Assembly (NCBI GenBank): GCA_021786375.1
Contig: JAJYNL010000044.1
Location: forward strand, 1 to 64,000
Source of the DNA: Actinomycetes bacterium
Lineage (GTDB): Bacteria > Actinomycetota > Acidimicrobiia > Acidimicrobiales > Acidimicrobiaceae
Length of the DNA stretch: 64,000 bases
Direction: 5' to 3'
Position 1 is the stretch's first letter; every line of letters starts with the position of its first letter. This document shows, piece after piece, positions 1-64,000 of this stretch. Under the pieces are notes generated by a model. The model saw nothing but the letters and a program-made list of their open reading frames with translations. It made no database searches and had not been told where the DNA came from. A program made the translations under genes and the position numbers.

Positions 1-2
1 AC

Positions 3-308
3 ACATTTCTGGCCATCATCTCCGACGGCGAGTTGGTCGGGACCATCGGATGCTACCGCTGGGATGGCGCAACGGAGGTGACTTACTGGGTGGCCCGCCC
101 ACGCTGGGGCGAAGGCATCGCAACTCGGGCGCTGTTCTTGCTTCTCGAGGATCTGTCGGCTCGGCCCCTTCGCGCTCGCGCCGCGAGCGACAACGTCGCC
201 TCCTTGCGGGTGCTGGAAAAGGCGGGATTCGGCGTTCTGGGCACCATGTTCTCCTATGCCCCCGGCCGAGGGACGGAAATCGAAGAGACCTTACTGGAAC
301 TCGATTGA
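3..308 (+). CDS. GNAT-family N-acetyltransferase, C-terminal part (5' end outside window)
   Basis: The frame is open from the window edge and ends at a TGA inside the hairpin at 306-343, so the N-terminus lies upstream of the window; about 101 residues are visible. The family transfers an acetyl group from acetyl-CoA to an amine of a protein or small molecule; the substrate cannot be told here. Seen directly: an acetyl-CoA-loop-like segment (RPRWGEGIATRAL) and the late motif SDNVASLRVLEKAGF, typical of RimJ/RimL-like members. It lies tail to tail with the toxin gene. A decayed copy of its 3' part lies at 1531-1610, so the locus has been duplicated. Confidence 0.85.
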   Translation, partial: TFLAIISDGELVGTIGCYRWDGATEVTYWVARPRWGEGIATRALFLLLEDLSARPLRARAASDNVASLRVLEKAGFGVLGTMFSYAPGRGTEIEETLLELD

Positions 309-343
309 CGTCCTCTCCCACCTTCAGGTGGGAGAGGACGTCA
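306..343. terminator. Perfect 17-bp inverted repeat between convergent genes
   Basis: Arms at 306-322 and 327-343 are perfect complements around a TTCA loop. The left arm contains the TGA of the acetyltransferase and the right arm the TGA of the toxin gene on the other strand, so one hairpin closes both genes. There is no clear T-run, so classic intrinsic termination is not certain. The core (TCTCCCACCT...AGGTGGGAGA) resembles the hairpin beside the TnpB relic at 31361-31382, so an insertion-sequence end is the alternative reading. Confidence 0.6.
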
Positions 344-730
344 AAGGTCTGATAGTCGCCGAGCGTCGACAAGGTCATTGATGATCTGGAAGTCGCCGAT
401 GTTCTCGGTAACGAGGGGCACTCCTTCCACTTGGGCCGTGGCGGCAATGGCAAGGTCAATCTGGCGCCGTCTTGGGTTGCCCCCACGACGGGCCACCGCG
501 GCTGCAAGTTGCCCCCAGACGCGGGCGACCTCGGCGGTTACAGGTATGGGATCGAACGTTGCCTCGACCACCGCGAGTCGGGCGGTGCGCCGCGCCCGCT
601 CGTCATCGTCGTCGGCCACAAGGACACCGAAGTGCAGCTCGGTAATCGAGGCGACGCTGATGGCGGCCTCGACGTGGTCAGGCGGGGGGAGCTCCCCTAT
701 GAGCACCGAGGTGTCGAGGATGGCCCTCAT
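341..730 (-). CDS. VapC-like PIN-domain ribonuclease toxin
   Basis: A 129-residue PIN-domain protein, the toxin of a type II toxin-antitoxin pair. PIN toxins are Mg2+-dependent ribonucleases, often cutting tRNA or rRNA; the target here is unknown. Seen: the N-terminal acidic strand AILDTSVLIGE, a second acidic residue in ITELHFGV, the third in RQIDLAIAATA and the late segment PLVTENIGDF, which together give the expected acidic metal-binding set. The ATG at 730 was chosen because it overlaps the antitoxin stop (ATGA, 727-730) and starts directly at the PIN fold; a longer upstream reading would add an Arg/Gly-rich stretch foreign to the family. No truncation is seen. Confidence 0.88.
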   Translation of the reverse strand: MRAILDTSVLIGELPPPDHVEAAISVASITELHFGVLVADDDDERARRTARLAVVEATFDPIPVTAEVARVWGQLAAAVARRGGNPRRRQIDLAIAATAQVEGVPLVTENIGDFQIINDLVDARRLSDL

Positions 731-981
731 GAAGCGAACGGGTCCACGATACCTGCCGGCAGCCGCTCGAGGTCGACGTCCAGAGCCTGCGGTGCCTTTC
801 CGCACCAGATTCCGGCCAGAGTGGCACCGCTTACCCAGCGGCGGCGATGCGCCGGGCCGACCTCGGCAACTGGACGACCGGCGACCGTCACGGTCATGGT
901 CTCGCCGGCCTCGGCCCGGCGGAGCACCTCGCCGACGTGGTTGCGCAGCTCTTTCTGTGCGATATAGTTCACCGTAACCAT
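727..981 (-). CDS. Phd/YefM-type antitoxin
   Basis: An 84-residue antitoxin upstream of, and overlapping by 4 bp, the PIN toxin. It should bind and neutralise the toxin in the cytoplasm and repress its own promoter. Seen: the Phd/YefM N-terminal pattern, with NYIAQKELRNHVGEVLRRAE giving the DNA-binding start and GETMTVTVAGRPVAEV the following beta strands. The C-terminus (LPAGIVDPFAS) is the likely toxin-binding tail. The ATG at 981 sits inside a perfect palindrome (977-1004), which points to autoregulation at the start codon itself. The VapB/Phd label is by fold; the pairing with a PIN toxin is common. Confidence 0.87.
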   Translation of the reverse strand: MVTVNYIAQKELRNHVGEVLRRAEAGETMTVTVAGRPVAEVGPAHRRRWVSGATLAGIWCGKAPQALDVDLERLPAGIVDPFAS

Positions 982-1004
982 GGTAGCAGAACTGCTACCA
1001 TGGT
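977..1004. promoter_or_regulatory. Palindromic operator over the antitoxin start codon
   Basis: Two 13-bp arms (977-989 and 992-1004) are perfect reverse complements separated by AA; the core reads GTAGCAGAACTGCTAC. The antitoxin ATG (979-981 on the opposite strand) is inside it. Phd-type antitoxins bind short palindromes in their own promoters, so this is the likely operator. The position implies a very short or absent 5' leader. Binding is inferred. Confidence 0.75.
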
Positions 1005-1705
1005 CGGATCGGCGAGGCGGAACGTTTCACGGCGTCCTGGTCGTCAAGAATCCACCGGTGCCCGGACACCGGCGCTGCCAAGGCCACGCACGCAGCAGTC
1101 CCTGGATGTGAATCCTCGGAGACGATGATCCCGGCACCGACCCTGTGGGTACCCGGAATCCCGCTCAACGCCCTGTTCCTCTCCCGGCCGGAGACCTTCG
1201 CGTCCGCAATGCCTCCACCAATAGCGCGCCACTTCGCGGCCAGAATGGATGAGCCTGGCTCCCACCCATGGCCGTGGCGCCTCCTTGCGCTCATCGCCTT
1301 GGACGGGATAGGACTGGCTGCCTGTGGCTTGAGCGGGTCCTCGCGTTCATGGCGCTCGAAAACTGGACCCTCACCTGATTGGAGCACAACCACCGTGGAA
1401 GCTCGGGCAATGATGCGCCGGCTCGCCGCCGACGGGATCACTCCCCCTAAAGAAGGTGTGCATCAAAACCAGGATGGTTCACTGCGTGGGCACTTGTCCT
1501 TTTTTCCACGGTACTTATGGCCGGACGCAGCGTGCTCGCGCCACGAGCGACAACGTCGCCGCTTTGCTCGTGCCGGGAGGGCGGGATATCACGTTCTGGG
1601 TACCGTCGTCGCCGTCTCCCCACCGGTGGGACGGGGGGAATAGACCACGCAGGGTCGGCTAGATAGAGCACACGGTTTCACGTCATGCGGCCGCTGTCTC
1701 CCGGC
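1005..1705. other. Gene-poor interval with relics
   Basis: About 700 bases with no gene I can defend. It contains the acetyltransferase relic at 1531-1610. A minus-strand frame at 995-1441 is open, and a piece of it (GIPGTHRVGAGIIVSED) looks protein-like, but I recognise no family and see no ribosome binding site, so it is not called. The rest shows no repeats or RNA signatures. Confidence 0.5.
1531..1610 (+). pseudogene. Decayed copy of GNAT acetyltransferase 3' part
   Basis: Positions 1531-1560 match 171-200 at 28 of 30 bases, and similarity continues to about 1610 with substitutions and indels. In frame it reads RARATSDNVAALLVPGG, against RARAASDNVASLRVLEKAG in the live gene. The downstream motif is broken (GRDITFWV instead of KAGFGVLG). 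It has the same orientation as the gene at 3-308, so the two copies flank the toxin-antitoxin pair as imperfect direct repeats. Confidence 0.8.
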
Positions 1706-2740
1706 TCAGAGCGAGCGCGGCATGTAGCCGGGCATGCAGCAGCCGGGTCGGCACTCCCGAAGAGGCTTGAGTGGCATGGGGAGGGAAGGCGCGACAAAGC
1801 CCGGCTCCTCCTGCTCGCGGACCAGATCGACCACGAGGTCTTCGAAACCCGGCGACGAGCTTGGAGTGGGCACCCTCATGAAGCCGGCTCCCAGATCGCG
1901 TGCCGTTGAGGCGGCGAGCGTGTCGAGGTCGTAGACGACCTCCATGTGATCCGAGATGAAGCCGATGGGGATGACCACGAAGGCGTCGGCGCCGTCTGCG
2001 TGCATCTCGTTCATCGCATCAGAGATGTCCGGCTCCAGCCAGGGCTGCGAAGGAGGGCCGCTACGGGATTGGAAGACTTGTGCCCAAACCGGCTGCCTCC
2101 CGGTCTCTTTGACCAGACGGGCGTTCACGTAGTCGCGGACGAGGCCGAGCTGGGCCAGGTATTCGCTGTTGGAGGCCATGGCGGTGGGAATGGAGTGTGC
2201 GGTGTAAAGGACCCTTACCCCGTCCGCGCCGTGAACGACCGCAAGGCGTCGGAAAGCCTCGGTCGCCCCCTGGGCGAAGGGCTCCACGAAGCGCGGATGG
2301 TCGTAAAAGTGACGCAGCTTCCAGAGCCGGATGGGGGGATTCGCCGGATCGGCGAGGGCTTCGGCCAGGTCGTCGCGGTACTGCCGGCATCCCGAGTATG
2401 AACCATAGGCGGAGGTGACGAAGACGAGTGCCTCTTCGATGCCGTCTTTGCCCATCTGGCCAAGGGCCTCGCCCAGGTACGGACTCCAGTTGCGGTTCCC
2501 GAAATATACGGGCAGCTCGTGGCCTGCTGCCACCAGAGCTGGGCGAATCCGCTCTATCAGCTCCAGGTTGATGGAGTTGATGGGGCTGCGGCCGCCGAAG
2601 AGGTGGTAATGACGAGAAACCTCGACCAGTCGTTCGGGCGGGACCGGCCGCTTGCGTGTCACGTTCTGCATGAACGGCAGAACGTCGTCGGGGCCATCCG
2701 GCCCGCCGAAGGAAAAGTAAAGAAGCGCGCGCCGCGCCAA
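1706..2740 (-). CDS. hemH: Ferrochelatase (probably coproporphyrin ferrochelatase)
   Basis: A 344-residue class I ferrochelatase that inserts Fe2+ into a porphyrin at the end of heme synthesis. In actinobacteria the substrate is normally coproporphyrin III, so cpfC is the more accurate name; that is family knowledge. Seen: the catalytic His region LYTAHSIPTAM and the metal-site segment FISDHMEVVYDLD. A Cys in YSGCRQYRDDL and a C-terminal Cys cluster (ECRPGCC) match the [2Fe-2S] ligands of actinobacterial enzymes, with altered spacing in the last group. The start is a TTG at 2740, 12 bases after rpmB stops, so the two genes are probably co-transcribed. hemQ is not in the window. Confidence 0.93.
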   Translation of the reverse strand: MARRALLYFSFGGPDGPDDVLPFMQNVTRKRPVPPERLVEVSRHYHLFGGRSPINSINLELIERIRPALVAAGHELPVYFGNRNWSPYLGEALGQMGKDGIEEALVFVTSAYGSYSGCRQYRDDLAEALADPANPPIRLWKLRHFYDHPRFVEPFAQGATEAFRRLAVVHGADGVRVLYTAHSIPTAMASNSEYLAQLGLVRDYVNARLVKETGRQPVWAQVFQSRSGPPSQPWLEPDISDAMNEMHADGADAFVVIPIGFISDHMEVVYDLDTLAASTARDLGAGFMRVPTPSSSPGFEDLVVDLVREQEEPGFVAPSLPMPLKPLRECRPGCCMPGYMPRSL

Positions 2741-2752
2741 CTCAGGCGCCGC

Positions 2753-2944
2753 CTAGGCGGCCTTGGTGACCTTGCCGGAGCGGATGCACGAGGTGCAGAC
2801 GTTGATGCGCTTTTTGCTCCCGTTCACAAGGGCGTGCACGCTCTGGATGTTCGGGTTCCAGCGGCGCTTGTTGCGACGATGGGAGTGCGAAAGCGACATG
2901 CCGAAGTGGGGACCCTTGCCACACAGCTCACAAACCGATGCCAC
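2753..2944 (-). CDS. rpmB: 50S ribosomal protein L28
   Basis: A 63-residue large-subunit ribosomal protein. Seen: the start ASVCELCGKGPHFG, the basic centre SHSHRRNKRRWNPN and the end CTSCIRSGKVTK. The CxxC pairs (CELC, CTSC) fit the zinc-bearing form of L28. The GTG at 2944 was chosen because it is preceded by GAAGGAG at good spacing and matches the usual L28 N-terminus; the open frame upstream of it is not conserved. rpmB followed by a FakA-type gene and recG is a common bacterial order, here with rpmB inverted and an IS200-type element inserted between. Confidence 0.95.
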   Translation of the reverse strand: MASVCELCGKGPHFGMSLSHSHRRNKRRWNPNIQSVHALVNGSKKRINVCTSCIRSGKVTKAA

Positions 2945-2982
2945 CTTGGAGACTCCTTCGCGCGGTTGAAAAAACAGCTGTT

Positions 2983-3777
2983 TCAGCATAGTGCCTTTGG
3001 CGTGTAGCAGGGCCCTCCGCCCGGTGCGTCCAAATAGCATTGCTGCGAGGTGTTTGCAGTGACTTCTCTGACGGCTGAAGCCGCCGGCTTTTTTTCAGGC
3101 CGCTTGTGCCCCCGGACGGGCCAGTCCAGCCCGAGCGATGTGGCGGGCGACATTGACGTCGGCGTGGACCTTCTGCCCACCCCTCCGGGATCGGAATACC
3201 GCTTGGCTGACACGGTTGCCAGAGTCGAGGTGCCTGCACGTGTAGTACATCCGACCGGTATGCAGGCGCCATTGGAGGGCTGCGTAGTACCGTTCCCGGT
3301 ATGCCTCGAGGCACTGGCCCAAGGCGACGTGCCGCTTGGCCGTCGGAGGGAGGCCGAACTTGTGAGTTCGCCTCGTGCCGCGTCGACCCACTGGCGCTCG
3401 ATGTATCGGCGAGGGGTCTCTTCGGACACGTACCCGACCGAGGCGGCAAGGTACGCCTTGGACCACAGCACCTTCCCGGGGGCGAGCCAGGGGAACTCAG
3501 CCCTCAGTTGTCGCGACGTGCGGCCTTTGAACTTGCGTGCCACCTCGGCGCGCAAGTCGGTCGCCCGCACCCGCACGAAGGTGTGCACGTGGCCGGGCAT
3601 CACCTCGCGAGGCACGATTCGCCAGGCGTTCTCAGCAGCAATCTCGTCGAGCATCCTGTTCAGGCGCTGTGCCGCCCGGCCGCCGAGAAGCCCTTTGGGG
3701 TACTTCGGGCACCACAGGATGTGCGGACCGAGCGACGTGACCCCACCGCTCCAGCGACGAAAGCGAGCATCCAACAT
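2983..3777 (-). CDS. tnpA: Y1 (HUH) transposase TnpA of IS200/IS605 family
   Basis: TnpA cuts and joins single-stranded element ends with a tyrosine nucleophile. Seen from the ATG at 3777: FRRWSGGVTSLGPHILWCPK (strand 1), the HUH motif in MPGHVHTFVRV, and helix YVSEETPRRYIERQW with the catalytic Tyr, all intact within the first ~135 residues. Homology ends near 3375; the frame then runs on without a stop to 2983, out of the element, so the last ~130 residues are not TnpA-like. Normal family length is about 130-150 residues, so the protein is either extended or its stop was lost. Activity in the cell is unknown. Confidence 0.8.
   Translation of the reverse strand: MLDARFRRWSGGVTSLGPHILWCPKYPKGLLGGRAAQRLNRMLDEIAAENAWRIVPREVMPGHVHTFVRVRATDLRAEVARKFKGRTSRQLRAEFPWLAPGKVLWSKAYLAASVGYVSEETPRRYIERQWVDAARGELTSSASLRRPSGTSPWASASRHTGNGTTQPSNGACIPVGCTTRAGTSTLATVSAKRYSDPGGVGRRSTPTSMSPATSLGLDWPVRGHKRPEKKPAASAVREVTANTSQQCYLDAPGGGPCYTPKALC
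3070..3087. repeat. IS end repeat, copy 1
   Basis: An 18-bp sequence identical to 3853-3870 in the same orientation. It contains GGCTGAAGCC, able to fold as a small hairpin, as expected for a subterminal TnpA recognition site. A run of T follows on the plus strand. This is the right end relative to tnpA. Confidence 0.75.
3095..3376 (-). pseudogene. tnpB: TnpB with internal deletion
   Basis: This short frame joins the N-terminal TnpB segment (THKFGLPPTAKRHVALGQCL) directly to the C-terminal region (NRVSQAVF...HADVNVARHIARAG). About 300 residues that normally lie between, with most of the RuvC nuclease and the guide-RNA-binding parts, are missing. The zinc-ribbon cysteines are also mostly lost (TCRHLD, FRSRRGG). 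It ends at 3095 just inside the element. It cannot be an active RNA-guided nuclease. Confidence 0.8.
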
Positions 3778-3852
3778 GACGGGATCAAACCACAGCCGGG
3801 GTGCCAAACTCACCGGCAGGCCCGGGACCGAGCCCCGAGCCCCGATTTCCCC

Positions 3853-3870
3853 GACGGCTGAAGCCGCCGG
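3853..3870. repeat. IS end repeat, copy 2
   Basis: Identical to 3070-3087. It lies upstream of tnpA (left end) and only about 20 bases before the fakA start codon, so the insertion has replaced the native upstream region of fakA. Confidence 0.75.
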
Positions 3871-3888
3871 TCCAGGCGAGGTGATCTG

Positions 3889-5574
3889 ATGGTTCAGAGG
3901 GGCCGCTTCCTTGCGGGGCTCTTGATGCGCTACGCGGAGATCCTTGGGGAGTACCGCGAAAAGATAGACCGCTTGAACGTGTACCCGGTTCCTGATGGCG
4001 ATACGGGCACGAACATGTTTTTCACGCTGCGCTCGGCCACTGAAGTTATCGAGTCACGCGGCCTGGCGTCCGGGACGAATCGTGGCAGCGCGTCGGACTT
4101 CATGGACGCGGGCAAGGCTGCCCTGCTCGGGGCGCGGGGCAACTCGGGCGTGATCCTCTCACAAGTGATCGGCTCGCTTTGCAAGGTGGTGGGCGAGGCG
4201 CCCACAGAGGAGGCCGACCTGGGAATTCTTGCCGCAGCGCTGACCCGTGCGGACGAGCGGGCGCGCGCGGCGGTTCTGAACCCCGTAGAAGGAACCATTC
4301 TCACTGTCATCTCAGAAGTTGCTCATAGTGCCAGAGAGCTGACGGAGGCCGGAGCAAGCCTGGCTGAGACAGCTCCGGCACTGTTGGATATAGCTGAGGC
4401 CTCCCTTTCGCGGACTCCCGAGCTTCTTGCCCAGTTGCGTAAAGCTGGAGTGGTGGACTCCGGCGGAGCCGGCTTCGTTCTGATGGTTGCCGCCTTGTGC
4501 GATGTCCTCGAGGGTGGCGCCGTGGAAGGGGGCGCCCGCCGGGTCTTCGCCTTCGAAGCAGTGGTGCCGGAGTCCGCTGCGTGGGTGGAGACTGTGTCGG
4601 CTGGTCAGGCGGAGGGCCTGGGGCCGAAGTACGAGGTCATGTTCCTGCTTGAGTCGAACGAGACCCAAGTGGGGGCGTTTCGCGAGGTGTGGGCCGGCTT
4701 GGGCGATTCGATCGTCGTGGTCGGCAATGACGGGACCTACAACTGCCATATCCACACCGATGACATCGGCGCGTCCATCGAGGCCGGCATCGAGGCCGGC
4801 CGGCCGTCGCGCATACGCGTAACCAACCTCTACGACCAGGTCGCCGAGGAGCAGTGGGTGGTGGCCGCCGGCGGAGCCGGCGCACCGGATCCCTATTCTC
4901 CGGAGGGGGTGGAGCCGGTGGAGACCGCGGTGGTCGTCATTGCGAACGGGGATGGCATCGCTCGTATATTCCGCTCACTCGGAGTGCAGCGTATAGTGCT
5001 CGGCGGCCAATCCATGAATCCATCCACCGAGGAAATACTGGCCGCGATCGAAGAGGTACCGGCCCCCGCTGTCATCGTGCTTCCCAACAACACCAATGTC
5101 ACGCCCGTGGCCCAGCTGGCGGCCGCGCTTTCGGCAAAGGAGGTGGCCGTCATACCGACCAGCGGTGTCGTGGAAGGCATGTCCGCCTTGGTCGAGTACG
5201 ACCCCATGAACGACATCGGTGCCAACGTGGAGGTCATGACGGCATCGGCCAAACGCGTCGTGGTTGCCGAGGTCACCCAGGCGGTTCGTGACTACCGGTC
5301 CGGGATCGGGGAGGTCGCAGCCGGGGACTTCATCGGCCTCGGCGCGTCCGGTGTGGTCGCGATCGCCAAGACCGCGGCCCAAGCGGCCATAGGCTCTATT
5401 GCCGCTCTGATCAGCCAGGAGAGTGAGATCATCACGCTCATTGAAGGCGAAGGCGTGAGTCCTGCCTCCAGCCGGGAGGTGACCGAATGGCTCGCTGCGG
5501 AGCATCCTGATCTCGAGGTGGAGGTGCTGCACGGCGCGCAACCCCTCTATCCGTACCTCATCGGGATCGAGTGA
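3889..5574 (+). CDS. fakA: Fatty acid kinase subunit A-like protein (DAK2/DegV fusion)
   Basis: A 561-residue protein of the YloV/FakA family. The N-terminal DAK2 kinase domain (about residues 1-200) shows the nucleotide/metal motif PVPDGDTGTNMF and the loop GARGNSGVILSQ. A middle domain and a C-terminal DegV-like domain follow from about 320 (IVLPNNTNVTPVAQ). With a FakB partner, FakA phosphorylates exogenous fatty acids for phospholipid synthesis; no fakB gene is seen here. The ATG at 3889 follows a weak GAGGTGAT site. The start lies close to the IS end, so its promoter may come from the element. recG follows after IS debris; fakA-recG-rsmD-coaD is a widespread order. Confidence 0.9.
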   Translation: MVQRGRFLAGLLMRYAEILGEYREKIDRLNVYPVPDGDTGTNMFFTLRSATEVIESRGLASGTNRGSASDFMDAGKAALLGARGNSGVILSQVIGSLCKVVGEAPTEEADLGILAAALTRADERARAAVLNPVEGTILTVISEVAHSARELTEAGASLAETAPALLDIAEASLSRTPELLAQLRKAGVVDSGGAGFVLMVAALCDVLEGGAVEGGARRVFAFEAVVPESAAWVETVSAGQAEGLGPKYEVMFLLESNETQVGAFREVWAGLGDSIVVVGNDGTYNCHIHTDDIGASIEAGIEAGRPSRIRVTNLYDQVAEEQWVVAAGGAGAPDPYSPEGVEPVETAVVVIANGDGIARIFRSLGVQRIVLGGQSMNPSTEEILAAIEEVPAPAVIVLPNNTNVTPVAQLAAALSAKEVAVIPTSGVVEGMSALVEYDPMNDIGANVEVMTASAKRVVVAEVTQAVRDYRSGIGEVAAGDFIGLGASGVVAIAKTAAQAAIGSIAALISQESEIITLIEGEGVSPASSREVTEWLAAEHPDLEVEVLHGAQPLYPYLIGIE

Positions 5575-5746
5575 GGTGCCGCCGTGGCGATTCCGTCCAC
5601 CGGTGGAGTTGGTACCGCCGGTACACGCTCCTCAATCGCGGCGGTACCGCTAGCCGAACTCTCCAATTCCGCCGTTGACCGCGCCGCGTTGTTCGAGCTG
5701 TCATCGAACGAAGTGCGGCCGCAATCCCCGTCCGTAAGGGAGGGGG

Positions 5747-6185
5747 TCATGGCTGCTTGCCCGTGCGAGGCCGGCCTGGCAGGTTGGGAGGCAGCTGGTT
5801 CTTGATGTAAGCCTTGATGATCTCCGGTGCTGCTCCGCCTGCCGAGACGACGCAGTACGAGGGGGACCAGAAATGTGCTCCCCATAGGGCGCGTGTGACC
5901 TCCGGCCAGTGTTGTTGGCGCACCCGCATGGAGGAGATCGCCTTCAGGGACATGGCCAGGGTTGAGCGAGCCACCTTAGGTGTGCAGGTGATCACCAGGT
6001 GGGTCTGACGCTGTCGGTCTAGAAAGCATCGAGTGTTGCCCCGTAGCGGGTGCACATCTCCTCGAAGGTGGCCCGGAGAGAATCCCTGGCACGTCGGGTC
6101 ATCACCTTCCCGCGATACTTGGGAACCAGGGCGTTGTGGGCGTGGAGATCATAGACCGCATGACGGCCGGTACGAAAACCCCCTT
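5747..6185 (-). pseudogene. tnpA: TnpA (Y1 transposase) relic
   Basis: Two frames together resemble an IS605-type TnpA. The N-terminal half reads HAVYDLHAHNALVPKYRGK and stops near 6030; after a frame change, THLVITCTPKVARSTL (a degraded HUH region) and FWSPSYCVVSAGGAAPEIIK with the catalytic Tyr region follow, ending at 5747. No start codon is in frame upstream. Frameshift plus missing start make it non-functional. Confidence 0.75.
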
Positions 6186-6359
6186 CATGCCCACACCACC
6201 GCGCCGGTCGCTCACGACCTCCACGAGGCGATCAGGACCTCTCGCACCAGCCGCAAGAACGGGATGTCGGTGCGGGCGGGCTCCTTGGCGGACAAAGAAC
6301 GACCGGCCATTGTCGTTCTCCAGAGGATTCGGCTGGAGGATACGGACTGAGGGCAGACT

Positions 6360-7355
6360 CAACCTTCCGCTTGGCGGAGCAAAGTCGGGCATTGTATTGG
6401 CCCGCCCGACCTCAAGGACTCTGCGAGCGGCGAAGCAGCGGCGGTGGACCTCTGGAGGGGGATCCATCTCTGCCGGCACCCCGACGACCGGCAGCACCGG
6501 CTGCACATCCCGTACTCGACCGAGCGCGCGGTCGGGAGCGGCGAAACCTTACTTCCGTCGACCAGGGCGGCATCGACCCGATGGCAGTTGCCACCTGGGT
6601 GGAGGAGAAGACCATCGGCGTCACCATTGTCCGCGGTCATGAGGGACATGCGACCAAGCGACCGGGGAACAACGCCAGCGGCGGGCTCTGGAAGAAGCTC
6701 TCGAATGCCCCGAACGGCTCCGAGGGTTATCGTGGACTCGTCGGGGCGAAGAAGCGCATGCAGGGTAAGGCGCGCCTGGCGCTCGGGGACTTAGACCGCC
6801 CGTTTGCAGGGAAGAATGCGAACCACGTCATCACCCATAACACCGGACGCCTGGTCCTGGGCGACGTCCGTAGTATCGAGCAGAAACCCAGAGGGAGGCG
6901 GCACATGGGCCGCCACGGTCGCCAGCAGCTCTCGCGAGGGGCGAGAGGCGCTAAGGAAACGTGCCCCGGTGGAAAAGACCGGACTCGATCCCGAGCACAT
7001 TGGCGACTCCGGGTCCACGAAGAGCTGGCCCGGGTGTGGGGTGCCCAACCAGCCATCTGTCCCGCACTACCGGTGCGAGAACCCGGAATGCGGGTTGACC
7101 TTCCGGCGACACGCCGCGGGAGAAATCGACGTACTCCAAAAGGCGTTGTGCGGGGAAACGTACCCGATTGGACCGGATGTGACAGCCCTTGTCACGTATC
7201 CCCGAGCCGCCGGACGTTTGGCTCCTGACCAGCGCAAGGCACACCGCAAGGTGGCCTGCCGCAAGGCCAAAGCTCTGAGTAGCCCCCCGTTCGGGGCCTT
7301 GGTAGTGGAAACGCCGCCAAGCAAGCCAACTCCTATGCCGGCATCGATTCGTTGA
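6360..7355 (+). pseudogene. tnpB: TnpB relic with frameshift and lost catalytic residue
   Basis: Readable pieces in order: GIDPMAVATWVEEK (RuvC-I Asp kept), NTGRLVLGDVRSIEQ, GRRHMGRHGRQQLSRGA, then after a frame change near 6940 EHIGDSGSTKSWPGCG, the zinc-ribbon half CENPECGLTF, and RRHAAGEIDVLQKAL. In active TnpB the last motif reads HRDA(V)GAIN; here the Asp is His. One zinc Cys is also replaced (SWPGCG for SCPGCG). The tail QRKAHRKVACRKAKAL is family-typical. It is dead as a nuclease gene. Confidence 0.8.
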
Positions 7356-7380
7356 TGCCGGAGCAGTTGGTCGCGGTAGC

Positions 7381-9708
7381 GTGATGGAAGCGATGCCAGG
7401 TAACCACAACCAAGCGGCGGAGCCAGGAGCCCAGTCCGTGAGGACGGGTAGGTTCACCAGACGTTCGAATCTGTTCGCATTGAAGCGTGTGCCCCCGGCT
7501 TCGGCCATCGGCCTGACGCCTGCACGCTCCAAGGCCTTCATCGAGTCCGGCTTCGAGAGCCTTTACGACTTGGTGAACTTCTTCCCCCGGCGCTACGTCG
7601 ACCGGCGCAATCACATGGGAATCTGGGAGGCCACCCCGGGAGCCGACGTCCTGGTGATCGGGACGGTGCGTTCGGTGACCTCTCGTTTCGCCAAGGGGCG
7701 GCGCGAGATCGTGCAGGTGGTTGTTTCCGACCAAACCGGCAGTCTGGCGGTGACCTTCTTCAACCAGCCATGGCGCAAGAGACAGCTTCGGCCAGGGCTT
7801 GAGTGTGCTTTGTTCGGCAGGATGGAGGTCTTCGGCCGCAAGCGGCAGATGGTCAACCCCCTGGTGGATCTGATCGGTGACCGCACCGGCCGCATCGTGC
7901 CCATCTACCCGCAAAGCGAGAAGTACCGGTTCAAGCCGAATGAGCTGGTGAAGGCCATAGCCACCACCTTGAAGGAGGCCGGCTGGATCGAGGACCCGCT
8001 CCCGGAAGCGTTCAGGAGGAGCCTGGGCCTGATCGACAGGGATTCCGCTTACCGGCTCATCCACGCACCCGGCGACCCCGAGGATTACGCGCGTGCCCGG
8101 GAGCGTTTGGCCTTCGACGAGCTTCTGCGCATCCAGCTGCAGTTGGTGGCGGCAAAGGTGCACAAGGAGCAGCAGGCAAGAGGCATCCGCCACTCGGTGG
8201 GCGCGCTCGCCTCCAAGGGGCGGGTCCGGCCGGCCGCCCCCGATGGCCGCACGGCCGGGTTCCATACCGACGCCGGAGGTGCTTTCCAGCCGGGCCTCGG
8301 GTTGTCGGACTCCGGTGACCTCGCATCTCGTTTCCTGGCCCAGCTTCCCTTCGTGCCGACCTCCGCCCAGCTGAGAGTGGTAGGGGAGATTGCCATGGAC
8401 ATGGCCTCCGCGGTGCCGATGCACCGCTTGCTGCAGGGTGACGTCGGTTCAGGCAAGACCATGGTGGCCGTTTGCGCAGCACTCTTTGCCATCCAGTCCG
8501 GCTACCAGGCCGTGCTGATGGCACCCACCGAAGTGCTTGCGGAGCAGCACTATCTCGGCATTTCCCGACTCTTGGCTGGCCTGGAGGTGGACGCCAGGGA
8601 GGAATGGGGCCTTTTCGGTGACGGCAGGCGGCCGCTCAAGGTGGAGATGCTAACCAACAAGGTGGTCGGCACACGGCGCAAGTCCCTCCTGGGAGAACTG
8701 CTCGAAGGCCGGGTGGACCTGGTGGTGGGGACGCATGCGCTTCTATCGGAGGGGGTGGAGTTCTCGCGCCTGGGGCTCGTGGTCGTGGACGAGCAGCATC
8801 GCTTCGGGGTGGAGCAGCGGTCCTTGCTGAGGGAGCGCTCACTGGAACGCCAGGAGTTGGAGCCGGATGTGCTGGTGATGACCGCAACACCGATCCCGCG
8901 CACCGCGGCCATGACGATCTTCGGTGACCTCGACTACAGCGTGCTGGACGAGCTTCCCCCCGGCAGGACTCCTATCCGTACCCGCAGGGCACGTAACGAG
9001 GAGGAGATCGACAAGGTGTTCGCACGCCTGGCGCGTGAGGTTGCCTCGGGAAGGCAGGCCTACATCGTTTGTCCCTTGGTGGAGGAGTCCGAGAAAGTGC
9101 AGGCGGCTTCCGCTACGGCGACATACGAGGAGCTGACGGCCACCCGGCTCTCCGACATGCGGGTGGGGCTCCTGCACGGGCAGATGCCGACCGGGGAAAA
9201 AGCACAGGTGATGGAGCGCTTTCGTCAACACGAACTCGATGTCCTGGTATCGACGACGGTGATCGAGGTGGGGGTGGACGTCCCCAACGCAACCGTGATG
9301 ATCATCCTGGACGCCGCCCGCTTCGGTATCGCTCAGATCCACCAGCTGCGCGGCCGTGTCGGCCGTGGTGGGGCGCAGTCATACTGCTACCTGGTGGAAA
9401 CCGTTGAGCTGGACACGGTGGGCGAGGGGCGCCTGCAGGCGTGCGTTGAATCCACCGACGGTTTCTTTCTCGCCGAGCGGGATCTGGAGCTGAGGGGAGA
9501 GGGCACCCTACTGGGAGCGCGCCAGAAGGGCACGTCCGACCTACGAATAGCCTCGTTGGCCAAGGATCGGCGCATCCTCGAATCGGCTCGGGAGGTGGCA
9601 CGCGCCCTGGTCGGGGAGGACCCGACGCTGGGTGCCTTCGAGGAGCTCCGTGGCGAGCTGGAAGGATTCGCTTCGGATCAGGATGCCGAATACCTCTTTA
9701 GAAGCTGA
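7381..9708 (+). CDS. recG: ATP-dependent DNA helicase RecG
   Basis: A 775-residue superfamily 2 helicase that reverses stalled replication forks and processes recombination intermediates. Domains: an N-terminal wedge/OB domain (about 60-200, LYDLVNFFPRRYVDRR), a helicase core with Walker A GDVGSGKT near 355, DEQH box VVDEQHRFGVEQR near 470, motif MTATPIPRTAA, and motif VI QLRGRVGRGG. The length is near the family norm with a slightly extended linker (about 270-310). GTG at 7381 is used; ATG at 7384 or 7393 and GTG at 7438 are also possible because no strong ribosome binding site is visible. IS debris ends about 25 bases upstream. Confidence 0.95.
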   Translation: MMEAMPGNHNQAAEPGAQSVRTGRFTRRSNLFALKRVPPASAIGLTPARSKAFIESGFESLYDLVNFFPRRYVDRRNHMGIWEATPGADVLVIGTVRSVTSRFAKGRREIVQVVVSDQTGSLAVTFFNQPWRKRQLRPGLECALFGRMEVFGRKRQMVNPLVDLIGDRTGRIVPIYPQSEKYRFKPNELVKAIATTLKEAGWIEDPLPEAFRRSLGLIDRDSAYRLIHAPGDPEDYARARERLAFDELLRIQLQLVAAKVHKEQQARGIRHSVGALASKGRVRPAAPDGRTAGFHTDAGGAFQPGLGLSDSGDLASRFLAQLPFVPTSAQLRVVGEIAMDMASAVPMHRLLQGDVGSGKTMVAVCAALFAIQSGYQAVLMAPTEVLAEQHYLGISRLLAGLEVDAREEWGLFGDGRRPLKVEMLTNKVVGTRRKSLLGELLEGRVDLVVGTHALLSEGVEFSRLGLVVVDEQHRFGVEQRSLLRERSLERQELEPDVLVMTATPIPRTAAMTIFGDLDYSVLDELPPGRTPIRTRRARNEEEIDKVFARLAREVASGRQAYIVCPLVEESEKVQAASATATYEELTATRLSDMRVGLLHGQMPTGEKAQVMERFRQHELDVLVSTTVIEVGVDVPNATVMIILDAARFGIAQIHQLRGRVGRGGAQSYCYLVETVELDTVGEGRLQACVESTDGFFLAERDLELRGEGTLLGARQKGTSDLRIASLAKDRRILESAREVARALVGEDPTLGAFEELRGELEGFASDQDAEYLFRS

Positions 9709-9758
9709 TAAGTTCTCAACCCGTGCCGTCCGGGCAGGCCGGATTGGAAGAGGACGCC

Positions 9759-10322
9759 ATGCGAATCGGCAGCGGATTGGAGAAAGGGCGACGGATCCGG
9801 GCCAAGGCCGGGTCCAAGACCCGTCCTACCACGGCCAAGGTCCGCAAGGCCATCTTCGACACGCTTTTCGGCAAGTTCGAGCTGGAGGGAGCCAGGGTGC
9901 TGGACCTCTTTGCAGGGACCGGTTCACTCGGGCTCGAGGCCGCCTCCCGCGGGGCGGCGTCGGTGGTCTTCGTCGAGTCCGACCGCAAGGCGGCGGACCA
10001 GCTCCGGGCGACGGCCGGCGAGCTTGGCCAGCGCCTCCCCTGCCGTCTCGAGGTGGTTGGGGTGGAGGCGTCGGCCTACCTGGCCAGGCAGTCGGAGCCG
10101 GCCGATCTATGCCTGTGTGATCCGCCCTATAGCTTCGACGAGTGGGGAGATTTGCTTGGCAAGCACCCCGCAAGGCTGGTGGTGGCCGAATCCAATCGCG
10201 AATTACCAGAAAGCGGTGGGTACCGGCGAACTACCCTGAAGAGGTACGGCGATACGTGGGTGTCCTTTTTCGTCCTGCACGAGGAGGCGCCCGAAGCTGG
10301 GATACAAAAGGAAGACAGTTGA
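9759..10322 (+). CDS. rsmD: 16S rRNA (guanine(966)-N2)-methyltransferase
   Basis: A 187-residue SAM-dependent methyltransferase modifying G966 of 16S rRNA during 30S assembly. Seen: an N-terminal KTRPTTAKVRKAIFDTL, the SAM loop DLFAGTGSLGLEAASRGA, and the catalytic N-methyltransferase motif CDPPY. The ATG at 9759 has GGAAGAGG about 8 bases upstream and begins the conserved part (RIGSGLEKGRRI). Its TGA (10320-10322) overlaps the coaD start, giving a translationally coupled rsmD-coaD pair, as in many bacteria. Confidence 0.95.
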   Translation: MRIGSGLEKGRRIRAKAGSKTRPTTAKVRKAIFDTLFGKFELEGARVLDLFAGTGSLGLEAASRGAASVVFVESDRKAADQLRATAGELGQRLPCRLEVVGVEASAYLARQSEPADLCLCDPPYSFDEWGDLLGKHPARLVVAESNRELPESGGYRRTTLKRYGDTWVSFFVLHEEAPEAGIQKEDS

Positions 10323-10795
10323 CCATCGCGCTGTTCCCGGGGTCATTCGATCCATTTCACAACGGCCATCTCGAGGTGGTCGAGCGGGCCTCGCGCCTGT
10401 TCGACACCGTGGTGGTTGCAGCAATGCGCAATCCGCAGAAGGCCTCAGCCCTCTTCAACTTGGAAGAGCGCAAGGAGCTGATCGAGGCCGCCGTGGGCCA
10501 TCTGAGCAACGTCGAGATCGTCGGCCTCTCCTCGCTGGTGGTGCAGCTTGCTCGGGAAATAGGCGCCTCGGTGATCATTCGAGGCCTGCGAGCGGTGTCC
10601 GACTTCGAGAATGAGCTGCAGATGGCCCAGATGAACCGGCAGCTCTCCGGCATCGACACCCTCTTCATCCCCACCTCCTCGGTCTACTCCTTCGTCGCTT
10701 CTAGACTCCTGAGAGAAGTGGCCTCTTACGGCGGCGACGTCTCCGGGTTCGTACCCGCGCCGATCGCCCGCGCGATAGCCGCCAAGTTCAACTGA
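10319..10795 (+). CDS. coaD: Phosphopantetheine adenylyltransferase
   Basis: A 158-residue enzyme that transfers AMP from ATP to 4'-phosphopantetheine, the penultimate step of coenzyme A synthesis. Seen: the nucleotidyltransferase motif FPGSFDPFHNGHL at the N-terminus, the conserved RGLRAVSDFENE, and SSVYSFVASRLLREVA near the end. The start is TTG at 10319 within TTGA, overlapping the rsmD stop; it places the conserved first strand at residues 2-7, as in the family. The product also feeds acyl carrier protein, encoded 2.4 kb downstream. Confidence 0.95.
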   Translation: MTIALFPGSFDPFHNGHLEVVERASRLFDTVVVAAMRNPQKASALFNLEERKELIEAAVGHLSNVEIVGLSSLVVQLAREIGASVIIRGLRAVSDFENELQMAQMNRQLSGIDTLFIPTSSVYSFVASRLLREVASYGGDVSGFVPAPIARAIAAKFN

Positions 10796-10817
10796 GCAAG
10801 GCAAGGACGGACGGTCG

Positions 10818-11372
10818 ATGTCCGACATCGAAGAATATGGCGATGGCGCCGGGCTGGGCCTAGGCGAGATCCTCGACCGCATAGAGGAGATTGTGGGCAC
10901 CGCGAAGGCGATGCCTCTTTCTGCGTCGGTTCTTGTCTCTCGTGACGAACTCCTTTACCTCGTCCGGCTGGCCAAGGAGCGCTTCCCGTTGGAGATGCGC
11001 GAGGCGCAATGGATCGTGCGCGAGCGTGCGGAGTACTTGGATCGTGTATCGCTCGAGGCGGAGGAGATCATGCAGGAGGCCCGCGGGCGTGCGGAGAGGA
11101 TGGTCTCCAAGCAGGAGATCGTCCGCCAGGCACAGGCCGGGGCCAACCGCATTCTGGTAATGGCCCGCGAGGATGCGGCCAGGCTGCGCTTCGATGCGGA
11201 GGACTACGCGGACCAGAAGCTCGCCGAACTCGAGATCGCCTTGGCGAAGATCATGAAGGAAGTACAGGCGGGCAGATCCAAGCTGGCGGGTTCGGGCGCC
11301 GTGGCCGGCGCCCAGCCGCTGGCCGCCGTAGAGGAGGACGACGAGTTCCCCTTTGACCAGGACGCCGACTAA
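10818..11372 (+). CDS. SepIVA/DivIVA-like coiled-coil protein
   Basis: A 184-residue, highly charged, mostly helical protein. Residues about 60-155 are a long heptad-rich coiled coil (EAEEIMQEARGRAERM, ARLRFDAEDYADQKLAELE); the C-terminus is acidic (EEDDEFPFDQDAD). Placed before a DUF177 gene, rnc, mutM and smc, it matches the position of SepIVA (Rv2927c) in mycobacteria, a DivIVA-family protein at the septum and growing pole. Identity is inferred from context and composition; an ATP-synthase-b-like resemblance is explained by the coiled coil. It is cytoplasmic, with no signal peptide or membrane segment. Spacing to the next gene is short (11 bases). Confidence 0.7.
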   Translation: MSDIEEYGDGAGLGLGEILDRIEEIVGTAKAMPLSASVLVSRDELLYLVRLAKERFPLEMREAQWIVRERAEYLDRVSLEAEEIMQEARGRAERMVSKQEIVRQAQAGANRILVMAREDAARLRFDAEDYADQKLAELEIALAKIMKEVQAGRSKLAGSGAVAGAQPLAAVEEDDEFPFDQDAD

Positions 11373-11383
11373 GGGAGGTTGCA

Positions 11384-11896
11384 GTGGGCGCATCGAATCC
11401 GTTCAAGGTCTCCGTCACCCGGCTCTCCAAGGCCCCGGGATCCCTACTGGCGGTGGAGGTTGAAGGGGAGATCCCCGAGATGTTCGTTTCCTCCGCGTGG
11501 GTCGCCGAAGGAACCAAGGTGCGTGCCAAAGGGCAGCTGGAGGCGGTGCACTCAGGAATCCTCTTCTCGGGGACCGCAATGGTGGAGGTGACCACCGAGT
11601 GCAGGCGCTGCCTGAGCCAGAGCGCCTTGCCGCTGCAGGTGGAGATGCGCGAGCTCTTCGAATCCGACTACAAGGAAGAGGAGGGGGACACGTATCCCAT
11701 CAACGGCGACTACGTGGACTTGACCGAGATGCTGCGTGACGCCGTGGTACTGGCGCTTCCCGTCGCGCCGCTGTGTTCTCCGGAATGCAAGGGGCTCTGC
11801 CAGGTCTGTGGGGCGAACCTGAACGAGGCCGACTGCGGGCATTCCGGCGGGGGAGAGATCGACCCACGCTTCCGCATCCTCGACCAGTTGCGCTGA
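11384..11896 (+). CDS. DUF177 / YceD-like protein
   Basis: A 170-residue member of the DUF177 (YceD) family, often linked to rpmF and thought to act in 23S rRNA or ribosome accumulation. Seen: the CRRC pair in TTECRRCLSQ, the acidic middle DYKEEEGDTYPI, and the C-terminal cysteine motif CSPECKGLCQVCGANLNEAD, a zinc-knuckle-like segment characteristic of the family. GTG at 11384 follows AAGGGAGG at ideal spacing. The next gene is rpmF (L32) after 136 bases, the usual partner. Confidence 0.88.
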   Translation: MGASNPFKVSVTRLSKAPGSLLAVEVEGEIPEMFVSSAWVAEGTKVRAKGQLEAVHSGILFSGTAMVEVTTECRRCLSQSALPLQVEMRELFESDYKEEEGDTYPINGDYVDLTEMLRDAVVLALPVAPLCSPECKGLCQVCGANLNEADCGHSGGGEIDPRFRILDQLR

Positions 11897-12032
11897 GCGC
11901 CCGGATTCCGGGCGTAACAGGGGAGCGACCAGGCGGAAGGTTGCGCCCCAATCCCTTGTAGACTCTTGCGGGCGACTGAGAGCCGCACGGTCGGCTCCAG
12001 GTCCAGCGGTTCGATCGATAGAGAGTTTGAAG

Positions 12033-12212
12033 ATGGCTGTTCCCAAGCGCAAGACGTCCAAGGCCAAGGGCCGCTCCCGTCAGGCGAGCGCCTGGTTCCT
12101 CTCGCTGCCCTCCAAGAGCGCTTGCCCGCAGTGCAACTTCGCCAAGCGCCCCCACCACGTATGTCCCAACTGTGGGTGGTACCACGGCCGCCAGGCTGTA
12201 GAGGTCCGGTAG
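12033..12212 (+). CDS. rpmF: 50S ribosomal protein L32
   Basis: A 59-residue ribosomal protein. Seen: the family start AVPKRKTSKAKGRSR and a four-cysteine zinc site (CPQC...CPNC). ATG at 12033 is chosen; an in-frame TTG six bases upstream is not supported. Only one base separates its stop from the plsX TTG, so rpmF-plsX are coupled, a classic order linking ribosome and lipid synthesis. Confidence 0.96.
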   Translation: MAVPKRKTSKAKGRSRQASAWFLSLPSKSACPQCNFAKRPHHVCPNCGWYHGRQAVEVR

Positions 12213-12213
12213 C

Positions 12214-13191
12214 TTGCTGCCTCTGGCGCTCGACGTCATGGGGGGCGACAACGCCCCGGATGTCGTAATCGAGGGCGCGCGCCGTGCCAAGCAGGAGCTC
12301 GGGGTCGAGCTGATAATGGTCGGCCTTCCCGAAGTGGTTGGACCCCTGGCCGCCGAAGGTTTCCAGGTGCTCGCGACCTCGGAGGTCGTCGAGATGCACG
12401 ACGACCCGGCATCCTCGGTACGCAGGAAGAGGGATTCCTCGCTGGTCAGGTGCGCCGAGCTGGTGCGCGACCACAAGGCGGTCGGAATGATTTCGGCCGG
12501 TAACACCGGAGCCGCGATGGCCTCGGCTCTTCTCAAATTCGGCAGGCTGCCGAGAGTTGCCCGGCCGGCTATCGCCACCACCATCCCTGTGCCCGGCTCG
12601 ACTCCAACGGTGGTACTGGACTCCGGAGCTAACTCCGACGTGATCGCCTCCTGGCTGGTGCAGTTCGCGGAGATGGGTTCGGTCTACTCCAACGAAGTCT
12701 TCGGCGTCGAATCACCACGCGTCGGCATCCTCTCCATTGGCGAGGAGAAGGGCAAGGGGAACGAGCTGGTCAAGGAGGCCTATCCCCTCCTGGAGCAGTG
12801 CGACCGCATCAACTTCATCGGCAATGTCGAGGGACGGGACGTCATGAGCGACCGGATCGACGTGGTGGTGTGCGACGGGTACACCGGCAATATCGTGCTG
12901 AAGACGCTCGAGGGCTCCATGCGTGCGCTGGCCAAGGCGATCTTCGATCACCTCGGTGCCGGCGAAGACGGCCAAGCGGTGGTCGACGTGGCGCTCCCCA
13001 AGCTCCTACCCCTCATGGAGGAGCTGGATCCGGACAGCTATGGCGGTGCCATGCTTCTTGGTGTGGACGGAATCTGCATCATTTCGCACGGCTCCTCTTC
13101 ACCCAAGGCGATATTCAACGCCATCGCAACCAGCATGCGCCTGGCCGACCACGGCATTCTTGGCAAGCTCACCAGTGCTGTCGGGTCCTAG
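12214..13191 (+). CDS. plsX: Phosphate acyltransferase PlsX
   Basis: A 325-residue peripheral membrane enzyme converting acyl-ACP and phosphate to acyl-phosphate, the acyl donor for PlsY in phosphatidic acid synthesis. Seen: LALDVMGGDNAPDVVIEGA at the start, SAGNTGAAMASALL, LDSGANSD, NFIGNVEGRD and VCDGYTGNIVLKTLEG, all family hallmarks. The start is TTG at 12214. It works with acpP just downstream and with FakA upstream, which also makes acyl-phosphate. Confidence 0.96.
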   Translation: MLPLALDVMGGDNAPDVVIEGARRAKQELGVELIMVGLPEVVGPLAAEGFQVLATSEVVEMHDDPASSVRRKRDSSLVRCAELVRDHKAVGMISAGNTGAAMASALLKFGRLPRVARPAIATTIPVPGSTPTVVLDSGANSDVIASWLVQFAEMGSVYSNEVFGVESPRVGILSIGEEKGKGNELVKEAYPLLEQCDRINFIGNVEGRDVMSDRIDVVVCDGYTGNIVLKTLEGSMRALAKAIFDHLGAGEDGQAVVDVALPKLLPLMEELDPDSYGGAMLLGVDGICIISHGSSSPKAIFNAIATSMRLADHGILGKLTSAVGS

Positions 13192-13226
13192 GTTCCCGTT
13201 TCAGCGTTAAGAAAGTGGAGGTAAGG

Positions 13227-13514
13227 GTGTCTTCGGGCTCCAAGTACTCGTCCAAGGCGGAGATCCTTGAGTCGATCCGCAACAATCTCGCCGACATTCT
13301 GGAGATCGACCCCTCCTCGATCGGTGAGAACGCCTCCTTTGCCGACGACCTCAACGCCGACTCGCTCGCGCTTATCGAGCTGGTCGAGGCGATGGAGGAG
13401 GAGTTCTCGGGTGGGGAGCACACCTTCCGCATCGAGGACGAGGACCTCGAGGACCTCAAAACAGTCCGCGACGCCGTGAACTACGTGGCCGACAAGCTCG
13501 AGATCGCTCAGTAG
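13227..13514 (+). CDS. acpP: Acyl carrier protein
   Basis: A 95-residue carrier that holds growing acyl chains on a 4'-phosphopantetheine arm. Seen: the attachment motif DDLNADSLALIELVEAMEEE with the modified Ser in DSL, and a mostly acidic composition. GTG at 13227 is preceded by GGAGG; an alternative GTG at 13215 would add four residues. A short Ser/Gly/Lys-rich N-terminal extension precedes the usual first helix. It lies between plsX and rnc, a widespread order. Confidence 0.95.
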   Translation: MSSGSKYSSKAEILESIRNNLADILEIDPSSIGENASFADDLNADSLALIELVEAMEEEFSGGEHTFRIEDEDLEDLKTVRDAVNYVADKLEIAQ

Positions 13515-13522
13515 CAGGGGAG

Positions 13523-14308
13523 TTGGGCAAGGGCCGGGACAACGCGGTCTGGACCAGTGACAGGCCGCATTTGACCTTCGGTCTCCTCGACCTGCTCGAG
13601 GTGGCATCGCGCGTCGGCGGCTCCACCTCCGGGCCGGGCAGCCTCGACTCGCACTTGGCCAAGATGCCGTCGCTCGTCATCGCCCTGACCCACAAGTCCG
13701 CCGCGCTGGAAAATCCCGCGCTCGAGCACAACGAGCGCCTCGAGTTTCTCGGGGACGCGCTTCTGCAGGCCCGCGTTTCAGAGGCCCTGTTTATCCGCTT
13801 CCCGGAACGCGACGAGGGCTATCTGACCGTAGCGCGATCTGCGCTGGTCAACACCGATTCCCTTGCCGCCATCGCAGGTGACCTTGGGATCGACCGTCAC
13901 CTCGTGCTGGGCCAGGGCGAGCGCAATAGCGGAGGTGCCAAGAAGCGCACCATTCTCGCCGGAGCCTTCGAGGCAGTGGTAGCGGCCATCTGGCTCGACG
14001 TTGGGGTTGAGGCAGCGATGGCGGTGATCGACCGAACCGTGCTCAGCGATCTTGAACGGCTGGACGTCGAGGTGGCGCTGGTGGACGCCAAGAGCCAGTT
14101 GCAGATACTTTTCGCCAAGGCGGGACTGGCCGGCCCGCGCTACAGCGCGGAGATGACCGGCCCGCAACACGCCCCCAAGTTCGTTGCCAAGGTGACCCTC
14201 GAGGGTGGGGCAACCTTCACCGGGCGCGGAGGGTCCAAGAAGGAGGCCGAACAACGGGCTGCGCGCGCGGCGCTGGATTCGCTGGCCGACGGGGAAGCCC
14301 ATGCCTGA
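13523..14308 (+). CDS. rnc: Ribonuclease III
   Basis: A 261-residue double-strand-specific endoribonuclease used in rRNA and mRNA processing. Seen: the signature HNERLEFLGDALL, the second catalytic acidic region AGAFEAVVAAIWLD, and a C-terminal double-stranded-RNA-binding domain (about 185-255, GRGGSKKEAEQRAARAAL). The TTG start at 13523 has GGGGAG just upstream; the first ~45 residues before the nuclease fold are longer than in E. coli. The stop overlaps the mutM start by 8 bases. Confidence 0.96.
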   Translation: MGKGRDNAVWTSDRPHLTFGLLDLLEVASRVGGSTSGPGSLDSHLAKMPSLVIALTHKSAALENPALEHNERLEFLGDALLQARVSEALFIRFPERDEGYLTVARSALVNTDSLAAIAGDLGIDRHLVLGQGERNSGGAKKRTILAGAFEAVVAAIWLDVGVEAAMAVIDRTVLSDLERLDVEVALVDAKSQLQILFAKAGLAGPRYSAEMTGPQHAPKFVAKVTLEGGATFTGRGGSKKEAEQRAARAALDSLADGEAHA

Positions 14309-15161
14309 GGGCCCCGAGGTGGAGACAATTCGTCGTGGGCTGGCCAGTGTCGCGCTCGGCCGGTGCGTCACGAGTTGCAGGTCCGACGCGAGCAGGATCT
14401 TCCGCGGGGAGGCTGCGCGGGATGCGCTGCCGGACGTCCTGGTCGGAGCGCGCATCCACTCCCTTGGCCGCCACGGGAAGTTTTTGCTGGCGGATCTCGA
14501 ACGTGACGGCGGCGTGACGGGAGAGGTTCTAATGCTGCACATGGGTATGAGTGGCCAGCTTCGCTCCAGCGCTCTCTCCGGAGCGAGCGCCGCACGGGAC
14601 AAGCATGCGCACCTGGTGCTGAATTTCGCGGACGGCTCAGATATCGTCCTCATCGACCCCCGCATGTTCGGCCGGGTGGAGGTCGGCCATCGCCCTGCGC
14701 AGGGTGGCCTGCCGGCCTCCATTGCTCATCTCGGTCCGGACGCCATTGAGGCCCCTGACCCGCTCGCTTGCCTAAGGGAGCGGGCCTTGCGCAGCAACAT
14801 GGCGGTCAAGACCCTCCTTCTCGACCAGACCCTGGTGGCGGGGATCGGCAATATGTACGCCGACGAGATGCTGCACCGGGCTCGGCTTATGCCGCGCCGG
14901 CCGGCGACGACGCTCGGTACCGGCGAGATGGCCAGGCTAACCGAGGCGTGCAAGGAGGTTCTCGCCGAAGCCGTAGCGCTGGGAGGTTCCAGCCTGGCTG
15001 ACCGAACCTACCGCGATATCTCGGGACGACTGGGATCGTTCCAGACCAAACTCCGTGTCTATGGACGCCAAGGGGAGCCATGCCTGGAGTGCGGGGAGCC
15101 AATCCGGCGTGAGGTCTTCGCCGGCCGCTCCAGCCACTTCTGCCCTCTTTGCCAGCGCTGA
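14301..15161 (+). CDS. mutM: Formamidopyrimidine-DNA glycosylase (Fpg)
   Basis: A 286-residue base-excision enzyme removing 8-oxoguanine and formamidopyrimidines and cutting the abasic site. Seen: the catalytic N-terminus MPEGPEVETIRRGL (Pro2 nucleophile, Glu3), Lys in LGRHGKFLL, the helix-two-turn-helix segment QTLVAGIGNMYADEML, and a C-terminal zinc finger CLECG...HFCPLCQR. All key residues are present. It overlaps rnc by 8 bases and precedes smc, as in mycobacteria. Confidence 0.96.
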   Translation: MPEGPEVETIRRGLASVALGRCVTSCRSDASRIFRGEAARDALPDVLVGARIHSLGRHGKFLLADLERDGGVTGEVLMLHMGMSGQLRSSALSGASAARDKHAHLVLNFADGSDIVLIDPRMFGRVEVGHRPAQGGLPASIAHLGPDAIEAPDPLACLRERALRSNMAVKTLLLDQTLVAGIGNMYADEMLHRARLMPRRPATTLGTGEMARLTEACKEVLAEAVALGGSSLADRTYRDISGRLGSFQTKLRVYGRQGEPCLECGEPIRREVFAGRSSHFCPLCQR

Positions 15162-15380
15162 GGACCGCGTAGTGCGGGCCGAGGGACCCGGGGCCGCGCT
15201 GCTTGGGCTACAGGGGGGCAATTAGAGGCTTGGAGTAAGGCGGCGGCACTGGCCCGGGCGGTAGATTGCTACGTGACGCCCGCACCTGCGGGCAGCTGTT
15301 TCCTGGGCCATGTCTGCGGGGTGGATTTCGTTGAGTTGCGGCCGGGCCGCGATGGCCCAAGCCCAAGTGGCGAGCGTGGC

Positions 15381-18300
15381 ATGAAGCTGAAATCCATCTC
15401 CATCAAAGGGTTCAAGTCCTTTGCCGACCCGGTGGAGTTGCAGCTCACCCAAGGCATCAACGTTGTGGTGGGCCCCAACGGCTCCGGAAAGTCCAATATC
15501 GTCGATGCCATCTCCTGGGTGCTTGGCGCCCAGTCACCCAAGTCTCTGCGCTCCTCCAGGATGGAAGAGGTTATCTTTGCGGGCAACCAGGGCCGCTCCG
15601 CCTCCCGGTCCGCCATCGTGGAGATCGTGCTGGACAACGCCTCCGAGCGGCTCGGATCAGGAGGGGCCCAGGTGACAATCGCCCGGGAACTCACCCGCGA
15701 CGGGCAGTCGCGCTACGAGATCAACGGGCGCGAATGCCGCCTGATCGACGTCCAGGAGCTTCTTGCCGATGCCGGCATCGGCCGTGGCCAACACACCATT
15801 GTCTCTCAGGGAAGCCTGGAGAGCGTGCTCGACGCCAAGCCGGAGGAGCGCCGCCTGGTGATAGAAGAAGCGGCCGGTATCGCCAAATACCGCCGCCGCC
15901 AGGAGCGCACCCGCCGCCGCATGGAGGTGGTCGACGCCGAGTTCGAGCGGGCCAGCGAAGCATCGCGGGAGCTGAAGAAGCGCATACGCCCGCTGGAGCG
16001 GCAGGCTGACGCCGCCAAGAGACACCTTGACCTGAAGGACGAGATTTCCCAGCTGAAGGGATATCTTCTCGGCGAAGAATACCGCCGGCATCTGGATGAG
16101 AGCCTTACGGAGCAGGACAAGCTGACCGCCCTGGCGAACCGGCTTGCCGAGATCGAGCCCCTGCTTGGATCTATGCGCGCCCGTCGGGACGAACTTGGCG
16201 ATGCAGGTGGTGAAGAAGAGGGTATCGCCGACTCCGAAAGGCTGCGCCGGGCAGGGGAGCTTCGTGGCCGTTTCACGAGGGTGGCGCTTTTGGCCGCCGA
16301 GCGCGCCAGAAGGCTGGAGGAGCGCTTGGCCCAGCTGGGTGATGACTCCCGAGAGCGCGCTCTGGGCGAACAACTTGCGGCGCTCCGGGCAGAGAAGGAG
16401 CGACTCGAGGCCGAGGTGATCGGAATCGGCCCGGCGTTGGAGCAGCTGGAGGAGGAGGAGCGCCAGCTCGACGCCTCCGGGCTCCAGGCTTCGGCGGCGC
16501 TGGTGCGAGAGCTGGAGGACAAGGAGCGGACGCTGGCCGAGGCGGCCAGACAGGCTTCCAATTCCCGCGCGCGCGCCCTCCAGGCCTATGAATCGGCGTC
16601 CAAGGCGGCACGGTCCGCCGAGGCACGGCTCTCCCGCCTTGGGGACCAGCTCTCCCAAGACCGTGCCTCCCTCGAGCAGCTTCGTGCCCGTTACGAGAAG
16701 TTGGCGGGAGAGTTGGAGGGTGCGGCGTCGGGCCTGGAGGATGGGCGCCTGGCGCTCAGCGCGGCCGTAGCAGCCGAGGCGGAGCTGGCCGAGAGGTTGG
16801 CCGCGGCTCAGGCCGAGCACGCCGCGGCGACCGCCGTGCTCCAGGCACTTGAGAGGGCAGCCGCCTCCATGCGCGCCGGCTCCCACTTGGAGCTGGCCAG
16901 GCAGATCGCCGAGCCACTCGGAGTGCTAGTGGAGCTGCTTGACATCGAGCCGGGTTTCGAAAAGGCGGTTGAGGCGGCACTGGCCCCCTGGGGCAGGGCA
17001 GTGGTGCAGCGGGACATGGAAGCCGCCAGGGCCAGCTTCATGGCGATCAGGGGTGCTTCGGCCCGAGCCTTGGTGCTTGGGGCATCGCCCGGGGGGTTTT
17101 CCTCTCCCGAGACGCTGCCCGCACCCACCGGCGCCAAGCCTGTAGCCGATCTGGTCAAATCCGCCCATCCGGCGGTAGCCGATCTGGTTGGTTGGCTGCT
17201 TGGCGGCGCCTACCTGGCGCCCGAGGGTGAGCAGGCACTGGGTTCGGTCGCGGAGCCGGGAGTGCACCTGGTCACCACCTCGGGTGAGCGTGCGAGCCTG
17301 ATCGGGTTCGAGGCCGTTTCCGAGACCGAGGTGGTGACCAGGCGGACCCAGACCGAGGCCGCCGAACGGGCGAAGGTGGCGACAGAGAGCCTGGCGGTTG
17401 TTTCGTCCGAGCATGCTGCAGCACGTGCCGCCCGTAGCGCCCTGGAGTCGTCGGTGAAGGAGCGCGAGGCGAACGCGGAGCGCTCCCGCCGGGAGGCCGC
17501 AACCGCACTCGCGGCCCTCGAACGCCAGAGCGCGTCGGTGGAGGGCCTGGCCGTGCAGATCCAGGAGGCCACGGAAAGCCTCGGCCGCCTGAGCGTGGAT
17601 GAAGCCGAGGCGGCCGCGCACCTCGAGCCCACCGAGACCGAGCTTGCCGCTCTGGAGTCAGCGCTGGAGCAGGTGCGCCAGGGGCTGGACGGGATGCGCC
17701 GCGAGGCTGCTCGCATCGCCGAGGGCATTGCGGCGGCGAAGGCGCGGCGTTCCGCCATCGAGGTGCGCGCCGCTCGGCTTTGGGAGCGTCTCAAGCAGTT
17801 GGACGAGCAGATTGCCGGGATGGAGACCGAGCTTGCCGCCGAGATCGGGCGGCGTGAAAAAAGTCTGGCCGAGGCGGAAGTTGTGCGAGCTCGGCTGGCG
17901 CGCCACCTGGCCCTGGCACGGCGCTGCGGTACCGGGGAGGGAGAGCTCCTCGCACTTGAGGCCGACCTTCGAGCCTCCATCGAGGAGCGCCAGATGCGGC
18001 GCAGCGCCTTGAAGGAGGAATCTGCTCGCCTCGCCGCCGAGATCGACCGCCTCTCCTATCAGAGACACCTGTTGGAGCAAGATGTCGCTTCCGCAAAACT
18101 CCGCCTCCGGGAGAGCGAAGTGCGCAGCCAGGTGATGCAGGAGCGCATCTGGCGCGAGTTGGAGATCGATCCCGAGGTGGCACGGCAGATACCCATCCTT
18201 CCCGGCGTGGAGCCGTCGGCGGCGCCCGAACATCTCCGCCGGCTGGAGGAGGAGCTGGCCAGGATGGGGCCGATCAACCAGCTTGCCCAAATCGAGCTGG

Positions 18301-18887
18301 CCGAGCTTCGCGAGCAGCAGCGCTTCCTCGACTCCCAGCTCGAGGACGTCGCCGCGTCCCGGAGCGAGTTGCGCTCCCTCGACCGGGAGATCACCCGGGA
18401 GATGCGCAGCGTCTTCCTGTCGGCTCTGGCGGACGTCTCGGCACATTTCGAGGAGACATTCGGGTTGTTGTTTCCCGGCGGCCGCGGCGAACTCCGGTTG
18501 ATGGATGAATCCGACCCACTCTCCTCGGGCTTGGATTTTGTCCTCTCCATCCCCGGCAAGTCGGTCCGCAGCATCAACCTTCTCTCCGGGGGCGAGCGCT
18601 CACTGGTGGCGCTGGGCTTCCTGATCGCTGTATTCTCCTCCAGACCCTCGCCTTTCTACATACTCGACGAAGTGGAGGCTGCGCTGGACGACTTGTCGTT
18701 GTCGCGCCTACTCGCCTTGCTGGAAGCCTTCGGTGCCCACGCACAGCTCTTCGTCATCTCCCACCAAAAGCGCACCATGGAGATCGCCCACAATCTCTTC
18801 GGGGTGGCCATGAACGGGGACGGCGCGACCAGGGTGGTCGTGGACCGCCTGGCCGACCGGCAGTTGCGCATCTACGGCACTTCCTAG
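15381..18887 (+). CDS. smc: Chromosome segregation ATPase SMC
   Basis: A 1168-residue condensin subunit that organises the chromosome as a dimer. Seen: N-terminal Walker A GPNGSGKSNIVDAI at 31-44, long coiled coils (about 165-500 and 660-1010), a hinge near 505-655 (LGVLVELLDIEPGFEKAVEA), the ABC signature LSGGERSLVALGFL near 1066 and Walker B FYILDEVEAALDD near 1091. The ATG at 15381 starts right at the head domain (KLKSISIKGFKSF); the ~36 in-frame residues upstream are not conserved. The partners scpA and scpB are not in the window. ftsY follows 33 bases later. Confidence 0.97.
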   Translation: MKLKSISIKGFKSFADPVELQLTQGINVVVGPNGSGKSNIVDAISWVLGAQSPKSLRSSRMEEVIFAGNQGRSASRSAIVEIVLDNASERLGSGGAQVTIARELTRDGQSRYEINGRECRLIDVQELLADAGIGRGQHTIVSQGSLESVLDAKPEERRLVIEEAAGIAKYRRRQERTRRRMEVVDAEFERASEASRELKKRIRPLERQADAAKRHLDLKDEISQLKGYLLGEEYRRHLDESLTEQDKLTALANRLAEIEPLLGSMRARRDELGDAGGEEEGIADSERLRRAGELRGRFTRVALLAAERARRLEERLAQLGDDSRERALGEQLAALRAEKERLEAEVIGIGPALEQLEEEERQLDASGLQASAALVRELEDKERTLAEAARQASNSRARALQAYESASKAARSAEARLSRLGDQLSQDRASLEQLRARYEKLAGELEGAASGLEDGRLALSAAVAAEAELAERLAAAQAEHAAATAVLQALERAAASMRAGSHLELARQIAEPLGVLVELLDIEPGFEKAVEAALAPWGRAVVQRDMEAARASFMAIRGASARALVLGASPGGFSSPETLPAPTGAKPVADLVKSAHPAVADLVGWLLGGAYLAPEGEQALGSVAEPGVHLVTTSGERASLIGFEAVSETEVVTRRTQTEAAERAKVATESLAVVSSEHAAARAARSALESSVKEREANAERSRREAATALAALERQSASVEGLAVQIQEATESLGRLSVDEAEAAAHLEPTETELAALESALEQVRQGLDGMRREAARIAEGIAAAKARRSAIEVRAARLWERLKQLDEQIAGMETELAAEIGRREKSLAEAEVVRARLARHLALARRCGTGEGELLALEADLRASIEERQMRRSALKEESARLAAEIDRLSYQRHLLEQDVASAKLRLRESEVRSQVMQERIWRELEIDPEVARQIPILPGVEPSAAPEHLRRLEEELARMGPINQLAQIELAELREQQRFLDSQLEDVAASRSELRSLDREITREMRSVFLSALADVSAHFEETFGLLFPGGRGELRLMDESDPLSSGLDFVLSIPGKSVRSINLLSGGERSLVALGFLIAVFSSRPSPFYILDEVEAALDDLSLSRLLALLEAFGAHAQLFVISHQKRTMEIAHNLFGVAMNGDGATRVVVDRLADRQLRIYGTS

Positions 18888-18920
18888 GCGAGGCACGCAG
18901 CTCCTACACTGTTCTGCACC

Positions 18921-20078
18921 ATGCACAGTGCACAAATAATCCTTCTCGTCGTCGTTGTAGCCCTGGTGGCCGGGGGAATCACCCTGGTCGGCACCCGTTC
19001 CAGGAGACGAGGTGCCCAGCCCAAGCCCGCGGCTCCGCTCTCGGGCACCCGGCCGCCCGTACGGCCCGGGGAAGAGGTCTCAGCCAAACCCACCCAAGGC
19101 GGCCTGATAAGCGGACCCGAGCCCAGCCCGGAGGAGCTGGATCTCCAAGCCGAGGAGAAGCTGGTCCCCGAGCTCCCGGCGACGATACAGGAGGGCCTAA
19201 GGCAAGCCAGGAGGCCCTTCACAGCTGCTCTGCAAGGGCTTTTCAAGCGCAATGCGATCGAAGAGAGCTTCTGGGGCGAAGTGGAGGACTCGCTCATACT
19301 CTCCGATGTCGGCCTGGACCAGGCTACGCGCATAGTGGAGGCGGCCAAGGAGCGCGTGCGCCGCGAGCGCATCACCGATCCGGTCGCTGCTCTCGAGGCG
19401 ATCCGGGCGGCCATGCTGGAGGCTCTCTCCCACGCCGACCGCTCACTCCTGGTCGAGGGCGATCGCCCCGTGGTGTGGCTCTTCGTCGGCGTGAACGGGG
19501 TGGGAAAGACAACGACGATCGGCAAGGTGGCCCACCAGATGAGCGGCGAAGGCAGAAGCGTGATGCTCGCCGCGGCGGATACCTTCCGCGCCGCGGCCGC
19601 CGACCAGCTCGGCCTGTGGGCCGAGCGCGCGGGAGCGGAGATCGTACGCGGGGCGCCGGGAGGAGACCCCGCCGCAGTGCTATTCGATGCGATCTCCTCC
19701 GCCCGGGCCAAGGGCACCGACGTCGTCCTGGGCGATACCGCGGGACGGCTGCAGAACAAGCTCAACCTGATAGAGGAGCTCAAGAAGATCTACCGCACCG
19801 TGGAAAAGGCCCAAGGCAACCTGGGTGAGGTGTTGCTGGTCCTGGATGCGACGGTCGGCCAGAACGGCCTTGCTCAGGCGAAGGTCTTTTCCGAGGCGGT
19901 TGGTGTCACCGGCGTGGTCTTGACCAAGCTGGACGGATCCGCCAAGGGCGGCATAGCCTTCGCGATCGAGGAGACCTTCAAAATCCCGGTAAAGATGGTG
20001 GGCGTCGGAGAGCGAATAGGGGACCTGATCCCTTTCGACCCCAAGGCGTATGTGGAGTCCCTTACCGCGCTCGACTGA
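18921..20078 (+). CDS. ftsY: Signal recognition particle receptor FtsY
   Basis: A 385-residue SRP GTPase. It has an N-terminal membrane segment (IILLVVVVALVAGGITLV, about 6-23), a variable Pro/acidic linker, an N domain from about 85 and a G domain with P-loop GVNGVGKTTT near 192, DTFRAAAADQL, DTAGRLQNK and TKLDGSAKGG. The membrane anchor is common in actinobacteria. One oddity is Gly before DTAGR (VVLGDTAGR), where an aliphatic or Asp residue is usual. It brings ribosome-nascent chains to the translocon with Ffh, encoded next. Confidence 0.96.
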   Translation: MHSAQIILLVVVVALVAGGITLVGTRSRRRGAQPKPAAPLSGTRPPVRPGEEVSAKPTQGGLISGPEPSPEELDLQAEEKLVPELPATIQEGLRQARRPFTAALQGLFKRNAIEESFWGEVEDSLILSDVGLDQATRIVEAAKERVRRERITDPVAALEAIRAAMLEALSHADRSLLVEGDRPVVWLFVGVNGVGKTTTIGKVAHQMSGEGRSVMLAAADTFRAAAADQLGLWAERAGAEIVRGAPGGDPAAVLFDAISSARAKGTDVVLGDTAGRLQNKLNLIEELKKIYRTVEKAQGNLGEVLLVLDATVGQNGLAQAKVFSEAVGVTGVVLTKLDGSAKGGIAFAIEETFKIPVKMVGVGERIGDLIPFDPKAYVESLTALD

Positions 20079-20160
20079 GGGATCGGTGCTCAGCCGCACC
20101 GGCGCCCTAGAATTTTCTCGTCCCCGCCCCGACACCAGGGCGAAGTGAAGGAAGCCTGAT

Positions 20161-21507
20161 TTGTTCGACAACCTCTCGGCCCGCCTGGAGGGCGTGGTCA
20201 CCAAGCTGAAGCGCAAGGGGCGGCTCTCCGCCGCCGACATCGAGGCGGCTCTGCGAGAGATTCGCGCCGCCCTGCTGGAGGCTGACGTCAACCTGGAGGT
20301 GGTCCGCCGGTTCACCGACAACATCCGCGAAGCGGCCATCGGTTCCACGGTCTCCCGTGCGCTTACCCCGGCCCAGCACATAATCAAGCTGGTGGACTCC
20401 GAGCTTCGCTCGACGTTGGGAGGCGATAGCTTCCGGCTTACCTTCGCCTCCACCCCTCCGACGGTGATCATGCTGGTCGGTCTACAGGGATCGGGAAAGA
20501 CGACGGCAGCCGGCAAGCTGGCGCTGTGGCTGCGAAGGCAGGGGCGCCATCCGATGCTCGTAGGTGCCGACCTCGCACGGCCGGCCGCGGTCGAGCAGCT
20601 GCGGATACTCGCCGAGACCGCGCAAGTGGACTTCTTCTCCGAATCCAGCGATCCGGTCTCGGTTGCCCGCGAAGGGATAGCCCGTGCCCGATCGCTCGGC
20701 CGCGACGTGGTGATCATTGACACCGCCGGCCGCCTTGCGGTGGACTCCGAGCTGATGGACGAGATGCGCCGCATCGAAGGCGCCGCCAAACCCAACTACA
20801 CCTTCCTGGTCATCGATGCGATGATCGGCCAGGACGCGCTGGCCACGGCAGGTGCGTTTTCCGAGGCGGTCGGTCTCTCGGGCACCATCCTTACCAAGCT
20901 CGACGGCGACGCGCGGGGCGGTGCCGCTTTGTCGGTGGTCGCCGTCACCGGGAAGAAGATCGCCTTTTCCTCCATCGGCGAGAAGCTCGAGGACTTCGAC
21001 ACCTTCCACCCTGACCGCATGGCCAACCGGATCCTGGGCATGGGGGACGTCCTCTCTCTCATCGAGAAGGCCGAGCGCCAGATGGACAAGCATGTGGCCG
21101 AGAAGGGCGCCCAGAAGCTCGCCCAGGGCAAGTTCGACCTCGAAGACTTCCTGGAGCAGATGCAACAGGTCAAGAGGATGGGGCCGCTGAAGGGGATCAT
21201 GTCCATGCTTCCAGGGGTTCCTCGCGAACTGCGGGATGTGGACATTGACGAGCGCGAGCTGGCCCGCACCGAAGCGATCATCTCTTCCATGACCCGGGAG
21301 GAGCGCCGCAACCCCGCCATAATCGACCCGAGCCGCCGCCAGCGTATCGCCGCAGGCTCCGGTTCCACCTCGATGGCCGTCTCCAATCTGCTCAAGCAGT
21401 TCAAGGAGATGCAGAAGATGATGCGCCAGATGGGGGTGGGACCGCCGTCGGCCACCAAGCGCTCGGCATCGTCCCGCTCGGCCAAGAAGAAGGGCAAGCG
21501 GCGCTAA
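20161..21507 (+). CDS. ffh: Signal recognition particle protein Ffh
   Basis: A 448-residue SRP54 homologue that binds signal sequences and 4.5S RNA. Seen: N domain; P-loop GLQGSGKTTAAGKLA near 109; DLARPAAVEQL; DTAGRLAVDSE; TKLDGDARGG; then a Met-rich M domain from about 300 (MQQVKRMGPLKGIMSMLPG, QRIAAGSGSTSMAVSNLLKQ) with a basic tail. The TTG start at 20161 has GAAGGAAG upstream. It pairs with FtsY; no SRP RNA gene was found nearby. Confidence 0.96.
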   Translation: MFDNLSARLEGVVTKLKRKGRLSAADIEAALREIRAALLEADVNLEVVRRFTDNIREAAIGSTVSRALTPAQHIIKLVDSELRSTLGGDSFRLTFASTPPTVIMLVGLQGSGKTTAAGKLALWLRRQGRHPMLVGADLARPAAVEQLRILAETAQVDFFSESSDPVSVAREGIARARSLGRDVVIIDTAGRLAVDSELMDEMRRIEGAAKPNYTFLVIDAMIGQDALATAGAFSEAVGLSGTILTKLDGDARGGAALSVVAVTGKKIAFSSIGEKLEDFDTFHPDRMANRILGMGDVLSLIEKAERQMDKHVAEKGAQKLAQGKFDLEDFLEQMQQVKRMGPLKGIMSMLPGVPRELRDVDIDERELARTEAIISSMTREERRNPAIIDPSRRQRIAAGSGSTSMAVSNLLKQFKEMQKMMRQMGVGPPSATKRSASSRSAKKKGKRR

Positions 21508-21626
21508 CCTGCACAGATCCTGCGCCGACGGCTCTAGAATCTAGGGGCTGTCATTTTAGGGCAGGTAAATGCCAAGCGGGTAGGTCCGTACGCCCGGACC
21601 GCCGCGAGTGAATCTTAGGAGTTTTG

Positions 21627-21893
21627 GTGTCTGTAAAGCTGAGACTGGTCCGTATGGGCAAGAAGAAGCAGCCTACCTACCGGGTTATCGCTGCTGACGC
21701 GCGCTCGCCCCGCGACGGCCGTTTCATCGAGATCCTGGGCAGCTATCAGCCCCGGAACGAGCCCGCGACGATCGAGATCGACTCCGAGAAGGCGCTCAAG
21801 TGGCTCCGCCAAGGTGCCCAGCCCACCGACCGCGTACGCAAGCTCCTTCAAGTCAGTGGCACCTGGAGCGAGTTCAAGGGTGAAACCAAATGA
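21627..21893 (+). CDS. rpsP: 30S ribosomal protein S16
   Basis: An 88-residue small-subunit protein. Seen: the family start [18 protein letters not shown] and [17 protein letters not shown] at 21627 is chosen because TAGGAG lies 6 bases upstream and the product then starts like other S16 proteins; a TTG one codon earlier is possible. It heads the rpsP-khpA-rimM-trmD-rplS operon; the 119-base gap after ffh should hold the promoter. Confidence 0.95.
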
Positions 21894-22204
21894 CCTCGAT
21901 CGAGTCCGGGGAGTACACCGGTTCCGAAGAGGAGGGCAACCAGCAGGGCACTGCGGCGCGTACCGCCACTGCCGTGCTTCGCTACCTTGGGGTCGAGCTG
22001 ACCCAGCACCCCGACCGTGTCGTGGTGCAGGAGGTGGCCGAGGGTGACAAGCGGGTCAAGCTGACCCTCCTGGTCGACAAGGCCGACATGGGAAGGGTCA
22101 TCGGCCGCCAAGGCAAGATTGCCGGCGCCATCCGGGCCGTGGTGCGCGCGGCCGGAGCCAAGGACGGGATCGACGCATCGGTGGAGATCCAGGAGCGCGA
22201 CTAG
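21890..22204 (+). CDS. khpA: KH-domain RNA-binding protein KhpA
   Basis: A 104-residue protein with a single KH domain (about 30-100) carrying the GxxG loop in [19 protein letters not shown]. KhpA proteins bind RNA broadly, often with KhpB/EloR, and affect cell elongation and division in Gram-positives. Its start overlaps the rpsP stop by 4 bases and the order rpsP-khpA-rimM-trmD is conserved. The first ~20 residues (acidic, Gly/Glu-rich) are an extension. Confidence 0.93.
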
Positions 22205-22258
22205 CGAATTGTCGCCGGCTCCGGTGCCCGTGGAGGCCGGCTCTCCCGGGAGGTTTCC

Positions 22259-22747
22259 GTGACTGAGCGCACCGAAGAACTGTTCGAGGTCGGACGCATT
22301 CAGCGGGCGCACGGAATCCGCGGAGAACTCACGGTGTTTTTTACCACCAATCGCTCCGAGCGCTGGGACCTAGGGGCCAAGTTGATGATAGCGGGGGAGT
22401 GGAGGACCGTCTCCGCTTCCCGTCCGCACCAAGGCAAGGTCCTGCTTCAGCTGGATGGGGTTTCCGACCGTACGACTGCGGAGCACTTGGCAGGACAGGT
22501 GGTATACGCCACCGGCATCGAGGACCCAGAGGCTCTCTGGGTGGACGAAATCATCGGCTCGGCTGTGATCGACCAGAGCGGCACCGAGCGCGGGGTTGTC
22601 GCCGAAGTCCTTGAGAATCCGGCCAGCGACCTGATGGTGCTCGAGGGGGGAGCTCTCGTCCCACTGGCGTTTGTGACCAGTATCGACGCCTCGGCGCACG
22701 TGATCCGGGTCGAGGTGCCCGAAGGGCTCTTCGAAGAGCAGGCATGA
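22259..22747 (+). CDS. rimM: Ribosome maturation factor RimM
   Basis: A 162-residue factor for maturation of the 30S head; it binds S19. Seen: the N-terminal strand FEVGRIQRAHGIRGELTV and the C-terminal PRC-barrel part (LWVDEIIGSAVIDQSG, LVPLAFVTSID). GTG at 22259 has GGGAGG upstream. It overlaps trmD by 4 bases. Confidence 0.94.
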   Translation: MTERTEELFEVGRIQRAHGIRGELTVFFTTNRSERWDLGAKLMIAGEWRTVSASRPHQGKVLLQLDGVSDRTTAEHLAGQVVYATGIEDPEALWVDEIIGSAVIDQSGTERGVVAEVLENPASDLMVLEGGALVPLAFVTSIDASAHVIRVEVPEGLFEEQA

Positions 22748-23412
22748 GGATAACCGTATTCTCCATCTTTCCCGAGATCGTCGACGCCTATTGCTCGATC
22801 TCGCTGGTGGGCAAGGCTCGAGCGGGTGGTCACCTGGAGCTCTCCTGTGTGGACATCCGGGATTACGCCACCGACCGTCACCGCAGCGTCGACGACGTCC
22901 CCTACGGCGGGGGAGCGGGCATGGTGATGAAACCGGAGCCCATATTCGCCGCGGTCGAGGCCACCGATCCGCCCCGGCCTCTATATCTACTGGCGCCCTG
23001 GGGCCGTCGCCTGGATCAGCCCCTCGCCCATGAGCTATCCGTGCTGGAGGGTTTCTCCCTCCTTTGCGGACGTTACGAGGGCGTGGACGCCCGTATCGAG
23101 GATCACCTGGTGGACGGAGCCATATCGCTGGGCGATTTCGTCCTTGCCGGAGGGGAGATCGCGGCCATGGCGGTTATCGAGGCAACGGTTCGCTTACTTC
23201 CCTCCGTGTTGGGCAATCCCGTCTCCCTCGAGGAGGAGAGCTTCGCCGGCGGCGAGCTCGAATACCCCCAGTACACGCGCCCGGCGCAGTTTCGGGGCAT
23301 GGAGGTGCCCGAGGTGCTCCTCGGGGGAAACCATGCGCAGATTGCCAAGTGGCGTGCGGAGATGGCAGCGCGGCGCACGGTAGCGCATCGCCCCGATCTC
23401 GGCGCCGACTAG
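22744..23412 (+). CDS. trmD: tRNA (guanine(37)-N1)-methyltransferase
   Basis: A 222-residue SPOUT methyltransferase making m1G37, which prevents +1 frameshifting. Seen: [14 protein letters not shown] at the start, [18 protein letters not shown], the knotted SAM-binding segments [13 protein letters not shown] and [11 protein letters not shown], and [21 protein letters not shown]. All hallmark motifs are intact. It is translationally coupled to rimM. Confidence 0.96.
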
Positions 23413-23482
23413 GGCTTTCAGGGCGGGGGCGCCCATTGGGGCCGGTTATGCTTGTATGTCGCCATTTCAGTCAGGAGTTGTT

Positions 23483-23824
23483 GTGAAGCCCACCGATTTG
23501 ATCGATGCAGAGAGCCTGCGTGCAGACGTACCGGTCTTCGCCCAAGGCGACACGGTCAAGGTCCATGTGCGAGTCGTTGAAGGCAGCCGCGAGCGTGTGC
23601 AGGTCTTCCAGGGCGTGGTCATCGCCCGCAGGGGGGGTGGCATCCACGAGACCTTCACGGTCCGCAAGGTCAGCTTCGGCGTCGGGGTAGAGCGCACCTT
23701 CCCCGTCCATTCCCCCATCATCGCCAAGATCGAGGTCGTGACCCGTGGAGACGTTCGCCGCGCCAAGCTTTTCTACCTGCGTGACCGCATTGGCAAGGCG
23801 GCCAAGATAAAGGAGAAGCGCTAG
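23483..23824 (+). CDS. rplS: 50S ribosomal protein L19
   Basis: A 113-residue protein at the 30S-50S interface. Seen: [45 protein letters not shown] and the C-terminal [20 protein letters not shown] typical of L19 (given as a family ending). GTG at 23483 with CAGGAG upstream gives a normal-length protein. In many actinobacteria lepB and rnhB follow; here they are absent and a DUF2469 gene follows directly. Confidence 0.95.
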
Positions 23825-23921
23825 CTCAAGCGATGCTCCGGCCGCGTCCGCGGTGGAGCCCGCTGGGGCCGGCGGAACCAGCCGCGGGCCTCTTGCCTGC
23901 CATCTGGCGGAAAGGACCGAG

Positions 23922-24218
23922 TTGAGCGCTGAGGATCTCGAGAAATTCGAAGCCGATGTGGAGCTGGCGCTGTACCAGGAGTACCGTGCCGTTCTCGCGA
24001 TGTTCAAATACGTCGTCGAGACGGATCGGCGCTTCTACCTCGCCAACGAGGTGAATGTGGAGACCTTGAACGAGGGCCCTCGCACCTATCTCAAGATAAC
24101 CCTCTCCGACGCCTGGGCCTGGGACATGTACCGCCCGGTTCGTTTCGTGGAGCGGGTGACGGTCATCACCTTCAAGGACGTGAACATAGAGGAGCTCCCG
24201 CGCAAGGAGCCGATCTGA
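23922..24218 (+). CDS. DUF2469 family protein
   Basis: A 98-residue actinobacterial protein of unknown function. Seen: SAEDLEKFEADVELALYQEY, VETDRRFYLANEV and DAWAWDMYRPVRFV, which I recognise as DUF2469 features. TTG at 23922 with GGAAAGGA upstream begins the conserved part. It usually lies beside rnhB in the rplS region, and here follows rplS at 97 bases. It is cytoplasmic; no catalytic signature is visible. Confidence 0.85.
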   Translation: MSAEDLEKFEADVELALYQEYRAVLAMFKYVVETDRRFYLANEVNVETLNEGPRTYLKITLSDAWAWDMYRPVRFVERVTVITFKDVNIEELPRKEPI

Positions 24219-24262
24219 TCGCCTCCGGGGCGCCGGGCTCCGTTATCTGACAGGGGGCGTCG

Positions 24263-25384
24263 ATGCACCTTGAACTTTCCACGCTCGCGGTGCACAGCGG
24301 TCGCCCGGACCGGTACCCCGGCGCACCTCTGAGCGTTCCGCCCACCATGTCCTCCACCTACGTAGCCGGGGCCTCGCGCGAATACTCCCGCCAGGAGGAG
24401 GCCGCCGCGATAGCCTTCGAGCAGGCCGTGGGGGCTCTGGAAGGAGGGCGCGCACTCGCGTTCTCCTCGGGAGTGGCCGCTGCGGCGGCGGTGGTGGCGG
24501 TCGCCTCCCATGGCTTGCGCCGCCCCCTCAGGGTGCTTGCCCAGAGTGGCATGTACACCGGCACCCTTGCGCTCCTGCGCAATGAAGAGGCGGCGGGTCA
24601 TTTGCTGCTGGCCGAAGTTGACGCCGTAGAAACCAGCGATCTTCTTCCCCACATCGCCGAAGCCGACTTGGTCTGGGTGGAGACACCATCCAACCCGCTG
24701 CTTCGGCTCTACGACATCGCGGAGCTGGCCGGCGCATGCCGCCGGAGCCGGGCGAGACTCTGCGTCGATTCCACCTTCGCAACCCCTATCCTGCAGAACC
24801 CACTGGCGCTCGGTGCGGACATCGTGGTTCACTCCGCCTCGAAGTACCTTGGCGGCCACTCCGATCTGATTGCCGGCGTTGCCGTCACCTCTGATGGTAC
24901 CTTTGGGGACCTGCTCCACGATCAGCGCACCCGCTACGGAGCCGTTCTGGGGCCGATGGAGGCGTTCCTGGCCCTCAGGGGGTTACGGACCCTGGCTGTG
25001 CGTGTCGAGCGCGCAACAGCCAATGCAGCGGTGCTGGCGGCCATGCTGCGGGAGCACCCGACGGTCATGGAGATCTACTATCCCGGGCTTGACTCGAGCC
25101 CCTACCGGCGACTGGCCGAGAGCCAGATGCGACAGGCCGGGGCCATGTTGTCAATGGTGTTGCCTGGCGCGCCTTATCTGGTCGAGCGCTTTTGCGACTC
25201 GCTTCGAATCGCCGTCAATTCCACTTCGCTTGGCGGGGTCGAAACGCAGGTGGAGCGCAGGGCCAAGCATCCCGGGGAGCTCATCGACCCCGGCCTCGTG
25301 CGCGTAAGCGTCGGAATCGAGTCCATTGGAGACCTCATGGAGGACTTCAGGTCGGCTCTGAAGTCGGCCTACCACGTTTCTTAG
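24263..25384 (+). CDS. Cys/Met-metabolism PLP-dependent enzyme (cystathionine gamma-synthase/lyase type)
   Basis: A 373-residue fold-type I PLP enzyme of trans-sulfuration. Seen: STLAVHSGRPDR at the start, the cofactor region SSGVAAAAAV and YTGTLALL, VWVETPSNPLL, the Asp of LCVDSTFATPI, and the PLP Lys in HSASKYLGGHSD. The C-terminal part (GGVETQVERRAKHPG) matches the specificity region. Whether it makes or cleaves cystathionine, or acts on homoserine esters, cannot be decided. The ATG at 24263 follows CAGGGGG. Its last 38 bases overlap the convergent gene below. Confidence 0.88.
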   Translation: MHLELSTLAVHSGRPDRYPGAPLSVPPTMSSTYVAGASREYSRQEEAAAIAFEQAVGALEGGRALAFSSGVAAAAAVVAVASHGLRRPLRVLAQSGMYTGTLALLRNEEAAGHLLLAEVDAVETSDLLPHIAEADLVWVETPSNPLLRLYDIAELAGACRRSRARLCVDSTFATPILQNPLALGADIVVHSASKYLGGHSDLIAGVAVTSDGTFGDLLHDQRTRYGAVLGPMEAFLALRGLRTLAVRVERATANAAVLAAMLREHPTVMEIYYPGLDSSPYRRLAESQMRQAGAMLSMVLPGAPYLVERFCDSLRIAVNSTSLGGVETQVERRAKHPGELIDPGLVRVSVGIESIGDLMEDFRSALKSAYHVS

Positions 25385-25685
25385 CCGTTCCTTGTCTTCG
25401 CCGCCCCTTGGAGCGGTTGGAGGTCCTTACACCACTTTCGAAGGCTCTGCGCAGGCACGCTTCGTGCCAGTGCCGGCGCCAGCCGGCGTCAAAATGGGGA
25501 ACCACCACGTAATGGCCCATGCCGGCGGGCACCTCCTGCCCACATCCCGGGCAGATATAGCTTTTGGAGGCCTGGAAGGGATGCACCTTGCGACAAAGTG
25601 CGGCTTGGTTGGTAGAGGGGTCGACGATCTCCCCCTCGCCTGGAAGAGGACCAAGCTGCGGTCGAGTACGATGCCCATCCGTCAA
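25347..25685 (-). CDS. Small actinobacterial zinc-finger protein (unnamed family)
   Basis: A 112-residue basic protein. Seen: VHPFQASKSYICPGCGQEVP followed by GHYVVVPHF and RRHWHEACLRRAF, a pattern I know from an unnamed actinobacterial family annotated as ATP/GTP-binding; the CPGCG plus His/Cys pairs suggest a zinc site. No function is established. TTG at 25685 follows GGAGAGGAGAAGG, a strong ribosome binding site. The tail (RSKGRRRQGTAKKRGRPT) is AT-hook-like and overlaps the 3' end of the PLP-enzyme gene on the other strand by 38 bases. Confidence 0.72.
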   Translation of the reverse strand: MTDGHRTRPQLGPLPGEGEIVDPSTNQAALCRKVHPFQASKSYICPGCGQEVPAGMGHYVVVPHFDAGWRRHWHEACLRRAFESGVRTSNRSKGRRRQGTAKKRGRPTSEPT

Positions 25686-25765
25686 GCCCTTCTCCTCTCC
25701 GCGAACAGGTGATCCTTTAGCCAGTCAACCCGGCAAGCCGCCGCGCGGCGGCTAGCGTATTTGCC

Positions 25766-26539
25766 ATGCAAACCCTACTTGTGTCCCGTCGGCACGACGC
25801 CGTGCTGGAGGTAACACTCAATCGCCCAGCCAAGAAAAACGCCATCAACTCCGAGATGTGGGCCGAGCTCGCGGAGGTTCTTCGCCATGCCCGGGACGAC
25901 CGCTCGGTCAGGGTGTTGGTGCTGGGCGGCGCCGGCGGCGCGTTTTGCTCCGGTGCCGACCTCTCGGATACCAACCTCGGAGGCGGCGACACGCTTTCAC
26001 GAATGCGCTCCATCAATGAGGTGGCTTTGCTTCTGCACCACCTGCCCAAGCCGACCATAGCCAAGGTATCGGGCATCGCGGCGGGCGCTGGATGCAACAT
26101 GGCCCTCGGTTGCGACATCATCATCGCCGGGGATTCCGCCCGATTCTCGGAGATCTTCGTCCGGCGCGGCCTCTCCGTCGACTTCGGCGGAAGCTTCCTG
26201 CTACCCCGGCTGATCGGAATGCACAAGGCCAAGGAACTGGCGTTCACCGGGGAGATAATCGATGCCGCCGGAGCCAAGGAGATCGGGCTGGTCAACCGAG
26301 TGGTGAGCGAGGATGAACTCGAAGGAGTCGTAGCCGAGCTGGCGGCGCGCCTCGCCGAGGGTGCGCCGATTGCCATCGGGCTCACCAAGGCGCTCCTCAA
26401 CGAGTCACTGGGCCGCTCCATGGAGGAGGCGCTGGAGGCCGAAGCGTTGAGCCAGACCATAAACGGAAAGACGACTGACACCCGGGAGGCGATCAGTGCG
26501 TTTTTGGAGAAGCGTGCCCCCTACTTTGCCGGGGAGTAG
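25766..26539 (+). CDS. Enoyl-CoA hydratase/isomerase family protein
   Basis: A 257-residue crotonase-fold enzyme acting on CoA thioesters. Seen: oxyanion-hole segments GAGGAFCSGADLSD and KVSGIAAGAGCNMALGCDII, and the later active-site region FVRRGLSVDFGGSFLLPRL. At the second catalytic Glu position of hydratases there is Asp (SVDFGG), as in PaaG-like isomerases, so isomerase or another activity is as likely as hydration. Pathway context is absent; the gene stands alone. Confidence 0.88.
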   Translation: MQTLLVSRRHDAVLEVTLNRPAKKNAINSEMWAELAEVLRHARDDRSVRVLVLGGAGGAFCSGADLSDTNLGGGDTLSRMRSINEVALLLHHLPKPTIAKVSGIAAGAGCNMALGCDIIIAGDSARFSEIFVRRGLSVDFGGSFLLPRLIGMHKAKELAFTGEIIDAAGAKEIGLVNRVVSEDELEGVVAELAARLAEGAPIAIGLTKALLNESLGRSMEEALEAEALSQTINGKTTDTREAISAFLEKRAPYFAGE

Positions 26540-26560
26540 TGAGAACCTAATTAAATGAAA

Positions 26561-26615
26561 TCTCCCTTCGAGCCAAAGTTGGGGGGGTGCAGGTCCAAAT
26601 CGGCTCGAAGGGAGA
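26561..26615. terminator. 14-bp inverted repeat between convergent genes
   Basis: Perfect 14-bp arms (26561-26574, 26602-26615) around a 27-base loop, between the stops of the enoyl-CoA hydratase gene and the minus-strand flavoprotein gene. There is no T-run on either side. A bidirectional transcription stop is likely; the long loop is unusual for an intrinsic terminator. Confidence 0.55.
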
Positions 26616-26657
26616 GTCTTCCCGGTAGTTACCCAAGGAAGCTTGCCAGCGTCGGTG

Positions 26658-28328
26658 CTATTGCATCGGCGCCGTGTTCTTTACCAGCGTGGCGATGATC
26701 GCTCGTGCCGCTTCGCGGCCATGTGCCATCGCCTCCACGACGGTGGACGGGCCGATCAGGGCGTCGCCCACGGTGTAGAAGTTGGAGTAGGTGGGTTCGG
26801 CCGCCTTGTGGGTCAGCTCATCGCGGGCAATCGAGAGGTTGCCGATGGCTCCCTCGTCGACTCCGTTGAAGATGCCCGAAGCCACCCAAATGCGGTCGAT
26901 AAGTGCCGGCGGAGTGTAGCGGACGGGGGCCTTGGGAGCCTCGGCCGGAAACTCGCCGGTGAGGCGATAGCCAAGGGCGAGGATAACCATGTCGGCGTAG
27001 ACGACCTCCTCCGTCCCGGGGATGACCTCGGGGAGCTTGGAGGCATCCTCGTGCTTGGTACGGATAAGGGTGACCTTGTTGCCTTCCAGAGTGGTGGCGG
27101 TGGTCAGGAACCTGACCTGCACGCCCTCTTCGCGGGCCTCGGCCAGCTCGTCACGGCGCACCTTGCCGAAGCGCTCGGCGACCCACTCAACACAGAGGGG
27201 CTTGGCGCCGAAGCGAATTGCCATGCGCCCGACGTCCATTGCCGTGTTGCCGGCACCGATGACCAGGATCGACTTGCCTTCCAACTCCGGCAGGTCGCGC
27301 ATTTCGTTGAGCGCCTCGCCGGCCTTGGAGAGGAACTCCATCGCGTCGCTGACGATTGGGCTGTCAATGCCCTTGACGGGCGGGCGGATCGGGGAGCCGG
27401 CTCCGTGAGCAAGGATCACAGCACTATTTGCCAGCCCGAGCTCGCGCAGTTCAGCCTCCTCGACGCGATGCGAGGTGACCAACTCGACACCGAGACTTTG
27501 CAGGGTCTCCCACTGCTCGGAAACCTTCGCGATTGGCAGCGTGAACTCCGGTATGCCGTGGTTGAGAAGCCCACCTGGCGTCTCGGCGGCCTCGAAGACG
27601 GTGACCTTCATGCCGGCCGCCGCCAGTTCCCAGCTCGCTCCCAAGGCGGCCGGGCCTGAGCCGACGATGGCAACGCTGGATCCTGCCGGAGCGGTGGCGG
27701 GGAGGTGTGGCCGGGAGTGGTCGAAGACGTAGCGCTCAACCAGTCCGATGGCCAAGGGCTCTGCACCGGCGAGGTTCCAGGAGCATGCACCTTCGCACTG
27801 GGCGGACTGGTTGCAAACCCTCGAGCAGATCGAGCCGATATGGCTGGTGCGCTCGAAGGCGGTGCGTGCGGCGTCGATATCGCCCGCTACGACGGACCGC
27901 ATCATTGAGGGGATGTCGTTGTGCGCGGGGCATCCGCGAACGCATGTCGGATCGGGGCACTGCAGGCAGCGTGCCGCCTCGGCCATGGCCTCTTCGAGAG
28001 TCTCGAAGCCTTGCCTCGTCTCCTCCCAAGGCTGCAGCGCAGGAATGGAGAAGTGCGCGATGCCGTGCCGGTGGCTTGCTTCCACCTCGGGTTCGCCGTG
28101 CACCTTTATGGCGCTGAACGGGCAGGTGCGCTCGCATTGGCCGCAGGCCACGCAGAGGGAGTCATCGACTGTGACGATCCAGTTGAGCTCGTCGAAGCCG
28201 ATGGCGGCGGTTGGGCAGCGCACGTAGCACTCCTGGCATCCGGCGCAGCGGTCGGTCAGAACTTCGACGCTGTGCTTGGGAAGGGCGCCCGAATCTGCGA
28301 GGCGCGAAGATTGCTGTGTGAGAGTCAT
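26658..28328 (-). CDS. Ferredoxin-GltD-like NAD(P)H oxidoreductase
   Basis: A 556-residue iron-sulfur flavoprotein. N-terminal 2[4Fe-4S] ferredoxin domain: RCAGCQECYVRCP (about 27-39) and LCVACGQCERTCP (about 58-70). Then a GltD-type domain with its own cysteines (CLQCPDPTCVRGCP, ICSRVCNQSAQC), FAD site VAIVGSGPAALGASWELA, NAD(P) site ILVIGAGNTAMDVGRMA and the C-terminal FAD helix YTVGDALIGPSTVVEAMA. It resembles the small subunit of glutamate synthase but no large subunit is nearby, so it likely moves electrons between NAD(P)H and another partner. ATG at 28328 follows TAGGAGG. It lies 12 bases after the polyferredoxin gene, so it is co-transcribed. Confidence 0.85.
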   Translation of the reverse strand: MTLTQQSSRLADSGALPKHSVEVLTDRCAGCQECYVRCPTAAIGFDELNWIVTVDDSLCVACGQCERTCPFSAIKVHGEPEVEASHRHGIAHFSIPALQPWEETRQGFETLEEAMAEAARCLQCPDPTCVRGCPAHNDIPSMMRSVVAGDIDAARTAFERTSHIGSICSRVCNQSAQCEGACSWNLAGAEPLAIGLVERYVFDHSRPHLPATAPAGSSVAIVGSGPAALGASWELAAAGMKVTVFEAAETPGGLLNHGIPEFTLPIAKVSEQWETLQSLGVELVTSHRVEEAELRELGLANSAVILAHGAGSPIRPPVKGIDSPIVSDAMEFLSKAGEALNEMRDLPELEGKSILVIGAGNTAMDVGRMAIRFGAKPLCVEWVAERFGKVRRDELAEAREEGVQVRFLTTATTLEGNKVTLIRTKHEDASKLPEVIPGTEEVVYADMVILALGYRLTGEFPAEAPKAPVRYTPPALIDRIWVASGIFNGVDEGAIGNLSIARDELTHKAAEPTYSNFYTVGDALIGPSTVVEAMAHGREAARAIIATLVKNTAPMQ

Positions 28329-28342
28329 CTTTCCTATGCCTC

Positions 28343-29884
28343 CTAGTTAGCCGCGGCCATGGGGATGTAGAGGAGGGCAAGGGCTATGCCCATGACCAGG
28401 ATGGTGGCCACGAAGTAGAGCCGAGGAGCTATGGAGCGGGGCTTGGCCAGCACCAGGTCCGTCTTGGAGATCTTGAGCGAGGCGTAGATCGAACCGACGA
28501 CGCCCAGCAACATCACGGCCACCTGGACCGCGATAATGCGCGGGTCGGGCAGGATCCGGAAGTTGTAGAGGGAGGTAACGGAGACTCCGAAGGGGTGAGC
28601 CACCGCCGGGACGATCCTGGTTGCGTGCTTGAAGAACTTCGGCAGCTGGCGAGCGAAGTAGTCAGCGCCGACGATGGGGATCATCGCGTACATTCCAGCG
28701 ACGAACCAGTTGCGGAACTCACTGCGCCGCGTCATGAAGTTGCCGGTGGTCTTGGCGATGGTGCCCTTGGAGAAGAGCTTCCCGCCGATCTTGAAGACCA
28801 GGGCCGGGACGAAGGCGAAGAGGGCGATGAAGCCGAAATAGTCGATCGGGTTCGGGTACTGCGGCCACCCGGTGTGAGTGTTCAGCCAGGTGTCCAGGGG
28901 CCCGTAGAAGCTGAGAGCGTTGACCTGCTGGAAGGCCACCAGGCCGAGCAGGATCGCTGCAACCACCGCGACGTCCATCCGCTTGCGGCTGGGGGCGACG
29001 ACGGAGGTGAGGGGCTTCTGCACGTAGAGGCCGACGTTGTTGGTGGGGCAGGCCTTGTAGCACTCGCTGCAAAGGCCGCAGTAGAGGTTCGAATCAGCGC
29101 TGCCGGGCCAGGTGTACCAGGGGCAGCCGTAGCCTTCCTCGCCACCACGCATGCACGACTTGGTCTCGCATGCCTGGCAGGCGTCGCGGTCCTTGGTGCG
29201 GAAGCCGGCGAAAGATCCGACTGCTCCTACGGTGCCGATCAGCGAGCTGAGCGGGCAGAGGTAGCGGCAGAAAGTGCGGCGCTCGAAGAGCAGGAAGACG
29301 ATAGTGGCCGAGAGCACGATTCCGATGACCATGAAGGAGGTATCATGCGGAGTGCCCGGGCCGGCGATATTGAAGAACTCCTCGATGTAGGTGAGAAGCA
29401 CGAAGGTGCCCACGGAAGAGATGAGGCCCAGACGCGCCAGGCGGTCGGGGTACTTCAGCCCGAGGCCAAGGGCCTTCTGGGTCCTCTTAAAGAAGGTCTT
29501 GCGCTGGATCCACTCCGCGAAGCCTCCGAAGGGGCACATTGAGCACCAGGCGCGTCCGACGACCACCATTAGGACGAAGACCACGCAGAACCAGATGTAC
29601 CAGGTGATCGCGGTCGCGAAGTTCAGGCCGGGAGTTACCGTGCCGAGCAGGCCGGTGAAAATTACCAGCCAGAAGACGATCTGGTTGGGGACGATGAGGA
29701 CGAACTGCAGCCAACGCTTCTTGAGAAGCTTGCCGACTAGCGGGATCCTGGAGAGGTCCAGCTTGGGGTCGGTCTTGGCGAAGTGTCCGACGGTATTAGT
29801 TGGCGCTTTGGTGCGCAGATGGACGGCGACCGCAATGGGATCGGGCGCCTTGGCCTTTTGTTTGGGATCCGTGACGAAGGTCAT
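28343..29884 (-). CDS. NosR/NapH-like membrane polyferredoxin
   Basis: A 513-residue membrane protein with about nine hydrophobic segments. Two CxxxCP loops (WCSMCPFGG, CRYLCPLSS) mark the NapH/NosR/CcoG group. They are followed by an unusual cysteine-rich stretch (CQACETKSC, YGCPWY, YCGLCSECYKACP) likely holding [4Fe-4S] clusters. The C-terminal third carries four more membrane helices. Such proteins pass electrons between quinones and soluble iron-sulfur partners; the partner here is probably the downstream flavoprotein. The ATG at 29884 (AGGA upstream) is preferred over GTG 29920 or ATG 29908. Its physiological acceptor is unknown. Confidence 0.8.
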   Translation of the reverse strand: MTFVTDPKQKAKAPDPIAVAVHLRTKAPTNTVGHFAKTDPKLDLSRIPLVGKLLKKRWLQFVLIVPNQIVFWLVIFTGLLGTVTPGLNFATAITWYIWFCVVFVLMVVVGRAWCSMCPFGGFAEWIQRKTFFKRTQKALGLGLKYPDRLARLGLISSVGTFVLLTYIEEFFNIAGPGTPHDTSFMVIGIVLSATIVFLLFERRTFCRYLCPLSSLIGTVGAVGSFAGFRTKDRDACQACETKSCMRGGEEGYGCPWYTWPGSADSNLYCGLCSECYKACPTNNVGLYVQKPLTSVVAPSRKRMDVAVVAAILLGLVAFQQVNALSFYGPLDTWLNTHTGWPQYPNPIDYFGFIALFAFVPALVFKIGGKLFSKGTIAKTTGNFMTRRSEFRNWFVAGMYAMIPIVGADYFARQLPKFFKHATRIVPAVAHPFGVSVTSLYNFRILPDPRIIAVQVAVMLLGVVGSIYASLKISKTDLVLAKPRSIAPRLYFVATILVMGIALALLYIPMAAAN

Positions 29885-29910
29885 GGTCCTGCACCCCCTG
29901 TTTTTCATTA

Positions 29911-29938
29911 GAACGTTCACTGACGTACTAAACGTTCA
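29911..29938. promoter_or_regulatory. Candidate operator repeats in divergent promoter region
   Basis: The octamer AACGTTCA occurs twice (29912-29919, 29931-29938), 19 bases apart, within the 112-base gap between the polyferredoxin gene and the Rrf2 gene; AACGTT recurs at 30000-30005 at the Rrf2 start. The spacing, about two helical turns, would suit a dimeric regulator. Binding by the Rrf2 protein is inferred. Confidence 0.4.
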
Positions 29939-29996
29939 TTTGATCACTCTAAGTTGGGAGTGTCAAATCGGCACGCCCGATTTTTTAGGAGGGTGG

Positions 29997-30485
29997 ATGA
30001 ACGTTACGCTTTCCCGCCGCGGTGATTACGTCGTGCGTGCGGCCATTTGCCTTTCACGTGCCTTCCAGGAAGGAAAGGGCTGCAAGATCAGGGAAGTCGC
30101 GGACCAGGCGGCGATCCCGGCAAGCTTCGCTCCACAGGTCATGGCAGATCTTGTCCGCTCCGGCCTCGCTACTTCGCGCGCGGGGCGCAATGGAGGTTAC
30201 AGGCTCGCACGGGATCCGGCCGATATTTCCGTACTCGAGGTCATCGAGGCCGGCGAGGGCGAAATCCATTCGGACCTATGCGCCATGGGAGAGGGCCCCT
30301 GCTATTGGGAGAACGTCTGCCCGCTTCACGAATCGTGGCGCGAGGCGCTGCATAGTTTCCGCAAGGGCCTGTCCGGGTCCACCTTGGCGAGCCTCGCCCA
30401 AAGGGACCGTGAGCTCGAGGCCGGGCTCATCGAGGCTCCGGCGGACAGCCACAGGCACGCCCACGCGAGCAACGGCAAGTACTGA
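29997..30485 (+). CDS. Rrf2-family iron-sulfur transcription regulator
   Basis: A 162-residue winged-helix regulator. Seen: LSRRGDYVVRAAICLSRAF, IREVADQAAIPASF (recognition helix region), LATSRAGRNGGYRLARDP (wing) and three cysteines in DLCAMGEGPCYWENVCPLH (C-x6-C-x5-C), close to the cluster ligands of NsrR and IscR. It probably senses nitric oxide, iron-sulfur status or redox through a cluster. It is transcribed away from the polyferredoxin/flavoprotein operon, which it likely controls. ATG at 29997 follows AGGAGGG. Confidence 0.88.
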   Translation: MNVTLSRRGDYVVRAAICLSRAFQEGKGCKIREVADQAAIPASFAPQVMADLVRSGLATSRAGRNGGYRLARDPADISVLEVIEAGEGEIHSDLCAMGEGPCYWENVCPLHESWREALHSFRKGLSGSTLASLAQRDRELEAGLIEAPADSHRHAHASNGKY

Positions 30486-30587
30486 GCGGGCAAGAAGGGC
30501 GAAAACCGCGGTGGCCGGTACTTCTGCGCCGCTCGTGGCCGTAGTCTGTTGGTGGCCGGATTTACCCCTAGGAGAGGATGGTCAGAA

Positions 30588-31073
30588 GTGGCCTTCGAAG
30601 TCGTCATCGAAATACCCAAGGGCTCGCGCATTAAGTACGAGATAGACCACGAGACCAACGCTGTGTGGCTCGACCGTGTTCTCTTCACTCCCATGGCCTA
30701 CCCGCTCAACTACGGCTACATCGAGGACACCCTGGGCGAGGACGGCGATCCGCTGGATGCGCTGTTGATCCTCGAGCATGAACTCGTGCCTGGATGCCAC
30801 GTCAAGGCGCGGACGGTGGGAAGTTTCGTCATGTCCGACGAGAAGGGCCGTGATGTGAAGCTTCTTTGCGTGATCGACGGCGATCCGCGTTTCGAGAGCT
30901 TCCAGGACGTGGATGACGTGGCCGACTCGCTCAAGGACGAGATTTCGCATTTCTTCGCCCATTACAAGGATCTCGAGCCCAAGAAATTCGCCAACGTGGA
31001 GGGATTCGCCGACAAGGCGAATGCCGACGGGGAGCTTGCTGCGGCCGTCGAGCGCTTCGGCGGCGGCCACTAA
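30588..31073 (+). CDS. ppa: Inorganic pyrophosphatase (family I)
   Basis: A 161-residue soluble enzyme hydrolysing pyrophosphate to phosphate, pulling biosynthetic reactions forward. Seen: EIPKGSRIKYEIDHETN, the signature DGDPLDALLI with metal-binding Asp residues, YPLNYGYIEDTLG, and FFAHYKDLEPKKF near the end. GTG at 30588 starts at the conserved strand (AFEVVIEIPKG); upstream in-frame residues are not conserved. Confidence 0.95.
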   Translation: MAFEVVIEIPKGSRIKYEIDHETNAVWLDRVLFTPMAYPLNYGYIEDTLGEDGDPLDALLILEHELVPGCHVKARTVGSFVMSDEKGRDVKLLCVIDGDPRFESFQDVDDVADSLKDEISHFFAHYKDLEPKKFANVEGFADKANADGELAAAVERFGGGH

Positions 31074-31360
31074 ACCCGAATTCGCGCGAGCCGTCCGGGA
31101 CAACTTCGGTCCGGGGTGCAGATCCTGATGGACCGGCCTTGACCGGCCGATGGTCGTTCTGCGGAGCCGATGCCGACCACCAGGTCATCACCAGCACGGG
31201 GCGCTTGATCGGTGTGTTGTTGCCCACCTCGGATGCGCAAGGATCTATGGTGTGGGACGGTGCCAAGAACCCGCGGAGTACCGAGTCAGCCGGTGGCCAT
31301 GGTTATGACTTGCCGCGTTCGACGGGCACGTAAGGAACCCCTCGGGCAGGAATGACTTCG
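31074..31360. other. Interval without recognisable gene
   Basis: Nearly 290 bases between ppa and the TnpB relic. Frames are open in several phases but none shows a family motif or a ribosome binding site. Confidence 0.4.
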
Positions 31361-31382
31361 TCTCCCACCTGAAGGAGGGAGA
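31361..31382. repeat. IS-end-like hairpin beside TnpB relic
   Basis: Nine-base arms with one mismatch (31361-31369, 31374-31382) around TGAA, just downstream of the minus-strand TnpB relic, where the right end of an IS605/IS1341-type element would be. Its sequence is close to the core of the hairpin at 306-343. Confidence 0.5.
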
Positions 31383-31404
31383 ATCGCCACTGAGTGCCGC
31401 TTCA

Positions 31405-32060
31405 TGCGTTATCCCTTGGGTGGGCTCCTGCTTCACGGGGCCCACCTGGATCGCTCAAGGTCTTACGTCCACTTCACGGGCGATCAAGCTCTCGGCACGT
31501 GCTACCGCGATGACGTTGAGGCTTGCGCATCATGGTCCCGCCCGTGGATCGCCCCTAGAGTCCAGGTGCGCTCTGACAGGGGCTTTGGCCCGTCCGGGAC
31601 ACCACAGGCCGAGTACTTCGGCTGGTGGGCACGAACCCGCCGATGCGATGGAACTCCCGGCAATCGAGTTTGGCCTGATACTCCGACACCGGCAAGAAGG
31701 GTCTCCACACGGCTTCATGGGCGGAGTTTGCCGGCTCCGTCCGCGCCGGGCCCTCCACACACAGGTCTTCCGCTGGACCACTTGGTTCTCGCGGACGATG
31801 GCGGTGGATACCTCGTGGCCGAAGTCCCGGCCGCATCGGCAGCTTTGGCGTGCGCACTTGCCTCCTTGGCCCTTGCCTCATCCCGCTCTCGGACCCCTGC
31901 TTCGCAGATGGGGCCATCAGGCAGCCGGCAGCACTGGCGTGCCCGAAGAATGGATTTCCCCGATTCACACCGGAGGTTCCGGCCGAGCTGCTAACAGTGG
32001 CGCTGCGGCAACAGGGACGGAGGCGGAAGGCGACGTGGTCTTTGGCAGTGCGCCGCAATA
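31405..32060 (-). pseudogene. tnpB: TnpB relic
   Basis: The minus strand carries a decayed TnpB in at least two frames. Readable: PAEDLCVEGPARTEPANSAH (RuvC-II Glu region), FLPVSEYQAKLDCREFHRIG, then after a frame change SACGVPDGPKPLSERTW, GAIHGRDHDAQAS (RuvC-III region, with HGRD where HDRD is usual) and the tail PVKQEPTQGITHEAA. Most zinc-ribbon cysteines are lost, and the N-terminus is missing or unreadable. No TnpA accompanies it, so this is a lone IS1341-type copy or a half element. Confidence 0.75.
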
Positions 32061-32192
32061 TGTCTTCACGAACCCCCGCATCCGGGCGGCCACGTTCAGG
32101 TAACTCAAGGGCTTACCCGATTGTGACGAAATAGTTGATTAGGACCCGCCCGACATCAGGCGAGAGGTCCAGCTTACGCGTCATCGAGGGGG

Positions 32193-33371
32193 GTGGCCGT
32201 GACCCAGGAACTGGTTACGACGGCCGAGATAATGGGGACCGGCTATAGCGAGCATCCGGACCCGGTCCTGGCGGCGGGGGAGTGCGTGCGTGCTGCCCTT
32301 GGTGGCCGAATCCCCAGCGAGGAAGATCTTGTTTTCGTCTTCCCGACCATCGATTACGAGCCTCATGCGTTCCTCGAAGCCGCAGAACGCCACGCCCACC
32401 CGGCACGAGTAGTGGGATGCACGTCTTTTGCCGGCTTCACTCGAGACAAGCAGGTTGCCAGGGGCTGCGTAGCCACTTACTTGCCGGCTAATGGCTGCTC
32501 ATTTGGGGTGGCGGCCGTGGATCCGCTCGGCGACGACATGTTCGGTGCCGCCAAGAGGGTAGCCGAAGTTGCCATCGAGCGTGGTGGAGAGGTCCATCCT
32601 CACTCGGTGCTGCTCGTGTTGTCAGACGGACTCGCCGGCGATCAACGGGAAATTGTGCGAGGCACCTACGCCGTCACCGGGGCAAAAGTGCCGCTCGTTG
32701 GCGGCGCAGCGGGAGAGAACCTGACCCTGCGCGGCACCTACCAGTTCGCTGAAGGCCGAGTGATGACCAACGGTGTTGTCGCAGTGTGGATCAACACTCC
32801 ATATCGTCTCGGCGTGGGCGTGCGGCACGGATGGCGCCCGTTGGGCCGCCCGCAGATCGTCACACGGGCTAGCCGCAACATTGTGTACGAACTCGATGGG
32901 CGCCCCGCGGTCGAAGCCTATTTCGAGGTACGCGGGGCGGAACTGCTCAACCATGAAAGCATCGGCGGTCAAGTTATGAACCATCCTTTCGGGGTGGTCG
33001 CCGACTCGGGCCGCTACGAGATCCGCCACATCATGAACCGCGTCGAGGACGGCTTGGTGCTCTTCGGCTATGTCGGCGAGGGCGCGGTTGTCCGCGTAAT
33101 GGCGAGCGACTGCGACGACTTACTGGGTGCCGCTGCCTTGGCAGCCGGCGACGCTCTCGCCCAGTTGGAGACAGCGCCACGCGGTGCTCTCGTATTTAGC
33201 TGCACGGCGCGCGTGCCATTACTAGGGGATCGCCTTCCGAGTGAGATCGCGGCGGTCTCTGATGGTCTGGGCGGGTGCCCGGCCGGGGGGTTTTTCACCC
33301 TCGGCGAGTTCGCCCGGGTGACCGGGACAACTGGGTTTCACAACGCAACCGTCGTAGTACTTGCCTTCTGA
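32193..33371 (+). CDS. FIST-domain sensor protein
   Basis: A 392-residue protein with FIST N-terminal (about 25-215; VVGCTSFAGFTRD, VLLVLSDGLAGDQ, VPLVGGAAGENL) and FIST_C (about 220-380; AVEAYFEVRGAEL, LLGDRLPSEIAAVSDGLGG) domains. FIST proteins are predicted ligand sensors, perhaps for amino acids, usually tied to signalling proteins. No membrane or signal segment is seen, so it is cytoplasmic. GTG at 32193 follows GAGGGG; GTG 32199 is an alternative. It lies 13 bases before the GGDEF-EAL gene and is almost certainly co-transcribed. Confidence 0.88.
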   Translation: MAVTQELVTTAEIMGTGYSEHPDPVLAAGECVRAALGGRIPSEEDLVFVFPTIDYEPHAFLEAAERHAHPARVVGCTSFAGFTRDKQVARGCVATYLPANGCSFGVAAVDPLGDDMFGAAKRVAEVAIERGGEVHPHSVLLVLSDGLAGDQREIVRGTYAVTGAKVPLVGGAAGENLTLRGTYQFAEGRVMTNGVVAVWINTPYRLGVGVRHGWRPLGRPQIVTRASRNIVYELDGRPAVEAYFEVRGAELLNHESIGGQVMNHPFGVVADSGRYEIRHIMNRVEDGLVLFGYVGEGAVVRVMASDCDDLLGAAALAAGDALAQLETAPRGALVFSCTARVPLLGDRLPSEIAAVSDGLGGCPAGGFFTLGEFARVTGTTGFHNATVVVLAF

Positions 33372-33384
33372 CACAGGGTGATCG

Positions 33385-35754
33385 ATGCCTGAAGATTACG
33401 GAGTCGGGGACGGTTCCGAATTCGCCCCCGCAGAGATCCGCATGCTTCGCGCTCGGCTTGAGATGGCAGAGCGCGAAGCCGGCCGAACGCTATTCCGAGC
33501 TACTCGGCTTGCCCAGGTCGTCAAGGTGCTCGGAGATCACTCGGAGCTCGCGGAAATGTCCGAGCGGGCGGTTTGCGAGGTGGCGGAGTTGTTCTCCGCC
33601 GACCTGGCATTGCTTTTGCTTGGGGAGGATGCCGCCTTGGGGGTCGAGGCACACTGGGGTGTGCGCCCCCGGGACGTGCCCGCCACGCCGGTGCGACTGC
33701 CGGAGGGTTTCGCAGAGCTGATCAGGCCGGTACTAATCGGGGCGGCCGAGGAAATCGGTTATCCGACCTGGCTGAGCTCCTACTCTCCGCGCCATGTGGC
33801 GTATGGGCGGCTGGTCACGCGCGGGGAAACCCTTGGCTACATCATGTTGGCTCGCAGGGCGGAGAACCCGTTTGAGACGGCCGACGCTCACGAGTTGCAG
33901 GCACTCGCCACTCGTATCGCTCTGGCGCTGGACAACGGGCTGCTCTATAAAAGCATGCAGGACCAGCTTCGGAGGATGGACCGCCTTTACCGGGTGACGA
34001 CCGAGCTCGCCGGGATTCCTCATCTCGAACTCGAAGAAGTTGCCGATGCGGTGGCCAGAGCCGTGCGCAACGAGGTTGCCGTTTCGTCGGTGGCTCTGTA
34101 CGTGCCGGACGGAGAGGATCTTCGAATGGTCGGTTGTGCAGGGCCGATCGGCAGCCTTCCTGAACGCGCCTCCCGCGAGTATCTCGCCGGAACCGAGCTC
34201 GCACATGAGATGCTTCTTCTGCGCAGCGGTGATCCGGATTCGGGAGTCGTCGTCGTCTCCCAGCCGCCGCGCGACGGCACTGATGAACGGGCGTTGCTGT
34301 CGCACATGATGGAGCTTGCGGGCCTGGTCATTGACAAGGCGCGTCTCCATGACCTCACCCGGCGGCAGGCCGAGAGGGACATCCTGACCGGCTTGCCGAA
34401 CCGCCTCCTGCTGAGTCGGCGGATGGAAGAGGCTGTGGCCAGAGCCAAGCGGCGGGGTTCCCACGTAGCGGTGATTTTTCTCGATTTGGACCGCTTCAAA
34501 GTAATAAACGACAGTCTCGGCCACGCAGCGGGAGACGAGCTGCTGGCTGAGATCGCCGCTCGCCTTCAAGCGGTTACCCGATCGGGAGACACGGTAGGAC
34601 GCCTCGGCGGAGATGAGTTCGTCGTCGTTTGCGAAGACGTGGAGCATCCCGAGCAGGCGTTCGCGGCGGCTCGTCGCATGCAGGCGATGGTGGGGGATTC
34701 GGCGATTGATTTGAATGGCGCTCCCGTCTCGGTGACGGTGAGCCAGGGGATCGCCATCACCGGTAGATCCGGATACTCCGCCGAGGCGCTTCTTCGGGAT
34801 GCGGACACCGCGATGTACCGCGCCAAGGAACGAGGCCGAAATCGCATAGAGGTCTTCGACAACGAGTTCCGGACTCAGGCTGTGGCGCTCCTGCGCGGGG
34901 AGAGGGCTCTCCGCGATGCGCTGGAGAACGGCCGTCTGCGAGTGCTCTACCAGCCGATCATGAGGCTTCCGGACCGAGTCATGGTAGCCGCCGAGGCGCT
35001 GATGCGGTACGAGGACGCAGATGGACGAATCGTGTCGCCTGCGGAATTCATCGATGTTGCCGAGGACAGTGGTCTGATTGTGCCCATGGGGGAATGGATC
35101 TTGGCCGAGGCGAGCCGTCAGGCGGCGCGTTGGCGAAGCCGGCTTCCCGCGGCCTGTCCCCTCGCCGTGAGCGTCAACCTGTCTGTCCGACAGCTTGCCC
35201 AAGGGGATTTTGCCGAGGTGGTCTCAACGATCGTCGCCGATACCGGCGCACGCCCTCAGGACCTGCTGCTGGAGATCACCGAGAGCGTCTTGATGCACAC
35301 CGGCCCACGTATGGTCGACACACTTGGGGCGATCAAGGATCTCGGAATCAGGATTGGGATCGACGATTTCGGCACCGGGCATTCCTCGCTGGCGTACCTG
35401 AAGCGATTACCGATAGATTTTCTGAAAATCGACCGTAGCTTCGTTGACGGGTTGGATGACGACCCGGAGGATTCGGCGATCGTGGCGGCCATTATCGGGC
35501 TGGCCCGCGCTCTGGGATTGCAAGCGGTGGCCGAAGGGGTCGAGCAGGAAGTTCAGGTGGCCAGGCTTGTCGAACTCGGCTGTGAACGCGCCCAGGGTTT
35601 CTTGTTCGCCCGGCCCATGGCCGCTGAAGCGATTTCCCGTTTGGTCGAAGGTTTGGTTGCAGCGCCCGCATTCGAAGGTGACTCCACATCAGGCGCAATT
35701 GCGGTTGGTCTCACCGGCGTCGAGAGGCCTGACTCCCATGGGGTCCGCTGTTAG
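33385..35754 (+). CDS. GAF-GAF-GGDEF-EAL cyclic-di-GMP signalling protein
   Basis: A 789-residue cytoplasmic protein. Domains in order: a short coiled coil (15-40), GAF-like sensor 1 (about 40-190), GAF-like sensor 2 (about 205-335), GGDEF (about 340-500) and EAL (about 510-765). Cyclase motif GRLGGDEF near 407 is intact, with an RxxD inhibitory site (RSGD) five residues before it. EAL hallmarks are intact: AAEALMRYE, NLSVRQL, LEITES, IDDFGTGHSSLAYL, FLKIDRSFV, AVAEGVE. Both synthesis and hydrolysis of c-di-GMP are therefore possible. The adjacent FIST protein is a likely input partner. ATG at 33385. Confidence 0.93.
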   Translation: MPEDYGVGDGSEFAPAEIRMLRARLEMAEREAGRTLFRATRLAQVVKVLGDHSELAEMSERAVCEVAELFSADLALLLLGEDAALGVEAHWGVRPRDVPATPVRLPEGFAELIRPVLIGAAEEIGYPTWLSSYSPRHVAYGRLVTRGETLGYIMLARRAENPFETADAHELQALATRIALALDNGLLYKSMQDQLRRMDRLYRVTTELAGIPHLELEEVADAVARAVRNEVAVSSVALYVPDGEDLRMVGCAGPIGSLPERASREYLAGTELAHEMLLLRSGDPDSGVVVVSQPPRDGTDERALLSHMMELAGLVIDKARLHDLTRRQAERDILTGLPNRLLLSRRMEEAVARAKRRGSHVAVIFLDLDRFKVINDSLGHAAGDELLAEIAARLQAVTRSGDTVGRLGGDEFVVVCEDVEHPEQAFAAARRMQAMVGDSAIDLNGAPVSVTVSQGIAITGRSGYSAEALLRDADTAMYRAKERGRNRIEVFDNEFRTQAVALLRGERALRDALENGRLRVLYQPIMRLPDRVMVAAEALMRYEDADGRIVSPAEFIDVAEDSGLIVPMGEWILAEASRQAARWRSRLPAACPLAVSVNLSVRQLAQGDFAEVVSTIVADTGARPQDLLLEITESVLMHTGPRMVDTLGAIKDLGIRIGIDDFGTGHSSLAYLKRLPIDFLKIDRSFVDGLDDDPEDSAIVAAIIGLARALGLQAVAEGVEQEVQVARLVELGCERAQGFLFARPMAAEAISRLVEGLVAAPAFEGDSTSGAIAVGLTGVERPDSHGVRC

Positions 35755-36298
35755 GTGCATCGTTGCGGCCCCCGGCGGCTACCGCGTAGGCGGTGCCGTC
35801 GTCTGCTGGAGGCTTCAGGCTTGATCGGGCTGCGGACGATTGCGGAGCAACAAGGCGGGCGGCGCAGGCGCGCCCGCCGAGCGGCCATCATTCTTGGCAG
35901 ATTGCGCGGCAGTCGCGGCTTGTGCCAGAGGGGGGTACTGGTGGAGATGCCCGCTCCCCTGAACCGGCCCCGATCGGCGCTTGGTGACCGAGTCCGGGAC
36001 TTCCCGGGAGGAGGCGGATACTCTACCCATTCTTGTATCCCCTCGGTTGCAGACTTTCCGGGGGTGTCAACTTTTCGGGCGGCCGGGGCGTTCCCGCGTA
36101 ATCGAAGATGGGGAGAGATCCGGAATCGTCGTCTCCTCATTTCTCCAGGAGCGCGAGTGACCCTTTGGGATGGCCGCCCTCCCTGCTGCGAGCCCGATTC
36201 AACGCGCTTCCGTTTCCCGGCGGCACTGGAAGTTGGTTTGCGTTGTGGTTTCTCCTATCTGAATAGTGGAAATGCAGGGCGCACGCTAAAATGAAAGC
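35755..36298. other. 544-base interval without recognisable gene
   Basis: Between the c-di-GMP gene and the NifU-like gene. Arg-rich frames are open on both strands, but composition, lack of ribosome binding sites and lack of motifs argue against them. No tRNA or clear riboswitch fold was found. It may hold promoters for the downstream genes. Confidence 0.4.
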
Positions 36299-36631
36299 GT
36301 GAACAAGACCAGCGCGCAAGAAGAGCTACGAACTGAGCGATATCAAGAGGTCGCCGACCTGGTAGAGATGATCCGTCCCGCCGTGCAATCCGATGGTGGC
36401 GATCTTCGATTGGTCGATGTGGATGCCGAAGCGGGGATAGTGGAAGTGGAGCTGCAAGGCAGCTGCTCGTCCTGTGCTATCTCATCGGTGACCCTGCAGG
36501 CCGGCATCGAGCGCATCATCAAGGGCCGCCTCGGGTGGGTGACCGAAGTCCGTGGCGGCGTGGACGAGTCCATGGACTTCGAGGACTCCTTTGCCATGGG
36601 ACGCGGTGCGTACGTGCCACGAGGCTACTGA
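36299..36631 (+). CDS. NifU C-terminal-domain protein (iron-sulfur cluster carrier)
   Basis: A 110-residue protein with a NifU-C/NfuA-type domain (about 15-85): VEMIRPAVQSDGGDLRLVDV followed by the cluster-binding CxxC in LQGSCSSCAIS. Such proteins carry and deliver [4Fe-4S] clusters. This could serve the many iron-sulfur proteins in the window. GTG at 36299 is weakly supported; no other in-frame start precedes the conserved part. The C-terminal ~25 residues are an unconserved extension. Confidence 0.9.
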   Translation: MNKTSAQEELRTERYQEVADLVEMIRPAVQSDGGDLRLVDVDAEAGIVEVELQGSCSSCAISSVTLQAGIERIIKGRLGWVTEVRGGVDESMDFEDSFAMGRGAYVPRGY

Positions 36632-36736
36632 AAACGCGCGAGCAGGTGAAGTGGCATTAGTGAGTTAGGGCGGCGTGCGGAAAGCGCGAAGCACCGGTAA
36701 CCTTTTAGCAAACGTCGGTCCAGGAGAAGGCGATAT

Positions 36737-38857
36737 TTGCGCACGAAGATCCCACTAGTCAAGTACGCCATCGCGTTCCTTGTTGGCTCGGCTCTTCTGG
36801 GTGTCTCCTCCACTCTGGTGGTGTTGGCCCTGCAGAACTTCAGTGTTCTGAAAGAGCCGGGGACGCTGTCCACCCCGCTCAAGCTGCGGCCGCTTGCCGT
36901 CCCAAGTAGGATCGTGGACTCCCAGGGCAACCTCATGTACCTGGTACAGAACGGCGAATACCGGAGCCCGGTTCAATTAAGCCAGGTTCCTCCGGTCCTC
37001 ACCCAGGCCATTCTGGACGTCGAGGATCACACCTTCTATCAACACGGCCCCCTGGACCTGCGCTCGATCATGCGTGCCCTGGTCTCCGACTTCCAAGGAA
37101 ATGGGCTCCAGGGCGGCTCGACTATCACGCAACAGCTGGTCAAGAACGCCATACTCACTCCGCAGCGGACCATTTCCCGCAAGTTTCAGGAGGCAATCCT
37201 TTCGTATCGCCTCTTCGGTCAGATGACGCGCCAGGAGATTCTGGGCCGTTACCTCAACACGATCTATTTCGGCGAGGGGGCCTACGGCGTCAAGGCTGCA
37301 GCCCGGACCTTCTTCAACGAGCCTCTCTCCAAGCTCGACATCGCCCAGTCGGCGCTGCTGGCTGCGATGATCGAGAACCCGGCGGGGTATGACCCTTTCT
37401 ACTATCCCCAGGCGGCGCTCTTCCGCCGGAACCTGGCGATAAAGCAGATGCAGGAATACGGCAGCATTACCAAGGCGCAGGCGGCAAAGGCGATGGCGGA
37501 GCCCCTTCCCAAATCCCCTAATCGGATCAGCGCGCCTGCCCCGAACGCCTTCGCGACCGAAGTGCTGGACCAGCTTCTCTACTCGCCTCAGTACTCGTTC
37601 CTGGGTGCAGACCCCAAGCAGCGCCTCGGGGCTTTGCAGACCGGCGGGTACGTGGTTCACACCACGCTTAATCCGACCGACCAGGCCTACGCCGATGCCG
37701 CGGTCGCGCGGATAGTTCCCAACACCGGCGGAAAATTCACCGCCGCGCTGGTTTCCATGAATCCCACCAACGGAGACGTGCTGGCAATCGTCTCCGGAAA
37801 CCCCGCCAAGAACAGCGGTGGCTTCGATGTGGCAACCGGGCTGGGCGGCACCGGCCGCCAGCCAGGATCGTCCTTCAAGATCTTCACCCTCTCCACAGCG
37901 TTGGAACAGGGATACGGTCCCAATGACATCATCGACGGCACCGGGCCGTGCGAGTTCACGGTGCCCGGCACCCAACCATTCCCCTACATAGCCCACAACG
38001 CGGAGCCGGGATACGGGCTCATGACCATCACCGATGCCACGGCGAACTCGGTGAACTGCGCCTATATCCGCCTAGGGATCAAGGTGGGCCTGCAGAACGT
38101 CATCGACACCGCCAAGGTAATGGGCATCACCACGCCCCTCTTCCCGGTTCCCTCCGCCGTGATCGGCTCCGAGGACGTGACACCGCTGGAAATGGCAACC
38201 GCCTACTCAGTCCTCGCCAACGGCGGCTACCTCCACCCAGCCCGCTTCATCACCTCGATCGAGGACTTCAAGGGCGCAAAGGTCTACAGTTCGGCCGTGC
38301 CGTCACGCCAGGTCCTTCCGCCCAGGGTGGTGGCCGTCGAGGACGCCATCCTCCGCCAGGTGATCATCCGAGGCACCGGCACCGCCGCCGCACTGCCCGG
38401 GCGGCCCGCTGCCGGCAAGACCGGCACCACGGACCAGTTCACCGACGGCTGGTTCGACGGGTTCACTCCGCAGATGGTGACAACCGTGTGGATGGGCGAC
38501 CCGGCGGGGTCGGTCCCCATGTACGACGTGGGTGGAATACCTGTTTACGGAGGCACCTATCCTGCGGAGATCTGGCATGCCTATATGAGCCAGGCATTGG
38601 CGGGCCAGCCGGTGGTTGCCTTCCCGCCGGTCAACCCCGCCTGGATCCCACCCTCCAAGTTCATCGTTCCCATCGATGCGCCTGGCTCGATCGCGGCACC
38701 GACTTCAACTTCGACAACCACGGCACCGACTTCAACTTCGACAACCACGGCACCGACTTCAACTTCGACAACCACGGCGGGATCGACTACAACCCCGCCG
38801 CCGGCTCCGACCACAACCGCCGGAGCGGCAGCGACGACGGTGACATCACCGCCGTAG
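36737..38857 (+). CDS. Class A penicillin-binding protein (bifunctional)
   Basis: A 706-residue cell-wall synthase. Seen: an N-terminal membrane anchor (about 8-33); glycosyltransferase domain GT51 with EDHTFYQHG near 96 and GGSTITQQLVKN near 127; transpeptidase with SxxK in GSSFKIF near 379, SVN near 438 and KTGT in AGKTGTTDQ near 560. The C-terminal ~65 residues are a Thr/Ser/Pro tail made partly of three exact 27-bp repeats. Substrate is lipid II; the site is the outer face of the membrane. The TTG start at 36737 follows CAGGAGAAGG. Confidence 0.95.
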   Translation: MRTKIPLVKYAIAFLVGSALLGVSSTLVVLALQNFSVLKEPGTLSTPLKLRPLAVPSRIVDSQGNLMYLVQNGEYRSPVQLSQVPPVLTQAILDVEDHTFYQHGPLDLRSIMRALVSDFQGNGLQGGSTITQQLVKNAILTPQRTISRKFQEAILSYRLFGQMTRQEILGRYLNTIYFGEGAYGVKAAARTFFNEPLSKLDIAQSALLAAMIENPAGYDPFYYPQAALFRRNLAIKQMQEYGSITKAQAAKAMAEPLPKSPNRISAPAPNAFATEVLDQLLYSPQYSFLGADPKQRLGALQTGGYVVHTTLNPTDQAYADAAVARIVPNTGGKFTAALVSMNPTNGDVLAIVSGNPAKNSGGFDVATGLGGTGRQPGSSFKIFTLSTALEQGYGPNDIIDGTGPCEFTVPGTQPFPYIAHNAEPGYGLMTITDATANSVNCAYIRLGIKVGLQNVIDTAKVMGITTPLFPVPSAVIGSEDVTPLEMATAYSVLANGGYLHPARFITSIEDFKGAKVYSSAVPSRQVLPPRVVAVEDAILRQVIIRGTGTAAALPGRPAAGKTGTTDQFTDGWFDGFTPQMVTTVWMGDPAGSVPMYDVGGIPVYGGTYPAEIWHAYMSQALAGQPVVAFPPVNPAWIPPSKFIVPIDAPGSIAAPTSTSTTTAPTSTSTTTAPTSTSTTTAGSTTTPPPAPTTTAGAAATTVTSPP
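38697..38777 (+). repeat. Three tandem 27-bp repeats in the PBP tail
   Basis: Units at 38697-38723, 38724-38750 and 38751-38777 appear identical and each encodes the nine residues APTSTSTTT. The exact DNA identity indicates recent slippage or unequal crossing over. The product is a flexible extracellular Ser/Thr linker. Confidence 0.9.
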
Positions 38858-38939
38858 GTTCCACCTTTCCAAGAGCCGCCTGGTTGTCGACGGGCTTGGT
38901 TTCCGTTAGGGTGGAAGACGATGAGTTCAAAGCGGGTCG

Positions 38940-39698
38940 ATGCCGATGTCCGCTAAGGGCATTTCGCTCTCGGAGCGCCAGATAGAGCTTCTGCTTGCCA
39001 TTTCCGAGCTGTCAACCAAGGCGCACCGTAACAACCTCCGTGTCTCCCAAGGTCCGGAGGCATCGGACTACCGGGATCGTGCCCAAGAGTACAAGCGTAC
39101 CAAGCTTAAGCTCGAGGCGCTCTCGGAGGAGGCCCGCACCCTGGAGGAGGAGCGCGAGTCACTCGAACGCGAGCTTGACGCCTACGAATTTCAACTGCGC
39201 ACTTCCCGCGACCGCCTCGACCACTCCAGCGGAAATGACTACAAGAGCCTGCCTGCCTTGCGGGCTGAGATTGCAGCGCTGGAAAGCAAGGTCAACCAGT
39301 ACACCGAGGAGGAGATCGGCGTCATCGACCAGCTCGAAACGGTCACCAAGCAGCGCGAGGGCCTGGAGATCGACATGAAGAGGCAGCTGCAGGAGGCGCT
39401 TGCGGCCAAGGAGGCTCTCGAGGTTCTTCGCCGGGATATAGCGGTCGTCGACGAATCGTTGCAGATCGATGTGGCCGCGCTTCGCGCTCAGCTCGATCCC
39501 GACGTTGTCACCTTGCTGGAGCGGGTCCCAACTCAGGTCATCGACAAGGTCTCTTATGTCGTCGGCCAAGCGTGCTCAGGGTGCAGGCTGAGGATCTCCT
39601 CGATTCTTCTCGATCAGATAAAGCGCTTTCCTTCGGATGCGCACTACTGCGAAGAGTGTGGAAGGCTCCTTCTCCCCAACGGCCCCCGGGCCGGCTAA
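38940..39698 (+). CDS. Coiled-coil zinc-ribbon protein (COG1579 family)
   Basis: A 252-residue protein: a long antiparallel coiled-coil hairpin (about 10-185) followed by a C4 zinc ribbon (CSGCRLRISS...HYCEECGRLL, about 210-245). The family includes CdsZ/FlgZ-like proteins that bind nucleic acid or flagellar partners; its role in actinobacteria is not settled. It precedes rnpB, which lies convergent 11 bases away, a neighbourhood seen in other actinobacteria. ATG at 38940 or 38946 could be the start; neither has a strong ribosome binding site. Confidence 0.85.
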   Translation: MPMSAKGISLSERQIELLLAISELSTKAHRNNLRVSQGPEASDYRDRAQEYKRTKLKLEALSEEARTLEEERESLERELDAYEFQLRTSRDRLDHSSGNDYKSLPALRAEIAALESKVNQYTEEEIGVIDQLETVTKQREGLEIDMKRQLQEALAAKEALEVLRRDIAVVDESLQIDVAALRAQLDPDVVTLLERVPTQVIDKVSYVVGQACSGCRLRISSILLDQIKRFPSDAHYCEECGRLLLPNGPRAG

Positions 39699-39709
39699 GA
39701 GGGAAGAGT

Positions 39710-40053
39710 GGCGCACGGAGCCGCCCTGTAGGCGGGGTTCTGTCTGGCCCTCGTCGGGCCGCGGTGGCCATCCATCTAAGCGGTCTACCAGGAGCTTCCA
39801 GGCTTTCGCCTGGCGACGGGCCGCCGATCACTCCTATTTGACCTTGCTTCGGGTGGGGTTTACCAAGCCGGCGAGTCACCCCGCCGCTGGTGCGCTCTTA
39901 CCGCACCTTTTCACCCTTACCCCCAATGGGGCGGTGTATTTTCTGTTGCACTTTCCGTCAGGTCGCCCTGCCTCGCGTGAGCACCCTGCCCTGTGAAGCC
40001 CCGACCTTCCTCGAGCCTTGCGGCCCGCGGCCACCCGGACGACTCCATACGCC
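39710..40053 (-). ncRNA. rnpB: RNase P RNA (bacterial class A)
   Basis: The RNA subunit of RNase P, the ribozyme that trims tRNA 5' ends. Read on the minus strand, it has the conserved blocks GAGGAAGGTCGGGGCTTCAC, AACAGAAAATACACCGCC, GGTAAGGGTGAAAAGGTGCG and AGACAGAACCCCGCCTACAG. The ends were set by helix P1: 16 bases at the 5' end (40053-40038) pair with the last 16 (39725-39710) with four G-U pairs. A possible -10 box TATTCT lies at 40066-40061. Length about 344 nt. It is convergent with the zinc-ribbon gene. Confidence 0.95.
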
Positions 40054-40286
40054 ACCACCCAGAATAGCGGCCGCGAACCGGTGCTAGGGGCTCGGCGGTG
40101 CGTCGTATGAGACGTGCCATGTTCTGCCGATGAGAGTTCACTCAGGTTGGGCGTACCCCGCGAACAGGCCGAAGACGCTGAGTTAACATCTTCATCACGA
40201 CGGCCCGGCTCTCTGGCGGAGCTGGGCGCCGTAATCCGGTCGCGAGAGCGCCGGATGACCTGTCTACCGGCGAAAGGCGTGAAGAG

Positions 40287-40868
40287 ATGATCGCGAAGTT
40301 CCTGAAGGCCAAGACGGCGGTTGCCGCTGCGTCGGCAGTACTGCTGACGAGCACCGCGGCCGCTGCCGCTACCGGTTCCCTCCCGGGATCCATTCAGCAT
40401 CTAATGTCGCTCACCGCGGCGAGCGTGGGAATAAGCTTGCCAAGCGGCGGCTCTCCCGATGTCCAGCAGGTGATCGAACAGCCTTCTACGGACCAGGTCA
40501 CCACCACGACGGCGGGGACTGTGAGCACCACATCGACGACGGATGCCAGTCCTGACACCACCTCCTCCACCACCTCCACTTCAACCACTTCAACCACGCT
40601 GCCGAACTCGCTCACCGTCGTGACACCGAATCCGACAGTCACCACGAGCTACTCGGACGATCATGAATCCACCTCCACTGAGTGCGACCATGAAGACGAG
40701 GGAACCACCACGACCGCGGGGACCGCAAGTGGCAGCTGTGCGACGACAACGTCGACAACGTCGACAACTTCGACCACCTCGGTCACTTCGACAACCCAGG
40801 ATGCCAACCAGCCCAACAGCGACCAGCAGTCGAAGGACTCGAGCTCTAGCGGCAGCTCGGACAACTGA
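40287..40868 (+). CDS. Secreted Ser/Thr-rich protein
   Basis: A 193-residue protein of unknown function. Residues about 3-30 form a signal-like hydrophobic stretch (FLKAKTAVAAASAVLLTST); then comes ATGSLPGSIQHLMSLTAASV, a motif I associate with actinobacterial membrane proteins often coupled to ECF sigma factors, then a Thr/Ser-rich region (TSSTTSTSTTSTTLP) with two Cys (TSTECDHEDE, GSCATTTS) and an acidic patch. The N-terminal part resembles the membrane segment of the protein at 49708-50622. It stands alone, with no sigma factor beside it. ATG at 40287. Confidence 0.7.
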   Translation: MIAKFLKAKTAVAAASAVLLTSTAAAAATGSLPGSIQHLMSLTAASVGISLPSGGSPDVQQVIEQPSTDQVTTTTAGTVSTTSTTDASPDTTSSTTSTSTTSTTLPNSLTVVTPNPTVTTSYSDDHESTSTECDHEDEGTTTTAGTASGSCATTTSTTSTTSTTSVTSTTQDANQPNSDQQSKDSSSSGSSDN

Positions 40869-40925
40869 CACGCAATCAGCGATCGCCCGCCAAGGCCCCT
40901 GGGGGATGCGGCGGGCGATCTTGTT

Positions 40926-41441
40926 TCATCCCTGCTGGGTGGCATCCTTGGCCAGGGATTCGCTGCGAGCGTCGGCGGCCCTCCGTTCCAGGCGTTCGGC
41001 CAGTACGGGGTCGCCAAGGCTGAGGATGCGCGCCGCGAGGTAGCCCGCATTGGTCGAATTGTCTATGGCGACAGTGGCCACGGGCACTCCGCGAGGCATC
41101 TGAACGATCGATAGCAGCGAGTCCAAGCCACCCAGGTGCTTGAGAGCTACGGGCACACCGATTACCGGCAGAGTCGTGGAAGACGCGATCATCCCCGGAA
41201 GGTGTGCAGCGCCGCCGGCGCCGGCGATGATCACCTTCACACCGGTGTCCCGGGCATTCCTGGCGAATTCGAACATCTCCGCGGGAGTGCGATGCGCCGA
41301 GAGGATCCTGATCCGGGAGGGGATACCCAGGGAGTCAAGGACCTCCTTGGCCTTGGTCATTACACCCAGATCGCTGTCTGAACCCATGGCGATCACCACC
41401 GGGACACTTTCGGCTTCGTTGCCCACCGGTTCTCCTTCCAT
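40926..41441 (-). CDS. purE: N5-carboxyaminoimidazole ribonucleotide mutase
   Basis: A 171-residue class I PurE that moves the carboxyl group of N5-CAIR to C4, giving CAIR in purine synthesis. Seen: [43 protein letters not shown] and [18 protein letters not shown]. The ATG at 41441 lies 2 bases after the purK stop with GAAGGAG upstream. The N-terminal ~12 residues are unconserved. It is the last gene of the minus-strand run glpD-glpK-purK-purE. Confidence 0.95.
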
Positions 41442-41443
41442 TT

Positions 41444-42607
41444 CTACGGCCGGTTCGCGGACGGCCGGGATGAAGTGCCGCGCCGCGGCACGGATAGCGC
41501 CGCCGCCCCTGCGCAGCGTGCGATTTCCAGCGCAGCGTCGACTGAATCGGCCAGTGCCGTGACGTGGCCCAACTTGCGGCCACGCCGGTAGGACTTGTGG
41601 TAGAGATGAGGACGGGCTGCACTCACCCTCAGCAGTGGAGACAGGCCGGCCACGAGGTCGACCGGTTCGGACGGTCCAAGCAGATTCACCATGGCGGCCG
41701 CGGGCGCCACCAGGGTGGTGGGGCCGAGCGGGAGATCCATGACGGCACGCAGATGATTCTCGAACTGGGACACCGCGCATCCCTCGATGGTAAGGTGCCC
41801 AGAGTTGTGCGGCCGTGGTGCGAGCTCGTTAATCAGGACTTCGCCGTTGACGAGGAACATCTCGATCGCCAGTATCCCGACGGAGCCAACCGCCTCGGCG
41901 ATGCGCCGGCCGTAGTCGAGGGCGGTGTCCTCTATGCGCTTCTCGAATTCGGATGGCGCCCACACCTCGTTGCACACCGAGTCGAGTTGCACCGTCCGAA
42001 GAACGGGATAGAGTGCGACCTCGCCGGAACGGGATCGTGCCACCAGAACGGCCAGCTCCGCCTCGAGGTTCAGCTTCGGCTCCACGATCAACTCGAAGGA
42101 ATCCGGAAGCCGGGATAGGAGCGACTCCAGGTCTGCTGGACCGTCGAGATAAAAGACGCCCCTGCCGTCATAGCCCCCGTGCGCGGCCTTGGCGACAGCC
42201 GGGTGGCCGATCCGGCGCACCGCCTCGCGTAGCCGTGAAGCATCAAGTGCAACCACAAACTCAGGGGAGGGGATTCCTTCGGCCTGGAGCATCTCGCGCT
42301 GGCGCGCCTTGTTGGCGCTCATTCGTAGCGTGCGAGCCGAGGGGAACACCTTTCCCTCCGCGCCGGGTATCGAGTTCAGGATGGCCGGATCCACGAGTTC
42401 GTGGTCGAAGGTCACCAATTCGCAGGCGTTGACAAAAGCCGCCACCTCTTCTCGGTCGAAGCCGCGCACCCGATGGACTTCGGAGCAGATCGCCGTAGCG
42501 GACTCGTCACTCTCCAGCGCAAGGAGGGCGAAGGAGACCCCCAGAGAGGCTCCTGCCTGGATCATCATCTGGGCAAGCTGTCCGCCCCCGACGATACCGA
42601 TCTTCAT
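41444..42607 (-). CDS. purK: N5-carboxyaminoimidazole ribonucleotide synthase
   Basis: A 387-residue ATP-grasp enzyme making N5-CAIR from AIR, bicarbonate and ATP. Seen: [14 protein letters not shown] at the start, [18 protein letters not shown] (ATP-grasp), [20 protein letters not shown] (metal site) and [17 protein letters not shown] near the end. ATG at 42607 follows GCAGGAGGAATTG. It is tightly linked to purE and lies 40 bases after glpK, so the purine pair may be read from the glycerol promoter. Confidence 0.95.
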
Positions 42608-42647
42608 CAATTCCTCCTGCGCCCGCACCCCGGGCACCAAAGACTGT

Positions 42648-44102
42648 CTAGAAGTGGACTGCGCTTAGTTCCGGGATCGATTCCCGGGAAAGATCCTTGG
42701 ACTCGCGCCAGGCCTCGCGCCGCGCCTTCCAGGTCGTCCCGTCACGCGGAGTCCGCGGAGATACGATCGTCGGCGATCGGCGCAAGGATCCGGCATAATC
42801 CGCGAGGTTGGCGCCGGCCAGCTGCGCGTGTGCCAGCAGTGCGGCCCCCTGGGTGGAGGCTTCGGTGGTCTCGTACAGCTCCACCTCGATGCCGCAGGCA
42901 TCCGCAACCATCTGAACGAATGCGCTGTTTCGGCACATGGCGCCATCTGCGCGCAAGCGGCTGATCTCATGCCCGGTGTCGGCTACTGTCGCTTCGACCA
43001 GGTCTGCGGCGATCTGGGCCACGGCATCCAGCGTGGCGGCCACGATATCGGCCGAGGTGGTGGAAAGGTCGAGGCCGGTGATGACCGAACGCGCGCCGAA
43101 ATCCCATTCCGGCGTTCCCAGTCCCACGTTGGCGGGCACGACCCGAAGCTCGCTGTGGGCGCGAAAATCGGGGTCGGAACGGTTGGCATCCTCGAGGGAG
43201 CGCATTATGCCGGTTGCCATCAGCCAGTTGATCATAGACCCGGTGGCAAGCGCGATTGCCTCGCTTCCCCATACGACCGTGCCACCCTGGCTGTAGGCGA
43301 CTATGGGAAACGTGCCTTTTGGTTTGCGCTTTGTATCCGGGGGAGGTTCGATCCCCAGAGCCTGGTCGAGCATGGTTCCCGTTCCGAAGGTCACCTTGGC
43401 CTGCCCTTGTGCGAGGCAGCCCAGCCCGATTAGCGAGGCCTGCTGGTCGCCCGCCATGCCGAGCACAGGGATGCCTCCCAGGGCGTGCCCGAACTCACCG
43501 GCGCTTGGAAGCACCTGGGGAAGGATGCTGTGGGGCAGGCCAAGCTCGGCGAGCACCCGGTCATCCCAAGCCAGGCTCACCGTCTGGATGAAGCCGGTCA
43601 TGGCCGCGTTGGTGTGATCGGTCGCGTGAACCTGGCCACCCGTGAGCTGCCAGAGGACGAAGCTGTCCAGCGTTCCGAAGCGCAGATCCGGGCGCTCGTC
43701 CTCGGGTACCAGGCTGGCCAGGAACGCTGCCTTGGTTGCGCTCTGGTTGGGCGCAATGGAAATGCCCTTTTCGGCCAGGGTCAGGCACATCGGCGCGGTC
43801 CGCAGGTCCATCCACGAAAGTATCGGGCCTACCGCTTGGCCGTCGGACTTCCACATGGCCGTGGTGGCGCGCTGATTGGTTATGGCGATTGCCGCGGGTC
43901 GAGCCTCCGCCAGTGCGGCATCGCAGACCTGCTCGAGCGCGGCGGCGACCGCAATGGCGTCGTAGTCCACGAAATTGGGTACGGGTGTGCGGGCGGGAAG
44001 TGGCGCACTCCAAGCCGCTCCAATTAAGAGCTGCTCGTCAACCAGCGAGCCACGGACGCTGGAAGAACCTAGGTCTATGCAGAGAACCAAGCGCTCAGGC
44101 AT
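42648..44102 (-). CDS. glpK: Glycerol kinase
   Basis: A 484-residue FGGY-family kinase that makes glycerol 3-phosphate. Seen: LCIDLGSSSVRGSLVD (phosphate 1), AITNQRATTAMW, SWMDLRTAP, LGMAGDQQASLIGLGC and FGTGTMLDQALG. It is somewhat shorter than E. coli GlpK, and the signature regions diverge moderately, so another polyol substrate is possible; linkage to glpD supports glycerol. It lies 27 bases downstream of glpD. ATG at 44102. Confidence 0.87.
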   Translation of the reverse strand: MPERLVLCIDLGSSSVRGSLVDEQLLIGAAWSAPLPARTPVPNFVDYDAIAVAAALEQVCDAALAEARPAAIAITNQRATTAMWKSDGQAVGPILSWMDLRTAPMCLTLAEKGISIAPNQSATKAAFLASLVPEDERPDLRFGTLDSFVLWQLTGGQVHATDHTNAAMTGFIQTVSLAWDDRVLAELGLPHSILPQVLPSAGEFGHALGGIPVLGMAGDQQASLIGLGCLAQGQAKVTFGTGTMLDQALGIEPPPDTKRKPKGTFPIVAYSQGGTVVWGSEAIALATGSMINWLMATGIMRSLEDANRSDPDFRAHSELRVVPANVGLGTPEWDFGARSVITGLDLSTTSADIVAATLDAVAQIAADLVEATVADTGHEISRLRADGAMCRNSAFVQMVADACGIEVELYETTEASTQGAALLAHAQLAGANLADYAGSLRRSPTIVSPRTPRDGTTWKARREAWRESKDLSRESIPELSAVHF

Positions 44103-44129
44103 CGCGACCCTTTCGCCGACGGGAAAATG

Positions 44130-45761
44130 TTAGCGTCCACCCTGCAAGGCCGACGAGCCTGGAAGCTCACGCTCCAGGTCCGCCCGGAACCCGGCCAGGG
44201 ATTGATCGGATTCCTCCTGCGAGAGTCCAAGGCGCTGGGCCAGCCGGGAGGCGACCATGGGGGCAAGGTCAAGCGCTGCATTTGCGTCCAGGATTCCCAC
44301 CCGCAACCTGCGTAGCAGCACATCGCTGACGGTCAGGGCGTCCTCCCTGGCGACGAAGTAGTCGGTCTCGCCCGCCGAGAGGCGCCAGCTGCCGGAGATC
44401 TTCTCCTGGTCCGTTGACTCCATGAACTCGCGTATCGATGCGGCCGCCGAGCCGTAACGGGCGAAGAGGGTCGCCTCTTGCCGCGAGGCGGCAGAGGCGC
44501 CTGGATTGACATCCAGGGAAACTTTGGAGCTGACACTGGTGGTCCTGCACCCGGTCAACCGGTCGAGGGCGTCGATTGCGTCGGCACCCATCTTTCGGAA
44601 GGTTGTCAGCTTCCCTCCGATCACCGATATCACCCCACGGTCGCTGGTGATCACGCGATGGCGACGCGAGAGATCCTTGGTTCGCTCCCGGGCCGGCTTG
44701 GACGGATCGACGTCGGCGACCAGGGGACGCACACCCACCCAGGCGCCGGAAACCTGCTCCCGCCGGAGCGGCTCGACCATGCTGGCGCTGGCAGCCTCAA
44801 GAAGGTAGGCGATGTCCTTCTCGGTGGTGGCGACCTGCTCGTCGCCAAGGTCGGTGTCGGTCGTGCCCACGTAGGTGTAGTCATTCCAGGGCAGCACGAA
44901 GATGGTTCGGTCGTCCCCGGGCACAGGCAGCACCGCGGCCGTCTTGGCCGGAAGCGCAGACTGGGGCAGCGCTATGTGCACCCCCTTTGCCGGGCGGATG
45001 GCGAGCGAAGTCCCGTCCAGGAATTTGCCGGCCGCGGTTCCGGTGGCGTTGATCACCGCGCGTGCCCGGATTTCGAAACCCCCGCGAACGGATGCTTCAT
45101 CGCCCGCGTACGCGCCTCTTACGGCGACGACCCTCACCTTGCCGTCAGCGCCGTCCAGGAGAGACTCGACCGGGAGGTAGTTGGCCGCGACGGCACCTGC
45201 CTTGCGCGCGGCGGCGATCACCGCCAGGACCAGGCGCACATCGTCGCACCACGCATCGGGATAGACAAATGCCGAGGCCACCTTGGAGGCGTCCAGCGAG
45301 GGGAGCATCGACTTCGCGTCGGCGGCACTGATCCTGCGATGGCGGCGATGGATGCGAAAGCCGCCGGTGAGGTCGTAACCCCACAGAGCCATCGAGTAGG
45401 TGGCCGCGTAGGAGAAATCCAGCGGGCCGTTGCGGCGGGGGAGTGGTATCACGAACTCCAGCGGCGCGACCAGGCTGGGAGCGGCCCGCATCAGGATGGA
45501 GCGTTCCGCGAGGTTCTCGTAGACCAGTCTGATCTCGCCTTGGGCCAGGTATCGGAGGCCCCCGTGTATCAGCTTCGAGGAGGCGCTGGAGGTGCGGGAG
45601 GCGAAGTCGCCGGCTTCCACCAGGGCCGCCCGATAGCCGCGGGTCACGGCTTCGAGCAGAGCACCGGCACCGGTTATGCCGCCGCCGATCACCACCACGT
45701 CGAACTCCTCGTTGCGCAGGCGCTCTAGATCGGCTGCTCTCGACTCGGGGAGTAGGGCCAC
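44130..45761 (-). CDS. glpD: Glycerol-3-phosphate dehydrogenase (FAD)
   Basis: A 543-residue respiratory flavoprotein oxidising glycerol 3-phosphate to dihydroxyacetone phosphate and feeding electrons to quinone at the membrane. Seen: the FAD motif FDVVVIGGGITGAGALLEAV, SSASSKLIHGGLRYLAQGE, FVLPWNDYTYVGTTDTD and SVIGGKLTTFRKMG. GTG at 45761 has AAGGAG upstream; a longer open frame continues upstream but is unconserved. It is the first gene of the glp-pur run. Confidence 0.95.
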   Translation of the reverse strand: MALLPESRAADLERLRNEEFDVVVIGGGITGAGALLEAVTRGYRAALVEAGDFASRTSSASSKLIHGGLRYLAQGEIRLVYENLAERSILMRAAPSLVAPLEFVIPLPRRNGPLDFSYAATYSMALWGYDLTGGFRIHRRHRRISAADAKSMLPSLDASKVASAFVYPDAWCDDVRLVLAVIAAARKAGAVAANYLPVESLLDGADGKVRVVAVRGAYAGDEASVRGGFEIRARAVINATGTAAGKFLDGTSLAIRPAKGVHIALPQSALPAKTAAVLPVPGDDRTIFVLPWNDYTYVGTTDTDLGDEQVATTEKDIAYLLEAASASMVEPLRREQVSGAWVGVRPLVADVDPSKPARERTKDLSRRHRVITSDRGVISVIGGKLTTFRKMGADAIDALDRLTGCRTTSVSSKVSLDVNPGASAASRQEATLFARYGSAAASIREFMESTDQEKISGSWRLSAGETDYFVAREDALTVSDVLLRRLRVGILDANAALDLAPMVASRLAQRLGLSQEESDQSLAGFRADLERELPGSSALQGGR

Positions 45762-45880
45762 GCATTCTCCTTCCAGAACCGCACCGTAAACCCTAATGGC
45801 TGTGGAATGGGCAGCTAGCAGGCAGGATGGCGCCGGGGGCGGCCGAATGCACGGAAAGCCCCATAGAATGGCAGATGTTC

Positions 45881-45899
45881 CTACAACGATTAGTTGTAG
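45881..45899. promoter_or_regulatory. Inverted repeat, candidate PerR/Fur box
   Basis: CTACAAC-GATTA-GTTGTAG, seven-base arms with five bases between, 37 bases before the perR start codon. Fur-family repressors bind A/T-rich inverted repeats at their own promoters, so autoregulation is likely. It could also affect the divergent glpD. Confidence 0.6.
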
Positions 45900-45935
45900 T
45901 GAACGGTTGTTGATTGGTAACGGGATATTGGAAAT

Positions 45936-46442
45936 ATGAAAGCTCCAGCCGAGCTGGTGGAATTGTTTAGGTCGAACGGCAAGAAGGTAACCCCCCAGCG
46001 GGAGAGGATCTTCCACATCCTGCACGGGAACTCCGCCCATCCGAGCGCGGAGGCCGTCTATGCGCGCCTCAGCGCCGAGATGCCCACCGTCTCGCTCAAG
46101 ACCGTCTATCAGACCTTGGCCGAGCTGGTCGAGATGGGGGAGCTGCAGGCACTCGACCTTGGTATGGGTGCAACTCGCTTCGACCCCAACGACATGGCGC
46201 ATCATCATCTTCTGTGCACCCGTTGCAAGAGGATCGAGGATGTGGAACTGGCGGTGCCCGACTTCCGGGAATTCCTTTCGTACGGCCCCGGCTTCGCGGT
46301 AGAGTCTGTCGAGCTAACCGTGCGCGGAATATGTTCAAGCTGCCAGGAAGTCCAAGCCCATGGTGGCCCCAGGGCCGAATCCCAAACCGATCAGCGGCAA
46401 GGCAGTCAGCGTGCGCGCTCAAGAGGAGACAAAAATGCCTGA
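45936..46442 (+). CDS. perR: Fur-family repressor, PerR-like
   Basis: A 168-residue metal-dependent repressor. Seen: VTPQRERIFHILHG (winged helix start), HPSAEAVYARL, VSLKTVYQTLAELVEMG (recognition helix), and the sensing site RFDPNDMAHHHLLCTRC followed by RIEDVE. The Asp in the last segment, at the PerR-type position, and the zinc pair CTRC plus CSSC favour peroxide sensing over iron sensing; this is inference. The C-terminal ~27 residues are a polar extension. Its end overlaps the rubrerythrin start by 8 bases, so the two are coupled. Confidence 0.88.
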   Translation: MKAPAELVELFRSNGKKVTPQRERIFHILHGNSAHPSAEAVYARLSAEMPTVSLKTVYQTLAELVEMGELQALDLGMGATRFDPNDMAHHHLLCTRCKRIEDVELAVPDFREFLSYGPGFAVESVELTVRGICSSCQEVQAHGGPRAESQTDQRQGSQRARSRGDKNA

Positions 46443-46857
46443 ATTGAAGGGAACCAAGACGGCCGAGAACCTCAAGGAGGCTTTCGCGGGTGAATCCCAG
46501 GCCAACCGTCGTTACCTGTATTTCGCCCAGAAGGCCGATGTCGAGGGATACCCGGATGTCGCCGCGCTCTTCCGCTCGGTTGCCGAGGGTGAGACCGGCC
46601 ACGCTTTCGGCCATTTCGACTTCCTCGCCGACGGCGTCGGAGACCCCGTGACCGGCGTGCCGGTGGGTCCCACCGATGAGAACCTGAAGTCCGCCATCGA
46701 GGGTGAGACCTACGAGTACACCGAGATGTACCCTGGCTTTGCCCGCACTGCCCGGGACGAGGGATTCGACGAGATCGCACAGTGGTTCGAGACCCTTGCC
46801 CGTGCCGAGAAGAGCCACGCAGGGCGCTTCACCCAGGGGCTGGAGTCGATCGCCTGA
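46435..46857 (+). CDS. rbr: Rubrerythrin (diiron domain only)
   Basis: A 140-residue ferritin-like diiron protein that reduces hydrogen peroxide. Seen: two Glu/His pairs typical of the fold ([58 protein letters not shown]). The C-terminal rubredoxin-like domain of classical rubrerythrin is absent, so electrons must come from another protein, plausibly the iron-sulfur protein next door. ATG at 46435 with AGAGGAG upstream, overlapping perR. Confidence 0.92.
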
Positions 46858-46947
46858 CCCATTGCACTCCGCGCGGTCCGCGCGGACGAAAGCGCGGGGC
46901 CGGGCTGGGCTGGAGCCCTCCCGGCCTCTCCCGTTCCAGGAGATGAG

Positions 46948-48243
46948 ATGACGGTCACCTACAACCCGGCGGACGCCAAATACTTTGACGAGTTCGACTT
47001 CCGGCAGGAGCTAACCCGCGTGTTCGACCTCTGCCACGGCTGCCGACTCTGCATATCCCTTTGCCCGTCCTTCCCGACCTTGTTCGACAGCATCGATTCG
47101 CACGACGGGGATGTAGATGCTCTTTCCCGTGCCCAGCAGGACGAGGTGGTGGACGAGTGCTACCAATGCAAGCTGTGCTACGTGAAGTGCCCTTATGTTC
47201 CGCCGCACGAATGGCAACTCGATTTCCCCCGCTTGATGCTCCGCGCCAAGACGATACGCAAGCGCGAAGGTGGAGCGCCCATCGCAGAGCGCCTTTCCGA
47301 CGAGGTAATGGGGCGCACCGACCTGATCGGGACGGCCTCGGTGATGCTCTCGCCGGTCGCCAACAAGATGATCGACGTGGCCAACAGCTCCTCCCGCAAG
47401 GCGATGGAGGCGACTCTGGGGATCGCTTCCCAGCGAGTGTTGCCGCCGTATGCGCGTACGCGCTTCTCCACCTGGTTCAAGCGACGCCAGCGCCCCTTCG
47501 TGCGCAACCGCCGGGCGTCCGTCGCCCTCTTTGCTACCTGCAACGTCGAGTACATGGCTCCGGAGATCGGCAAGGCGGCGGTCGCCGTCTACGAGCACAA
47601 CGGGGTCTCCTGCTCGCTTCCGACCGGGGCGAGGTGCTGCGGTGCCCCGTGGCTTCACGCCGGCGAGGTCGACAAGTTCAAGCAGGCCGCGGCCCATAAT
47701 GTCAAGGTGCTTGCAGCAGAGGTCAGAGCGGGACGCCAAATAGTGGTGCCCCAGCCGACCTGCGCTTACGTCATCAAGAAGGACTACCCGCTCTACCTGG
47801 GCACACGGGCGGCCGAGGAGGTTGCGGCAGCCACCTACGACACCTCCGAATACCTTTTCAACCTTTACCGCAGCGACAAGGGGGCCTTCGCCACCGACTT
47901 CCAGGGCGAAGTGCCGGCAGAGATCGTGTACCACGCTCCCTGCCACCTGCAGGCCCAGAACGTCGGGCTGAAGAGCCGTGACCTGATGAAGCTGACCGGG
48001 GCAAAGGTTTCGGTGGTGGCCAAGTGCTCGGGAATCGACGGCACCTGGGGATACCGTGCCAAGAACTACCGTCTGGCCAAGACCGTTTCGAACGGCCTGG
48101 CAAAGGCCCTCGACAAGAGACCGGCCGCTCAACTGACCGGGGATTGCCATCTTGCCAACACCGCGATCACCGAGGAGACCTCGCGCCGGGTGGACCATCC
48201 GATGGTGACCATGGCCCGCGCCTACGGGCTCGACTTCTCCTGA
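46948..48243 (+). CDS. GlpC/HdrB-like iron-sulfur oxidoreductase
   Basis: A 431-residue protein with two N-terminal [4Fe-4S] motifs ([15 protein letters not shown] near 29-43, [16 protein letters not shown] near 71-86) and two CCG-type domains: [14 protein letters not shown] with [12 protein letters not shown], and [12 protein letters not shown] with [13 protein letters not shown] and [10 protein letters not shown]. This is the layout of GlpC, LutA and HdrB-type electron-transfer subunits. With rubrerythrin upstream and DUF3501 downstream it probably belongs to a peroxide-reduction electron chain; that role is inferred. ATG at 46948 with CCAGGAGA upstream. Confidence 0.87.
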
Positions 48244-48264
48244 CGAGCTAGGAACGAGAACACC

Positions 48265-48864
48265 GTGACTTCCATATTGACTCTGAATGACATCGTCGAC
48301 CTGCGCGAATATGAGCGCGAACGTGAGTCCTTCCGGCGGCGCGTAATCGCGCTCAAGCAGGTCCGGCGCGTGAACCTGGGCCCCATCATCTCCCTCACCT
48401 TCGAGAACCGGGAAACCGTGCGCTTCCAGATCCAGGAGATGGCTCGGGCCGAGAAGATGACGAGCGACGCCCAAATCCAGGAGGAGCTGGACGTGTACAA
48501 CCCGCTCATTCCCGGGCCGGGCCAGCTTTCCGCGACCCTCTTCCTAGAGCTGACCACCAAGGACCAGCTGATGGAGTGGCTGCCCAAGCTGGTGGGCATC
48601 GAGCAATCGCTCGAGGCGGTCATCGACTCCCCTGAAGGGGACGTCGCGGTTCCCTGCGAGGTGGAGCAGTCTCACTTGGAGCAGCTAACCCGCGCCGACG
48701 TGACCGCGTCCGTGCACTACATCCGCTTCAACCTTCCGGAGGATGCCGCAGCGGCGATGCGCCGGGCGAAAAGGGTGGAGATCCGCTCGATCCATCATCG
48801 CTACCCCTACGCGGTCGAGCTTTCTCCCGAGACCATCGCATCCCTGGTTGCGGACTGGGAATGA
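48265..48864 (+). CDS. DUF3501 family protein
   Basis: A 199-residue protein I recognise as DUF3501, a family of unknown function that travels with rubrerythrin and HdrB/GlpC-like genes. Seen: LNDIVDLREYERERESFRRR at the start, GPIISLTFENRETVRFQIQE, and AELYNPLIPGPG-like text here as VYNPLIPGPGQLSATLFLEL. It is rich in charged residues, with no cysteine cluster or membrane segment, so it is probably a cytoplasmic partner rather than a redox carrier. GTG at 48265 has AGGAACGAG upstream. Confidence 0.85.
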   Translation: MTSILTLNDIVDLREYERERESFRRRVIALKQVRRVNLGPIISLTFENRETVRFQIQEMARAEKMTSDAQIQEELDVYNPLIPGPGQLSATLFLELTTKDQLMEWLPKLVGIEQSLEAVIDSPEGDVAVPCEVEQSHLEQLTRADVTASVHYIRFNLPEDAAAAMRRAKRVEIRSIHHRYPYAVELSPETIASLVADWE

Positions 48865-48978
48865 GTGGGGGGCTTCAGGGTGGTCGGAGCGAGGCCGATG
48901 TTTAGGGAGTGGAGTCGACGACCTACCGTGGTGTGTGGCCAAGCGGCACTCCGCTGAGGTTTGGGACGGCGGGCTAGT

Positions 48979-49668
48979 ATGGGACGGATCATGGCAGGTG
49001 GCGAGCCGTTCTCCCTTGACGATGAGCGCCAGGTCGTTCGTGTGCGATTCCGCGCCGAGACCCCCAACGCGGCTCCGGGTGCTCCGGATCGTGTAGCGAC
49101 TCACCTTGAACAGGGGCGTTACGAGAGTTCGGCGGAACTTACCCGCACGGTCGAACGCGCCTGCAAAGGCGACGAGGACGCGATCACCGACCTTTACCGG
49201 CTCTTCAATCCCGCATTGCTCCGTTTCCTGAAGGGTCGCATCCCTTCGGCGGCCGAGGACTTGGCCGCCGAGGTGTGGGTGTCGGTGGCAAAGGGCCTCG
49301 CGACTTTCCAAGGCGACGACAGGGATTTCCGGGCCTGGCTGTTTGCCACCGCCCGCCGCCGGAGTATCGACCACCTGCGGCGCCTTGGCCGTCGTCCGCG
49401 GCTGAAGCACGTGGAGAGCATGGAAGAGCTGGATCCGTTCGTTGCTGAGTCAGCGCAGATGGGAATGCAGCTCGAGGTGGACGAGGCGGTACGCGCGCTC
49501 ATCTCGGGCTTGACCTCCGAGCAGGCGGAGGTGCTTCTTTTACGCGTGGTGGCCGGTCTCAGCGCCGAAGAGGTCTCCCACATCGTCGGCAAGCCTGAGG
49601 GTACGGTTCGCGTGATCCAGCATCGGGCGATAAAGCGGCTTGCCGAGAAGTTTCAACATGGTATGTAA
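48979..49668 (+). CDS. ECF-type RNA polymerase sigma factor
   Basis: A sigma-70 family factor of about 229 residues with region 2 (YRLFNPALLRFLKGRI, FRAWLFATARRRSIDHLRR) and region 4 (LTSEQAEVLLLRVVAGLSAE, IVGKPEGTVRVIQHRAIKRL). It would direct RNA polymerase to a stress-type regulon. The start is uncertain: TTG 48961, ATG 48979 and ATG 48991 are all possible and none has a good ribosome binding site; the ~60-residue N-terminal extension is polar. The membrane protein 39 bases downstream is its likely regulator. Confidence 0.9.
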   Translation: MGRIMAGGEPFSLDDERQVVRVRFRAETPNAAPGAPDRVATHLEQGRYESSAELTRTVERACKGDEDAITDLYRLFNPALLRFLKGRIPSAAEDLAAEVWVSVAKGLATFQGDDRDFRAWLFATARRRSIDHLRRLGRRPRLKHVESMEELDPFVAESAQMGMQLEVDEAVRALISGLTSEQAEVLLLRVVAGLSAEEVSHIVGKPEGTVRVIQHRAIKRLAEKFQHGM

Positions 49669-49707
49669 CGCGATCGCCGGCGTTGGCGGTGTCGGTAGGT
49701 GATGACG

Positions 49708-50622
49708 ATGGATCCGATCAGCCAAGAGATCATCGAAGCTCTCCTTTCCGGGAAGGCGCCCGCAGGTGCCTTTCCCGAGGAACTTGCCAAAGTGAAATCG
49801 CTGATCGACCGCGCCAACGCCCCGGCGTCGTATACGGAAACGACTGGTGCACACCACGTGGTCCAGGCCTTCCGTGCGGCGCAGGGCGGCGCCATACCAA
49901 CAGGAGGAAGAGGCAAAGTGCTCTCCAAGCTACTGACAGCAAAGGCCGCGGCGGCCGCCGCCGCGATAGCTCTGACTGGCGGTGCCGCCGCAGCGCTTAC
50001 CGGGGTCGTCCCGGTTTCGTTCCATAGCAATGCGCATGGCGCCTTGACATCGAACGCGGCCCAGACCAACGACAGCGTCACCTCCACGACAGACAGCACG
50101 ACCTCGACGACCGCGGCGCCAGACTCTACGGCGACCACTGCGTTCGCGGGCGAAAGCCAGGGCATGGCGAGCGGTGCCAACCTCTTCGGCGAGTGCACCG
50201 CCTACATGGCGATTACTCGCGGGAGCACCACCACCACCGGCGTTGGCAGTTCGACCACTCTCACCGGGGCGCTCGCATCGACCAACTTCCAGAACCTGGC
50301 CAAGCTTGCCGCCAGCCAGAACACCAGCGTGACAAGTTTCTGCACCACGTACCTGGGTGCGCACAAGCCGGGTTCCCAGTCCGCGAACTCCTCGGCCAAC
50401 GCCAATGCCAATGCGGATACCCATGCGAATGCCGGCGGCAGCGGTAATGCCGGCGGCAGCGGTAATGCCGGCGGTAGCGGTAATGCCAAAGGCGGCAACG
50501 GCGGCACCCATGGTTCGCTCAGCGCCCAAGGGACCGTATCCGTCAGCGGTGGCGCGACGGTAGGATCCAAGCCCCCGGTAACCGGCGTTCCCACCTCGGT
50601 CCCTCCGGTTTCCGTACCGTAG
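49708..50622 (+). CDS. Membrane-anchored protein, probable anti-sigma partner
   Basis: About 304 residues. A cytoplasmic N-terminal part (1-70, helical, SQEIIEALLSGKAPAGAFPE, VVQAFRAAQ) precedes one membrane helix (about 75-98, LTAKAAAAAAAIALTGGAAA) and a long extracellular Thr/Ser/Asn/Gly region containing three NAGGSG repeats. The topology and the gene order after an ECF sigma gene fit an anti-sigma factor, but no ZAS (HxxxCxxC) motif is present and the family is not recognised. ATG 49708 fits AGGTGA best; GTG 49699 and ATG 49702 are alternatives. Its membrane segment resembles the protein at 40287-40868. Confidence 0.65.
   Translation: MDPISQEIIEALLSGKAPAGAFPEELAKVKSLIDRANAPASYTETTGAHHVVQAFRAAQGGAIPTGGRGKVLSKLLTAKAAAAAAAIALTGGAAAALTGVVPVSFHSNAHGALTSNAAQTNDSVTSTTDSTTSTTAAPDSTATTAFAGESQGMASGANLFGECTAYMAITRGSTTTTGVGSSTTLTGALASTNFQNLAKLAASQNTSVTSFCTTYLGAHKPGSQSANSSANANANADTHANAGGSGNAGGSGNAGGSGNAKGGNGGTHGSLSAQGTVSVSGGATVGSKPPVTGVPTSVPPVSVP
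50428..50481 (+). repeat. Three tandem 18-bp repeats (NAGGSG)
   Basis: Units at 50428-50445, 50446-50463 and 50464-50481 differ by one base in the last. Each encodes Asn-Ala-Gly-Gly-Ser-Gly in the extracellular part of the sigma partner. They are flanked by looser Asn/Ala and Gly/Asn runs. Confidence 0.88.
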
Positions 50623-50676
50623 GTCCGGGCGGCTAGCTGCCGGAACCACGCCGCCGGACCCTTTACCCGGGTCAAT

Positions 50677-50713
50677 ACAGCAGAACCCCGCCTCGCAGGC
50701 GGGGTTCTGCTGT
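50677..50713. terminator. Strong bidirectional terminator hairpin
   Basis: Perfect 17-bp arms (50677-50693, 50697-50713) around a CGC loop, GC-rich at the centre, followed on the plus strand by a T-rich stretch. It lies between the convergent sigma-partner gene and the DUF3039 gene and should stop transcription from both sides. Confidence 0.85.
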
Positions 50714-50736
50714 TTCTTGCGTTTCGCCCCTTTGGC

Positions 50737-50979
50737 TCAGGTGGCCGGGATCTTCCACCCCATGGACTCCGCTACTTCGCGGCAGGTGGCACAGAGCGGA
50801 TACTTCTTGGGATCGCGCGAGGGTACCCAGGTCTTGCCACATAGAGCGGTGCACGGCTTGCCGGTGATGATCGCCTCGGTGACCGCCGAAGCCGGCAGCA
50901 CGATGTGCGCCATGCGATCCCGTTCCTCGATGTCGACCTGGGATTGCTGAGTCTGCTGCAATTCGTCGACTTGGGTCAT
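50737..50979 (-). CDS. DUF3039 family protein
   Basis: An 80-residue actinobacterial protein of unknown function. Seen: MAHIVLPASAVTEAIITG, then ALCGKTWVPSRDPKKYPLC and ATCREV; the Cys residues suggest a zinc ribbon. I recognise the segment WVPSRDP as DUF3039. The N-terminal 20 residues are Gln/Asp-rich. It is divergent from fruR and convergent with the sigma-partner gene. Confidence 0.85.
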   Translation of the reverse strand: MTQVDELQQTQQSQVDIEERDRMAHIVLPASAVTEAIITGKPCTALCGKTWVPSRDPKKYPLCATCREVAESMGWKIPAT

Positions 50980-51069
50980 TTCTCCATACTAAGCAACGGA
51001 GTCTGCGGCGCTGTCTGACCCAGGTCCACCGGTAGGTGTTGGTTACTTTTGAAAAGTCCTGTAAATGGC

Positions 51070-51098
51070 TTGCAAACACAGGGAAACAAACGTATCAT
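51070..51098 (+). promoter_or_regulatory. Putative fruR operon promoter
   Basis: TTGCAA at 51070-51075 and TATCAT at 51093-51098, separated by 17 bases, a housekeeping-sigma pattern, 44 bases before the fruR GTG. The A-rich sequence with repeated GAAAC/AAACA words around it may hold the FruR operator. Confidence 0.55.
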
Positions 51099-51141
51099 CT
51101 AGAAAACGGGCCGAAACGGACAACACAAGGGGACGACTGAG

Positions 51142-51903
51142 GTGTACGCAGCCGAACGACGTCAGTGGATCGTGGATCGCGTGAGGGCCAACGGCCGCGT
51201 GGATGTCGCCTCCCTTGCTAGTGAACTCGAGGTGACACCTGAGACCATTCGCCGTGACCTGAGCGCGCTGGAGGACGCCGGGCTATTGAGGCGCGCCCAT
51301 GGTGGCGCCATCCCCATCGAGAGACTCCGCTTCGAGCAGGAGTTGAGTTCGCGCGACATCCTCCTTGCGGAGGAGAAGGATGCCATTGCGCATAGAGCCC
51401 TGGCATACGTTCCGGCAGGCGGTTCCATCCTGCTCGACGCTGGGTCGACCACGGCGCGCCTGGCAAGGGCCCTCTCACCAACGGAGGAGCTTACGGTCGT
51501 CACCAACTCCGTACCGATCGCCCACGAATTAGGAATGCGGGAGAACTATCAGCTGTATTGCGTTGGAGGGCGCATCCGTTCCAAGACGATGGCGGCGGTC
51601 GACGCGTGGGCGGTGCATTCCCTTTCCGAGGTCAACGTGAATGTGGCCTTTATCGGGACCAACGGGATCAACCTGGCACGGGGACTCTCCACGGCTGACA
51701 CCGCGGAGGCCGCGGTGAAAAGGGCGATGATCGCCAGTGCCGAGACGGTGGTGGTGCTCGCCGACCATAGCAAGTGGGGCGAGCAGAAGTTCGCCACGTT
51801 CGCTTCACTGGACGCCGTGGATGTCATCATCACCGATGGCGGGGCTCCTCACGACCTCGTCGCGGAAGTCGAAGCCGTCGGCCCGAAGGTGGTGATCGCG
51901 TGA
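51142..51903 (+). CDS. fruR: DeoR-family repressor of the fructose operon
   Basis: A 253-residue DeoR regulator. Seen: the helix-turn-helix AAERRQWIVDRVRANGRVDV with VTPETIRRDLSALE, and the sugar-phosphate-sensing domain with GSTTARLARAL, TNSVPIAHEL, FIGTNGIN and the late ADHSKWGEQKFATFA. It should sense fructose 1-phosphate and repress its own operon; this is inferred from its place as first gene. GTG at 51142. Its stop overlaps the fruK start by 4 bases (GTGA). Confidence 0.92.
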   Translation: MYAAERRQWIVDRVRANGRVDVASLASELEVTPETIRRDLSALEDAGLLRRAHGGAIPIERLRFEQELSSRDILLAEEKDAIAHRALAYVPAGGSILLDAGSTTARLARALSPTEELTVVTNSVPIAHELGMRENYQLYCVGGRIRSKTMAAVDAWAVHSLSEVNVNVAFIGTNGINLARGLSTADTAEAAVKRAMIASAETVVVLADHSKWGEQKFATFASLDAVDVIITDGGAPHDLVAEVEAVGPKVVIA

Positions 51904-52838
51904 TCGCGACCTTTACCCCCAATCCGTCCTTGGATCGCACCCTGGAGGTGGATTCGCTGGTACGGGGAGGCGTGGTGCGCGCCAACAGGTTGCGTCTCGA
52001 CCCGGGGGGCAAGGGGGTGAACGTCGCGCGCGTGCTTGCCTCCGCCGGCCTATCGACGTTGGCCATCTTTCCCTGCGGCAAGGACGACCTTGACTTCATA
52101 CACCTGCTCGAGGCTGCGCACGTACCCTGCCGGGTGGTTCCAATCGCCGGCAGGATCCGCCAGAATATTTCCATCCTGGAGCCGGAGGGGGTTATAACCC
52201 ATCTCAATGAGCCCGGCCCGAGGATCACGGCCGCGGAGGTCGCCTCGCTCCTTGCGGCGGTGTCCGATTCCGCTCGTGGAGCGGCGTGGATCTGCGCCTC
52301 GGGCTCGCTCCCTCCCGGACAGGACCCAGATCTCTATCACCAGGTGGCGCGGTTGGCACACGAAAATGGCTCAAAGGTCGCGGTGGACACCTCAGGAGAG
52401 CCCCTCACCAGGGCGGTGAACGGCGGAGTCGACCTGATCAAGCCCAATCGGCACGAGCTGGAGGAGGCCGTTTCCGGCGAGATCGCCACCCTTGGCGACG
52501 CCATCGATGCGGCACTGGCGCTGCATCGTGGCGGCAGCGGCGCCGTGCTAGCCAGCCTGGGCGCCGATGGCGCCGTACTGGTGGAGGACGGACGATTCTG
52601 GCATGCCGAAGCCCCGGTGTCCGAAGTCGTTTCCAATGTCGGCGCGGGCGATGCCTTGCTCGCGGGCTTTCTTGCCGCGGGCGGCAGGGGACCATCGGCG
52701 TTGGCGGAGGGAATCGCCTGGGCGGTGGCAAAGATCTCACTCCCTGGTTCGCAGATGCCGCGATCGGATCAGATCGAGCGCTCTCTGGTCGCAGTGAGCT
52801 ACGAGCCGGAGAAATCACGAAAGTTGAAGGAGGGCTGA
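51900..52838 (+). CDS. fruK: 1-phosphofructokinase
   Basis: A 312-residue PfkB-family kinase turning fructose 1-phosphate into fructose 1,6-bisphosphate. Seen: IATFTPNPSLDRTLEVDSL, GGKGVNVARVLASAG (PfkB signature 1), LIKPNRHELEEAV, and NVGAGDALLAGFLAAGG (signature 2 with catalytic Asp). GTG at 51900 overlaps the fruR stop. The product of the PTS transporter downstream is its substrate. Confidence 0.93.
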   Translation: MIATFTPNPSLDRTLEVDSLVRGGVVRANRLRLDPGGKGVNVARVLASAGLSTLAIFPCGKDDLDFIHLLEAAHVPCRVVPIAGRIRQNISILEPEGVITHLNEPGPRITAAEVASLLAAVSDSARGAAWICASGSLPPGQDPDLYHQVARLAHENGSKVAVDTSGEPLTRAVNGGVDLIKPNRHELEEAVSGEIATLGDAIDAALALHRGGSGAVLASLGADGAVLVEDGRFWHAEAPVSEVVSNVGAGDALLAGFLAAGGRGPSALAEGIAWAVAKISLPGSQMPRSDQIERSLVAVSYEPEKSRKLKEG

Positions 52839-52839
52839 G

Positions 52840-53289
52840 GTGCCGGAGTTAATCGACGAGTCGATGGTGGTGTTGGACCTGCAGGCACGGGACAAGGATT
52901 CGGCGGTGCATGTCCTGGCGGAACGGCTGGCACTGGCAGGAAGAGTGACCGACATTGAGCAGTTCCTGGCCGACGTTCGGGCAAGGGAGCAGGTCATGCC
53001 GACGGGATTGGAAGGAGGGATTGGCATCCCGCATGCGCGGTCCTCTGCTGTAACCGCTCCCTCTCTGGCCTTCGGACGCAGTCATATCCGTGTGGATTTC
53101 GGAGCCGGCGACGGCCCGGCGGATCTCATTTTCCTGATTGCGGCGCCGGCCGAGGGCGGCGCCGAGCACATGACCATCCTTGCCTCGCTGGCGCGCCGGC
53201 TGGTTCACGGCTCTTTCCTGGAGTCGCTGAGAAGCCTGGCGAGCCCGACCGAGGTGGCCGAACTAATCAATCGGGAGGTGGGCGGCTAG
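52840..53289 (+). CDS. PTS fructose-specific EIIA component
   Basis: A 149-residue EIIA of the fructose/mannitol type. The phosphorylated His lies in GGIGIPHARSSAV, near residue 66. It passes phosphate from HPr to the EIIB domain encoded next. One base separates its GTG from the fruK stop. It is a separate protein here, whereas many fructose systems fuse IIA to IIBC or HPr. Confidence 0.93.
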   Translation: MPELIDESMVVLDLQARDKDSAVHVLAERLALAGRVTDIEQFLADVRAREQVMPTGLEGGIGIPHARSSAVTAPSLAFGRSHIRVDFGAGDGPADLIFLIAAPAEGGAEHMTILASLARRLVHGSFLESLRSLASPTEVAELINREVGG

Positions 53290-53363
53290 GGGGCGTGTCT
53301 AGAGAAGCGAATTGGCCAGGCAAATATCAACCCTCCTAGAGGGAGAAGGGACAGGGGGAAGAA

Positions 53364-54857
53364 GTGAGAATTGTCGCCGTGACATCGTGCCCGACCGGCA
53401 TCGCGCACACCTACATGGCCGCGGAGGCCCTGGAGGAGGCCGCGCGTGCCGCGGGTGACACCATAGAGGTCGAGACGCAGGGGGCTGCGGGCATGACCAA
53501 GCTCGCGCCGGAAGCCATAGCCGCCGCGGACGTGGTCGTGCTCGCCGCGGACGTGGAAGTGAGGGAGCGGGAGCGCTTCGGCGGAAAGCCGATCGTGGAG
53601 GTGGCGGTCTCGACCGCCATTAACTCGGCAGCGGCGGTGCTCGAAGAGGCAAGGTCCAAACTGGCGAGTTCCGGGTCCGCCGAACCCGCCCCTAAGAGCG
53701 CCACGCCGCCCGTCACGCCAGTTGCCGCAGCCGGGTTCGGGACCAGGCTGCGCCAATGGCTGATGACGGGTGTCAGCTACATGATCCCATTCGTTGCTGC
53801 CGGTGGAATCCTGATAGCCGTCTCATTCATTATCGCAGGTCCGCAGGTGGCGATGGCCGTCAACGGCGGGGTCTTCCACGGCGTCCACTACGCCGGCGCC
53901 TCCTCGATCACGGCCATTTATCACACGGCAGGAATTGGGGGCGTGCTATTCGAAATCGGAGGAATCGCCTTCTCGATGCTGGTCCCCATCCTGGCCGGCT
54001 TCATCGCCTACGGGATGGCCGATCGGCAGGGACTGGTGCCCGGTGTCATTGGCGGTCTGATCGCGGTTGACGTCCATGCCGGCTTCCTGGGTGGGATTAT
54101 CGCCGGTTTGCTGGCCGGCGCCACTGTCAGGCTGATTCTCAAGGTGCCGGTGCCACGGGTCATCTCCGGCATGATGCCGATCGTGGTGGTGCCGCTCATC
54201 TCGGCAACCGTCGTAGGCGTGCTGATGCTGCTGGTGATCGGCAATCCGGTCTCCTTCGTGATGACCGAGATCACCAACTGGCTGAACGGCCTCTCGGGCG
54301 CAAACGCAATCGGGCTGGGAGCGCTGCTCGGACTGATGATGGCCTTCGACATGGGCGGGCCGGTCAACAAGGTCGCCTACACCTTCGCCGTTGCAGGCCT
54401 GGCCTCGGGAGGCATCGGAGGCCAGAAGGTCATGGCGGCGGTGATGGCCGCCGGAATGGTCCCGCCTCTCGCGCTGGCGCTGGCCACCGTGGTTAGGCGC
54501 GGCCTCTTCAGCGACGCGGAGCGCAAGGCGGGGGAGGCGGCCTGGCTGCTTGGCGCATCCTTCATCACCGAAGGTGCGATACCTTTCGCCGCAGCTGATC
54601 CCCTCAGGGTCATCCCCTCGATCATGGCGGGAAGCGCCGTAACCGGTGCACTTTCGATGGCCTTCTCCGCAAGCTCTCCCGCGCCCCACGGAGGCATCTG
54701 GGTGGTCGGACTCCTCGGTCACTGGCCCCTCTGGATCCTGGCAATTGCCGCGGGCACCCTGGTGGGCTGCGCCTTTGTCATCGCGCTCAAGTCGCTGCGC
54801 CGCAGCACCCCTACGCCCGTCCCCGTCGTCAGCCTCCTGGAGGTTGCCAATGCCTGA
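53364..54857 (+). CDS. fruA: PTS fructose-specific EIIBC component
   Basis: A 497-residue transporter. EIIB domain (1-100) has the phosphorylated Cys in VAVTSCPTGIAHTYMAAEAL; a Pro/Ala linker follows; EIIC (about 125-485) has around nine membrane helices with typical loops (PFVAAGGILIAVSF, MAFDMGGPVNKVAYTF, FITEGAIPFAAADP, SSPAPHGGIWV). It imports fructose and phosphorylates it at C1. GTG at 53364 with GGGGGAAG upstream. It overlaps the HPr gene by 8 bases. Confidence 0.94.
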   Translation: MRIVAVTSCPTGIAHTYMAAEALEEAARAAGDTIEVETQGAAGMTKLAPEAIAAADVVVLAADVEVRERERFGGKPIVEVAVSTAINSAAAVLEEARSKLASSGSAEPAPKSATPPVTPVAAAGFGTRLRQWLMTGVSYMIPFVAAGGILIAVSFIIAGPQVAMAVNGGVFHGVHYAGASSITAIYHTAGIGGVLFEIGGIAFSMLVPILAGFIAYGMADRQGLVPGVIGGLIAVDVHAGFLGGIIAGLLAGATVRLILKVPVPRVISGMMPIVVVPLISATVVGVLMLLVIGNPVSFVMTEITNWLNGLSGANAIGLGALLGLMMAFDMGGPVNKVAYTFAVAGLASGGIGGQKVMAAVMAAGMVPPLALALATVVRRGLFSDAERKAGEAAWLLGASFITEGAIPFAAADPLRVIPSIMAGSAVTGALSMAFSASSPAPHGGIWVVGLLGHWPLWILAIAAGTLVGCAFVIALKSLRRSTPTPVPVVSLLEVANA

Positions 54858-55125
54858 GATCCATGCCATAGTCGGATCAACTGTGGGCCTGCATGCGCGC
54901 CCGGCGGCCCTGTTTGCGGCCGCTGCCGCCGCCGCGCCGGTGCCGATCTCGATTTGTAAGCCGGGTGGCGAGCCGGTGGATGCACGCAGCATCCTCTCGG
55001 TGCTGACGCTGGATGCCCGATGCGGCGACGAACTGATACTCACAGCCGAAGGGCCCGGCGCCGAGGAGGCGCTGGCCTCGGTGGCCAGTGTGCTCGAGAC
55101 CAACCACGACCAGGCGGAGGCGTAG
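54850..55125 (+). CDS. ptsH: Phosphocarrier protein HPr
   Basis: A 91-residue HPr. The active His is in STVGLHARPAALF near residue 15. A Ser at the regulatory position is present (VDARSILSVLT), but no HPr kinase is seen in the window. It accepts phosphate from EI and hands it to EIIA. Start ATG at 54850 overlaps the fruA stop. Confidence 0.94.
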   Translation: MPEIHAIVGSTVGLHARPAALFAAAAAAAPVPISICKPGGEPVDARSILSVLTLDARCGDELILTAEGPGAEEALASVASVLETNHDQAEA

Positions 55126-55129
55126 GGCC

Positions 55130-56809
55130 GTGGGTGGGCCGGCGGTGCACTTGAAGGGAATCGGTGTTAGCCCGGGCGTGGTCGTCGGACGGGTGGCCAA
55201 GCTCTCACCACCGCCGGTGCTTCCGGCAGGCCTGGCACCTGATGGAGACCCCGAGACCGAGGTGCAGCGGACGCGCCAGGCGTTGAGCAGGGTCCGCGAT
55301 GAGCTCGGCGAACGCAGCGCGCACGCCGCCTCGGTGGCGGTCGATGTCCTGGCGGCCCAGGCCGCCATGGCGGCGGATCCGGTTCTGGCCGCAAGCATCT
55401 TCGGCAAGATCCGCGACGGCGAGGCCGCGCCGACGGCGGTGAAGGACGCCCTGGCGGCCTTCCGGGAGCAGCTGCTCTCCATCGGAGGGTACCTGGCCGA
55501 GAGGGCGGCCGACCTGGACGACATTGGGAACCGGGTGATCTCGGTACTGCTGGGACTGCCGATGCCGGGACTGCCCATTCGCGATGAGCCTTTCGTCCTG
55601 CTGGCCCAGGATCTGGCGCCTGCCGACACCGCCACCCTGGATGCATCCAGCGTGCTGGCGATAGTGACCGAGCAAGGCGGCCCGACCAGCCACACCGCGA
55701 TCATCGCCAAGTCTCTCGGAATCCCTGCCGTGGTTGCCTGCAAGGGGGCATTCGCCGTCGAGGACGGCGCAAGGATGCTGGTGGACGGGATGAGCGGTGC
55801 CGTGGTCACCGAGCCCACCGAGGAGGAGGTCTCCGATCGGGTGGGGAGGCTTGCCAGGCGACGCGCGGCGGTTACGGAGTACTCCGGCCCGGGCCGGCTC
55901 GCCGACGGCTCTCGAATCCAGCTTCTCGTCAACGTCGGAACCTCGGCGGACATCGAGAGGGCCGGCCACGCGGATTGCGAAGGCGTTGGTCTCTTCCGCA
56001 CCGAGTTTCTTTTTCTGGATCGCTCCAGCGCCCCCGGCGTCCAGGAACAGCGCGGAACCTACCGCCGCCTATTCGAAAGTTTCAGTGGTCGAAAGGTGGT
56101 TGTCCGGACCCTCGATGCCGGTGCTGACAAGCCGCTTGCCTTTGCCCGCATGGCCGATGAGCCCAACCCAGCCCTCGGCATGCGCGGCTACCGGACGGCG
56201 CGCTACCTCCCGGACCTGCTGGAGGACCAGCTGAGGGCGATTTCGCGCGCGGCAATGGGCAGCGGCACGGACGTCTGGGTGATGGCCCCCATGGTTGCCA
56301 CTCCCGCCGAAGCCGCTGAGTTTGCCAAGCGTGCTCACGAGCTGGGGCTACCCCTGGCGGGCGCGATGGTCGAGGTTCCGGCCGCCGCGCTTCGCGCCGA
56401 CCATCTCCTGAGGACGGCGGACTTTCTCTCGATCGGTACCAACGATTTGTCGCAGTACACATATGCCATGGATAGGGAGACCGGTGCCATTCCGGAGTTG
56501 CTGGACCCATGGCAGCCGGCCCTTTTGGAGCTGGTGCGGTTAACTGCCGCCGCCGGGAGGCGGGCAGACAAACCCGTGGGGGTCTGCGGCGAGGCGGCAA
56601 GCGATCCGCAGCTGGCGGTGGTCTTTGCCGGGATGGGTGTCACCAGCCTTTCGATGGCGCCGGTGAGTTTGGCCGAGGTCCGGGCCGAGCTTTCCCTGTA
56701 CACGTATGCCCAGTGCCGCAGGGCGGCCGAGATGGCGTTGTCCGAGCAAGATGGCGAATCCGCGCGTGCGGTAGTGGGAGCCTACCTCGACTCGCTTCTC
56801 GCCGGCTAG
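55130..56809 (+). CDS. ptsI: PTS enzyme I (phosphoenolpyruvate-protein phosphotransferase)
   Basis: A 559-residue enzyme that autophosphorylates with phosphoenolpyruvate. Seen: VHLKGIGVSPGVVVG at the start, the His motif GGPTSHTAIIAKSLGIPAVV, GVGLFRTEFLFLDRS, LGMRGYRTARY and FLSIGTNDLSQYTYAMDR. GTG at 55130, four bases after HPr stops. Having EI and HPr inside the sugar operon suggests this may be the main PTS of the cell. Its TAG shares the bases CTAG (56806-56809) with the stop of the convergent ATPase gene. Confidence 0.95.
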   Translation: MGGPAVHLKGIGVSPGVVVGRVAKLSPPPVLPAGLAPDGDPETEVQRTRQALSRVRDELGERSAHAASVAVDVLAAQAAMAADPVLAASIFGKIRDGEAAPTAVKDALAAFREQLLSIGGYLAERAADLDDIGNRVISVLLGLPMPGLPIRDEPFVLLAQDLAPADTATLDASSVLAIVTEQGGPTSHTAIIAKSLGIPAVVACKGAFAVEDGARMLVDGMSGAVVTEPTEEEVSDRVGRLARRRAAVTEYSGPGRLADGSRIQLLVNVGTSADIERAGHADCEGVGLFRTEFLFLDRSSAPGVQEQRGTYRRLFESFSGRKVVVRTLDAGADKPLAFARMADEPNPALGMRGYRTARYLPDLLEDQLRAISRAAMGSGTDVWVMAPMVATPAEAAEFAKRAHELGLPLAGAMVEVPAAALRADHLLRTADFLSIGTNDLSQYTYAMDRETGAIPELLDPWQPALLELVRLTAAAGRRADKPVGVCGEAASDPQLAVVFAGMGVTSLSMAPVSLAEVRAELSLYTYAQCRRAAEMALSEQDGESARAVVGAYLDSLLAG

Positions 56810-57897
56810 GGGAGAGCGGGCCGCACCAGCAGTGCTTCGCCCCTGGCGAAGAGCTGTACGGCTGCGCTGTCGGCCACGCCCGCCGCCTCCGCAACCGAGA
56901 CCTCGACTACGATCGCATCGCCGCTCGGGTTGCGAACCGACAGTTTCGTCGACGCGCCCAGGAAGCTCCTGGACAGCACCTCGGACCCCTCCTGGGAGGC
57001 AGGGGTGACTCCCAGCGATTCAGGCCGGATCAGCACCTGCACCCGTGTCCCCGGGCTTAGCGCCGGGCCACTTCGGTAGGCGACTTTGCCCACCATCTCG
57101 ACGTCGACGGTTCCTGTATCCACCACAACACCACGCAGGCGGTTCACGGTGCCGACGAACTCGGCCACGAACTCCGTTGCCGGGCTGGAGTACACCGCCA
57201 GAGGGGTGTCCAGCTGCTCCAGGCGCCCCTGGTGCATCACCGCGATCCTGTCCGCCAGGGCCAGGGCCTCCTCCTGGTCATGGGTTACAAAGAAGGTGGT
57301 GATGCCCAGCTCGAGCTGGATGCGGCGGATCTCCTCCCTTAGCTGCGCGCGCACTTTGGCATCCAAGGCGGAGAGGGGCTCGTCAAGCAACAGGAGCTGC
57401 GGCTTGATGGCGAGCGCCCGGGCCAGGGCGACACGCTGTTGCTGGCCGCCGGACAGCTGATGGGGAAAGCGGTCAGCCATCGAGGTTAGCCCCACCAGGG
57501 AGAGCATCTCCTTGGAACGCTCGGAACGCTCCTTGGCCTTCTGGCCGCGAACCCGCAGCCCGAACTCGACGTTTTCGCGCGTGGTCATGTTGGGGAAGAG
57601 GCTGTAGCTCTGGAAGACCATCCCGATGTTGCGCTTTGCAGCGGGCAGCGAGGTTACGTCCTTCCCACCGATCAGGATGTTGCCCTCATCGGGGGCGTCG
57701 AGCCCGGCCAGCATGCGCAGTGCGGTGGTCTTGCCACAACCCGAGGGACCGAGCAGGACGACCAGCTCACCCGGCTGGGCTCGCATGCTGAGGGACTTGA
57801 GGGCGGTTGTCTCCTTGAAGTAGCGAGATAGGCCACGAAGCTCCACCTCCACACCCCCGCGCCCCAGGTCTATCGCCGCTTCCTTGGTTTCACTCAT
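56806..57897 (-). CDS. ABC transporter ATPase (PotA/FbpC-like)
   Basis: A 363-residue ATPase that drives import. Seen: Walker A GPSGCGKTTALRMLAG, Q-loop VFQSYSLFPNMT, signature LSGGQQQRVALARAL, Walker B LLLLDEPLSALDAKV, switch FFVTHDQEEAL, and a C-terminal TOBE-type domain (about 290-360). The sequence suits the polyamine/iron/phosphonate/thiamine group; the substrate is not fixed. It is the last gene of the four-gene minus-strand importer operon. Confidence 0.93.
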   Translation of the reverse strand: MSETKEAAIDLGRGGVEVELRGLSRYFKETTALKSLSMRAQPGELVVLLGPSGCGKTTALRMLAGLDAPDEGNILIGGKDVTSLPAAKRNIGMVFQSYSLFPNMTTRENVEFGLRVRGQKAKERSERSKEMLSLVGLTSMADRFPHQLSGGQQQRVALARALAIKPQLLLLDEPLSALDAKVRAQLREEIRRIQLELGITTFFVTHDQEEALALADRIAVMHQGRLEQLDTPLAVYSSPATEFVAEFVGTVNRLRGVVVDTGTVDVEMVGKVAYRSGPALSPGTRVQVLIRPESLGVTPASQEGSEVLSRSFLGASTKLSVRNPSGDAIVVEVSVAEAAGVADSAAVQLFARGEALLVRPALP

Positions 57898-57962
57898 TGT
57901 ATGGTCAACTCTTTCTCTGCACTAGGCATGGAGGTTTCCAAGTCTGACGCGCACCCTGCCCT

Positions 57963-58826
57963 TCATTCCGCCACGGCCGACTCGATCGCCGCCTCGACGC
58001 CCGCCCCGCGGCGGCCACCGCGCCGCTGGGAGAAGACAATCATCACCAGGGCCAGGGGAATCCAGGTGAAGATCAGGGCTATTAAGGAAAGTGCCACCGC
58101 CTGGCTTGCTTCGAGCCTGCCGACTTGTACCAGGAAGACAGGGAAGGTTGTGAAGCTGAGCAGTGAGGCCACCGCGAACTCGCCGAGGCAGAACGCGAAG
58201 GTCAGGATGGAGGCACCCAAAAGCCCTGAACGGAGGTTCGGAAGGATGGCGAAGCGCAGAAGCTTGATCCACCCCGCCCCTAGCGACTGTCCGGCATCGA
58301 CCAGGGTCTTCAAGTCGATGCTCTGCACCGCGGAATCGAAGGTTCGATAGCTGTACGGGAGCGCCAGCACCACGTACTCGAGCGCCAGGATCACCGGCGT
58401 GCCGTAGATGATGTTAGGCAGGTTGCGAAAGGAGGTGATAACCCCAAGCGTCACCACTACCGACGGGATCACCAGCGGAAGCAGCGACACCGACTCGAAA
58501 AGGCGGCGCAGCCGGGGTAGGCGTACGTGCACGAAGATGACGGTTGGGATCAACAGCGCCAAGGTGAGTGCGACGGTGCCCACACCCACCTTTACCGACA
58601 GCCACAAGGTGCTCCAGAACTGTGGTGTGCCGAACAGCTGCGTGTAGGCACTGAAGGTGAAGCTGTTGTTGTTGCCCAGGAACGAGAAGCGCGCCGAGGC
58701 GAGGATGGGGATGATGAAGAAGGCACCGACCAGGGTGAGAACGCTGTAGCGAAACGGCTTGCCCAGGCGCAGGACGTTGGAGCCTCCGCCGCCGGCGCGC
58801 TGCAGGTCAGGGGTTACCGTAGCCAC
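57963..58826 (-). CDS. ABC transporter permease 2
   Basis: A 287-residue inner-membrane protein with six helices (for example YSVLTLVGAFFIIPILASA, VALTLALLIPTVIFVHV) and the ATPase-docking EAA-type loop DAGQSLGAGWIKLLRFAILP. It begins 13 bases inside the end of permease 1. Together the two permeases form the transmembrane channel. The C-terminus is a cytoplasmic basic tail. Confidence 0.9.
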   Translation of the reverse strand: MATVTPDLQRAGGGGSNVLRLGKPFRYSVLTLVGAFFIIPILASARFSFLGNNNSFTFSAYTQLFGTPQFWSTLWLSVKVGVGTVALTLALLIPTVIFVHVRLPRLRRLFESVSLLPLVIPSVVVTLGVITSFRNLPNIIYGTPVILALEYVVLALPYSYRTFDSAVQSIDLKTLVDAGQSLGAGWIKLLRFAILPNLRSGLLGASILTFAFCLGEFAVASLLSFTTFPVFLVQVGRLEASQAVALSLIALIFTWIPLALVMIVFSQRRGGRRGAGVEAAIESAVAE

Positions 58827-59755
58827 TTGGAAGCCTTTCGTTGCACGTATGCGTAGAGAAGCGCCGCCACCAGCACGACGACGATCATTCCGGCTCCGAG
58901 CGCGTCGCCGAGGTTGGTTTGGCCGGCCAGCACGTTGCCCGAAATCAGGGAGCCTAGCTGGATCGGGACCAGTGGGATGGTGCCTGACGTCAGGGCTTCG
59001 GCTGTCGCGTAGGCAGCAAACGCGTCAGTGAATAGCACGATGAACGCGGCCAGTATTGGCGGAGTGAGGAGCGGTATCCCCACCCAACGCCAGAATTGGA
59101 AGCGGTTGGCGCCGAGCGAAGCCGAGGCGTCGATCCACTCCTTGCGCAGTGCTTGGATGGGCGGAATCATGATCAGAATCATCAGCGGTATCAGGAAGTA
59201 CTGATAGACGATGGTCAGTCCCATGACAGAGTAGAGCGAAAAGCCGTGCGAGTAGAGGTCGAAGCCGGCTGAGGACAGCAACTTGGTGACCACGCCGAAG
59301 TTGCCCACCGTGGCGATGAACGAGAAGGCGAGCGGTACGCCGCCGGTGTTGGCGAACACCCCGGAACCGGCGGCAACCAGCGACCGGACAATGCGGTTCT
59401 CGGTGGCACTCACGGCGAGAGCCGCGAGCAGGCCGACCACTGCTGCGATGAGTGCCGAGGCGAAGGAGAGCTTTATCGATGCGATGAAGCTCTGCAGGTA
59501 GACGCCGTGCACCGCTTCATCGAAATTGGCCATGGTGAACTGGCCGTTGCCGTTCTTGAAGGCGGTTGCGACGACTGACACCGCTGGAACCAGCAGGAAA
59601 AGCGCAACATACACGAGAAAAGGCAGGGCTCCGATGCTGGTGTGCCAACGTCCTCGGCGCCGAGAACGTCTGGGCCGCATGCTGCCGGCGGGGGCGTCGC
59701 CGTCCCCGCCGGGCACCGTGCCCGAATCACTTCGAAGCTCGTCTGATATTGCCAA
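58814..59755 (-). CDS. ABC transporter permease 1
   Basis: A 313-residue permease with a polar Arg-rich N-terminus (about 1-40), then six helices (SIGALPFLVYVALFLLVPAV is the first) and the EAA loop DASASLGANRFQFWRWVGIP. TTG at 59755 is the only start near the N-terminus. It lies 30 bases after the binding-protein gene. Confidence 0.9.
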   Translation of the reverse strand: MAISDELRSDSGTVPGGDGDAPAGSMRPRRSRRRGRWHTSIGALPFLVYVALFLLVPAVSVVATAFKNGNGQFTMANFDEAVHGVYLQSFIASIKLSFASALIAAVVGLLAALAVSATENRIVRSLVAAGSGVFANTGGVPLAFSFIATVGNFGVVTKLLSSAGFDLYSHGFSLYSVMGLTIVYQYFLIPLMILIMIPPIQALRKEWIDASASLGANRFQFWRWVGIPLLTPPILAAFIVLFTDAFAAYATAEALTSGTIPLVPIQLGSLISGNVLAGQTNLGDALGAGMIVVVLVAALLYAYVQRKASKWLR

Positions 59756-59785
59756 AGGATTACTCCCGGTTGGCGACAGCGGCCA

Positions 59786-60928
59786 CTAGCCGGAGATGGT
59801 GGGCCATTGCTGGGCCACCAGCTGTTGCGCCTGGGCAAGCTGGGCGGTGGTGGGGAAGGTCGGGTTCCCGCTCACCGTGGGCAGCAAGGACAGGTAGGTC
59901 TGGTTGACCGTGCCCGCAGCCTGCATGGCCGGAAGCAGGATCGGCCGTGCGAAGCCCTTGAGCCACAGATTCTGTCCTTGGGCCGAGTAGAGGAACTCCT
60001 CCCAGAGCCGGGCTGCGGCCGGGTCGGGGGCGTTCGCCGAGATTGCCTGGGCGTAGTACGATGCGTACTTTGCGTTGGCGGGGACGAAGACCTTCCAGTT
60101 GACCCTGCCCTTGACCGCTGCGGCGTAAGCGGAGTTCAAGTAATCCCAGTCGATGTTGACCTTGATCTGGCCACTCTCGATCACCGCCGGGGAGCTTTGC
60201 ACCGGCACGTAGTTGCCGTTCTGGGCAAGCCTCTTGAAATAGTTCAGGCCGGGCTGGATATTCGAGAAGCTTCCCCCGTTGGCCAGTGCCGCGGCGTACA
60301 CTGCGCCGAAGGCCGCGCCTGCACTGGTGGGATTGCCGTTCAGCGCGACTGCTCCCCTGTACTGCGGCTGAAGCAGGCTGGCAAAGCTAGTGGGAGGGTT
60401 GGAGGCAAAGGCGGTGGCGTTGTAGCCGATGGAGATGTAGCCGCCGTAGTCGTAGAACCACTTCCCCGAAGGATCCTTGGCGTTCGCGGGGATCTGGCTC
60501 CACTCCTGAACCTTGTAGGGAGCGAAGAGTCCCTTCTGAGCCCCGAGCAGCGCAAAGGAAGGGCCGACGTCGACGACGTCGGGCTCCTTGGAGGTGCCCT
60601 TCTCAGACTGCAACGCGGCGAGTTCCTCCGCGGACGAGCCATCGGGGTTCTGGCTGTTGATCTTGATCCCGTACTTCTTCTCGAAGGTGGAGATCAGCTC
60701 GCCATAGTTGGCCCAGCCCGGAGGAAGGGCGATCACGTTGAGCTGGCCCTCCTTCTTGGCAGCGGCGACCAGGGCACTCATGCCCCCGCCTTGCTGGGCG
60801 GACGTGGCTGTAGACCAGTTGACGCCAGCGGAGCCGCCGTTCGAGGAGGTGCCGGAACTCGACCCGCAGGCCGCCGCCACCAGGCCCAGCGCGCTCAGGC
60901 CCAGCCCGAGTGCATACTTGTTCTTCAA
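59786..60928 (-). CDS. ABC transporter substrate-binding lipoprotein
   Basis: A 380-residue extracellular binding protein. Signal peptide with lipobox (LGLSALGLVAAACGSSS; lipidated Cys near residue 21), then LVAAAKKEGQLNVIALPPGW and EKKYGIKINSQNPDGSSAE, typical of the SBP_bac_1/6 group for iron, polyamines, phosphonates or thiamine. The Ser/Gly linker after Cys is normal for a lipoprotein. First gene of the importer operon; the promoter should lie in 60930-61010. Confidence 0.9.
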   Translation of the reverse strand: MKNKYALGLGLSALGLVAAACGSSSGTSSNGGSAGVNWSTATSAQQGGGMSALVAAAKKEGQLNVIALPPGWANYGELISTFEKKYGIKINSQNPDGSSAEELAALQSEKGTSKEPDVVDVGPSFALLGAQKGLFAPYKVQEWSQIPANAKDPSGKWFYDYGGYISIGYNATAFASNPPTSFASLLQPQYRGAVALNGNPTSAGAAFGAVYAAALANGGSFSNIQPGLNYFKRLAQNGNYVPVQSSPAVIESGQIKVNIDWDYLNSAYAAAVKGRVNWKVFVPANAKYASYYAQAISANAPDPAAARLWEEFLYSAQGQNLWLKGFARPILLPAMQAAGTVNQTYLSLLPTVSGNPTFPTTAQLAQAQQLVAQQWPTISG

Positions 60929-61285
60929 TTTCCCTCCAGGGTTCTAAGAGTCGCGAAATCAGATAAACGATATCACTGGATGCCGGGCTGGTTGTCGTTA
61001 CCGCTGCGGCACCGCAAGTGAAGCTAAGCATCTTCCCTTTATTCCGAGTGAACCACGGGTTAACCTTGGAGATCGGCTTGGTGAAATCCGCCCTCCACCG
61101 CCCGTTCGGGGTAGGGCTCGAACTCGATCGGGCCGAGCCCGTCCACTGCGGCGGCGACTCCCCGCCCCTTTTCCGCATTTGGATCTTTACAAGCCCGTGA
61201 CATTAGGCACATAATCTTTCACGTGTAGGTGTTGCCGCCGACGGGACGGATGGGTCCCGATAACCCGCAAGCGACGGAGGTTGGG
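60929..61285. other. Divergent intergenic region between ABC operon and WhiB gene
   Basis: A 357-base gap that must hold both promoters. On the plus strand TTTACA (61186-61191) and CATAAT (61210-61215), 18 bases apart, may be the whiB promoter. I looked for a TPP-type or other riboswitch before the ABC operon and saw none. Confidence 0.45.
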
Positions 61286-61540
61286 GTGTCGATGCAGGTG
61301 CAGTCGTGGCGTGAGGACGCCGCATGCAAAGGGGTGCGTCCCGGACTCTTCTATCCGGACAACGAGTTGGAGGAGCGCAAGGCCAAGGCTGTCTGCGGCC
61401 TGTGCAAGGTCAAGGAGTGCTGCCTTGAGTTCGCTCTCAACTCGGGTGAGCCGGAGGGAATCTGGGGAGGGCTCAACTCTCGCCAGCGCCGGCGCCTTAT
61501 GCGCTCGCGGCGTGGGGTCCAGGCCTATGCATCCCTCTGA
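61286..61540 (+). CDS. WhiB-family iron-sulfur regulator
   Basis: An 84-residue actinobacterial regulator that binds a [4Fe-4S] cluster and partners with the primary sigma factor. Seen: WREDAACKGV (Cys14), VCGLCKVKECC (Cys37, Cys40, Cys46) and the turn GIWGGLNSRQRRRL with a basic C-terminus for DNA contact. GTG at 61286 follows GGAGG by 5 bases; the ATG at 61292 is an alternative. Which WhiB class it belongs to is unclear. Confidence 0.94.
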   Translation: MSMQVQSWREDAACKGVRPGLFYPDNELEERKAKAVCGLCKVKECCLEFALNSGEPEGIWGGLNSRQRRRLMRSRRGVQAYASL

Positions 61541-61794
61541 GCGTCTTTGACCGCAGTCGGCCTGGATTCCGCCTTGGGCCGGGCTGCGTAGCCTCGATCG
61601 CGCCGAGGCGGAATCTGTTTCTAGAACTTGCGACAGTCGGCTGGCCAATCTCTTGTGGATCTGCACAAACAGGCCCGGCCAGCAGCCCGGTAGCTCCCCG
61701 GCTTGGCGGTTTTCCGAGGTGCGCGAGGGGCGGTAGATTGTCTCCCGCCGCCGTTCGGCGGTGCGATCTTGTCTCTGCTCATAGGGGGAAATGA

Positions 61795-63159
61795 ATGCCG
61801 GCCGGAGTCGACCGCGCGAAGCTCGGTAATGCCATCGCCAGCGAGGAGATGACCTTCCTGGCCAGGACCGCCAAGTCCAGGGCCATGTTCGAGGAGTCCA
61901 AGCAGGTGCTTCTGGGCGGGGTCCCGATGAGCTGGATGAACAAGTGGGCGGGCGGATACCCGCTCTTCTTCTCAGCAGCCAGAGGCTCCACCATCTCCGA
62001 CGTCGACGCCAATAGTTACATCGATTTTTCCCTCGGTGACACAGGCGCGATGGCCGGCCATTCCCCGGCCGCAACGGCGGTCGCCGTGGCGGAGCGTACT
62101 CGGGGCGGCGGCGGAATCACCACCATGCTTCCCAACGAAGACGCCGCGGCCGTCGGGCGCAACCTGCGGGAGCGCTTCGGTCTGGAGTACTGGCAATTTA
62201 CGCTCTCGGCCACCGATGCCAACCGATTCGCCCTTCGCCTGGCCCGGCAGGTGACCGGGCGCAAAAAGATCCTGGTCTTCTCGTGGTGCTACCACGGCAC
62301 CGTGGACGAGACCTTCGTAACCCTCGTCGACGGGCAGACCCGGTCCAGAGCCGGCAACGTGGGGCCCGCCGTGGATCCCTCGCTCACCACCGTCGCGGTC
62401 GAGTTCAACGACATCGAGGGGGTGCGCAAGGCGCTGGCAACCGGGGAGATCGCGGCCGTTCTCACCGAGCCAGCGCTGACCAACATCGGCATCGTCCTCC
62501 CCGACGAAGGCTTTCTCGCCGGGGTTGGCGAGGCCGCCCGGGAGGCGGGAGCGATCTACATCCTGGATGAGACGCACACTTTTTCGGCCGGCTGGGGTGG
62601 CGCGAGCACTCTCTATGGCGTCCGCCCGGACATGCTCACCATCGGCAAGTCTCTTGGCGGGGGTGTGCCCTTCGGAGCATACGGGCTGAGTGCGGAGATG
62701 GCCGGGAGGGTGGCCTCCCAGGCCGACGTCGACTACGTCGACACCGGCGGCATCGGCGGCACCCTGGCCGGAAACGCGCTCTCCTTGGGCGCGGCCCGGG
62801 CGACGCTCGAGGAAGTGTTCACCAAGGAGAACTTCTCACGCATGATCGACCTGGCGACGCGCTTCCGCGTTGGCGTCGCAGCCGCTATAGAGCGCTATTC
62901 GCTGAGCTGGTCCGTCGCGCAGCTGGGAGCGAGGGCCGAGTACCGCTTCAGGGCGCCACAGGCGCGCAGCGGCGGGGAGTCGGCAGCGGGTGCCGACGAC
63001 GAGTTGGATACCTACCTTCACCTGTTCATGCTCAACCGGGGTGTCTTGATGACACCGTTCCACAACATGGCGCTTATGTCACCGGAGACGACCCAGGAGC
63101 AGGTGGACACACACACCGCGCTCTTCGACGAGGCCTGCCGGACGATAGCCGCCGACTGA
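61795..63159 (+). CDS. Class III (GSA-type) PLP aminotransferase
   Basis: A 454-residue fold-type I aminotransferase resembling glutamate-1-semialdehyde aminomutase. Seen: YIDFSLGDTGAMAGHSPAA, WCYHGTVDETFVTL, AGAIYILDETHTFSAGWGG (PLP Asp region) and the PLP Lys in MLTIGKSLGGGVPFGAYG. Text such as EYWQFTLSATDANRFALRLA is typical of a subgroup annotated as aspartate or general aminotransferases rather than HemL. The N-terminal ~30 residues are an extension. Substrate is unknown; it stands alone before trpD. Confidence 0.85.
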   Translation: MPAGVDRAKLGNAIASEEMTFLARTAKSRAMFEESKQVLLGGVPMSWMNKWAGGYPLFFSAARGSTISDVDANSYIDFSLGDTGAMAGHSPAATAVAVAERTRGGGGITTMLPNEDAAAVGRNLRERFGLEYWQFTLSATDANRFALRLARQVTGRKKILVFSWCYHGTVDETFVTLVDGQTRSRAGNVGPAVDPSLTTVAVEFNDIEGVRKALATGEIAAVLTEPALTNIGIVLPDEGFLAGVGEAAREAGAIYILDETHTFSAGWGGASTLYGVRPDMLTIGKSLGGGVPFGAYGLSAEMAGRVASQADVDYVDTGGIGGTLAGNALSLGAARATLEEVFTKENFSRMIDLATRFRVGVAAAIERYSLSWSVAQLGARAEYRFRAPQARSGGESAAGADDELDTYLHLFMLNRGVLMTPFHNMALMSPETTQEQVDTHTALFDEACRTIAAD

Positions 63160-63213
63160 GCCCCTCCGGGAGCGCGGGCCGCGTGTGGCGCGGAGTGCCG
63201 ATATTCTTGGTTT

Positions 63214-64000
63214 ATGGAAGATTCGACGGCTGTAGCGGTACCTTTGTATGATCCGCCAAGCTGGCCGGACCTTCTGAACCGCTTGATCGACAAGCGCCCC
63301 CTCAGCTTCGGCGAGGCATACGCGGCGATGGCTGACATGCTCGCGGGTGAGACCGCCAACGAAGTGGCCGCCGCATTCCTAACCGCCCTGCGCTGCAAGG
63401 GGGAGTCGCCGGAGGAGATGACCGGCATGGCCTCGGCAATGGCGGACTATGCCACACCTGTCCCGTGGGATGGCGACTTGATCGATACCTGTGGCACCGG
63501 TGGCGACCAGAAGCACAGCGTCAACATCTCGACCATGGCGGCACTGGTCGTCGCGGCCTCGGGCAAGAAGGTCTGCAAGCACGGCAATCGCGCATCGTCA
63601 TCCAAGTCGGGCTCGGCCGACGTGCTCGAGTACCTCGGCGTCCGCGTCGACCTGGGACCTGCGGGGGTTCGGGCCTGCATAGAGCGGGTGAACATGGGTT
63701 TCGCGCTGGCCCCACGCTTCCACCGCTCGATGGCCCACGTTGGCGCAGTCCGGCGCTCCCTTGGGGTGCCAACGGCATTCAACTTCCTGGGGCCCCTTGT
63801 CAATCCCGCCCACGCCAACCGCCAGTTGGTCGGCGTTTTCGATGCGCGGATGGCAAGGACTTTGGCGGAGGTTCTTGCGCAGCTCGGCACCGAACACGCC
63901 ATCGTGGCTTATAGTGCCGACGGTTTCGACGAGCTTTCCACCACCTCCTCCAACTCGGTCATCGAGCTTCGCCGTTCGGGCGATGGTGGGGTGATCTTCG
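63214..64000 (+). CDS. trpD: Anthranilate phosphoribosyltransferase (3' end outside window)
   Basis: The first 262 residues of TrpD, which joins anthranilate to PRPP in tryptophan synthesis. Seen: the PRPP/Mg motif DTCGTGGDQKHSVNIST, KVCKHGNRASSSKSGSADVL and FNFLGPLVNPAHANRQLVGV. The reading frame is open at the window end. ATG at 63214. No other trp gene is in the window, so an operon cannot be judged. Confidence 0.94.
   Translation, partial: MEDSTAVAVPLYDPPSWPDLLNRLIDKRPLSFGEAYAAMADMLAGETANEVAAAFLTALRCKGESPEEMTGMASAMADYATPVPWDGDLIDTCGTGGDQKHSVNISTMAALVVAASGKKVCKHGNRASSSKSGSADVLEYLGVRVDLGPAGVRACIERVNMGFALAPRFHRSMAHVGAVRRSLGVPTAFNFLGPLVNPAHANRQLVGVFDARMARTLAEVLAQLGTEHAIVAYSADGFDELSTTSSNSVIELRRSGDGGVIF

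Follow-up and report, generated by a model that had tools for sequence, protein, structure and literature searches.

We have identified, in the 64,000-nucleotide stretch of DNA analysed here (the window), three genes that probably form a conserved, self-regulated unit: a NapH/NosR-like integral membrane polyferredoxin, a GltD/NfnB-like flavoprotein and a divergently transcribed Rrf2-family regulator. The unit consists of known parts in a new arrangement, and the reading that we favour, held with slightly more confidence than doubt, is that it carries out dedicated, locally regulated NADH:membrane electron transfer, linking the cytosol with the quinone pool under the control of iron–sulfur or redox state. 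Within this picture the strongly supported element is a dedicated Rrf2 regulon with a 23 bp operator. The Acidimicrobiaceae are acidophilic iron bacteria, and the electron transport of such organisms, ferric iron reduction included, is to our knowledge poorly understood; an undescribed redox unit shared by all good genomes of an entire family is therefore of interest, and the precise predicted operator and its regulator make it directly testable. If confirmed, the unit would provide a further path linking NADH to the quinone pool, and its regulator would define an Fe–S Rrf2 regulon whose recognition sequence is new. The features are as follows.

26658..28328, minus strand: GltD/NfnB-like flavoprotein gene (556 aa)
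28343..29884, minus strand: NapH/NosR-like integral membrane polyferredoxin gene (513 aa, ATG at 29884)
29913..29935, no strand: putative operator 1, ACGTTCACT-GACGT-ACTAAACGT, with 1 mismatch to ACGTNNAGT-N5-ACTNNACGT
29932..29954, no strand: putative operator 2, ACGTTCATT-TGATC-ACTCTAAGT, with 2 mismatches, overlapping operator 1 and lying 19 bp further on
29997..30485, plus strand: Rrf2-family regulator gene (162 aa), divergent

The gene boundaries given in a preliminary description of this locus are correct, and the pair that it reported is not limited to one strain: the flavoprotein gene adjoins the membrane-protein gene on the same strand at all 77 loci with enough downstream sequence (median gap 16 bp), and an Rrf2 gene is present at 47 of the 55 loci with enough flank. 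All 20 good Acidimicrobiaceae genomes carry the membrane protein, which is patchy across the order (35/153 genomes). Literature searches returned no description of the pair in the material found. With a conserved pair under a dedicated divergent regulator of Fe–S type and a probable operator, the idea of a self-contained redox module stands. Some neighbours vary by lineage. In one relative from another family, genes for a 7Fe-type ferredoxin and a LuxR-type regulator flank the pair, and in one relative a GAF-type sensor kinase gene adjoins the module. Genes for Fe–S assembly (nifU-like, iscA-like and mrp-like, named by eye) adjoin it in parts of the Acidimicrobiaceae, in a few close lineages, and a diiron AurF-like gene cluster recurs at 8 loci; co-regulation of the latter was considered and set aside, as only weak operator sites were present.

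The membrane protein matches Pfam Fer4_5 (PF12801; E 1.3e-12, 47.9 bits against a cut-off of 22) and only weakly matches the curated NapH models (39 and 27.9 bits against cut-offs of 213 and 234). An AlphaFold2 model (mean pLDDT 78), taken with positive-inside counts, gives nine transmembrane helices. The cysteines fall into the motifs C114-x2-CP, C206-x3-CP, C236-x2-C-x4-C-x9-C254 and C269-x2-C-x2-C-x3-CP, and all 12 are retained in at least 64 of 65 homologues and lie in positively charged loops, presumably on the cytoplasmic side. A NosR/NapH-like protein with nine helices and an unusual cysteine-rich domain, as first proposed, is thus what the domain match, the model and the conserved motifs describe. 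The Pfam search found no match to FMN_bind, the domain typical of NosR, RdhC and flavinylated NapH-like proteins, and neither sequence nor fold searches found a solved structure resembling the protein. Nitrate and nitrous oxide reductase genes, said at the outset to be missing, are indeed absent from the conserved families that neighbour the module at 86 loci, and the genome encodes no second Fer4_5 protein; a role in nitrate or N2O reduction was rejected on these grounds.

In the flavoprotein, two N-terminal Fer4 motifs precede Fer4_20 (105 bits) and Pyr_redox_2 (75 bits) in Pfam, in agreement with its original designation as a GltD-like protein carrying an extra 2[4Fe-4S] domain. The cysteines span C28..C69 in the N-terminal 2[4Fe-4S] domain and C121..C182 in Fer4_20, where Glu198, invariant in 47/47 homologues, is probably a cluster ligand. 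Four [4Fe-4S] clusters are predicted; C-terminal to them are the FAD- and NAD-binding Rossmann domains. A flavodoxin-like C-terminal domain occurs in 29 of the 47 sampled homologues and is lacking from the window protein. Curated models score the protein well below their cut-offs (GltD, 217 against 483 bits; AegA, 191 against 1003 bits). Among solved structures the nearest are those of bifurcating Nfn subunits, and the model of one long-form homologue matches solved Nfn structures at 30–31% identity. The YRR motif that serves NADPH in NfnB and in two paralogues from the same genome is replaced in this family by [DE]W (D/E in 46/47, W in 45/47), which in the window protein is E381-W382. Because the NADPH-binding arginine pair has given way to Asp/Glu-Trp, the flavoprotein probably uses NADH. 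Glutamate synthase genes are absent from the locus, as noted initially; gltB is on contig C73, where it adjoins a separate gltD, and therefore leaves the module flavoprotein unexplained, so that a glutamate synthase role was ruled out.

The regulator contains the Rrf2 domain (PF02082, 100 bits). To the C-x6-C-x5-C motif already recognized we can add a histidine, giving C95-x6-C102-x5-C108-x2-H111; these residues align with the IscR ligands, with a first spacing of C-x6-C against C-x5-C in IscR, and all four are kept in 63 of 69 homologues. The protein is probably an iron–sulfur sensor, and iron–sulfur or redox sensing is a plausible function for it. It has Arg8 and Val12 at the positions of Glu8 and His12 of RsrR, whose cluster we take to be ligated by Glu8, His12 and Cys2. 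It scores 57.9 bits against the IscR equivalog cut-off of 207.6, and no isc operon adjoins the locus. The response to nitric oxide that had been suggested is not upheld: the score against the NsrR equivalog model is 42.3 bits for a cut-off of 182, the ligands are IscR-like, and no NO-related gene recurs among the module neighbours at 86 loci. A FIST/NosP-like gene at 32193, 1.7 kb away, was considered as such a link and discarded, being non-recurrent near the module in relatives.

The intergenic region contains AACGTTCA at 29912–29919 and 29931–29938. These had been reported as repeats; they are present, but rather than simple repeats they are ACGT cores common to two inverted-repeat operators that overlap and follow the 23 bp consensus ACGTnnAGT-N5-ACTnnACGT. 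Matches within the window alone do not reach significance (2 found and 0.86 expected, with up to 3 mismatches); it is the comparison across genomes that makes the motif significant. Across Acidimicrobiales, where related genomes are not independent, it occurs with up to 2 mismatches in 33 of 43 divergent module promoters against 0.04 expected, and, since it was spotted by eye in a first promoter set, the held-out loci (17/43 against 0.05 expected) are to be set beside this figure. Within 1.19 Mb, 62 of 66 sites lie where the gene for the membrane protein or for Rrf2 begins, and presence of the operator tracks a nearby rrf2 (46/66 loci against 4/20; Fisher P = 0.00016). A second copy at the same 19 bp spacing is found in relatives L029–L035. 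The dedicated regulon is strongly supported because the operator recurs at module promoters and tracks rrf2, and the regulator probably binds the element as its operator, although this is absent at some loci, mostly those with a two-component system nearby. The N5 centre fits the 11-3-11 geometry of known Rrf2 sites; RsrR likewise has two sites in its own divergent promoter (PMC5015018), and the NsrR site is gATGyAT-N5-ATrCATc (PMC1274295). Whole-genome counts gave no excess over a reversed-pattern control (4 against 3). A wider regulon through a 165-aa unknown protein (contig C75, site 27 bp upstream) was rejected, the site being kept in the closest genomes only, as was a site on contig C114, which falls inside small open reading frames and could be a chance match. 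A sigma-70 promoter scan of the intergenic region found no promoter, and an Rfam search of the region found no RNA.

The gene set, its linkage, the operators, the conserved ligands and the altered cofactor site can be read from sequence; from these we infer repression, its signal, the quinone and the direction of electron flow. Our current working model is that the cytosolic flavoprotein would bind NADH, take two electrons on FAD and hand them on one at a time through its four predicted [4Fe-4S] clusters; next in line would be the clusters of the nine-helix protein that face the cytoplasm, and then the menaquinone pool, an acceptor suggested by the NapH relationship only. In most other genera the flavodoxin-like domain would probably act as an FMN shuttle or offer electrons a second way out. 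Operating beside complex I, the module would in effect balance NADH against quinone, and its likeliest role would be that of a safety valve or of a branch used at low oxygen. The regulator, with an IscR-type cluster, would bind the operators and repress both the operon and itself through the divergent promoter until cluster loss or a redox change relieved repression. Against this model it can be said that the NADH preference rests on a motif replacement, that Rrf2 binding is deduced and its operator missing from some loci, and that no solved structure resembles the membrane protein.

The direction of flow may also be reversed, because NapH-family proteins usually take electrons from quinol. 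The membrane protein would then oxidize menaquinol, with the proton gradient helping to push electrons to the flavoprotein, making NADH for biosynthesis in iron oxidizers whose quinol is hard to use in reducing NAD+. The cultivated carriers, Acidithrix, Ferrithrix and probably Acidimicrobium, are iron oxidizers (PMC8790237), and NapH-like proteins are thought in some cases to be fed by quinol (PMC8238504). However, Acidithrix and Ferrithrix, described as heterotrophs in the titles of cited papers, keep the module, complex I is present and could do the same job, the module gives no sign of ion pumping, and regulation by an Fe–S sensor has no obvious link to autotrophy; we regard reverse flow as rather unlikely. 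Electron bifurcation of the FixABCX or Nfn kind, in which the FAD would split NADH electrons between quinone and a flavodoxin or ferredoxin and so yield the reduced carrier, draws on the Nfn-like structural relatives, the invariant glutamate ligand, the flavodoxin-like domains and the 7Fe-type ferredoxin gene in one relative. Yet non-bifurcating GltD has the same glutamate and fold, the window flavoprotein has no flavodoxin domain and no NfnA-like gene was seen in the conserved neighbour set, so that this is distinctly unlikely. Its extension to a new membrane complex, controlled by an Fe–S Rrf2 switch, in which a GltD/NfnB-like FAD divides NADH electrons between a low-potential flavodoxin or ferredoxin and, via the NapH-like protein, the quinone pool, is very doubtful; if true, it would give acidophilic Acidimicrobiia an Rnf- or Fix-like source of low-potential electrons. 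Equally improbable is a stress-defence reductase supplying electrons for repair or detoxification of NO, oxygen or metal damage, or for low-oxygen ferric iron reduction, rather than for general redox balance: responses to signals of this kind are common among Fe–S Rrf2 regulators, carriers in culture reduce ferric iron under anoxia (PMC8790237) and the sensor kinase, Fe–S assembly and AurF-like neighbours would fit, but the assembly genes are confined to few close lineages, the conserved neighbourhood showed no NO reductase, flavohaemoglobin or hybrid cluster protein, and the pair has no periplasmic or surface reductase beside it.

The module resembles several known systems in part. With the NapH/NosR-type membrane ferredoxin proteins, which include flavinylated NapH-like systems (PMC8238504), it shares the Fer4_5 domain, a membrane part with CxxCP/CxxxCP pairs and a ferredoxin-like domain in the cytoplasm; it differs in its nine helices, one unusual cysteine set and lack of an FMN-binding domain, in having no nitrate or N2O genes alongside and in its partner, a cytosolic NAD(P)-type flavoprotein. 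NfnB and GltD, subunits of NADH-dependent ferredoxin:NADP oxidoreductase and glutamate synthase (small subunit), respectively, have in common with that flavoprotein the Fer4_20 clusters with a Glu ligand and the FAD and nicotinamide Rossmann domains, whereas the extra N-terminal 2[4Fe-4S] domain, the exchange of the Arg pair for Asp/Glu-Trp, the frequent flavodoxin-like C-terminal domain and the absence of an NfnA or GltB partner set it apart. AegA/YgfT-type proteins also fuse N-terminal ferredoxin clusters to a GltD-like body, but the module flavoprotein lies far under the curated cut-offs, and its membrane partner and regulator are new. The regulator shares the Cys3-His ligand pattern with IscR, scores below the IscR, NsrR and RirA model cut-offs, and differs from IscR and RsrR in operator sequence and target genes. 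Like RsrR (PMC5015018), it has a pair of inverted-repeat sites, of different sequence, in a divergent promoter; RsrR has hundreds of sites, whereas the operator described here belongs essentially to one promoter.

The divergent Rrf2 gene and the adjoining genes for a membrane protein and a flavoprotein form a module of which searches of the literature found no description. Their coordinates in the preliminary description were confirmed, and the features considered here are as follows.

26658-28328, minus strand: flavoprotein P0003 (556 aa), with N-terminal 2[4Fe-4S], Fer4_20, FAD and nicotinamide domains
28343-29884, minus strand: membrane protein P0002 (513 aa, ATG at 29884), with a Fer4_5 match and a weak NapH match
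29913-29935 and 29932-29954: two copies of the 23-bp operator
29997-30485, plus strand: Rrf2 protein P0001 (162 aa)
32193-35754: FIST-domain gene (weak NosP similarity), then a GAF-GGDEF-EAL gene
39713-40046, minus strand: RNase P RNA (class A) gene

When each species was scanned through a single genome, 319 proteins related to the membrane protein were detected, and the 80 best were retained for locus comparison; nearly all of these are labelled Actinobacteria, many come from acid mine drainage or peat, going by isolate names, and those named include Acidithrix ferrooxidans and Ferrithrix thermotolerans (classified in the Acidimicrobiaceae). Among these best 80, the flavoprotein gene is next, on the same strand, in all 77 loci with enough downstream sequence, and an Rrf2 gene was found in 47 of the 55 long-flank loci. 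The membrane protein is present in 20/20 good genomes of the Acidimicrobiaceae, to which the 2.83 Mb draft genome containing the window belongs, and in 35/153 good genomes sampled across the Acidimicrobiales. Elsewhere the homologues found were distant and had different partners, except in a genome of another family (L120), where the pair is accompanied by genes for a 7Fe-type ferredoxin and a response regulator of the LuxR type, both identified by eye from sequence. Distant relatives of the membrane protein from other lineages (L123:3154-10721, L124:8198-10145 and L026:2968-4883; 27-36% identity) adjoin genes that, read by eye, resemble small cupredoxin-like exported proteins, one also with a molybdopterin-type enzyme operon, and a cyanobacterial relative on a Pseudanabaena plasmid (L028:6648-9341) is fused to a cyclic-nucleotide-binding domain.

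The nearest solved proteins to P0003 are Nfn and glutamate synthase subunits. The NADPH phosphate is held, in this family, by a Tyr-Arg-Arg stretch, which NfnB and two further GltD-like proteins from the window's genome possess; P0003 has Val-Glu-Trp instead. Homologues carry Asp/Glu (46/47) and Trp (45/47) at the replaced positions, a change that usually marks NADH use and suggests it for this flavoprotein. The family's Glu cluster ligand is invariant. In L024 (8733-12181) the pair is present in a further, divergent copy, which has no Rrf2 gene nearby, retains Arg-Arg at the nicotinamide site and so may use NADPH. A flavodoxin-like domain follows the flavoprotein body in 29 of 47 sampled homologues, an assignment made from a sequence motif and weak Pfam matches because the top 50 fold matches of the model (Nfn, GltD and dihydropyrimidine dehydrogenase) were uninformative on this domain, which is modelled as a confident alpha/beta fold.

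In the AlphaFold2 model of P0002, built on an alignment of 65 sequences, there are nine long transmembrane helices; one long helical stretch (389-432), split by charge, supplies two of them. Counts of basic residues switch clearly between high and zero across the first six loops (12, 0, 9, 0, 13, 0) and less clearly over the last (4, 4, 2, 0); the former alternation puts all 12 motif cysteines, conserved in at least 64/65 homologues, on the cytoplasmic side.

In P0001, C95, C102, C108 and H111 align with the three cysteines and histidine of IscR, the solved examples used for this comparison carrying Cys-to-Ala changes. All four positions are retained in 63/69 homologues, and most of the exceptions are second copies or fragments. 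Rrf2 proteins of most other genera carry an extra C-terminal domain, absent from P0001, with weak Polyketide_cyc2 (START-like) similarity (e.g. L020:12287-13252 and L022:9506-10390).

The AACGTTCA repeats reported earlier in the shared promoter region are present; comparison of 43 divergent intergenic regions from relatives showed them to be not simple repeats but parts of an inverted repeat, ACGTnnAGT-N5-ACTnnACGT. With up to two mismatches this operator occurs in 33/43 regions, against 0.04 expected from dinucleotide-preserving shuffles, these counts coming from related, hence not independent, genomes. As the consensus had been spotted by eye in those regions, it was tested on 43 other, non-divergent loci, and lies near the membrane-protein start in 17 (0.05 expected). 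In 1.19 Mb of loci, 62 of 66 matches fall where the membrane-protein or Rrf2 gene begins, and the operator accompanies 46/66 loci with a nearby rrf2 versus 4/20 without (P = 0.00016). The window's two overlapping copies are 19 bp apart, likewise in close relatives; the motif would not stand out within the window alone, and its genome-wide count equals that of a reversed-pattern control within error. On contig C75 of the same genome, a site resembling the operator directly precedes, as in the closest relatives only, the gene for a 165-aa protein (L126:1550-2047; no Pfam match) found in 20/20 good Acidimicrobiaceae genomes.

About 34 loci (e.g. L020:5976-8128 and L045:434-1861) have, next to the module, a LuxR-type response regulator together with a membrane PAS histidine kinase. 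Only 2 of 13 such loci without rrf2 have the operator, which suggests that this pair replaces Rrf2 control in some lineages. In eight loci (L042 (5786-7822), L073, L075, L082, L091, L097, L098 and L106) a cluster of three genes, one for an AurF/DUF455-like diiron protein, one of unknown product and one for a 2[4Fe-4S] ferredoxin rich in cysteine, lies near the module, with weak operator-like sites upstream in three. The FIST and GAF-GGDEF-EAL genes, possibly a sensor and cyclic-di-GMP enzyme pair, showed no linkage to the module in relatives.

In the window's genome gltB comes with a gltD of its own, and complex I is encoded too, so the module is neither a glutamate synthase nor the only entry of NADH to the membrane. 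Our working hypothesis, held at somewhat better than even confidence, is that NADH would reduce the FAD of the flavoprotein, from which electrons would pass along the [4Fe-4S] chain to the membrane-protein clusters and probably on to menaquinone, while cluster-loaded Rrf2 would repress the module until released by Fe-S or redox stress. In this scheme sequence comparison shows which genes belong together, how they are linked, the operator and the sites that are conserved; the electron donor, the direction of flow, the quinone and the signal are inferred. Nitric oxide, proposed earlier as a signal, found no specific support. Electron flow through the module in the reverse direction is unlikely, electron bifurcation is more doubtful, and a stress-reductase role is the least probable of these alternatives.

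The operator has the same build as known Rrf2 sites: the repeats bound by RsrR are of the 11-3-11 type, with a pair of them in the divergent promoter of RsrR itself (PMC5015018), and the N5 centre is like that of NsrR sites (PMC1274295).
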